DNA from: Thermoproteota archaeon
Lineage (GTDB): Archaea > Korarchaeota > Korarchaeia > B14-G2
Direction: 5' to 3'
NCBI GenBank assembly: GCA_003661385.1
Contig: QMWA01000004.1
Location: forward strand, 1-28,968
Length of the DNA: 28,968 bases
Shown: piece after piece, positions 1 through 28,968 of the stretch
How the letters are laid out: every line of letters starts with the position of its first letter
Numbering within the stretch: position 1 is the first letter of the stretch
Position numbers and translations under genes: made by a program
The notes under the pieces: generated by a model
What the model was told of the DNA's origin: nothing
Databases searched by the model: none
What the model saw: only the letters and a program-made list of their open reading frames with translations

Positions 1-55
1 GCCTCCTACCAGGCTCTCCGGCCAAGCCTCTAGAGCACCCCGGCTCACAATACAC

Positions 56-733
56 CTACCTAACTGAGTACTTAAGGATTTCCCGAGGGTGGATAACCAC
101 AAATTGCTGAATACCCCTCGCCTTCAGAATGTCTACCACAGCTACTGCCTGCCTACTTGGGCAAATCACCTGATAGATCATGGCTCCATCTCTGAATACC
201 CTCCATCCAGGTCGATGCAGCTCTTTGATGTCCTCTTCTAAGAGGAGGCCGTTCACAACTACTTGTACATACCCCCCTACCGCCATCCTCCTGTAGAACC
301 TTGCTTGCCTATTGCATAGTGAGACACGAATCCTCTCTTCTCTACCTAAGACTTCCACCCACATTGGCACCCAAGCTTTCCCGATAACTCCTTTAAGCTT
401 ACCTTTGATATCAAGTAGTACTGTTTTTTCCTCCAGAAAAACTCTCCCAGTGATCCTTCTTGCCTCCGGTTTCACTAAGAAGAGCCCTCTAATAGCCTCC
501 CCTCTCTTAGCTTCTCCAAACCCGCTTACTATACCAAACCTAACGCAAAGAAAGCAGCAAAAGGCTCTTTCATCTCTTCCGTATGCGGAAACGCTTGTCC
601 ACCCTCTATCCCCCTCAACTCTGATCTTATCTAGCCTGAGGTTACCTGCTAACTTCTTCAGGTAACCCTCAAAGTCCTTAGCTGCCTTCTTTGCTAGACT
701 ACGGCTGAGTAAGTCTAGCCTATCTGCTATTAT
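56..733 (-). CDS. DUF2110 family protein (start codon unresolved)
   Basis: Conserved archaeal protein of unknown function that I match to DUF2110 from memory of its length (about 230 aa) and its position after tfe. The only canonical start in frame is a GTG at 475, which gives 139 aa. However, the frame stays open upstream to an in-frame TGA at 767-769, and the extension reads like real protein (FKVIIADRLDLL, then a basic helix and a mixed beta region). No ATG, GTG or TTG exists between that stop and 475. GGAGG at 751-755 and GGGG at 745-748 lie near ATA codons at 733 and 730, so I place the start at ATA 733 as a guess. It overlaps or abuts the end of tfe (stop 748-750) and is surely co-transcribed with it. 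A sequencing error or a GTG 475 start remain possible. Frame confidence is high, family moderate, start low. Confidence 0.6.
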   Translation of the reverse strand: MIADRLDLLSRSLAKKAAKDFEGYLKKLAGNLRLDKIRVEGDRGWTSVSAYGRDERAFCCFLCVRFGIVSGFGEAKRGEAIRGLFLVKPEARRITGRVFLEEKTVLLDIKGKLKGVIGKAWVPMWVEVLGREERIRVSLCNRQARFYRRMAVGGYVQVVVNGLLLEEDIKELHRPGWRVFRDGAMIYQVICPSRQAVAVVDILKARGIQQFVVIHPREILKYSVR

Positions 734-747
734 TACCTTAAATGCCC

Positions 748-1269
748 CTACCTCCTTTCGACTACCTCAATGTGCTCAAGCTTACTAATCACATCTGTAA
801 GCTTATTGACAACTCTCCCGTTATCGCTTGGGTATAAAGGTGACCCGCATACGGGGCAGTTAAAGTCTCTTTCAGCTGCCTGCTCAAGCGATACTCTAAG
901 ATGAGACTCGTCACTGGTGCATGCGTATATTATGTTACTTTTCTCATACTCAAGCTTGCGAGTCAGTGCCTCTATAACCTTATTGGCTCTCTTACGTAAG
1001 CTCATTCTAAGCCCATCTACATCAAGTTCCCAGAAGACATCATACCACTTTTTCTCATTGTCCTTGACCTTCCTATACCTTACAATGTGGTTTTCATGTA
1101 GCCTATAAAGAGCCCTCCTTACGAGCTGGAGCTTGAGATTTGCAGCCTCAGCAATCCTTCTCTCCTCAGCTTCCCCCTTCAATAGCACGTTACTTACTCT
1201 TAAAATCTCTTCGTCACCGTGGCCATTAACCAGAAATGTTATGAGCTCTGCTAGCCTGCTGCCCTTCAC
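748..1269 (-). CDS. tfe: Transcription factor E (TFE alpha), winged helix plus degenerate zinc ribbon
   Basis: Archaeal homologue of TFIIE alpha, which helps promoter opening and stabilises the RNA polymerase preinitiation complex. The 173-aa product has an N-terminal winged helix (about residues 5-90, with LKLQLVRRALYRLHENHIV as recognition region) and a charged helix. A short C-terminal zinc-ribbon region follows, with C117 and the knuckle C138-P-V-C141. The usual four-Cys ribbon has two CxxC pairs; here the partner of C117 is missing (CTSDESH), so only three cysteines remain. The start is GTG 1269, preceded by AGGGGG. The gene is second in the minus-strand set MBF1, TFE, DUF2110, 58 nt after mbf1. 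That gap has a weak AT-rich element, so it may have its own promoter. Family call is secure; zinc binding is uncertain. Confidence 0.9.
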   Translation of the reverse strand: MKGSRLAELITFLVNGHGDEEILRVSNVLLKGEAEERRIAEAANLKLQLVRRALYRLHENHIVRYRKVKDNEKKWYDVFWELDVDGLRMSLRKRANKVIEALTRKLEYEKSNIIYACTSDESHLRVSLEQAAERDFNCPVCGSPLYPSDNGRVVNKLTDVISKLEHIEVVERR

Positions 1270-1327
1270 TTAACCCCCTAAGTAGTAAGTCCTCTGTGTT
1301 ACTTAATCTTACCTGATCGTCAACTGC

Positions 1328-1846
1328 CTAACCAAATCTCCTGCTCTTTCCCTTCTTTATCTCAAGAACTTCACCTATTGTAGGGCCAGTCTCTACTCTT
1401 CCCTCGAATCTGATAGGGATAGCCTCGTCTGCTGTTTCTCTGAGTATCTTAACACCAAGTACAGCCTCTATCTTCATGCATGTCGGTATATCAGGTGTAA
1501 ACTTTCCAGCTTCTATCTTCTGTAGCATCGACTCTTTGATGCCAAGCTTCTCTGCAAGGTCTTTCTGCTTCATACCAAGCTCTTCCCTTCTCCTCCTCAC
1601 AATTAGATGATAGTTTTCAATAACCTCATACTTTTCATATAAATCTCCTGTCACATGTGTCCTGCGTTTTCTTACTTGAACATGAGTCTTCTTAGCCCTT
1701 TGTCTCTTAGCTCCTCTGCCTATGGCAGCTAAGCTGACACTCCCTCCATATCTCGCGCATATAGGGCATACTGAGACTATAGCTCCTTCAATTTGCCTCT
1801 TAACAATCTTATCAGTCTGTCTACCACAAACCTCACATTCAAACAC
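1328..1846 (-). CDS. mbf1: Multiprotein bridging factor 1 (MBF1), zinc ribbon plus HTH
   Basis: Archaeal MBF1 of 172 aa, a translation- or transcription-associated factor. The N-terminal zinc ribbon is visible as C4-x2-C7 and C27-x2-C30. A basic linker (KRQRAKKTHVQVRKRRTHV) joins it to an XRE/Cro-type helix-turn-helix at about residues 78-135, containing KQKDLAEKLGIKESMLQKIE. This order is the archaeal MBF1 architecture. The start is GTG 1846 with GGTGGTGGG just upstream. An AT-rich TATA element at 1876-1884 lies about 34 nt before the start, giving a leader of roughly 8 nt. The gene heads the minus-strand set with tfe and DUF2110 and is divergent from nac. C-terminal residues beyond the HTH (VETGPTIGEVLEIKKGKSRRFG) are basic and probably flexible. 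Confidence 0.93.
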   Translation of the reverse strand: MFECEVCGRQTDKIVKRQIEGAIVSVCPICARYGGSVSLAAIGRGAKRQRAKKTHVQVRKRRTHVTGDLYEKYEVIENYHLIVRRRREELGMKQKDLAEKLGIKESMLQKIEAGKFTPDIPTCMKIEAVLGVKILRETADEAIPIRFEGRVETGPTIGEVLEIKKGKSRRFG

Positions 1847-1875
1847 GTGCCCACCACCGTATCAGGTTATCTCAA

Positions 1876-1884
1876 CTTAAATTT
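1876..1884. promoter_or_regulatory. Shared TATA element of the mbf1/nac divergent promoter
   Basis: CTTAAATTT on the plus strand reads AAATTTAAG on the minus strand and resembles an archaeal TATA box in both directions. It is the only strong AT-rich element in the 1847-1911 gap. A start site about 26 nt away would fall near 1854 (for mbf1, GTG at 1846) and near 1906 (for nac, ATG at 1912). The spacing argues that nac starts at ATG 1912 rather than ATG 1897. Inferred from spacing only. Confidence 0.55.
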
Positions 1885-1911
1885 GGCTCTCCTATAATGT
1901 TGGGTGCACAG

Positions 1912-2265
1912 ATGCCTCGTGGGCTATCTCCTCGCCAGCTTAGGAGACTCATGAAGCAGATGGGTATGAGCATAATCGAGATCAGAGATGTAGAGTATGC
2001 CATCATAAAGACCAAAGAAGCCGAATACTACTTTGAAGCCCCTGCCGTCTCTGTGATTAAGATGAAAGACCTAGAGCAGTGGCAGATAACAGGTACGCCA
2101 GTTAAGAAGGAAGTTGAGGAGGAAGTTGAGATAAGCGAGGAAGATATAGAACTCATAGTAGAGCAGACAGGGTGTAGCAGAGATAGTGCTATAAAGGCAT
2201 TGAAGAAGGCTAAAGGAGACTTAGCTGAGGCCATACTAATTATACAGGGTGGTTCCATTGATTAA
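1912..2265 (+). CDS. nac: Nascent polypeptide-associated complex protein (archaeal NAC)
   Basis: Homodimeric archaeal NAC, a ribosome-associated chaperone that contacts nascent chains. The product is 117 aa from ATG 1912. An N-terminal basic segment (PRQLRRLMKQMGM) leads into the NAC beta-barrel (about residues 17-60). After an acidic linker comes a UBA domain (about residues 75-115, EEDIELIVEQTGCSRDSAIKALKKAKGDLAEAILII). An upstream in-frame ATG at 1897 would add five residues, but the TATA element at 1876-1884 predicts transcription starting near 1906, which favours 1912 and a nearly leaderless mRNA. The 3' end overlaps the start of the HIT gene, so the two are translated from one transcript. 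Confidence 0.93.
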   Translation: MPRGLSPRQLRRLMKQMGMSIIEIRDVEYAIIKTKEAEYYFEAPAVSVIKMKDLEQWQITGTPVKKEVEEEVEISEEDIELIVEQTGCSRDSAIKALKKAKGDLAEAILIIQGGSID

Positions 2266-2779
2266 AAGACTGTGGGCGCCCTGGAGAAGGCAGTACATAG
2301 AGGAGATAGGTAAGGGCATGGATAGAGGATGCATTTTCTGCAACGCTGTTGCTGAAAATGGTGATAAAAGCCTTCTCCTGTATGTTGACTCGCACGCCAT
2401 GGTTCTTGTAAACAAATATCCCTACAACCCTGGACACCTAATGGTGGCTCCAACTAGACATGTAGGCGACCTCCTGTTACTCTCATACGAGGAGGTAAAA
2501 TCTATGTGGAATCTGATCAAGGAATCTGTCAGGATACTGACGAGGAAGTACCGTCCAGATGGATTTAATATAGGGCTAAACTTGGGAAGGCTCGCTGGAG
2601 CAGGGATCGAAGAACATCTCCATGTCCATATAGTGCCAAGGTGGGCTGGTGATACAAACTTCATGCCTGTTATAGCGGATACAAAGGTGATATCCTCTTC
2701 ACTAAGTGACATAGTAGAGGATCTAAAGAGAGAGTTCATGCAACTGAAGCTTACTCCCAATAGCTCTCAAGAGCTCTAG
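2258..2779 (+). CDS. HIT family hydrolase (Ap4A hydrolase/phosphorylase-like)
   Basis: Histidine-triad nucleotide-binding protein of about 173 aa. The signature HLHVH followed by IVPRW (about residues 120-124) is the HxHxHxx active site, in which the middle histidine forms the nucleotidyl intermediate. The N-terminal block RLWAPWR and a CIFC motif (C25, C28), part of a zinc site in this subfamily, match archaeal HIT proteins of the Ap4A-related branch. NPGHLMVAPTRHV supplies the nucleotide-binding strand. The start is ambiguous: TTG 2258 has GGTGG about 6 nt upstream and is preferred; GTG 2249 would lie inside that motif. Either start overlaps the end of nac. The physiological substrate cannot be read from sequence. 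Confidence 0.88.
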   Translation: MIKRLWAPWRRQYIEEIGKGMDRGCIFCNAVAENGDKSLLLYVDSHAMVLVNKYPYNPGHLMVAPTRHVGDLLLLSYEEVKSMWNLIKESVRILTRKYRPDGFNIGLNLGRLAGAGIEEHLHVHIVPRWAGDTNFMPVIADTKVISSSLSDIVEDLKREFMQLKLTPNSSQEL

Positions 2780-2818
2780 CTGAACCTCTATTAAGTCAGC
2801 TGGAGAGCATGAGAAGCC

Positions 2819-2826
2819 TTATATTT
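2819..2826 (+). promoter_or_regulatory. TATA box of tRNA-Pro
   Basis: TTATATTT is centred about 27 nt before the first base of the tRNA at 2850, the usual archaeal TATA-to-start distance. It lies in the 70-nt gap after the HIT gene, so the tRNA has its own promoter. Confidence 0.6.
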
Positions 2827-2849
2827 CCCAAATATCTACGTGCTCTTTG

Positions 2850-2938
2850 GGGGGCGTGGGGTAGCTACTCCTAGCTACAGTGGTCTATCCTTCCAGCCTC
2901 GGGAGCTGGAGACCTGGGTTCAAATCCCAGCGCCCCCA
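2850..2938 (+). tRNA. tRNA-Pro(CGG) with a 14-nt D-loop intron
   Basis: The acceptor stem is 2850-2856 (GGGGGCG) paired with 2931-2937 (CGCCCCC), discriminator A at 2938. The anticodon stem CCAGC/GCTGG (2893-2897, 2905-2909) encloses loop CTCGGGA, giving anticodon CGG at 2900-2902. The T stem is 2914-2918 with 2926-2930 and the loop starts TTCAAAT. The D loop is about 14 nt too long: the consensus GGGTAGCYTGGTCTATCC of archaeal tRNA-Pro is interrupted after 2866. Removing 2867-2880 restores it exactly. No CCA is encoded. The tRNA sits between the HIT gene and the convergent FAD oxidoreductase (stop 6 nt downstream). Confidence 0.92.
2867..2880 (+). other. Putative D-loop intron of tRNA-Pro
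   Basis: The 14-nt segment starts ACTCC and ends TACAG. Exon GTAG (2861-2864) can pair with intron CTAC (2875-2878). Three-nt bulges follow: CTA (2865-2867) and AGT (2879-2881). Cutting each after its second base, as archaeal splicing endonuclease does, gives exactly the intron that restores the D loop. The inner helix is only 2 bp (CT/AG, loop CCT) and there is no outer helix, so this is a relaxed BHB. Introns outside 37/38 are known in Thermoproteota tRNAs. Confidence 0.75.
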
Positions 2939-2944
2939 CTGCCC

Positions 2945-4327
2945 CTAGTATAGCCCCTCTCTTCTTAGGATAGATCTAGCTATTATAACCCCAGAGACTG
3001 ATGCCTGAACTAGCCCCCTCGATACCCCTGCTCCATCTCCTCCAGCATATAGATTTCTAACTTCTGTTTCAAGGGTACTCTTCAGCTTTAGGCTAGAGGA
3101 GTACAACTTAATTTCAACGCCATACAAGAGCGTGTGATCAGAGTAAACCCCTGGTATCACTTTATTAAGCTGCTCCAGCATCTCAATTATGTTTCTAAGA
3201 TACCTATAGGGGAGGACATAGCTCAGGTCACCTGGTGTAACGTCCTCTAATGTCCTAGTTACTATGCTCCTCTCTATCCTCTCATGTGTGGACCTTCTGC
3301 CTCTCAGAAGGTCTCCAAGCCTTTGTATTATTGGCTTATTTCCAGCTATATTATTAGCTAGCTTAGCAATGTCGAGAGCATATGAGATAGGGTCTCTAAA
3401 TGGCTCTGTAAACCTAGTACTAACTAATACTGCGAAATTGGTGTTCTCAGTAGTGTTATCTGCTCTGCTCTGCCCATTAACAGTCACTATTCCGTTATGG
3501 ACTTCAGTGATTACCTCGCCATATGGACACACACAGAATGTCCTGACTTTGTCGTCAAATGACCTAGTATAATAAATGAACTTCGGCTCATAAAGTATGC
3601 TCGTGTACGGCTCCATAATTTCAGCCGGTACCTCGACTCTTATCCCAATATCGACTGTATCGTTGTAGACCTCTATCCCAAGCCTCTTTGCCGCCTTTCT
3701 AAGCCATGATGCTCCTGACCTCCCTGGTGCTAAAACAACGTACTTAGAGCTAAACTTCTCTCCCTCAGATGAGATAACTCCTTTTACCTCTCTTCCTTCA
3801 ACTATGATGTCGCTTACATCGGTTTCAAAATAGAATTCAACGCCATTTTCCTCGAGGTACTTCTTCAGATTTGCTAGAACTTCCTTACTCTTCTCTCCCA
3901 TATGCCTTACAGGAAATGTCAATAGCCTCAGATTCTCTCTTAGAGCTTCTCTTTTAAGCCTCTCTATTTTATCAACATCTGTTCCATATAGTTCTTCAGG
4001 CGCACCAAACCTGACATAGATGCTGTCGACGTATCTTATCAACTCAGCTAGCTTTTTTCGCCCAACATACTCGAGGAGTCTTCCTCCTACATCAGGTGAC
4101 AGGTTCAGCTTGCCATCTGAAAAAGCTCCTGCTCCGCCGTAACCAGAAACCATGTGGCAAGGTTTGCATTTTCTACAGCCTCCTCCTAGAGCCATAGGGC
4201 ACATCCTCTTCTCGAGATCTCTTCCTCTCTCTAGGATAGCTATCTTCAGCTTATCAGATCTTGTCACAAGCTCATATGCAGCAAATATCCCTGTAGGTCC
4301 AGATCCAACTATGGCTACATCCCACAA
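2945..4327 (-). CDS. NAD(P)/FAD-dependent oxidoreductase (COG2509-like)
   Basis: Flavoprotein of 460 aa. It has an N-terminal Rossmann dinucleotide-binding motif, VGSGPTGIFAAYEL at residues 7-20, and the acidic end of the second strand (ILERGR). A cysteine cluster (C43, C51, C54, C57 in CPMALGGGCRKCKPC) is followed by GYGGAGAFSDGKLNLS. These are hallmarks of the uncharacterised FAD-dependent dehydrogenase group COG2509. A C-terminal second FAD block reads LYAGGDGAGVSRGLVQASVSG. The start is TTG 4327, with GGAGGGG supplied by the last codons of the upstream phosphoesterase, so the two genes form an operon with a 2-nt gap. The substrate is unknown. The cysteines could bind a metal or an Fe-S cluster, but that is only a suggestion. 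Confidence 0.85.
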   Translation of the reverse strand: MWDVAIVGSGPTGIFAAYELVTRSDKLKIAILERGRDLEKRMCPMALGGGCRKCKPCHMVSGYGGAGAFSDGKLNLSPDVGGRLLEYVGRKKLAELIRYVDSIYVRFGAPEELYGTDVDKIERLKREALRENLRLLTFPVRHMGEKSKEVLANLKKYLEENGVEFYFETDVSDIIVEGREVKGVISSEGEKFSSKYVVLAPGRSGASWLRKAAKRLGIEVYNDTVDIGIRVEVPAEIMEPYTSILYEPKFIYYTRSFDDKVRTFCVCPYGEVITEVHNGIVTVNGQSRADNTTENTNFAVLVSTRFTEPFRDPISYALDIAKLANNIAGNKPIIQRLGDLLRGRRSTHERIERSIVTRTLEDVTPGDLSYVLPYRYLRNIIEMLEQLNKVIPGVYSDHTLLYGVEIKLYSSSLKLKSTLETEVRNLYAGGDGAGVSRGLVQASVSGVIIARSILRREGLY

Positions 4328-4329
4328 GC

Positions 4330-5064
4330 TTACCCCTCCATGGTATATACTTCTGTCACTGAAGCCTTACTCCTCCTAAGTAATGGGAGAAACTCAATAG
4401 CCTTACTGTAGTCTAGACCAGGGACAAGGTAGCTCATTGCTGGTATGATTAGGAAAGGCAGGCTTTTCTCATCCATTAGCTGGATCCTCCCCTTTACCAA
4501 AACTTTGCCTCTTTTGCCTGGTGAAACCGGGTGTGCATGAGCAAGTATGACAAGCTTACTCTCCATAAGCTTGTCATCTGGGGCAGCATGCCCATGCATG
4601 AGATACACTCTATCCATCAGGAAGCCTTTGGCCTCCTCGAGCCTTATATTGCTCATTCCCAGGGACTTTATGGTCTCTCCTATTAGCCCATCATGGTTTC
4701 CTCGGACAACAACCACTTCTTTAAAAGCCTCTCCAAGCTCCCTAAGAAGCCTACCTGCTTCAGCTAGCTCTCTTCTCCCCCCTCCTAGTACGTCATGCTT
4801 TAGATCCCCTAAAATAACCAGAGTATCCGCCTTAAGCCTTATGGAGGCTTTTACTATCTTTCTAAAGAGCCTTCTCCACTGTGAAGTTGGATGTATCCCC
4901 TGCATGGCAAGCTCTCTCTCAAATCCGATGTGCAGATCTCCAACTACCAGAACTCCAGAGCCTCTGGACTTAAGTAACAGCCCTGGTAGCCCTCTAACTG
5001 CTAGTGCTTCTCCTCCAATATTGGAATACACTCGGGTGACATCATGGCGGCTGTGATAGCTCAA
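4330..5064 (-). CDS. Calcineurin-like metallophosphoesterase
   Basis: Binuclear metallophosphoesterase of 244 aa resembling the archaeal COG1407 group. All metal-site blocks are present: GDLHIG (42-47), GDLKHD (86-91), GNHD (122-125), HGHA (157-160) and HAHP (176-179). The substrate is unknown; relatives are predicted phosphodiesterases or ICC-like enzymes. The longest frame begins at TTG 5064 and overlaps by 21 nt, head to head, with the ATG 5044 of the SWIM gene on the other strand. A GTG at codon 12 (5031) would remove the overlap and is a reasonable alternative start. The end of this gene carries the ribosome-binding site of the downstream FAD oxidoreductase. Confidence 0.88.
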   Translation of the reverse strand: MSYHSRHDVTRVYSNIGGEALAVRGLPGLLLKSRGSGVLVVGDLHIGFERELAMQGIHPTSQWRRLFRKIVKASIRLKADTLVILGDLKHDVLGGGRRELAEAGRLLRELGEAFKEVVVVRGNHDGLIGETIKSLGMSNIRLEEAKGFLMDRVYLMHGHAAPDDKLMESKLVILAHAHPVSPGKRGKVLVKGRIQLMDEKSLPFLIIPAMSYLVPGLDYSKAIEFLPLLRRSKASVTEVYTMEG

Positions 5065-5445
5065 ACAGCTCTCCTGCTTCAGCAGAGGTTATCTACAGCC
5101 TCTGAGGAGGAGGCTATTAAAACTATAGCTGACATGTATGGAAGCAGAGCTAAAAGAGCCTTAGAGGCAGTCATGCAGGGGAAGGTCAAAAAGTACGTGT
5201 TTACTCCCAGTGGAGATGTCATATGGTGTGTAGTTGGAAGGGAGAGGGAGTACTTGGTCATACCATACTGCTACTGCTCATGTGAGGATCATCTCATGAG
5301 TGTTGTAGTGAATAGAAGCGTTCCCTTCTGTTATCACATCTTAGCTGTGTTAGTTGCTCAGATAACCAGGAGATATAAAGAAATAGTCGGGGAAGATCTG
5401 ACATATTACCGGGTGATAAGAGAGCTTCTAGAGTCCACCTTGTGA
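5044..5445 (+). CDS. SWIM zinc-finger domain protein
   Basis: Small protein of 133 aa with a SWIM-type zinc finger: C78-x-C80 followed by C96-x-H98 in the segment CYCSCEDHL to FCYHILA, the CxCx(n)CxH pattern. SWIM domains mediate DNA or protein contacts, and small archaeal ones have been linked to RecA/Rad51-paralogue function; nothing nearby confirms that here. The N-terminal half is helical (TASEEEAIKTIADMYGSRAKRALEAV). No clear Shine-Dalgarno precedes ATG 5044, and GTG 5053 is an alternative. The 5' end overlaps the divergent phosphoesterase. The 3' end faces the ABC ATPase with a 6-nt gap. Confidence 0.78.
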   Translation: MAAVIAQTALLLQQRLSTASEEEAIKTIADMYGSRAKRALEAVMQGKVKKYVFTPSGDVIWCVVGREREYLVIPYCYCSCEDHLMSVVVNRSVPFCYHILAVLVAQITRRYKEIVGEDLTYYRVIRELLESTL

Positions 5446-5451
5446 GCCTAT

Positions 5452-6195
5452 TCACGCTTCCTCTATCCTGTAAACCCTCAGTGAAACTTCCTTTCTCTTC
5501 TCTATTCTCTGTATCTTCCCGTCTCTAAGCCATACTATCCTATCACTCACGTCTATCATCTTGAGGTCATGCGTTGCAGCCATGACCGTGACTCCCTTCT
5601 CTCTATTTAACTCATGTAGGAGCATTATTATGCTACGTCCAGTATCCAGGTCCAGGTTTCCTGTAGGCTCATCTGCAAGTATGATAGCTGGGTTGTTTGC
5701 TAGAGCTCTAGCTATAGCTACACGCTGCTGTTGCCCTCCTGAGAGCTCAACAGGCTTATGTTCAAGCCTATCGCCAAGCCCGACTCTGTTCAAGAGCTCT
5801 ATTGCTCTTTTCCTCCTCTCCTCTGCATCTACTCCGGCGAATATCATTGGAAGCATGACATTCTCTAATGCTGTCATTACTGGGATTAGATTGAATGTCT
5901 GGAAAATGTACCCTATCTTCCTGCACCTTAGCCATGCTAACTCATATGCATCAAGCTTCGATATGTCTACTTCATCTATGTAGATCTTGCCTGCAGTAGG
6001 CTTGTCAAGCCCACCGACCATGTTAAACAGTGTAGTTTTACCTGAACCACTAGGTCCCATTATGCTAATGTATTCTCCCTTTACAACCCTGAGATCTACT
6101 CCATCAAGTGCTTTCACGATCTCTGGCCCCATCTTATAGTACTTTTTTAGCCCTTCTGTTTCTAGTGTGTAGATCAATTTCTCACTAATGCTCAT
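5452..6195 (-). CDS. ABC transporter ATP-binding protein (LolD/MacB type)
   Basis: ATPase subunit of 247 aa. It carries Walker A GPSGSGKTT (47-55), the Q-loop glutamine at 99 (YIFQTFNLIP), signature LSGGQQQR (151-158), Walker B LADEPTGNLD (173-182) and the H-loop histidine at 209 (AATHD). The sequence context (FQTFNLIPVMTALENVMLPM, DEPTGNLD) is typical of the LolD/MacB/FtsE group that pairs with FtsX-domain permeases. The start is ATG 6195, 9 nt after the permease stop, with GGGG upstream. It forms a two-gene operon with the permease. Such transporters often move lipoproteins or peptides or act mechanically at the membrane; the substrate is not deducible here. Confidence 0.93.
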   Translation of the reverse strand: MSISEKLIYTLETEGLKKYYKMGPEIVKALDGVDLRVVKGEYISIMGPSGSGKTTLFNMVGGLDKPTAGKIYIDEVDISKLDAYELAWLRCRKIGYIFQTFNLIPVMTALENVMLPMIFAGVDAEERRKRAIELLNRVGLGDRLEHKPVELSGGQQQRVAIARALANNPAIILADEPTGNLDLDTGRSIIMLLHELNREKGVTVMAATHDLKMIDVSDRIVWLRDGKIQRIEKRKEVSLRVYRIEEA

Positions 6196-6204
6196 GGTAA
6201 CCCC

Positions 6205-6813
6205 TCATATAACGAACCTCAAAGCTTCCGCAGGATCTAACTTAGCTGCTCTATAAGCTGGATATGCTGCAGCCAAGACAGATAAACCAACGGATATAGC
6301 CTCAGCGCGAGCGAATACTGCCAGCATAGACCCACCTGGGATCTTAAAGATCGCCATAGCCCCCAGTGTCTTTGCTGTTAAGGCTACTGTAGCAAATATC
6401 CCCACGATGTAGCCAAGAAGCCCCCCGATGAACCCAAGCAGAGCGCTCTCTATCAAGAAAATCTCGAGAATATGCCTGTACAGCGCGCCAAGGCACTTCA
6501 TCGTACCTATCTCCCTAGTTCTCTCTGCAACAGCCATGAATATCGAGTTCATTATCCCTGCTCCAGCTACCAGAACAGAAAGGATCAGCATCCATATGTA
6601 GTACTCCTTCAACGTCCCTGCTTCACTTCCCATAACTCTAGAGACTGTCGCTGTAAGAACGAGCGTCGTGTAGAATGCAATGGAGAGTGTGACTCCGCTT
6701 ACGGTCAGCAGAACTCTGCTAAACCTCTTTTGGATAAAGGCTATCACTAGCTTAAACACCTCGCTGGTCGGGAAGTATATCTTCGCTTCACGCTCTCTCA
6801 AGTTACCTACCAC
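6205..6813 (-). CDS. Compact FtsX-domain ABC transporter permease
   Basis: Membrane subunit of the transporter, with four predicted transmembrane helices: SRVLLTVSGVTLSIAFYTTLVLTA, YIWMLILSVLVAGAGIMNSIFMA, EIFLIESALLGFIGGLLGYIVGI and AISVGLSVLAAAYPAY. The coupling segment AERTREIGTMKCLGA and the ending YRAAKLDPAEALRFV are diagnostic of FtsX/MacB permeases. The large extracytoplasmic domain normally found between helices 1 and 2 is reduced to about 20 residues. The open frame reaches TTG 6855, but a TATA box at 6833-6840 lies inside it, so transcription should begin near 6811. I therefore prefer GTG 6813 (202 aa) or TTG 6801, which has GGTAGGT just upstream. Confidence 0.85.
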   Translation of the reverse strand: MVGNLREREAKIYFPTSEVFKLVIAFIQKRFSRVLLTVSGVTLSIAFYTTLVLTATVSRVMGSEAGTLKEYYIWMLILSVLVAGAGIMNSIFMAVAERTREIGTMKCLGALYRHILEIFLIESALLGFIGGLLGYIVGIFATVALTAKTLGAMAIFKIPGGSMLAVFARAEAISVGLSVLAAAYPAYRAAKLDPAEALRFVI

Positions 6814-6832
6814 AGCCTCACTGTGTGTATGC

Positions 6833-6840
6833 CTTAAATA
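6833..6840 (-). promoter_or_regulatory. TATA box of the ABC transporter operon
   Basis: TATTTAAG on the minus strand, flanked by CC and GC. It predicts a start site about 25 nt downstream near 6811, which coincides with GTG 6813 and TTG 6801 of the permease and argues against the longer TTG 6855 start. Confidence 0.55.
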
Positions 6841-6915
6841 GGTTAGGCTCCTCAAATCCCCTTAGAGATGCTATTAGCAGTGAGCTATCTGCTTACTATA
6901 AGCTTTCAACTACGT

Positions 6916-6946
6916 TATGGGCCATAGTACGAAACAGTTATTAATT
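6916..6946 (+). promoter_or_regulatory. Promoter of the HTH regulator with upstream inverted repeat
   Basis: An AT-rich TATA-like element (AGTTATTAATT, 6936-6946) lies about 31 nt before ATG 6973. Ten bases upstream is a short inverted repeat, TATGG-G-CCATA (6916-6926). The same two arms recur upstream of the HMG-CoA synthase TATA box, so this may be an operator for the adjacent regulator. Pattern only. Confidence 0.4.
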
Positions 6947-6972
6947 CGACGTAAGCCTAACTAGAGGTCAAT

Positions 6973-7701
6973 ATGTCCTCCATAGAGGTTCTCCGCGACT
7001 ACGTAGCAAGAAAGATAATTGGAGACATAGTAATGTCTGACAGTCCTGGGAAGGCTATGAAGAGGTGGAGAGAGTATTTTGGGATACAACAGAGCAAATT
7101 AGCTGAGCAGCTTGAGATATCTCCATCAGTGATCTCGGATTACGAGTCTGGAAGGAGAAAGAGCCCGGGAACCTATGTGCTGAAGAGGTTTGTGAACGCT
7201 CTGATAGAAGCTGACTTGAAGTCAGGTGGCCACGTAACCCGGCTGCTAGCTAAGACGCTGACCCCTGTCCCTCTTCCATCCTCTGTAATCGATATGAAGG
7301 AGTTTTCTCATCCAGTTAAGATATCAAAGTTGGTTGATGCTATTTCTGGAGAGGTGTACTCATGCAAGGATTCGCTCGATGAGCATATATACGGGTACAC
7401 GATAATAGATGCGCTTAAAGCTATCAAAGAGCTATCTGGCCAGGACTTTTACAACATATTTGGGGTCACAACGCAGAGAGCTCTGGTCTTCACCAATGCA
7501 AGGCAAACTGGGGGCAGGACGCTAGCTGTCGCAATAAAGGTGTTCAACATAAAGCCTGGAGCACTCGTTGTACATGGTTCTTCTAGGGCAGATGACTTAG
7601 CAATAGAGCTAACAGAGCTAATGGGAGTTCCTCTCGTCATTTCAAGGCTTTCCTCTGTGGCTGAGCTGGTCAACGCATTACGTAAGCTCTTGGTCACATA
7701 G
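6973..7701 (+). CDS. HTH transcriptional regulator of the mevalonate gene cluster
   Basis: Regulator of 242 aa with an N-terminal XRE/Cro-type helix-turn-helix at about residues 28-75 (FGIQQSKLAEQLEISPSVISDYESGRRKSPG). A C-terminal domain of about 140 aa has alternating strands and helices (GVTTQRALVFTNARQTGG, IKPGALVVHGSSRADDLAIELTELMGVPLVISRL). This combination is a conserved archaeal regulator type often found beside HMG-CoA synthase. The C-terminal domain may sense a small ligand, possibly a pathway intermediate; that is inference. ATG 6973 is preceded by GAGGT at 5-nt spacing. The gene is divergent from the ABC transporter and 150 nt upstream of HMG-CoA synthase. Confidence 0.85.
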   Translation: MSSIEVLRDYVARKIIGDIVMSDSPGKAMKRWREYFGIQQSKLAEQLEISPSVISDYESGRRKSPGTYVLKRFVNALIEADLKSGGHVTRLLAKTLTPVPLPSSVIDMKEFSHPVKISKLVDAISGEVYSCKDSLDEHIYGYTIIDALKAIKELSGQDFYNIFGVTTQRALVFTNARQTGGRTLAVAIKVFNIKPGALVVHGSSRADDLAIELTELMGVPLVISRLSSVAELVNALRKLLVT

Positions 7702-7720
7702 AGCACCACTTCGTCTATCA

Positions 7721-7755
7721 CCATACAATACTTTGGCATATGGTAAAGTTTAAAA
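7721..7755 (+). promoter_or_regulatory. HMG-CoA synthase promoter with CCATA/TATGG pair
   Basis: TATA box TTTAAAA (7749-7755) with purine-rich AAAG before it. Immediately upstream lie CCATA (7721-7725) and TATGG (7739-7743), the same arms as in the regulator promoter but 13 nt apart. The predicted start site is near 7778, leaving a leader of about 70 nt that contains three CTCA-started imperfect repeats (7793-7823). Confidence 0.45.
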
Positions 7756-7851
7756 CCACTAAGCAGCAGGGTACCAGAACCATTACAGCTATCTCAACGC
7801 TCTCAGCGATCTCTCAGAGGGCTTATGCTAAGCTAAAGCGGGGAATTGCAG

Positions 7852-8925
7852 ATGAAACCAGCTAGAGAAGTTGGTATAGTTGGGTGGGGAGCTTACGTAC
7901 CTCAACTCAGAGTAAAGGTAGAGGAAATCGCAGACATGTGGGGTAAGCCAAAGGAGAGGGTAAAAGCCAGCATAAGGATATTAGAGAAGTCTGTTCCAAG
8001 TATGGACGAGGACACCGCAACAATGGCGGTTGAAGCCGCACAGTACGCGATCCAGAGAGCTGGAATAGACCCCTCACTGCTGGGTGCTGTCTTCATTGGA
8101 ACGGAGTCCAAGCCGTATGCCGTTAAGCCGACTAGTACAATAGTAGCAGAAGCCATAGGCGCTACACCCAGGGTATTAGCTGCAGACTTTGAGTTCGCGT
8201 GCAAAGCAGGTACAGAAGCTGTGCAGTGCTGCATGGCACTTGTGTCATCCGGCATGATAAACTATGGTATGGCAGTAGGAGTAGATACGGCGCAAGGAGC
8301 CCCCGGAGACGACCTGGAGTTTTCTGCTGCAGCAGGAAGTGCAGCAATAATACTAGGGTCGGGAGCTGAGTCAGCTGCCATAATAACGGCATCTGTATCC
8401 TATGTGACCGATACCCCAGACTTCTGGAGGCGTCCATTTGAACCATACCCACGCCATGCAGAGGCCTTTACAGGAGGGCCAGCGTATTTCCACCATATTG
8501 TGAGTGCAGCTAAGCTCTTAATGGATGAGATAGGATCTACACCAAAGGACTATGACCACGTGATATTTCACCAGCCAAATGGCAGATTCCCAGCTAAAGC
8601 AGGTAGTATACTCGGCTTCCGCAAGGAGCAAATGCAGTATGGGCTTGTTGTGGACAAGATAGGGAACACCTACAGTGCCTCATCACTTATAGGCTTATGT
8701 AATGTCCTCGACCATGCAAGCCCAGGTGAACGTGTGTTACTCGTATCCTACGGGTCGGGAGCTGGAAGTGATGCTTTCGACATTATCATAACAGAGCTCA
8801 TAGAGGAGAAGAAGAGATTCGCTCCACTCGTCTCTGAGCTAATAGGAAGAAGAAGATGCATATCCTATGCAGTATATGGGAAGCATAGAGGAAAGTTCAT
8901 ACTCCCATCAGACAAAGGTGGATAA
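7852..8925 (+). CDS. Hydroxymethylglutaryl-CoA synthase (archaeal type)
   Basis: Condenses acetyl-CoA with acetoacetyl-CoA to HMG-CoA, the entry step of the mevalonate route to archaeal isoprenoid lipids. The product is 357 aa. It has the thiolase fold with the acyl-carrying cysteine in ADFEFACKAGTEA (C117 from ATG 7852), the catalytic histidine region DHVIFHQPNGRFP, and the GNTYSASSLIGL segment. Length and motifs fit archaeal HMGCS rather than KAS III. ATG 7852 has GGGGA at suitable spacing; TTG 7846 in the same frame is less likely. The thiolase begins one base after its stop. Archaeal HMGCS is known to form a complex with the thiolase and DUF35 protein encoded next to it, channelling acetoacetyl-CoA. 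Confidence 0.93.
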   Translation: MKPAREVGIVGWGAYVPQLRVKVEEIADMWGKPKERVKASIRILEKSVPSMDEDTATMAVEAAQYAIQRAGIDPSLLGAVFIGTESKPYAVKPTSTIVAEAIGATPRVLAADFEFACKAGTEAVQCCMALVSSGMINYGMAVGVDTAQGAPGDDLEFSAAAGSAAIILGSGAESAAIITASVSYVTDTPDFWRRPFEPYPRHAEAFTGGPAYFHHIVSAAKLLMDEIGSTPKDYDHVIFHQPNGRFPAKAGSILGFRKEQMQYGLVVDKIGNTYSASSLIGLCNVLDHASPGERVLLVSYGSGAGSDAFDIIITELIEEKKRFAPLVSELIGRRRCISYAVYGKHRGKFILPSDKGG

Positions 8926-8926
8926 C

Positions 8927-10090
8927 TTGGGTAAGAGCCTAGCTGCTATAGTAGGCTTAGGAATGATCAAAGTAGGGATGCACTGGAGCAAGTCGATAAG
9001 AGAGCTAGCAGTAGAAGCAGGCCTAAAAGCACTGGATGACGCCGGAAACCCTGACGTAGATGCAGTGTACGTGTCAAACATGGCTTCCGGCCTGTTCTGC
9101 GACCAAGAAAACCTGGCAGACTTGATAGCAGACTACCTTGCTTTAACTCCAGCTCCTGCAGTCAAAATAGAGGCTGCATGTGCATCTGGAGGCGTAGCAC
9201 TGACCCAAGCCGTAGCAGCGGTGGCCTCTGGGGTATACGATACCATCTTACTAGTTGGCGTCGAGAAGATGAGTGAGCTGGTTTCAACCGAGGTAACGAA
9301 CGCAATAGCCTGCTGCCTGGATGCAGAGTACGAGAAGTTCTATGGAGTTACATTCCAGGCTGCAAACGCCCTGCTAATGAGGATGTATATGGAGAAGTAC
9401 AGGGTAAAGAGGGAAGCTTTCGGAGAGTTTGTCTCTCTTATGCACCAAAATGCCACAAAAAACCCATATGCCCAGCTTAGGTTCCCCGTGACAGTTGAGC
9501 AGTACTTAAACTCTCCGGTAATAGCTGATCCAATAAGGCTGCTTGATTGCGCTCCAGTAGGAGACGGAGCAGCTGCGCTAGTGATTACTAGCACAAAGAA
9601 GGCTAAGAAGGTAGTTGATAACCCTGTTTTCATCAAAGGGATAGGTCAGGCGACGGACACCATAAGCATAAAAGATAGGGTAGACCCTCTATTTCTAAGG
9701 TCAGTAAGTAAGGCAGCTGAAACAGCATTTCAGATGGCTGGCTGCTCAATAGAGGACGTAGATGTGGTAGAACTACACGACTCGTTTCCATTCGTGGCAT
9801 TCATGGCGATGGAAGCACTAGGCTTGGCTGAAAGGGGGAAAGCCTATAAGCTGCTTGAAAACGGAGACATAAAGCCTGGTGGTAAGCTTCCAATCAACTT
9901 AAGTGGTGGCCTTAAGGCTAGAGGCCACCCAATAGGGGCCACTGGCGTATATCAGGCAGCTGAACTCTCCCTACAGCTAATTGGAGAGGCAGGCAGCCTC
10001 CAAGCTGATAGCCCAGCTAAAGCTCTCATGGTAAGCATAGGTGGAGTAGCATCAAATGCAGCTGTTATCGTACTTGAGAGGGGAGATTGA
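8927..10090 (+). CDS. Acetoacetyl-CoA thiolase (archaeal, HMGCS-complex type)
   Basis: Thiolase of 387 aa that makes acetoacetyl-CoA from two acetyl-CoA for the neighbouring synthase. The nucleophilic cysteine is C85 in IEAACASGGVAL. The histidine motifs are VELHDSFPF and, near the C-terminus, KARGHPIGATG. The frame is open further upstream into HMGCS, but TTG 8927 is the sensible start: GGTGGA precedes it, it lies one base after the HMGCS stop, and the protein then begins KSLAAIVGLGMIKVG as in relatives. The 3' end overlaps the DUF35 gene in a TGATG junction. Gene order and tight spacing match the conserved HMGCS-thiolase-DUF35 set. Confidence 0.93.
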   Translation: MGKSLAAIVGLGMIKVGMHWSKSIRELAVEAGLKALDDAGNPDVDAVYVSNMASGLFCDQENLADLIADYLALTPAPAVKIEAACASGGVALTQAVAAVASGVYDTILLVGVEKMSELVSTEVTNAIACCLDAEYEKFYGVTFQAANALLMRMYMEKYRVKREAFGEFVSLMHQNATKNPYAQLRFPVTVEQYLNSPVIADPIRLLDCAPVGDGAAALVITSTKKAKKVVDNPVFIKGIGQATDTISIKDRVDPLFLRSVSKAAETAFQMAGCSIEDVDVVELHDSFPFVAFMAMEALGLAERGKAYKLLENGDIKPGGKLPINLSGGLKARGHPIGATGVYQAAELSLQLIGEAGSLQADSPAKALMVSIGGVASNAAVIVLERGD

Positions 10091-10524
10091 TGTCTTCCGC
10101 TCCGAGATACTGGAGGGAAATACCCTACAGGTATAGGCTAGAGGCTTCTCTCTGCGAGAGGTGTGGTAGCAAGTTCTATCCTCCAAGGATAATCTGCCCT
10201 AACTGCAAGTCTAGAGAGATGAAGAGGATAAGGCTGCCCAAGAGAGGTACCTTAGTAAGCTACAGCGTGGTATACTTTCCACCAAAGGGCTTCGAGCTGC
10301 AAACACCCTATGTAGTGGGGCTTGTGGAGATAGATGGTGTCAAGGTCGTAGGGCAGATAACTGATGTGCTTCCAAGTGAGCTGAAGATTGGGATGGAGCT
10401 AGAGGCATGCTTCAGGAAAGTCAGGGTTAATGGCAAGAGCGGGATAATACAGTACGGTATAAAGTTCAGAAAGCCAGAAAAAAGGGATGCAGATGAGTCA
10501 TATGTGCCTATTGGAGTACGCTAG
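10090..10524 (+). CDS. DUF35 (Zn-ribbon OB-fold) scaffold of the thiolase/HMGCS complex
   Basis: Protein of 144 aa with a rubredoxin-like zinc ribbon, C22-x2-C25 and C36-x2-C39 (SLCERCGSKFYPPRIICPNCKS). An OB-fold follows (RGTLVSYSVVYFPPKGFELQTPYVVGLVEIDG). In the archaeal thiolase/HMG-CoA synthase complex, DUF35 bridges the two enzymes and helps form the shared CoA site. The start is ATG 10090, overlapping the thiolase stop by one base, with GAGGGGAG upstream; TTG 10087 is also in frame. Its stop TAG shares the palindrome CTAG (10521-10524) with the stop of the convergent polymerase gene, so the two coding regions overlap by four bases. Confidence 0.93.
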   Translation: MSSAPRYWREIPYRYRLEASLCERCGSKFYPPRIICPNCKSREMKRIRLPKRGTLVSYSVVYFPPKGFELQTPYVVGLVEIDGVKVVGQITDVLPSELKIGMELEACFRKVRVNGKSGIIQYGIKFRKPEKRDADESYVPIGVR

Positions 10525-13046
10525 AAAAACTGGTCTAAGGTAGCTGTTTTCGTTCTCAATGTCTCGTAATCTATGCCAAGTGCATCAAGCAGTTGCTCAA
10601 ATGTGCTAAACAGGTACTCCTCATACTTCTCTACATCTATCTCATCGATGGTAGCTAGCTCTATAGGCTTAACCCCTTCTCTTGTCTTTGTCTTGACATA
10701 AGCTATGATCTTACCAGTAGCCACGACTTCCCCTCTCTCCTGAAGCATCTTAGCTGCCTTAACATGCTGTGGAGTAGTCTTCTCATACTTGTCAAGAGGC
10801 TTACTCAGCATCACCTCAAATGCCAGCTCTTCAAGTGTAAGCCTCTTCTCAACCAGTTTTCTCCTTGCTTCCCTGACTATCTCAATGATCCTTAACTTAG
10901 CTTTCTCGAGGTCATCTGGCGTCTTAACATTCCTAAGCTCCTCTAAGGCTCGCTGAAATGCCTCTCTTATAAACCTAGGAGTATTCCTCTTCTTCCCAGT
11001 CATTCCCTTCACATCAACTGTTCCATCTTCGCTTACTCCGAGATAGTTTTTCTTTCTCTCTGAAAACACAGTATACCTGTAAATCTTGTCTAGCTCAAGA
11101 TCCATCCCAAGCTTAGACTCTATCTCTTTTTCAAGCTTCTCCACATCTTCCTCAGACCTGATCTTTATGAACAGGCTGTCAGTGTCACCATACAGCACCT
11201 CAACACCCATCGCACTAGCTATCTCAAGGGATTTCTGTATAGCATACCTCCCAAGAGCTGCTATACTTTCAGCAACAGGAGGGCAGTACAGTGGATAAGT
11301 CTCCGCCCCGCTTACACCATATGAGGCATTTAAGAACACCTTAAGAGACTGCTGTACAGCTTCATACCATGACCTAATGTCCTCTGGGAGCCTCTTATCC
11401 TTGCTAGCACTCTTGTACCATCCTACTCTTATGTCTCTAAGTATGCCTACTATGAGGGGGAATATGCCTCTTACTTTCTTGCAGATCCAGTGGTTTACCT
11501 CGGGTATTCTATTGCTTTTACACGCCGAATGAGGGCAGTTTATTGTCTCAAAGCTTATCCTGTACTTCCTTATTATGCTCGGATACAGACTAGCAAAGTC
11601 TAAACACGCTACATTAAAGAATGCACCTGGCTTAGGTTTAATCACTATAGCACCAAGGTACTTCTTCCCCTTTATCTTAGCTGTGGTAACGGTCCTTCCC
11701 TTGTTCAAGACCTCTTCAGGAGTTGGGATGAGATACCTTCTTCTTCTAAGTTCAAAGTACATCATGTTTTTTATCCAGTTAGATATCCCTGTGCTGGCCA
11801 CATCTTCGATTGAAAGCTTTGATATCCTCATAAACAGGAATAGAAGCTTGAGTAGCATGTTGTTTCTGTATGTAAAGAGCTTAAGTGTCAGCAGTGTGTC
11901 GTAGAGGCAGTACTCTGCTATTCTCGTAATAGACTCTGTTGTAAACTCCTTGGGTGGGGTTCTCTTTCTCTCTCCCAGTATAGCTTGGGAAACAGCATCC
12001 AGACTAACCTCTCTATATCTCCCCCCATACACATAGTTTTTCAGAGACTTATTGCTGAACACCTTGTGGAGGTCTATATGCACTCCCTTCCTCAGGGTGT
12101 AATGGTCTCTTTTAGCCACTATCGGGATATCGCTGTCAGGTATTCCCAGCTTCTGTGCTCTATGTCTCAAGTAAGGTAAGTCGAAGTTTGTCCCGTTGAA
12201 AGTGACCAGGAGAGGAGCTTTTTCAAGTACTTTGAGGGCCTCCATTATCAGAGCCTTCTCGTCAGCATATGTCACTATTTCAGCGTTCTTCAGTATGCTG
12301 CTCTGCTTAATATATTCCTCGTCCAGGTCGTGGCTCTTAGCAAGCAGCAGAATTCTAGGAGGCTTACTGCTGTCACTTGATGCCAGTCCAATGGATATCA
12401 CTCTCTGTCTAGCTTCCTTGGGGTCTGGGATCACATTATGCTGTGTGGTCTCTACTTCTATGTCGAGTGCAAGGGCTTCTATGCTTGGGGCTTCTTCCTC
12501 AAGCAGCATTACTATCTCCTTTGCAACTTGAAGAGCTTCCTTGTCTTTGTCTTCAAGCTTGCTTAGAATCTCTCTTTCTTTCTCTTCGCTTATTCTCGGC
12601 TTTATCAGCTCAAGCTCCCCGCTGTTAGCTGCCCTGTATCTCATTCCAGGTATCAGGAGCTTATCGTAGATGTAGCAGTTCCTGTACTTTATGTCAGCCT
12701 CCCATACTTTAGCTCCTGGAGAAACCCTTTTGATGACCTCCCTGAGGCTTTCAGCTCTGCCTCCAATAGCAAGTGGATCCTTTGCTACGACCTTAGTCAG
12801 TGTTACATCGATGTCCTTGAGGATATCATGTTTGGTGACCTCCTCTACTCTCAGGAACCCCTTATGTCCAACCACTTCAGGCATTTTACTGAGCTTTTCA
12901 GGAGGTATATTGGTCAGCAGGTAAGGTCTATGCTCTCTACTCAGATACACGATCCTAACTTCGTTTTCCTCCTCAATATAGAGCTTAGCAGCTGCTGTCT
13001 CTCGTTCTCTATCATAGTATACGGATAACAGGTAGCCCTCTACCAA
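10521..13046 (-). CDS. polB: Family B DNA polymerase (likely PolB1-type replicative)
   Basis: Polymerase of 841 aa with all catalytic motifs intact. Exo I is LDIEVET (D195, E197), Exo II FNGTNFD (283-289) and Exo III YCLYD (379-383). Polymerase motif A is DFASLYPSI (483-491), motif B K569-x3-N573-x2-YG (KVFLNASYG) and motif C YGDTDS (619-624), followed by KKNYLG. C504, C509, H519 and C522 after motif A may bind zinc. Both proofreading and synthesis should be active. The N-terminal domain (GYLLSVYYDRE, KLTKVVAKDPLA-like block, WEADIKYRN) resembles crenarchaeal PolB1, which I judge from memory. The start is TTG 13046, with no clear Shine-Dalgarno; the TATA box at 13076-13083 suggests a short leader. 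Its stop overlaps that of DUF35. Confidence 0.93.
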   Translation of the reverse strand: MVEGYLLSVYYDRERETAAAKLYIEEENEVRIVYLSREHRPYLLTNIPPEKLSKMPEVVGHKGFLRVEEVTKHDILKDIDVTLTKVVAKDPLAIGGRAESLREVIKRVSPGAKVWEADIKYRNCYIYDKLLIPGMRYRAANSGELELIKPRISEEKEREILSKLEDKDKEALQVAKEIVMLLEEEAPSIEALALDIEVETTQHNVIPDPKEARQRVISIGLASSDSSKPPRILLLAKSHDLDEEYIKQSSILKNAEIVTYADEKALIMEALKVLEKAPLLVTFNGTNFDLPYLRHRAQKLGIPDSDIPIVAKRDHYTLRKGVHIDLHKVFSNKSLKNYVYGGRYREVSLDAVSQAILGERKRTPPKEFTTESITRIAEYCLYDTLLTLKLFTYRNNMLLKLLFLFMRISKLSIEDVASTGISNWIKNMMYFELRRRRYLIPTPEEVLNKGRTVTTAKIKGKKYLGAIVIKPKPGAFFNVACLDFASLYPSIIRKYRISFETINCPHSACKSNRIPEVNHWICKKVRGIFPLIVGILRDIRVGWYKSASKDKRLPEDIRSWYEAVQQSLKVFLNASYGVSGAETYPLYCPPVAESIAALGRYAIQKSLEIASAMGVEVLYGDTDSLFIKIRSEEDVEKLEKEIESKLGMDLELDKIYRYTVFSERKKNYLGVSEDGTVDVKGMTGKKRNTPRFIREAFQRALEELRNVKTPDDLEKAKLRIIEIVREARRKLVEKRLTLEELAFEVMLSKPLDKYEKTTPQHVKAAKMLQERGEVVATGKIIAYVKTKTREGVKPIELATIDEIDVEKYEEYLFSTFEQLLDALGIDYETLRTKTATLDQFF

Positions 13047-13075
13047 AGCTGATCGCTAAGCTAAGCATGGTAGTC

Positions 13076-13083
13076 CCTTAAAA
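13076..13083 (-). promoter_or_regulatory. TATA box of the DNA polymerase gene
   Basis: TTTTAAGG on the minus strand in the 58-nt gap after the glycosyltransferase. It is centred about 34 nt before TTG 13046, so transcription would start near 13055. The polymerase therefore need not depend on read-through from the glycosyltransferase gene. Confidence 0.5.
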
Positions 13084-13104
13084 CCTTGTAGCTGCTCTGC
13101 TGCA

Positions 13105-14250
13105 TCAATGTCCATAGAGAACTCTCTCGTAAACTTCCACAGTCAGCTTAGCTACATTTCTCCAAGTATTTCTGGCAGCTATGGTTCTATAAAGCTCTTG
13201 TCCAAGCTTATTTCTTAGGCTGTCATCTAAAATAGCCAGCTTAAGCTTATCAGCGAGCTCCTCTATGTCTCCAGGCTTGAAAACCAGCCCATTAACCATG
13301 TCTCTTATCTCTTCAGAGAACTCACCGACATCAGAGACCACTACCGCCTTCCCATGTGCTGCTACAAGCCTTAAAATGCCACTTGCACCATGGAGTTCCC
13401 TATAGGGCAGCACAACTATGTCAGCTTCCTTCAACAGTTTTTCCATCTTTTCATAGCTCAAGTACTCGATTATGAGCCTCACCTTCTCTCCTAGACGTGA
13501 TTCAGCTATTTTCCTCAGCACCCTTCTTAAGTATGGGAGATCTCTCTCCAGAGAAGCTGGGTGGGGGAATCCTGCTACCGTGAATGTCCAGTTATCAACT
13601 CCATCATCTCTGAGCCTTGATAAGGCATCTATGACCAAGTCCACGCCTTTCCGAGGTGTTATAAACCCTATAAACAGTACATCAACTTTCTCGCGGCCGC
13701 TCAAATCAGTTATCCCATCTGTCTCACTGGCACCATGTCTTATCACTGTGCACCTGTTTTTATCCCAGCCATATGCTCTGAGAAGCTTAGCTGAGCGTAT
13801 AGTATGCACTATTGCTGCATCAGCCAGCCTGCTGATGATCTTATCCCAGGTGGGGCTTATACCCCTCTTAGCCATCTGTAGTACATCGCAAACTGTATGG
13901 AGGGTCACTACTATCTTGAAGCCTAGCAGCTTTAAGAAGAGAAGACCGAGTGTAAATGCTAGCCTGCTCTTAAAGAGACCATACTCGTGTTGAATGTGTA
14001 TTATGTCTGGCTTAAAGGACGCAAGCAGCCTTAAAGCCCTGAGCAGATCGATTCTCCCCCTTCTGCTCCACCCTCTAACTACGAGCGCTCTTCCATCTAA
14101 TGCCACTAAGGTTCTGGTCCAGCTCCTTTTTTCAGCGAAAACCACAACGCTCACCCCATACCTGCCAGAAAGCTCTCTGACCAGAGCTCTAGTGTACTCT
14201 GCGATCCCACACCTCTGTGGCGGGTATGTAGAAACCATTAGTACTCTCAT
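13105..14250 (-). CDS. GT4-family glycosyltransferase
   Basis: GT-B fold glycosyltransferase of 381 aa. The N-terminal domain begins MRVLMVSTYPPQRCGIAEYTRAL, with the G-rich acceptor-side loop, and contains KPDIIHIQHEYG. The C-terminal domain has VLFIGFITPRKGVDLVIDAL and the nucleotide-sugar-binding region ADIVVLPYRELHGASGILRLVAAHGKAVVVSDVGEFSE, where the usual E-x7-E pattern is replaced by a related RELHGASGI block. It probably transfers a sugar from a nucleotide or lipid donor to a glycolipid or glycan; neither donor nor acceptor is readable. ATG 14250 is chosen over TTG 14262 because the promoter element at 14279-14286 leaves only a short leader. No other glycan genes are adjacent. Confidence 0.88.
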   Translation of the reverse strand: MRVLMVSTYPPQRCGIAEYTRALVRELSGRYGVSVVVFAEKRSWTRTLVALDGRALVVRGWSRRGRIDLLRALRLLASFKPDIIHIQHEYGLFKSRLAFTLGLLFLKLLGFKIVVTLHTVCDVLQMAKRGISPTWDKIISRLADAAIVHTIRSAKLLRAYGWDKNRCTVIRHGASETDGITDLSGREKVDVLFIGFITPRKGVDLVIDALSRLRDDGVDNWTFTVAGFPHPASLERDLPYLRRVLRKIAESRLGEKVRLIIEYLSYEKMEKLLKEADIVVLPYRELHGASGILRLVAAHGKAVVVSDVGEFSEEIRDMVNGLVFKPGDIEELADKLKLAILDDSLRNKLGQELYRTIAARNTWRNVAKLTVEVYERVLYGH

Positions 14251-14263
14251 GGCAGACCCCAAC

Positions 14264-14286
14264 GCTTTTAACTACCCTAAGATAAA
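14264..14286. promoter_or_regulatory. Overlapping divergent promoters
   Basis: The gap between the glycosyltransferase ATG (14250) and the secreted-protein GTG (14298) is 47 nt. A plus-strand TATA-like CTTTTAAC (14265-14272) lies about 28 nt before GTG 14298. A minus-strand TTTATCTT (14279-14286) lies about 32 nt before ATG 14250. Each core promoter overlaps the other's transcribed start, so they may exclude each other. Confidence 0.4.
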
Positions 14287-14297
14287 GCCGACTTACG

Positions 14298-15191
14298 GTG
14301 ACTGTTACTGTGAAGTTAGAGCTTACGGCTATCATGCTAGCTGTCATAGCTTCTGGGATAACACCCTCCATAGCAGCAGCACAGCCAAGGCTCCTATACC
14401 CCTCTATCACAATCTACTTAGACGAAGAAGGGCGGGCTGTCTGCAATGGGTCCATGCACTTTCCCTTATACATTCTGGCTAAAGACCCCATGCTCGAGTA
14501 CCATGGATACATTTTGCTTAAAGAGTCAGCTCTAGGCCTTGAAGGGTATTATGGCCTTGCAATAGTGCCGGTAGCTGGAGCTAAAACACGAGACTACATG
14601 AAGAAGCTGGCTGAAAGCATAACCAACGTGTATGCTCTGAGCTTAATCAAGAGATTCTACCTACCGATGGGAGAGCTCTCTCAAATAGATATAGCATACG
14701 ATGGTGACACGAATACAGTAAGAATATCCTCAAGGTATAGGATATTTTCCGAGGAACTCGAAGGCATTAAGGTTGAGAAGCTAGAGGTCTCTTATCTCGT
14801 CTACACGGGTATTGAGTTCAACTCTACCCTCATGATGCAGTTCCTCATACACCTGGCTGTGAAGGAGGGTATAGTAAGAGAAGATGGAAGCGAGTATAGA
14901 GTGAATTTAGACCCCCTCCTAAGGTTCCTACCAAGCTGGGGGGTGACAAAGCTCTCTCTAATACTGCCATCACCAGAGTATAAGCTAGTAGACGCAAGCC
15001 CAAAGCCTTATACCTTAAGATTCAGCAGAGTAGATTGGATGTACACTGGCGCTACAGTGGAGCCATATGTGGCGGTCTTCAAGCCTCCAAGAAGGAAAAT
15101 GCTCTCAACTCTAATGGCGTCTATGGCAGTAGCCTTAGCGGCTGTGAATGTGGTGCTCGCGGCCTTACTGCATAAAAAGAGGAGGGTATAG
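14298..15191 (+). CDS. Secreted, C-terminally membrane-anchored protein of unknown function
   Basis: Protein of 297 aa. It has an N-terminal signal sequence (residues about 8-28, LTAIMLAVIASGITPSIAAA, then Q), a long mainly beta extracytoplasmic region, and a C-terminal transmembrane helix (about 268-291, LMASMAVALAAVNVVLAALL) followed by HKKRRV. The topology is therefore an outside domain with a short basic cytoplasmic tail. I recognise no domain. The start is GTG 14298 and would be almost leaderless given the TATA-like element at 14265-14272. It is divergent from the glycosyltransferase and nearly touches the convergent Cys-rich gene (1-nt gap). A surface or envelope role is plausible from topology only. 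Confidence 0.8.
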   Translation: MTVTVKLELTAIMLAVIASGITPSIAAAQPRLLYPSITIYLDEEGRAVCNGSMHFPLYILAKDPMLEYHGYILLKESALGLEGYYGLAIVPVAGAKTRDYMKKLAESITNVYALSLIKRFYLPMGELSQIDIAYDGDTNTVRISSRYRIFSEELEGIKVEKLEVSYLVYTGIEFNSTLMMQFLIHLAVKEGIVREDGSEYRVNLDPLLRFLPSWGVTKLSLILPSPEYKLVDASPKPYTLRFSRVDWMYTGATVEPYVAVFKPPRRKMLSTLMASMAVALAAVNVVLAALLHKKRRV

Positions 15192-15192
15192 T

Positions 15193-15546
15193 TCACTCCA
15201 GCTCTGGAGCTAGTCTACCAATCCTCTTCCTAAGCATGCTGAGGGCCTTTTCCTCAAGCTCCCTCTCCTTAGGCCTTGGCCTTCCCTTCCTAGCAGGCTC
15301 TCTCTTGGCGCTTTTCAGCTTCTTCTTACACTCGCCACTTGGAAGCAGCGCGAAAACCTTGCAAAACGCGTACTGGCACCTGCCTGCCATGCACTCATCT
15401 CCGATATACCCGCACATTATCCTGGGATTCCCCCTACGTCTGATTATAGCCTTCCTCTCACATCTAAAGAACTCACACGATGGATCACACATTGTATCCA
15501 GCGGCCTATCCAAGTAGCCCCCCTCACTACACTTAAGAGCCCCCAT
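15193..15546 (-). CDS. Small cysteine-rich protein of unknown function
   Basis: Protein of 117 aa with nine cysteines in the first 73 residues (C6, C20, C24, C29, C45, C52, C57, C62, C73). They form patterns such as C-x3-C-x4-C and C-x4-C-x4-C that suggest one or two zinc or Fe-S sites. The C-terminal third is highly basic and then helical (KSAKREPARKGRPRPKERELEEKALSMLRKRIGRL), suited to nucleic-acid or ribosome contact. I do not recognise the family. ATG 15546 coincides with the predicted start site for a TATA element at 15565-15574, so the mRNA is probably leaderless. It shares this promoter region with the divergent ribosomal superoperon, which hints at linked expression. Confidence 0.75.
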   Translation of the reverse strand: MGALKCSEGGYLDRPLDTMCDPSCEFFRCERKAIIRRRGNPRIMCGYIGDECMAGRCQYAFCKVFALLPSGECKKKLKSAKREPARKGRPRPKERELEEKALSMLRKRIGRLAPELE

Positions 15547-15564
15547 CTTATGAAGTCAGGTTAA

Positions 15565-15574
15565 GTTAAAAAAG
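15565..15574. promoter_or_regulatory. Bidirectional TATA element: Cys-rich gene and ribosomal superoperon
   Basis: GTTAAAAAAG on the plus strand (CTTTTTTAAC on the minus). A minus-strand start about 26 nt away falls at about 15544-15546, at the ATG of the Cys-rich gene. A plus-strand start falls near 15596, about 44 nt before uL22. It is the only strong AT-rich element in this gap. Confidence 0.55.
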
Positions 15575-15593
15575 TAATACTGCACAGCCATCC

Positions 15594-15629
15594 CTAGCTG
15601 AGGAGTAGAGTAACCTCTAGCTGAGGAGT
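15594..15629 (+). repeat. 13-nt direct repeat in the ribosomal operon leader
   Basis: CTAGCTGAGGAGT occurs at 15594-15606 and again at 15617-15629, 23 nt apart. Between them TAGAG-TAAC-CTCTA can form a small hairpin. Both copies contain the purine-rich GAGGAG, and the second lies just upstream of the uL22 start. The predicted mRNA begins at or near the first copy. Confidence 0.7.
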
Positions 15630-15639
15630 GGTGGAGCTG

Positions 15640-16131
15640 ATGTCTCCGAGTTTCGGCTACTGTCTACCAGAGCCAGGTGATACGGAAGTCAGAGTAAGCG
15701 TCAGAGACCAAAGGATATCATACAAGGAGTGCGTAGAGCTCTGTAGGTTCATAAAAGGTATGAGTGTGGAGAAAGCTAGGAAGATTCTAGAGGAAGTGAT
15801 AAGGCTCAAGAGGCCAGTTCCATTCAAGAGGTACGTTAAAGGAGTCGGGCACCGAAAAGGCCTGAAGGCGCCCCCCTCTGGAAGGTACCCTGTAAAGGCA
15901 TCAAAAGTCCTCCTAAGACTCTTAGAGAACGGGATATGGAGCGCCGAGAACAAGGGCCTTGATGCAGACAACCTGTACATCAAGGGGATAGCTGCGCACA
16001 AAGGTCCAAAGCTTGTCAGGTTCTTCCCAAGAGCTTTTGGTAGAGCAACACCCAAGATAGAGCAGCTAGTCCACATCGAACTCCTTCTAGCTGAAAGAAA
16101 GGAGAGGGGTGAGCATGGAGAAAAGGCCTAA
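15640..16131 (+). CDS. rpl22: Large ribosomal subunit protein uL22
   Basis: Archaeal uL22, 163 aa, lining the 23S rRNA exit tunnel. Recognisable blocks are ISYKECVELCRFIKGMSVEKARKIL, PFKRYVKGVGHRKGL and YPVKASKVLLRLLENG. A conserved C-terminal segment follows (NLYIKGIAAHKGPKLVRFFPRAFGRATP). ATG 15640 follows GGTGGAG; in-frame GTGs at 15628 and 15631 are alternatives. It is the first gene of the plus-strand superoperon here. The block usually upstream (L3, L4, L23, L2, S19) is not present, and uL22 has its own promoter. Its last 17 nt overlap uS3. Confidence 0.97.
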   Translation: MSPSFGYCLPEPGDTEVRVSVRDQRISYKECVELCRFIKGMSVEKARKILEEVIRLKRPVPFKRYVKGVGHRKGLKAPPSGRYPVKASKVLLRLLENGIWSAENKGLDADNLYIKGIAAHKGPKLVRFFPRAFGRATPKIEQLVHIELLLAERKERGEHGEKA

Positions 16132-16780
16132 GAGCATAGTTAAGAGAATACTCGAGGAGTCGTATCTGAGGGTTGCTCTAGATGAGTTTCTTAGAGAGAG
16201 TCTGGAAAGAGCAGGCTACAGCAAACTTCAGCTGATAAGAGCTCCCATAAGAGATAGGCTTGTCCTCTCTGTTGAGAGGCCGTCCATAGTGATAGGGAAG
16301 CATGGCAAGAACGCGCTCAGACTATCTAGAATACTAGAGGAGAGGTTCAAGCTCAACTCACCAAGAATAGAGACAGTTGAGTTAGACAAACCATATCTAG
16401 TCGCATCAATAGCTGCTAATAGGATTGCCAGGATGATAGAGCGAGGCTACAAGCCCAGGAGAGCTGCTAGCTTAGTCCTTAGGAGAATAATGGACGATGG
16501 CGCTCTAGGTGTAGAGATAAGGATAAAGGGGAAAATTTCTGGAGAAAGAGCTAGAAGGCTTGTTATAAGAGAGGGCGTGATGCTGAAAAGTGGTCAGCCA
16601 GCACTAGAACTTGTAGATGAAGGTGTAGCTGAGGCAATGCTTAAGCAGGGCGTAATAGGGGTCAAAGTGAAGATACTAAGGCCAACAAGACTACCTGACG
16701 AGTATGAGATAGACCATGAGAAGGCAAAGTCTCTCTATGACCAGACGATATCCAGAGAGCAGCCTGTTGAAGGAGGTTGA
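16115..16780 (+). CDS. rps3: Small ribosomal subunit protein uS3
   Basis: Archaeal uS3, 221 aa, at the mRNA entry channel of the 30S subunit. An N-terminal KH type II domain carries the GxxG loop (VIGKHGKNALRLSRILEERF). The C-terminal domain begins near RRAASLVLRRIMDDGALGVEIRIKGKISGERARR. ATG 16115 is preceded by GGGGTGA at short spacing; GTG 16109 is in frame but less likely. It overlaps the uL22 end, and its own last codons (GAAGGAGGT) provide the Shine-Dalgarno of uL29. Confidence 0.97.
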   Translation: MEKRPKSIVKRILEESYLRVALDEFLRESLERAGYSKLQLIRAPIRDRLVLSVERPSIVIGKHGKNALRLSRILEERFKLNSPRIETVELDKPYLVASIAANRIARMIERGYKPRRAASLVLRRIMDDGALGVEIRIKGKISGERARRLVIREGVMLKSGQPALELVDEGVAEAMLKQGVIGVKVKILRPTRLPDEYEIDHEKAKSLYDQTISREQPVEGG

Positions 16781-16785
16781 ACAGC

Positions 16786-16992
16786 TTGACCAGGAAAACC
16801 ATGGAGGAACTCAGGAAAATGTCTACAGAGGCCCTCATAAAGAGGCTAAACGAGCTCAAGCTGGAGCTGTTCAAGGCTAGAACGCAGCTGTCGATGGGGG
16901 GGCCTCCAGAGAAGGCGATACCAGTGAAGAACATCAGAAAGAACATAGCTAGAGTTCTAACAGTCCTTAGAGAGAGGGGGTTAAAATACTAG
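16786..16992 (+). CDS. rpl29: Large ribosomal subunit protein uL29
   Basis: Archaeal uL29, 68 aa, a two-helix protein near the exit tunnel, with MSTEALIKRLNELKLELFKAR and NIRKNIARVLTVLRERG. TTG 16786 is preferred because GGAGG at 16772-16776 is then spaced properly; TTG 16777 abuts the motif. The gene ends at 16992 and overlaps the next reading frame (rpp29) by a few bases. Confidence 0.95.
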   Translation: MTRKTMEELRKMSTEALIKRLNELKLELFKARTQLSMGGPPEKAIPVKNIRKNIARVLTVLRERGLKY

Positions 16993-17294
16993 ACAAACTG
17001 CTTCAGCTCCAAAAGAAGATAACTCCACGAAACATACTAGCACATGAGCTCATAGGCCTAGAAGTTGAGATAGCTGACGCCAGCGACCCGAGGCTCATAG
17101 GTAAACGAGGCACGGTGATAGATGAGACAAAGAACACCTTTAAAGTGAAGACAGACCGTGGAGTGAAGATAATACCTAAGCGTGGAGTTACCTTCATATT
17201 CAAGACACCTGGCCATGGCAAAATTAAGGTGTTAGGTGATAAGCTACTTTACACTCCTGAGAAAAGGTTAGCTAAATACGGAAGGTGGTTGTAG
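16986..17294 (+). CDS. rnp1: Ribonuclease P protein component 1 (Rpp29/POP4), no canonical start
   Basis: Rpp29 subunit of archaeal RNase P, which matures tRNA 5' ends. About 102 aa. The translated frame reads KITPRNILAHELIGLEVEIADA, then RLIGKRGTVIDETKNTFKVKT, IIPKRGVTFIF and LGDKLLYTPEKRLAKYGRWL, the full archaeal Rpp29 core. The position between uL29 and uS17 is the family's usual one. The frame is closed upstream by TAG 16968-16970, and no ATG, GTG or TTG lies between that stop and the conserved core. GGGGG (16976-16980) is 5 nt before ATA 16986, which I take as the likely start; CTG 16998 is an alternative. The stop overlaps the GTG start of uS17 (TAGTG). Gene identity is firm; start codon is inferred. 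Confidence 0.87.
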   Translation: MLDKLLQLQKKITPRNILAHELIGLEVEIADASDPRLIGKRGTVIDETKNTFKVKTDRGVKIIPKRGVTFIFKTPGHGKIKVLGDKLLYTPEKRLAKYGRWL

Positions 17295-17626
17295 TGAGTA
17301 GGATAGAGCCCCCACCAGGCGCTAAGATGCCGTGCAATGACAAGAAGTGCCCATTTCATGGAGGTCTACCGCTTAGGGGGAAGAGAAGAGAGGGCATCGT
17401 TGTCGCCAAAAAGATGACAAGGACATGCACTGTGATGATACACTACCTCCAGTACGTGCCTAAGTTCAAGAGATACGAGAGGAAGAGAAGCAAGATACAC
17501 GCTCACATCCCGCAGTGCATAGACCACCTGATAAAAGAAGGTGACACCGTTATAATACATGAATGCAGGAGACTAGCTAAGACTGTAGCTCACGTGGTCA
17601 TAGGAAAGAAAGAGGAGAAGAGGTGA
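17294..17626 (+). CDS. rps17: Small ribosomal subunit protein uS17
   Basis: Archaeal uS17, 110 aa, OB-fold binder of 16S rRNA. The N-terminal extension has a small Cys/His cluster (MPCNDKKCPFHG) seen in archaeal members. The core includes GIVVAKKMTRTCTVMIHYLQYVPKFKRYERKRSKIHAHIP and GDTVIIHECRRLAKT. GTG 17294 follows GGTGG at good spacing and overlaps the rpp29 stop by one base. A GTG at 17285 would lie inside the Shine-Dalgarno and is rejected. Confidence 0.96.
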   Translation: MSRIEPPPGAKMPCNDKKCPFHGGLPLRGKRREGIVVAKKMTRTCTVMIHYLQYVPKFKRYERKRSKIHAHIPQCIDHLIKEGDTVIIHECRRLAKTVAHVVIGKKEEKR

Positions 17627-17633
17627 ACTCAAT

Positions 17634-18059
17634 ATGTCCAGGTCAGTGAGAAAGAAGGGAGCTATGAAGATAAGGCTAAGGGTTACTAGAGGCCTACCGG
17701 TAGGTGCATATGTGAAGTGTGCCGATAACTCAGGTGCAAAACTGCTTCAGATCATTGGAGTCACAGGGTATAAGGGGACCAAGAACAGGCTCGCATCAGC
17801 TGCTGTAGGAGACCTAGTCATAGTTGCAGTCAAGGAGGGGACGCCAGAGCTAGAGCATACGGTTCAGAAGGCAATCATCATAAGGCAGAAGATGCCATTT
17901 AAGAGGAAGACCGGGGAGACTATAGCATTCGAGGATAACGCTGCAATTCTAGTCCATGGAGACCTCAAGCCAAGGGGAACAGAAGTAAAGGGGCCTGTAG
18001 CAAGAGAAGCCGTGGAAAGATTTCCATCAATAGCTGGAATATGCTCGATGGTGGTCTAG
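17634..18059 (+). CDS. rpl14: Large ribosomal subunit protein uL14
   Basis: uL14, 141 aa, at the subunit interface and GTPase-side surface. The signature GAYVKCADNSGAKLLQIIGV and the block KRKTGETIAFEDNAAILV are clear, and the protein ends with FPSIAGICSMVV as expected. ATG 17634 follows GAGGTGA by 8 nt. uL24 starts directly after the stop. Confidence 0.97.
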   Translation: MSRSVRKKGAMKIRLRVTRGLPVGAYVKCADNSGAKLLQIIGVTGYKGTKNRLASAAVGDLVIVAVKEGTPELEHTVQKAIIIRQKMPFKRKTGETIAFEDNAAILVHGDLKPRGTEVKGPVAREAVERFPSIAGICSMVV

Positions 18060-18443
18060 TTGAAGATGCGAAGAGACATCTCGTCTAAGCCAAGAAAGCA
18101 GAGGAAAAGACTATACAACATGCCATACCACTTAAGGCATAAGCTGCTGTCTGCTCCATTATCACCAACTCTAAGAGAGAAGTACGGCTTTAGGTCTATC
18201 CCCTTGAGGACAGGTGATAAGGTCCTGATAATGAGAGGCGAGTTCACAGGGTTTGAAGGGAAGATAGTTAAGGTAGACCGAAAGAGGCTGCGAGTATACG
18301 TGGAGAAGGTTGTCAGGAAGAAGACAGATGGCTCAGAAGTCCTAGTACCTATACACCCATCTAAAGTTATGGTTACCGAGCTGAATCTCAAAGACGAGTT
18401 CAGGAAAGCGATTATAGAGAGGAGGGGTGGTGGAGTTGGGTAA
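18060..18443 (+). CDS. rpl24: Large ribosomal subunit protein uL24
   Basis: uL24, 127 aa, an assembly-initiating 50S protein. The N-terminus [21 protein letters not shown] is typical of archaea. The KOW motif is [26 protein letters not shown] 18060 lies 6 nt after GGTGG; ATG 18066 in the same frame would be 12 nt away and is less likely. The C-terminal codons contain the Shine-Dalgarno of eS4, and the two genes overlap by 8 nt. Confidence 0.96.
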
Positions 18444-19167
18444 GAAAGGAGGGTCAAGAGCTCTCAAGAGGCTAGTTGCACCTAAAACCTGGAGGGTTCC
18501 AAGAAAGATAAGCAAGTGGATTGTGAGGCCTTCCCCAGGCCCACATCCAATGGAGCTAAGCATGCCCCTGCTAGTGATACTCAGAGATGTCCTCAAGCTC
18601 TACTCAACAGCGAAAGAAGCCAGGAAGGTGATAAAAGCAGGGAAGGTTCTTGTCGACGGAAAGCCTAGGAGAGACCATAAGTTCCCTGTAGGCCTCATGG
18701 ATACCCTATCGATACCAGATGAGGAGCTGTACCTGAGGTGTGTACCCTATAACGCTAGGCCTATACACTTCATAGCAATACCCAAGTCAGAAGTTAACCT
18801 CAAGATATGTCGTGTGATAAGGAAGTTCAATGTGAGAGGTGGAAGATTTCAGATCACACTCCACGACGGCAGAAACATGCTGATCGACTCGATCCTAGAC
18901 CCTAACAGCATCTCCATAGGAGACTCTCTTTTGATCACGGTTCCAGACCAAGAGATCAAAGCTCACATAAGAGCTGAAGCAGGCAGCTTAGCAATGATAT
19001 TCCTAGGAGATAGAGCTGGAATCAAGGGAGTAATCCGCAAGATAGTCCCACAGCCCTACTCCGTACCTCTAGTAGAGCTGAAGGTGAATGGGACTACAAT
19101 GTACGCCAGGAAAGACAGGATAATCATCGTAGGTAAGGAGAGGCCTCTAATAAAGGTGGAACCATGA
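18436..19167 (+). CDS. rps4e: Small ribosomal subunit protein eS4
   Basis: Archaeal/eukaryotic-type eS4, 243 aa. An N-terminal segment rich in aromatic and basic residues ([15 protein letters not shown]) precedes an S4-like RNA-binding domain ([42 protein letters not shown]) and a C-terminal KOW-like region. TTG 18436 is preceded by GGTGG at 5-nt spacing and gives [12 protein letters not shown]. The stop overlaps uL5 in an ATGA junction. Confidence 0.96.
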
Positions 19168-19712
19168 CATCAGAAGCTGAGATCGAGGAAAAGTGGAGAA
19201 GCAACCCAATGCTAGTCCCTCGGCTATCCAAAGTGGTTCTAAATATATGTGTAGGGAGAAGCGGCGACCCACTTGAGAGAGCTAAGAAAGTCCTAGAGCA
19301 GCTGTCTGGCCAGAAGCCTTCAGTTAGGGCTGCAAAGAGGACTATAAAGGGATTTGGCATAAGGAAGGGAGAGCCCATAGCTTGCTGTGTGACCATCAGA
19401 GGGCAGCGAGCAGAAGAGCTACTTAAGAGGCTTTTCCAAGCAGTAGAGAACAAGATAAAAGCATCCAGCTTTGATGGCCGTGGAAACTTCTCATTTGGCA
19501 TAAAAGAGCATCTGATGATACCTGGAGTAGAATACGATCCCAAGATAGGGATATTCGGAATGGATGTCTGCGTCTCACTAGAGAGGCCAGGATACAGGAT
19601 AGCTAGACGTAAGATAGCCAGGAGAAGAGTTCCCAAGAAAGCTATAATCACTAGAGAGGAAGCTATATATTTCGTCAAGAAGAACTTCGGTGTAGAAGTG
19701 ATAGGTGGTTAA
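19164..19712 (+). CDS. rpl5: Large ribosomal subunit protein uL5
   Basis: uL5, 182 aa, which binds 5S rRNA in the central protuberance. Conserved blocks are [59 protein letters not shown] and [14 protein letters not shown] 19164 overlaps the eS4 stop by four bases. The final GGTGGT codons act as Shine-Dalgarno for uS14. Confidence 0.97.
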
Positions 19713-19714
19713 CT

Positions 19715-19876
19715 GTGGGAAGGATCATAGACGAGCATGGGAAGCCTCTAGATACACCTCAGTGCAGACGCTGCGGTCGGAGAGGTCGTGGTATAATACG
19801 AAAGTATGGGCTCTATCTGTGCCGGCAGTGCTTCAGAGAAGTAGCTGAAAAAATGGGCTGGAGAAAGTACAACTAG
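19715..19876 (+). CDS. rps14: Small ribosomal subunit protein uS14 (zinc-binding, 53 aa)
   Basis: Archaeal uS14, only 53 aa and easily missed. The frame from GTG 19715 reads [15 protein letters not shown], then C17-x2-C20 (CRRCG), [10 protein letters not shown]36RQC39, and ends EKMGWRKYN. The four cysteines form the zinc site of the short (C+) uS14 type. GTG 19715 follows AGGTGGTTAACT, so the Shine-Dalgarno comes from the uL5 end (stop 19710-19712). GGAGGTG for uS8 begins immediately after the stop. The order uL5-uS14-uS8 is the standard one. Confidence 0.95.
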
Positions 19877-19892
19877 GAGGTGAGTTGGGTTA

Positions 19893-20285
19893 TTGACCAG
19901 GATGGATCCCCTAGCTGATGCTTTGTCAACAATCCAAAATGCTGTTGCATTAGGGAAAACAGAGTGCCTGATAACAATTTCATCAAAGCTGATAACACGT
20001 GTGCTTAGAGTACTTCAGATGAAAGGATATATCGCTGAATTCGAGTATATACCAGATGGAAGATTCGGGAAGTATCGGGTCAAGCTAACTGGGAGAATAA
20101 ACAAGGTAGCTGCTATAAAGCCTAGGTTCTCAGTCAAAAAAGCGGAATGGACCCAGTACGAGAAGATGTACCTTCCAGCCAGAGACATAGGCATACTCAT
20201 CGTCTCAACTAACCAAGGTGTCATGACACATGAAGAAGCAAAGAAGCTTGGAATAGGAGGTGTCCTGCTTGCCTACTGCTACTAA
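19893..20285 (+). CDS. rps8: Small ribosomal subunit protein uS8
   Basis: uS8, 130 aa, a central-domain 16S rRNA binder. The N-terminus [14 protein letters not shown] and the C-terminus [27 protein letters not shown] are diagnostic. TTG 19893 follows GGAGGTG (19877-19883) by 9 nt; ATG 19902, three codons later, is possible. The last 17 nt overlap uL6, whose Shine-Dalgarno (GGAGGTG) is the GIGGV codons. Confidence 0.96.
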
Positions 20286-20841
20286 AGGAACCATACTCAA
20301 CACAAATCTAGTTGACTCAGTAAGCCTCAAGATCCCAGATGGAGTAGAAGTAAAGGTACATAAGGATCATGTTGTAGTAAGCGGTCCACTTGGCTCTCTT
20401 GTGAAGAAATATGACCCTAGGCTCATTAAGATACTCAAGGTTGACTCTGAGCTCATAATATTCACAGATAAAGTTAGAAAGAGGACATCATCTCTCATAA
20501 GGACCATAAGATCCCACATAAGGAACATGATAAAGGGCGTAACTGAGGGCTTTACAAAGAAAATGATAATAGCATACTCGCACTTTCCCATGAGAGTGAA
20601 GGTTGACGAGCAGAGAAGGCTCGTGATCATAGAAAACTTCTTAGGAGAAAGAAGCCCTAGGATAGCCAAGATAGTTGGGGAAAAGACTAAAGTGAAGGTT
20701 GAGGGAGATTACATATACATAACTGGGATATCCCCAGAGGAGGTAGGTCAAACTGCAGCGAACATAAGGCTTGCTACAAAGATCAAGAGGAAGGACCCAA
20801 GAGTATTCCAGGACGGGATATACGTGGTTGAGAGGGAATAG
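20269..20841 (+). CDS. rpl6: Large ribosomal subunit protein uL6
   Basis: uL6, 190 aa, near the sarcin-ricin loop. Two repeats of the L6 fold are visible: [25 protein letters not shown] and [26 protein letters not shown]. Archaeal blocks [25 protein letters not shown] and HFPMRV are present. TTG 20269 lies 6 nt after GGAGGTG; GTG 20260 would be within the motif. eL32 begins 2 nt after the stop. Confidence 0.96.
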
Positions 20842-20842
20842 G

Positions 20843-21265
20843 ATGCAGGAGGGAAGCCTAGCTGGCATATCGTCGGCAAAGCTTAAGCAGCTTAGAAGAA
20901 AGTTCAAGAAGCCGAATTTCACGAACTTAGCCGCAGCAAAGTTCAAGAGAGTGAGAGATAGGTGGAAGAGGCCTAGAGGAATAGATAACCCGCATAGAAA
21001 GGCTTTATCAGGCAGACCGGCACTAGTCAAGATAGGATACAGGACAATGAAGGCCATAAGAGGCCTTCACCCATCCGGGAGAATTCCAGTTGTAGTACAC
21101 AGCTTATCAGAGCTGGAGAAGATCAAAGATAACCTCGACAAGCATATCGTAGTAATAGGCAGGACTGTAGGCCTTAAGAAGAAGCTTGAGATATATCAGA
21201 AAGCAGAGGAGATGGGGGCTCTTGTAGCAAACCCGCCGAGAGAGGTGGCTGAAGTTGGGGAGTAA
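20843..21265 (+). CDS. rpl32e: Large ribosomal subunit protein eL32
   Basis: Archaeal/eukaryotic eL32, 140 aa. A basic N-terminal half contains KLKQLRRKFKKPNFTNLAAAKFKRVRDRWKRPRGIDN, followed by GYRTMKAIRGLHPSG and a C-terminal domain with VVVHSLSELEKIKDN. The open frame extends upstream into uL6, but ATG 20843, preceded by GAGAGGG, lies two bases after the uL6 stop and gives the normal length. The end overlaps eL19 by 11 nt. Confidence 0.95.
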   Translation: MQEGSLAGISSAKLKQLRRKFKKPNFTNLAAAKFKRVRDRWKRPRGIDNPHRKALSGRPALVKIGYRTMKAIRGLHPSGRIPVVVHSLSELEKIKDNLDKHIVVIGRTVGLKKKLEIYQKAEEMGALVANPPREVAEVGE

Positions 21266-21722
21266 CCTAGCTACGAAAAAGAGGCTAGCAGCAGAAGTGC
21301 TAGGCTGCGGGGTTTCAAGGGTGTGGATCGACCCAGAGAGGACAAGCCTAGTAGAGGAGGCTCTGACCAGGGAGGACATAAGGAAGCTCGTTAAGCGAGG
21401 TATAATAAGGAAGAAGCCCAAGAAGTCAGGTACAGCTCATGCCAAGAAGCCAAAAAAGAGGAAAAGGGGGCCTGGAAGCAGAAAGGGCTCTCCCTATGCT
21501 CGACTACCCAAGAAGCGTAGGTGGATTCAGAGGATAAGACCTCTCAGAAGAGAACTAAGGCGGATGAGAGATCGTGGCATAATAACAAGAAGAGTATATC
21601 GCTGGCTATACAGGAGGCTATCAATGTTCAGAAATGTAAACCACCTGAAGCTCTTCATCGAGAAGGAAGGGCTAGCTAGAAAGCCAGATATCATAGAGGA
21701 AGTCTTGAAAGAGATAAGCTAG
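21255..21722 (+). CDS. rpl19e: Large ribosomal subunit protein eL19
   Basis: Archaeal/eukaryotic eL19, 155 aa, a long basic helical protein that spans 23S rRNA. Visible blocks are ATKKRLAAEVLGCGVSRVWIDP, KRKRGPGSRKGSPYARLPKK, WIQRIRPLRRELRRMRDRGI and RLSMFRNVNHLKLFI. TTG 21255 follows GAGGTGG and overlaps the eL32 end. Confidence 0.96.
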   Translation: MGSNLATKKRLAAEVLGCGVSRVWIDPERTSLVEEALTREDIRKLVKRGIIRKKPKKSGTAHAKKPKKRKRGPGSRKGSPYARLPKKRRWIQRIRPLRRELRRMRDRGIITRRVYRWLYRRLSMFRNVNHLKLFIEKEGLARKPDIIEEVLKEIS

Positions 21723-21732
21723 GTGATATCCA

Positions 21733-22323
21733 TTGGCTAGAGGCCCACGGTACAGAGTGAAGTTCAGGAGGAGAAGAGAGGGGAAAACAGACTACTATGC
21801 AAGGTACAGGATGCTCCTAGGCGGAAGGCCAAGGCTGGTAGTGAGGAAAAGCAATAGGCACATCAGAGTACATGTCGTTGAAGCCCGCCCAGAGGGAGAT
21901 CACACTCTAGTGATGGCCTTTTCAAAGGAGCTTGAGAAGCTAGGGTGGCTCTACTCCAGGTCAAACACGCCTGCCGCATACCTGACAGGGTTTCTAGCAG
22001 GTATAAGAGCCAAAAAGAAGGGTATAACAGAGGCCATACTTGACATAGGCTTATACCGTAGTGTACCTGGAGCTAGGGTATATGCTGCCCTGAAAGGGTT
22101 CATAGACGCAGGCTGCAGCGTCCCTCACAGCCCAGAGATACTCCCCTCAGATGAGAGAATTCGAGGAGAGGACATAGCATCTTACGCCAAGTATTTAAAA
22201 GAGAACAACCCAGAGAAGTACCAGAGGGTCTTCTCTGGGTATCTAAAGCTAGGCCTCCTCCCAGAGGAGATCCCCAAGGTGTTCGAGGAGACTCTAGAGA
22301 AGGTGAGGAAGTTAGAGGGGTAA
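21733..22323 (+). CDS. rpl18: Large ribosomal subunit protein uL18
   Basis: Archaeal uL18, 196 aa, a 5S rRNA binder in the central protuberance. Blocks are YRVKFRRRREGKTDYYARYRMLLGG, RPRLVVRKSNRHIRVHVVEA and the archaeal C-terminal extension with VPHSPEILPSDERIRGEDIASYAKYL. TTG 21733 follows GGTGA; there is no upstream ATG in frame after the eL19 stop. uS5 begins 2 nt after its stop. Confidence 0.96.
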   Translation: MARGPRYRVKFRRRREGKTDYYARYRMLLGGRPRLVVRKSNRHIRVHVVEARPEGDHTLVMAFSKELEKLGWLYSRSNTPAAYLTGFLAGIRAKKKGITEAILDIGLYRSVPGARVYAALKGFIDAGCSVPHSPEILPSDERIRGEDIASYAKYLKENNPEKYQRVFSGYLKLGLLPEEIPKVFEETLEKVRKLEG

Positions 22324-22325
22324 CC

Positions 22326-22922
22326 ATGTCAGAAGAGTGGGTTCCCAGGACTAAGCTCGGTAGAATGGTACAAGAGGGAGAGATAACATCAATAGATGAC
22401 ATATTCAAGCTTGGGATCCCAATCAAGGAGCCTGAGATAGTAGACGCCTTGCTCCCTGACCTCAAAGAAGACCTCATAAGTGTAGACATGGTACAGAGGC
22501 AAACTGACGCAGGAGAGCTCACAAGCTTCAGAGTATGTGTTGTAGTAGGGAATATGGACGGTTATGTAGGTATAGGAATAGGGAAGGGCAGGAACTTCCG
22601 AGAGGCTATAAGAGCAGCTCTAAGAGAGGCAAAGCTCTCAATAATACCCGTACTGAGAGGATGTGGGGCATGGGGATGTATGTGTAACTTGCCTCATTCA
22701 CTGAGGTTTAAGGCCTATGGAAAAGCTGGGAGCGTCAGAGTATACCTCTTCCCAGCTCCACGTGGCAGTGGCTTGGTAATAGGTGAAACAGGGAAGAAGG
22801 TTCTTACGATGGCTGGTGTAGAGGATATAAAGTCCTTTGCAAAGGGAAGCAAGAGCACCAGGATAAACTTCGCGTATGCTGTGTATGATGCCCTCAAGAA
22901 CCAGCATGCGTTCCAGTTCTAG
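22326..22922 (+). CDS. rps5: Small ribosomal subunit protein uS5
   Basis: Archaeal uS5, 198 aa, important for decoding fidelity. The double-stranded-RNA-binding-like domain is FRVCVVVGNMDGYVGIGIGKGRNFREAIRAALREAKLSI. The second domain contains YLFPAPRGSGLVIGETGKKVLTMAGVEDI. ATG 22326 is preceded by GAGGGG from the uL18 end. Length and order are as expected. Confidence 0.97.
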   Translation: MSEEWVPRTKLGRMVQEGEITSIDDIFKLGIPIKEPEIVDALLPDLKEDLISVDMVQRQTDAGELTSFRVCVVVGNMDGYVGIGIGKGRNFREAIRAALREAKLSIIPVLRGCGAWGCMCNLPHSLRFKAYGKAGSVRVYLFPAPRGSGLVIGETGKKVLTMAGVEDIKSFAKGSKSTRINFAYAVYDALKNQHAFQF

Positions 22923-22929
22923 CTGGTGC

Positions 22930-23421
22930 ATGGAGATGGGCAGCCAATCAGGTAGGCTACTTGCTGTAATAAGGATAAGGGGGACAGTAGGAGTTCGCCC
23001 TGACATAAGGCATACGCTAAAGCTTCTAAGGCTAACAAGGAAGTTTCACATGGTGCTAGTAAGGGAATCTCCTTCCATAATGGGGATGTTGCATAAGGTG
23101 AAGGACTACGTAACCTACGGCGAGATATCGAGGGGCACTCTGAAGAAGCTTATCGAAGAGAGGGGGAGAGGCCCAGGGGATGTGAGGATAACTGATGAGT
23201 ATCTAAGGGAGAAGTCAGGTTTCAGCAGCATCGAGGAGCTTGCTGATGCTATATACTCAGGCAGAGTTGACATAAGGAAGCTGGGGTTCATAAAGCCTGT
23301 CTTCAGGCTTCACCCTCCTAGGGGAGGGTTTAAGAAGACAACGAAGAGGCATGTAACAGATGGAGGTGAACTCGGATATAGAGGAGATGCCATAAACAAA
23401 CTGATTAGGAGGATGTTATAA
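22930..23421 (+). CDS. rpl30: Large ribosomal subunit protein uL30
   Basis: Archaeal uL30 of 163 aa, longer than the bacterial form because of the C-terminal domain. The core is RLLAVIRIRGTVGVRPDIRHTLKLLRLTRKFHMVLV. The archaeal extension includes YGEISRGTLKKLIEERGRGPG and FRLHPPRGGFKKTTKRH. The frame is open into uS5; ATG 22930 or ATG 22936 lie after its stop at suitable distance from GGTG. I give 22930. The stop shares its last base with the uL15 start (ATAATG). Confidence 0.95.
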   Translation: MEMGSQSGRLLAVIRIRGTVGVRPDIRHTLKLLRLTRKFHMVLVRESPSIMGMLHKVKDYVTYGEISRGTLKKLIEERGRGPGDVRITDEYLREKSGFSSIEELADAIYSGRVDIRKLGFIKPVFRLHPPRGGFKKTTKRHVTDGGELGYRGDAINKLIRRML

Positions 23422-23888
23422 TGCCATGGAGAAGGCCCAGGAAGAAGTCCAGGAAGTTACGTGGGTCGAGGACACACGGTTACGGGATACAAGGGCAGCA
23501 TAGAGGAAGTGGAGCTAGAGGCGGCTTTGGGAAGGCTGGCCTCAAGAAGCACAAGTGGACATGGGTAGTCAAGTATGCACCAGACTACTTCGGTGCGGGT
23601 AGAAGAGGATTCAAGCCGCCAACCAAGAAAACAGAGGTTGAAAGGCCTGTAGTAAACGTAGACCAGCTTGAGGAGCTGCTGGGGAAGGTGAGGCCTAGTG
23701 AGAGAGACGAGAAGGGCCTACCTATACTGAACCTGATTGAATTGGGGTATGGGAAGCTCCTGGGCAGAGGGAATGTGACAGCTGCTATGCACGTTGTAGT
23801 GGCTGCTGCCTCAAAGTCAGCCATTGAGAAGGTTGAAAAAGCTGGTGGAGTTATTGAGGTGGTGAGTGCATCCCATGCCCTCTCTTAG
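23421..23888 (+). CDS. rpl15: Large ribosomal subunit protein uL15
   Basis: Archaeal uL15, 155 aa. The glycine/arginine-rich N-terminus (RRPRKKSRKLRGSRTHGYGIQGQHRGSGARGG and GKAGLKKHKW) threads through 23S rRNA. The C-terminal domain ends with SAIEKVEKAGGVIEVV. The ATG start overlaps the uL30 stop. The last codons overlap the secY start and supply its Shine-Dalgarno. Confidence 0.96.
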   Translation: MPWRRPRKKSRKLRGSRTHGYGIQGQHRGSGARGGFGKAGLKKHKWTWVVKYAPDYFGAGRRGFKPPTKKTEVERPVVNVDQLEELLGKVRPSERDEKGLPILNLIELGYGKLLGRGNVTAAMHVVVAAASKSAIEKVEKAGGVIEVVSASHALS

Positions 23889-25299
23889 GGGTTTTGTGCT
23901 GTCAGCTGTCAGGCTTATTCCCGAGGTAGAGCCCCCAAAGAAGCGTGTAGTCTTAAGGTCCAAGTTCTTCTGGACAGCGCTAGTCCTCTTGGCGTACTTC
24001 ATCCTAGCAGAGATACCGATATACGGGGCATCAGAGAGGGCTAAAGATTACTTTGCATCGTTCAGGTTCATCCTAGCTGGGAATGCAGGCTCGCTTATTG
24101 ACCTAGGGATAGGGCCCATAGTCACAGCTGGCATAGTCATGGAGATTCTAGTCGGAGGAAAGCTGATAAAGCTCGACTTAAGCGATCCTGAGGACCGCAA
24201 GGTATTCCAAGCTTCCCAGAAGCTTCTAGGGATCATTGTGATCTTGGTAGAAGCCACAGTCTATGTGTTGTCAGGTAGATTTGGCAGGATAGGCGCCCAG
24301 ATCTCGAGAGCTATGGCTGCCGCGATAATACTCCAGTTATTCATTGGCAGCTTTCTTCTCATGATGCTTGATGAGCTATGCTCTAGATGGGGTATTGGCA
24401 GTGGTATAAGCTTGTTCATACTTGCATCTGTCGCCCAAGAGGTGGTTTGGAAGTCTTTCTCTCCACTTAAGGTACGCTACCCTGAGCTTGGTGAAGTCGT
24501 TGTAGGAGCATTTCCTGCCCTTATCCTGGAGGGTCCTGCAGCAGTAAGCCGCTCATATGCTCCAAACGTAGTCGGCTTTATTGCAACGCTCATAGCGTTC
24601 GCAATGGTCATAGTGGCATTCAACGTCTACATAAACGTCCCACTAGCGTACACGAGATATGGAGGTTATCGTGGCAAATACCCTATCAAGCTGCTCTATG
24701 TCTCAAACATACCGATAATATTTGGAGCAGCGTTCTTCGCTGAGCTATCGCTGGTGAGCAGGATACTCTGGGAGAAATTCGGGTATAGCAGCTCTAAGCT
24801 TGCCTCAACAGTAGTTAGGGTCTTCGGGGTATACAACTACACCAGGTATGGTGATATAGTGCCGGTCAGCGGCCTTGCATACTACCTTACTCCACCCCGA
24901 GGCCTATCCTCCGTGTTCATGTATCCAGTAAAGACACTAATTTACACACTGCTCCTGATCATAGTATGCATAGCGTTTTCAGTGATGTGGGTCTACACCG
25001 CTGGTATGGACGCTGACTCGGTAGCCACACAGCTAGTAAAGTCAGGGCTACAGATCCCAGGGTCCAGAGCTTCTCCTAGGATAATAGCACAGAGGCTTAG
25101 GAGGTACATTAATGCCGTAACAATACTAGGGGGCCTTTTCATAGCTCTACTCTCAGCTTTCGCAGATATGTTGGGGGCACTAGGGACAGGGTCAGGAATA
25201 TTGCTAGCTGTATCAATACTCTACTCGTTCTATGAGATTCTGATGAGAGAGCGGCTAGAGGAAATGTACCCTGTTGTGAGAAGGATCTTCGGGAGGTGA
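23875..25299 (+). CDS. secY: Protein translocase subunit SecY
   Basis: Core of the protein-conducting channel, 474 aa with about ten transmembrane helices. The archaeal N-terminus VRLIPEVEPPKKRVVLRSKFFWTALVLLAYFILAEIPIYG is recognisable. So are LIDLGIGPIVTAGIVMEILVG (TM2 plug region), the R-rich cytoplasmic loop (PGSRASPRIIAQRLRRYI), and the C-terminus GTGSGILLAVSILYSFYEILMRERLEEMYP. Start is ATG 23875 (or GTG 23866), both inside uL15. In many archaea adk follows secY; here DUF106 follows directly. Confidence 0.96.
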   Translation: MPSLRGFVLSAVRLIPEVEPPKKRVVLRSKFFWTALVLLAYFILAEIPIYGASERAKDYFASFRFILAGNAGSLIDLGIGPIVTAGIVMEILVGGKLIKLDLSDPEDRKVFQASQKLLGIIVILVEATVYVLSGRFGRIGAQISRAMAAAIILQLFIGSFLLMMLDELCSRWGIGSGISLFILASVAQEVVWKSFSPLKVRYPELGEVVVGAFPALILEGPAAVSRSYAPNVVGFIATLIAFAMVIVAFNVYINVPLAYTRYGGYRGKYPIKLLYVSNIPIIFGAAFFAELSLVSRILWEKFGYSSSKLASTVVRVFGVYNYTRYGDIVPVSGLAYYLTPPRGLSSVFMYPVKTLIYTLLLIIVCIAFSVMWVYTAGMDADSVATQLVKSGLQIPGSRASPRIIAQRLRRYINAVTILGGLFIALLSAFADMLGALGTGSGILLAVSILYSFYEILMRERLEEMYPVVRRIFGR

Positions 25300-25301
25300 G
25301 C

Positions 25302-25829
25302 ATGCTATTGCCGCTGAGTGACTTCTTACTAGTCTTAAGAACTCCACCATACTCTACAGTGTTCTTAGCTGCTCTCTCCCTCGCAATAAACGTGATCACA
25401 ATGTTAGTCAACAGAAAGCTCGTTGACCAGGAAAAGCTTAGAGAGTACATGGCTAAAGTGAGAGAGTTTGACCAGCTTAGGCTTCAAGCCATGAGAGAAA
25501 GGGACCCCAAAGTCAAGAAGAAGCTCGAAGCTCAGATAAGGCGTAAGGAGAGAGTTATAGCTCCAATGAAGTCAGAGCTCTTGAAGATGCAGTTCATGCC
25601 TACAGCGTTCCTGATGGTCCCCATGATAGTAATCTTCTACTTGCTTAGAGGCCTATATCTAGAGATACCGATAGTGGTGCTGCCATTCCCCTTGCCACTC
25701 CAAGGCCTCTTCCACAGAGGGTCTGTCATGTCACAGTGGGAACTTGGGTATATTGGCTTCTATATGATATTCTCTCTCACAGCATCTGTCATACTAAACA
25801 AGCTGCTCGGCATGCAGCCTGAGGTGTAG
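25302..25829 (+). CDS. DUF106 membrane protein (EMC3/TMCO1/YidC-related)
   Basis: Archaeal membrane protein of 175 aa in the DUF106 family, distantly related to the Oxa1/YidC/Get1 insertase superfamily. Helices are visible at STVFLAALSLAINVITMLV, MPTAFLMVPMIVIFYLL and ELGYIGFYMIFSLTASVIL. The cytoplasmic segment after helix 1 is a long charged coiled coil (DQEKLREYMAKVREFDQLRLQAMRERDPKVKKKLEAQIRRKERVI), characteristic of the family. ATG 25302 lies 5 nt after GGAGG; GTG 25296 overlaps the secY stop. Placement directly after secY fits a role in membrane protein insertion. Confidence 0.92.
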   Translation: MLLPLSDFLLVLRTPPYSTVFLAALSLAINVITMLVNRKLVDQEKLREYMAKVREFDQLRLQAMRERDPKVKKKLEAQIRRKERVIAPMKSELLKMQFMPTAFLMVPMIVIFYLLRGLYLEIPIVVLPFPLPLQGLFHRGSVMSQWELGYIGFYMIFSLTASVILNKLLGMQPEV

Positions 25830-25833
25830 TGTT

Positions 25834-26130
25834 ATGCCTGCACCAAGGTATAGGTCTAGAAGCCTAAAAAGGAGGTTTATCAGGACTCCTGGTGGCCGTA
25901 CCGTCGTACACTACAAGAAGAAGAGGCACAGCTACGCTAAGTGCGCGGTGTGTAAGGGTAGACTCAACGCTGTCCCGACAGGCCCAAGAGTCGAGATAAG
26001 AAAGCTCCCTAAGTCTATGAGGAGACCAAATAGGCCATATGGAGGATACCTATGCCCAAAGTGCTTAAGGGAAAAGATTAAGAGTGAGGTTATAAGCGAA
26101 GGTCTTCACATACTCGAAATCCAGAGCTAG
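25834..26130 (+). CDS. rpl34e: Large ribosomal subunit protein eL34
   Basis: Archaeal/eukaryotic eL34, 98 aa. The N-terminus RYRSRSLKRRFIRTPGGRTVVHYKKKR is followed by a zinc ribbon: CAVC and CPKC. ATG 25834 is 4 nt after DUF106. No cmk gene separates it from eL14, as is common elsewhere. Confidence 0.96.
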   Translation: MPAPRYRSRSLKRRFIRTPGGRTVVHYKKKRHSYAKCAVCKGRLNAVPTGPRVEIRKLPKSMRRPNRPYGGYLCPKCLREKIKSEVISEGLHILEIQS

Positions 26131-26145
26131 CTGAGGTGCTAAATC

Positions 26146-26433
26146 ATGGCGTACCTACTGGGTGTAGGTAGAGTCTGTGTTAAGACAGCTGGCAGAGAGG
26201 CTGGAAGAAAGTGCGTAATAGTAAAGGTCATAGACAAGAACTACAGGCTAGTAACCGGTCCACCGGAGCTAACAGGGGTTAGAAGAAGGAAATGCAACAT
26301 AAAGCACCTAGAACCCCTCCCCTATGTCCTAGACATAGGGGAGGATGCAAGCGATGAGGAGGTAGCCAAGAAGCTACTTGAAGCAAACATACTGTCGGAG
26401 CAAGATCTAGTTAAGAAGCAGGTGAAGCCCTAG
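26146..26433 (+). CDS. rpl14e: Large ribosomal subunit protein eL14
   Basis: Archaeal eL14, 95 aa, with an N-terminal KOW-type fold (GVGRVCVKTAGREAGRKCVIVKVIDKNYRLVTGP) and the block VRRRKCNIKHLEPLP. ATG 26146 follows GAGGTG. Its stop overlaps the GTG of cbf5 by one base, so the two are tightly coupled. Confidence 0.95.
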   Translation: MAYLLGVGRVCVKTAGREAGRKCVIVKVIDKNYRLVTGPPELTGVRRRKCNIKHLEPLPYVLDIGEDASDEEVAKKLLEANILSEQDLVKKQVKP

Positions 26434-27420
26434 TGCCCCAGGAGCTTGTTACAGTAAGTGAGTGTGAAACAGACCCGAGCTACGGCACTCCCCCGCACAA
26501 GCGGACGCCTGAAATGCTATTGAAGACAGGAGTGATCCCACTAGATAAGCCGAGAGGCCCGACGTCAGGTGATGTGGTAGACTGGATTAAGGCCATCCTC
26601 GGCTTCAGGATCAAGGTAGGCCACTGCGGGACCCTAGCTGCCCAGTAGGGGCGGGGGATATCCGCCTGCCAGTGGCCTGCTTCCTATAGTCCTGGGGCAT
26701 GCTACAAAGATAAGCAAGGTGCTCCTAACAGTACCAAAAGCCTACATATGCTTGATGAAGCTTCATAGAGATGCATCTGACAGCCTCTTAGCCAGTACCC
26801 TAAGCCAGTTTACAGGAGAGATCTTCCAGAGACCTCCACTTAAATCTGCTGTTAAGCGGAGGCTTAGAATAAGAAGAGTATATGCGATAGAGCTCCTGGA
26901 GAGAGAGGGGAGATATGTCCTCCTCAAGGTGCTATGTGAAGCAGGGACCTACATCAGGAAGCTGGTACACGACATCGGAGAAGCCATGGGAACCGGGGCG
27001 CACATGGTAGAGCTCAGAAGAACCCAGGTCGGCCCCTTAACTGAGGAGAAGGGGCTCACAACCTTGCACTACCTGGAGTACGCTGTGAAGAAGTGGAGAG
27101 AGAGCAGCGACGACACACACTTACGGAGAGCTGTAATACCCATGGAGGAAGCCTTATCCCACTTACCTAGGATGTACGTGAAGGACACAGCTGTCAACGC
27201 AGTATGCTATGGAGCTGATCTAGGGGTGCCAGGGATATGCAAGCTCACTAAGGGGATTAAGAGAGGAGATCTTGTCACAATAATGACATTAAAGGGAGAA
27301 GCCGTTGCACTAGCTGTCGCCTCTCTCTCTACAGAGGAAATCCTAGAGAGGGAATATGGCAGGGCAGCTAAGACAATTAGAGTTCTAATGGATAGGGATA
27401 TATACCCCAGGGCATGGTGA
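26433..27420 (+). CDS. cbf5: tRNA/rRNA pseudouridine synthase Cbf5, interrupted by a 22-nt intron
   Basis: Catalytic subunit of H/ACA ribonucleoproteins. The coding sequence is two exons, 26433-26637 and 26660-27420, giving 321 aa. Exon 1 ends in VGHCGTL plus the G of the next codon; exon 2 begins AT CCG CCT, so splicing produces GTLDPPASGLLPIVLGHATK. This is the family's catalytic loop, with D69 as catalytic aspartate. The N-terminus has GVIPLDKPRGPTSGDVVDW. KVLCEAGTYIRKLVHDIGEAMGTGAHMVELRRTQVGP follows, then a C-terminal PUA domain from about LPRMYVKDTAVNAVCYGADLGVPGI. Unspliced, translation stops at TAG 26646-26648 after 71 aa. The start is GTG 26433, overlapping the eL14 stop. A pseudogene reading is unlikely because the insertion folds as a BHB and its removal restores the protein exactly. 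Confidence 0.93.
26638..26659 (+). other. Intron of cbf5 with canonical bulge-helix-bulge
   Basis: The 22-nt intron runs from C 26638 to T 26659. The central helix pairs CCCT (26632-26635) with GGGG (26654-26657). Bulges are AGC (26636-26638) and ATA (26658-26660), each cut after its second base. The inner helix is TGCCC (26639-26643) with GGGCG (26649-26653), loop AGTAG. The outer helix begins A-T, G-C, G-C (26629-26631 with 26661-26663). Cbf5 introns spliced by the tRNA endonuclease are established in crenarchaea. Confidence 0.93.
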
Positions 27421-27430
27421 GCTAATAGGA

Positions 27431-27528
27431 GCCGGGGTGCCCTAGCCAGGAAGGGGGCGGGCCTGGAGTCCAGTGAAAGCCAGCCCGTGGCTCTCGTGGC
27501 CGCGTGGGTTCGAATCCCACCCCCGGCG
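27431..27528 (+). tRNA. tRNA-Ser(GGA), type II, with an anticodon-loop intron
   Basis: The acceptor stem GCCGGGG (27431-27437) pairs with CCCCGGC (27521-27527), discriminator G 27528, as in serine tRNAs. The T stem GTGGG/CCCAC with loop TTCGAAT and a long variable arm (27488-27503) fit a type II tRNA. The anticodon stem CGGGC/GCCCG (27458-27462, 27483-27487) closes a 20-nt loop. Removing 13 nt gives CTGGAGA with anticodon GGA. It begins 10 nt after cbf5, has no visible TATA box, and is probably cut out of the superoperon transcript. No CCA is encoded. Confidence 0.9.
27469..27481 (+). other. Putative 13-nt intron of tRNA-Ser at position 37/38
   Basis: The insert (TCCAGTGAAAGCC) sits after G37 and before A38, the standard archaeal site. 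The outer helix is the anticodon stem. The central helix is poor (only C-G and T-A of four pairs), and CTGG/CCAG can form a competing hairpin, so the BHB is degenerate. The exact ends rest mainly on restoring CTGGAGA. Confidence 0.6.
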
Positions 27529-27547
27529 TAGCTGCTGAGGGTTGTGC

Positions 27548-28006
27548 ATGGCGGAAGGTGGAGAGAAGTTCAGGCACATAGTCAGGATGTTTGACACAGA
27601 CCTAGAAGGGCATAAAGCAATCCTATTTGCGCTAACAAAGCTACCTGGAGTAAGCTACAGCTTCTCCAATGCGGTTGTCCGTGTGCTAGGACTAGACCCA
27701 CTAAAGCCGCTAGGCTTCCTATCCAGTGAGGAGATAAAGAAGATAGAGGATGTATTAAAGAGTCCAGATAAGTACGGAATACCTCCCTGGCTATATAACA
27801 GGAGGAGAGACCCAGTAACTGGGGAAGACAAGCACATAGTCGGCCCTAAGGTCAAGCTTGTCGAGAAAATGGACATAGACCGCTTAAAGAAGATGAGATG
27901 TTGGAGAGGAGTAAGGCATATACTTGGCCTCAAAGTCAGAGGACAAAGGACAAGGACAACAGGGAGAAAAGGCCGCACTGTCGGCTATAGCAAAAAGAAG
28001 AAGTAG
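27548..28006 (+). CDS. rps13: Small ribosomal subunit protein uS13
   Basis: Archaeal uS13, 152 aa, in the 30S head contacting tRNA. Blocks are FRHIVRMFDTDLEGHKAILFALTKLPGVSYSFSNAVV, PPWLYNRRRDPVTGEDKHIVGPKV and the C-terminal CWRGVRHILGLKVRGQRTRTTGRKGRTVGYSKKKK. ATG 27548 lies after GAGGG; TTG 27542 in frame would sit too close. It begins 19 nt after tRNA-Ser. Confidence 0.97.
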   Translation: MAEGGEKFRHIVRMFDTDLEGHKAILFALTKLPGVSYSFSNAVVRVLGLDPLKPLGFLSSEEIKKIEDVLKSPDKYGIPPWLYNRRRDPVTGEDKHIVGPKVKLVEKMDIDRLKKMRCWRGVRHILGLKVRGQRTRTTGRKGRTVGYSKKKK

Positions 28007-28016
28007 GTGATGCTGT

Positions 28017-28496
28017 TTGGGAGATCCAAAGAAGCAGAGAAAAAAGTACATAACGCCAAGACACCCATGGGACAAAGAGAGGCTTGAAAGGGAGCTTGAG
28101 CTCGTAGCAAAATACGGGCTAAGGAATAAGAGAGAAATATGGAGAGCTGCTGCTATAGTCCGAAAATACCGTAGGATAGCAATGCAGCTTCAAGCCCTAC
28201 CGGAGGATCAGAGAGAGCCCTTACAGTCTCAAGTGCTGTCGAAGCTAACAAAGCTCGGGATACTATCACCTGGCTCAACACTAGACGACATACTAGGCTT
28301 AACCGTCTCAAATGTCCTAGACAGGAGGCTCCAGACTATAGTATACAGGAAAGGCCTTGCAAAGTCGATATGGCATGCTAGGCAGCTCATAGTTCACCGG
28401 CATGTAACAATCAATGGTAGAGTTATTAAGACACCAAGCTACCTTGTATCAGTAGATGAAGAAGACAAGGTTGAGCTCAGGAGCAAGGGAGGGTGA
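28017..28496 (+). CDS. rps4: Small ribosomal subunit protein uS4
   Basis: Archaeal uS4, 159 aa, which nucleates 30S assembly. The N-terminus KKQRKKYITPRHPWDKERLERELELVAKYGLRNKREIW is typical. The S4 domain is DRRLQTIVYRKGLAKSIWHARQLIVHRHVTINGRVIKTPSYLV. TTG 28017 follows AGGTGAT. It differs from eS4 at 18436, which is a separate protein. Confidence 0.96.
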   Translation: MGDPKKQRKKYITPRHPWDKERLERELELVAKYGLRNKREIWRAAAIVRKYRRIAMQLQALPEDQREPLQSQVLSKLTKLGILSPGSTLDDILGLTVSNVLDRRLQTIVYRKGLAKSIWHARQLIVHRHVTINGRVIKTPSYLVSVDEEDKVELRSKGG

Positions 28497-28501
28497 TGTA
28501 A

Positions 28502-28900
28502 ATGTCAAGTAAAACAGCTGAGAAGGTAGCTGTAGTACACATATACTCGTCATTCAATGACACAATAATCCATGCAACAGACCCCCTCGGTGGAGAGACT
28601 ATAGCAAGATACTCTGGCGGCATGTTCGTGAAGGCAGATAGAGAGGAAGGGTCAGCTTACGCAGCTCTCAAGGCAGCACATGCCGTAGCAAGGGACCTAA
28701 AGCAGGCTGGAATCACAGTAATAGACATAAAAATAAGGGCTCCTGGAGGAAACGGCCCGAGAATACCTGGTCCAGGAGCTCAGGGTGCTGTAAGAGCCTT
28801 AGCTAGAGCTGGCCTCAAGATAAGGAGAATAGAGGATGTGACACCAATACCACATGATGGAACCAGGAGAGCAGGAGGCAGAAGAGGCAGAAGAGTGTAA
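28502..28900 (+). CDS. rps11: Small ribosomal subunit protein uS11
   Basis: uS11, 132 aa, on the 30S platform. Blocks are [64 protein letters not shown] and the terminus [24 protein letters not shown] 28502 follows GGGAGGGTGATG by 5 nt. rpoD starts 2 nt downstream. Confidence 0.97.
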
Positions 28901-28902
28901 AC

Positions 28903-28968
28903 ATGGCTGCCCTAAGCGAGGTCACAAGGCAGAAGATAACAGTAAGAGAACTAGAGCAGAGGAGAAGC
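28903..28968 (+). CDS. rpoD: Probable RNA polymerase subunit D (5' fragment)
   Basis: Only 22 codons are inside the window: MAALSEVTRQKITVRELEQR and two more. The fragment itself has no diagnostic motif. The call rests on position, since uS11 is followed by rpoD in archaeal superoperons of this kind, and on the plausible N-terminal strand (KITVRELEQR). The start is ATG 28903, two bases after the uS11 stop. Confidence 0.65.
   Translation, partial: MAALSEVTRQKITVRELEQRRS

Follow-up and report, generated by a model that had tools for sequence, protein, structure and literature searches.

A predicted bulge-helix-bulge intron in the catalytic aspartate codon of a korarchaeal cbf5 gene: distribution, splicing endonuclease and an excess of in-frame stops

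Introduction

The gene for the pseudouridine synthase Cbf5 is read as two frames in a korarchaeal assembly (GCA_003661385.1, contig QMWA01000004.1). Is this a broken gene or a gene with an intron, and what could such an intron do? The whole stretch of 28,968 nucleotides that was analyzed is referred to as the window. The cbf5 intron is the only well-established intron of archaeal coding sequences, described since 2002 in the Desulfurococcales and Sulfolobales (Watanabe 2002; Yoshinari 2006; Yokobori 2009, PMC2738675). Published cbf5 introns are 16-44 nt long (22 nt in S. solfataricus) and interrupt the catalytic Asp codon after its first base; Korarchaeum was listed with none (Yokobori et al. 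2009, PMC2738675). The kind of intron and its place are already known. The additions made here are the host lineage, a wider distribution, a fused endonuclease and an excess of stop codons.

Results and Discussion

Split reading frame of cbf5

The upstream frame of cbf5 begins with a GTG start at 26433, encodes 71 aa and ends at 26648 on the plus strand. A different frame, open over 26662-27420, encodes the remainder of Cbf5. Excision of 26638-26659 (CTGCCCAGTAGGGGCGGGGGAT) joins G26637 to AT26660-61 and forms GAT, the codon of Asp69, in the context GHCGTLDPPASGLLP. The protein across the splice junction reads GHCGTL-D-PPASGLLP. Spliced Cbf5 could be aligned over nearly its full length with the solved archaeal Cbf5 2aus (E 1.5e-103), with no gap at the junction, and the sequence together with this alignment places the insert directly behind the first base of the catalytic Asp codon. 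The parts of the gene are as follows.

26433-26637, plus strand: cbf5 exon 1, 68 codons and the first base of the Asp codon (ORF list; 2aus alignment of the spliced protein)
26638-26659, plus strand: 22-nt bulge-helix-bulge (BHB) intron of cbf5 (sequence; position and pairing conserved in 80 genes)
26646-26648, plus strand: in-frame TAG within the intron, terminating the unspliced frame (ORF list; stop statistics of 80 introns)
26660-27420, plus strand: cbf5 exon 2, from the last two bases of the Asp codon to the stop (translation; alignment)

A preliminary description, made from the sequence alone, had proposed a 22-nt intron splitting the catalytic Asp codon and was correct base for base. 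It had also named an intact second cbf5 as evidence that would speak against the intron. A TruB_N search of the genome, which is 91% complete, gave no second cbf5, and both match rows were pieces of the window gene. The best named match of the protein was from a thaumarchaeal MAG (48% identity), the gene of which lacks the intron. The small size and the position had been singled out in the same description as points of interest. Given the published length range and the same place in the codon, both are therefore usual.

Bulge-helix-bulge structure

The region around the cbf5 intron forms a 3-4-3 bulge-helix-bulge with four of four central pairs, an inner helix of 5 bp and an outer helix of 3 bp, as the preliminary description had claimed. 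Both predicted cuts fall after the second base of a bulge, as in substrates of the splicing endonuclease EndA, and coincide with the frame-restoring ends of the intron. The elements, all on the plus strand, are listed below.

26618-26626 and 26670-26678, plus strand: perfect 9-bp exon-exon helix, AGGCCACTG with CAGTGGCCT, enclosing the whole BHB (sequence; folds)
26629-26631 and 26661-26663, plus strand: outer helix, 3 bp (sequence)
26632-26635 and 26654-26657, plus strand: central helix, 4 bp, CCCU/GGGG (sequence; compensatory changes in relatives)
26636-26638, plus strand: 5' bulge AG/C, predicted cut after 26637 (sequence)
26639-26643 and 26649-26653, plus strand: inner helix, 5 bp, with a 5-nt loop AGUAG (sequence; fold)
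26658-26660, plus strand: 3' bulge AT/A, predicted cut after 26659 (sequence)

The fold of the region had a z-score of -2.7 against shuffled sequences. For the window sequence alone, a competing fold in which 26626-26629 are paired with 26662-26665 puts the BHB with the 9-bp arm at an energy higher than the predicted minimum, by 3.8 kcal/mol at 37°C and by 0.9 kcal/mol at 80°C. Positions matching the 9-bp exon helix were paired nearly as often in intronless genes, and no claim of conservation is therefore made for this helix; relatives have a shorter helix nearby.

The window intron resembles the cbf5 introns of the Desulfurococcales and Sulfolobales in gene, codon place, BHB cut sites and approximate length. 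It differs from published cbf5 introns, mostly of an unconventional BHB type, in having three outer pairs next to the bulges. Outer pairs were mostly formed in the Korarchaeota, with a run of 3 in the window and of 0 to 8 in relatives. The first outer pairs were broken in most genes of the family codes f28 and f34, which are probably Desulfurococcales relatives, judging from the pattern of Yokobori, and this agrees with the "unconventional" BHB reported for that order.

Distribution of the intron

The distribution was studied in 29 genomes of the Korarchaeota, the phylum of the window, where absence of the intron was judged from DNA or from an uninterrupted match. The intron was found in 10 of them (G000, G006, G007, G009, G020, G021, G025, G026, G027 and G028) with lengths of 15-33 nt; the gene of G025 runs off its contig. 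Intronless genes were found in 15 genomes of genus g2 and 3 of genus g5, and G003 gave no cbf5 match. Genus g2, from the same class as the window genome, includes a single-contig genome of 1.6 Mb that lacks the intron, in keeping with the published listing for Korarchaeum. A 16S search of the window assembly gave no match. The preliminary description had stated that cbf5 introns are known in crenarchaea. This is indeed published, but the organism of the window falls outside the crenarchaeal orders described. Its phylum differs from that of the published hosts, and the only member scored earlier, Korarchaeum cryptofilum, is without the intron.

A wider census covered 250 genomes of Thermoproteota, and representatives of most families, uninterrupted genes included, were read as DNA. 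In all, 80 genes with an intron and 57 without were read. The introns were spread over 39 family codes of the Korarchaeota and Thermoproteota and measured 13-39 nt, all of them in the same codon and with the same cut position. The shortest (13 nt; L170, L173 and L185) fall below the published minimum of 16. No intron was found in the cbf5 genes that were read from sampled archaea of other phyla. All four central pairs were formed in 76 of the 80 introns, and the central helix occurred in several compensatory versions (CCCU/GGGG, CCCU/AGGG, CUCU/AGAG, CCUU/AAGG and CCUU/GAGG). Its exon strand was CCCU, CUCU or CCUU in 80/80 genes with an intron compared to 23/57 without (Fisher p 3e-17, kinship ignored), and the choice of synonymous Thr-Leu codons therefore follows the pairing.

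In a tree of Cbf5 the window protein grouped with its own class (support 95). On this tree, the base of which is weakly resolved, intron state had to change 15 times or more, compared to 44 times with shuffled labels. Judged by its position and pairing, the intron would most simply have been inherited from a common ancestor of the Korarchaeota and Thermoproteota and lost repeatedly. The known range now extends beyond the two described orders to many families of Thermoproteota and to a deep neighbouring phylum, which would move the origin back and turn a gain in the ancestor of Desulfurococcales and Sulfolobales into an ancient intron that was often lost. Wherever the intron occurs, annotation will wrongly present cbf5 as a broken gene or as a pair of genes.

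The window element is almost certainly an archaeal cbf5 pre-mRNA intron that folds into a BHB, is cut by EndA and is joined by a ligase, restoring Asp69 and Cbf5. A sequencing or assembly error, or a recent frameshift, could imitate an intron. The gene is read as two frames, and rtcB of the same assembly also has a frame break, of a single base. However, the 22-base insert carries an exact BHB at a codon that holds a BHB insert in 79 other sampled genes; a simple sequence error was rejected on this conservation of insert and pairing, and an error of any kind is very improbable. Programmed frameshifting, or bypassing of the 22 bases by the ribosome, would yield Cbf5 without splicing. Ribosomes that bypass short coding gaps are known from phage T4. 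The first cbf5 introns were taken by other authors as translational frameshifts, but splicing of the intron was shown in Aeropyrum and Sulfolobus (both reported in PMC2738675). Furthermore, the introns have lengths of 13 to 39 in all three frames, and it is the recognition motif of EndA that is conserved, so that translation across the insert is hardly credible. As to the history of the spliced intron, independent gains at the same codon in the Korarchaeota and Thermoproteota would replace common descent. The at least 15 changes of state on the tree and the presence of intronless genera inside both groups speak for such gains, and the codon context GGGACCCUAG may favour a BHB. Against them, the cut position is identical in all 80 genes, bases of the bulges and helices are shared, and an intron is more easily lost than gained at a single precise site; repeated gain is considered unlikely relative to inheritance.

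Splicing machinery

If the window intron is removed as proposed, the nascent cbf5 message would fold into the BHB around the catalytic Asp codon, EndA would cut after the second base of each bulge, and an RNA ligase, expected to be RtcB, would join the exons to give GAT and an intact Cbf5. Cutting and joining in the cell are here inferred from sequence. The genes for both enzymes were searched for in the window genome.

Both PF01974 domains of EndA were found in one ORF of 367 aa (L008 1477-2580, minus strand), as a fused two-domain enzyme, and every searched korarchaeal genome with a match had one such two-domain gene. Separate genes for catalytic and structural subunits, as in the crenarchaeal (alpha-beta)2 system, were not found in the window genome. 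Korarchaeota have been assigned an alpha4 or alpha2 EndA, and Cren- and Thaumarchaeota a two-subunit enzyme (review, PMC4090602). The published hosts of cbf5 introns have an EndA of two subunits, in contrast to the one fused chain of the window genome. Separate subunits are therefore not needed for a genome to carry the intron.

The catalytic half of the window's EndA was closest in the PDB to crenarchaeal-type enzymes (3p1z and 3ajv), with the Tyr/His/Lys residues kept. In the sequence alignment its loop IGIAKPK corresponds to DVEKPR of 3p1z, with the Lys as the equivalent of Lys44. We take 3p1z to be the A. pernix chain, in agreement with the aligned Lys being numbered as residue 44. Lys44 of A. 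pernix EndA is required for broad specificity, and moving the Lys44 loop into a narrow alpha-prime-2 enzyme broadens its specificity (PMC6379350). Like the window's EndA, the euryarchaeal alpha-prime-2 endonucleases are single chains in which the first domain is degenerate and the second is catalytic; they differ in that the catalytic domain of the window's enzyme is nearest to the crenarchaeal type and has the Lys44 loop, which the A. fulgidus enzyme lacks (PMC6379350). With one chain and the IGIAKPK loop, the lineage therefore joins the fused architecture with a crenarchaeal loop. The loop Lys was present in all aligned korarchaeal EndAs, with or without a cbf5 intron, and missing in two EndAs sampled outside the phylum (L060 and L062). 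These alignments point to the lysine loop as a possible shared trait of the endonucleases of intron-bearing lineages. The same IGIAKPK loop was observed in EndA L061 of family f8, in which no cbf5 intron was seen in the sample; the loop is therefore wider than the intron.

The expected ligase gene, rtcB, was present in the window genome (L186, on the short contig C181) with its one-base frame break. The break had first looked like a second mRNA intron, but no intron-sized insert was seen there, and an assembly error is the probable cause. The assembly may therefore contain errors.

Two tRNA genes with introns were identified in the window by ARAGORN with introns allowed.

27431-27528, plus strand: tRNA-Ser(GGA) with a 13-nt intron, just downstream of cbf5
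2850-2939: tRNA-Pro(CGG) with a 22-nt intron

ARAGORN at default settings and Rfam at the gathering threshold gave no match anywhere in the window. Archaeal tRNA BHB introns have the same recognition motif as the cbf5 intron and presumably use the same EndA and ligase. In contrast to them, the cbf5 intron resides in a protein-coding message, so that the unspliced product and its translation matter.

In-frame stops and the unspliced message

A ribosome on the unspliced cbf5 message of the window would halt inside the intron after 71 codons, and the claim of the preliminary description that this message gives only a 71-aa peptide agrees with the TAG in the intron. The result could be generalised. 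Read on from exon 1, the frame reached a stop in all 25 introns with a length divisible by three (3n), while the other two frames had 7 and 5. Pair-preserving shuffles gave an expectation of 8.9, with a maximum of 17 in 2000. The 25 introns span 16 families, and with the most lenient intron taken from each family the product of the chances was 10^-7.3. Stops were also frequent in introns of other lengths (29 of 55, compared to 10 expected). The lengths themselves were evenly distributed over the three mod-3 classes. A stop-free 3n intron would show itself as an uninterrupted gene that is longer by 5 or more residues. No such hidden intron was present among 125 uninterrupted genes, where the largest net excess was one residue, and these genes speak against 3n introns having been noticed only through their stops.

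With this excess of stops, the unspliced message is therefore blocked from read-through. This suggests selection for aborted translation over the production of a Cbf5 whose catalytic loop is lengthened by additional residues. No earlier report of the excess in cbf5 introns was found in a limited literature search. Translatable introns are depleted in Paramecium and other eukaryotes (reviewed in PMC11334263). Eukaryotic introns and the archaeal cbf5 introns are alike in that stop-free 3n introns are avoided; in contrast to Paramecium, however, the cbf5 BHB introns retain stops rather than shun 3n lengths. To our knowledge, nonsense-mediated decay is not known for archaea.

The preliminary description had further stated that splicing gates enzyme production, which holds only insofar as the unspliced message cannot make Cbf5. 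The stop excess by itself does not show regulation. A regulated off-switch, in which retention of the intron tunes the level of Cbf5, would be a supplement to splicing and not an alternative to it. A negative regulatory role was proposed earlier by the discoverers of the intron, Watanabe and colleagues. It would fit an unspliced message that stops in or soon after the intron, the large excess of in-frame stops and the maintenance of the intron across 39 family groups. However, the intron has been lost in many lineages with no visible replacement, and quality control explains the stop excess equally well. Regulation of this kind is regarded as improbable, and so are the possible triggers, such as EndA being occupied by pre-tRNA or Cbf5 being in excess.

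A more comprehensive proposal is possible but put forward tentatively. In it, the cbf5 intron is ancient and pre-dates the split of Korarchaeota and Thermoproteota, and selection has maintained it in all lineages as a block to translation, so that an unspliced message with an intron of any length has to stop in the intron or shortly behind it. If true, selection against introns that can be translated would be seen here for the first time in archaea, and the intron might be an ancient switch coupling pseudouridine synthase output to tRNA-splicing capacity. The stop excess makes the old question of the role of the intron testable.

One further insert was observed in a Cbf5 gene of the Thermoproteota (L188 of G061, reverse strand). 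It is an in-frame, intein-like insert of several hundred residues at AGTYIRKL, which begins with CVPENTELI and ends with VISNC. The same gene also carries a BHB intron.
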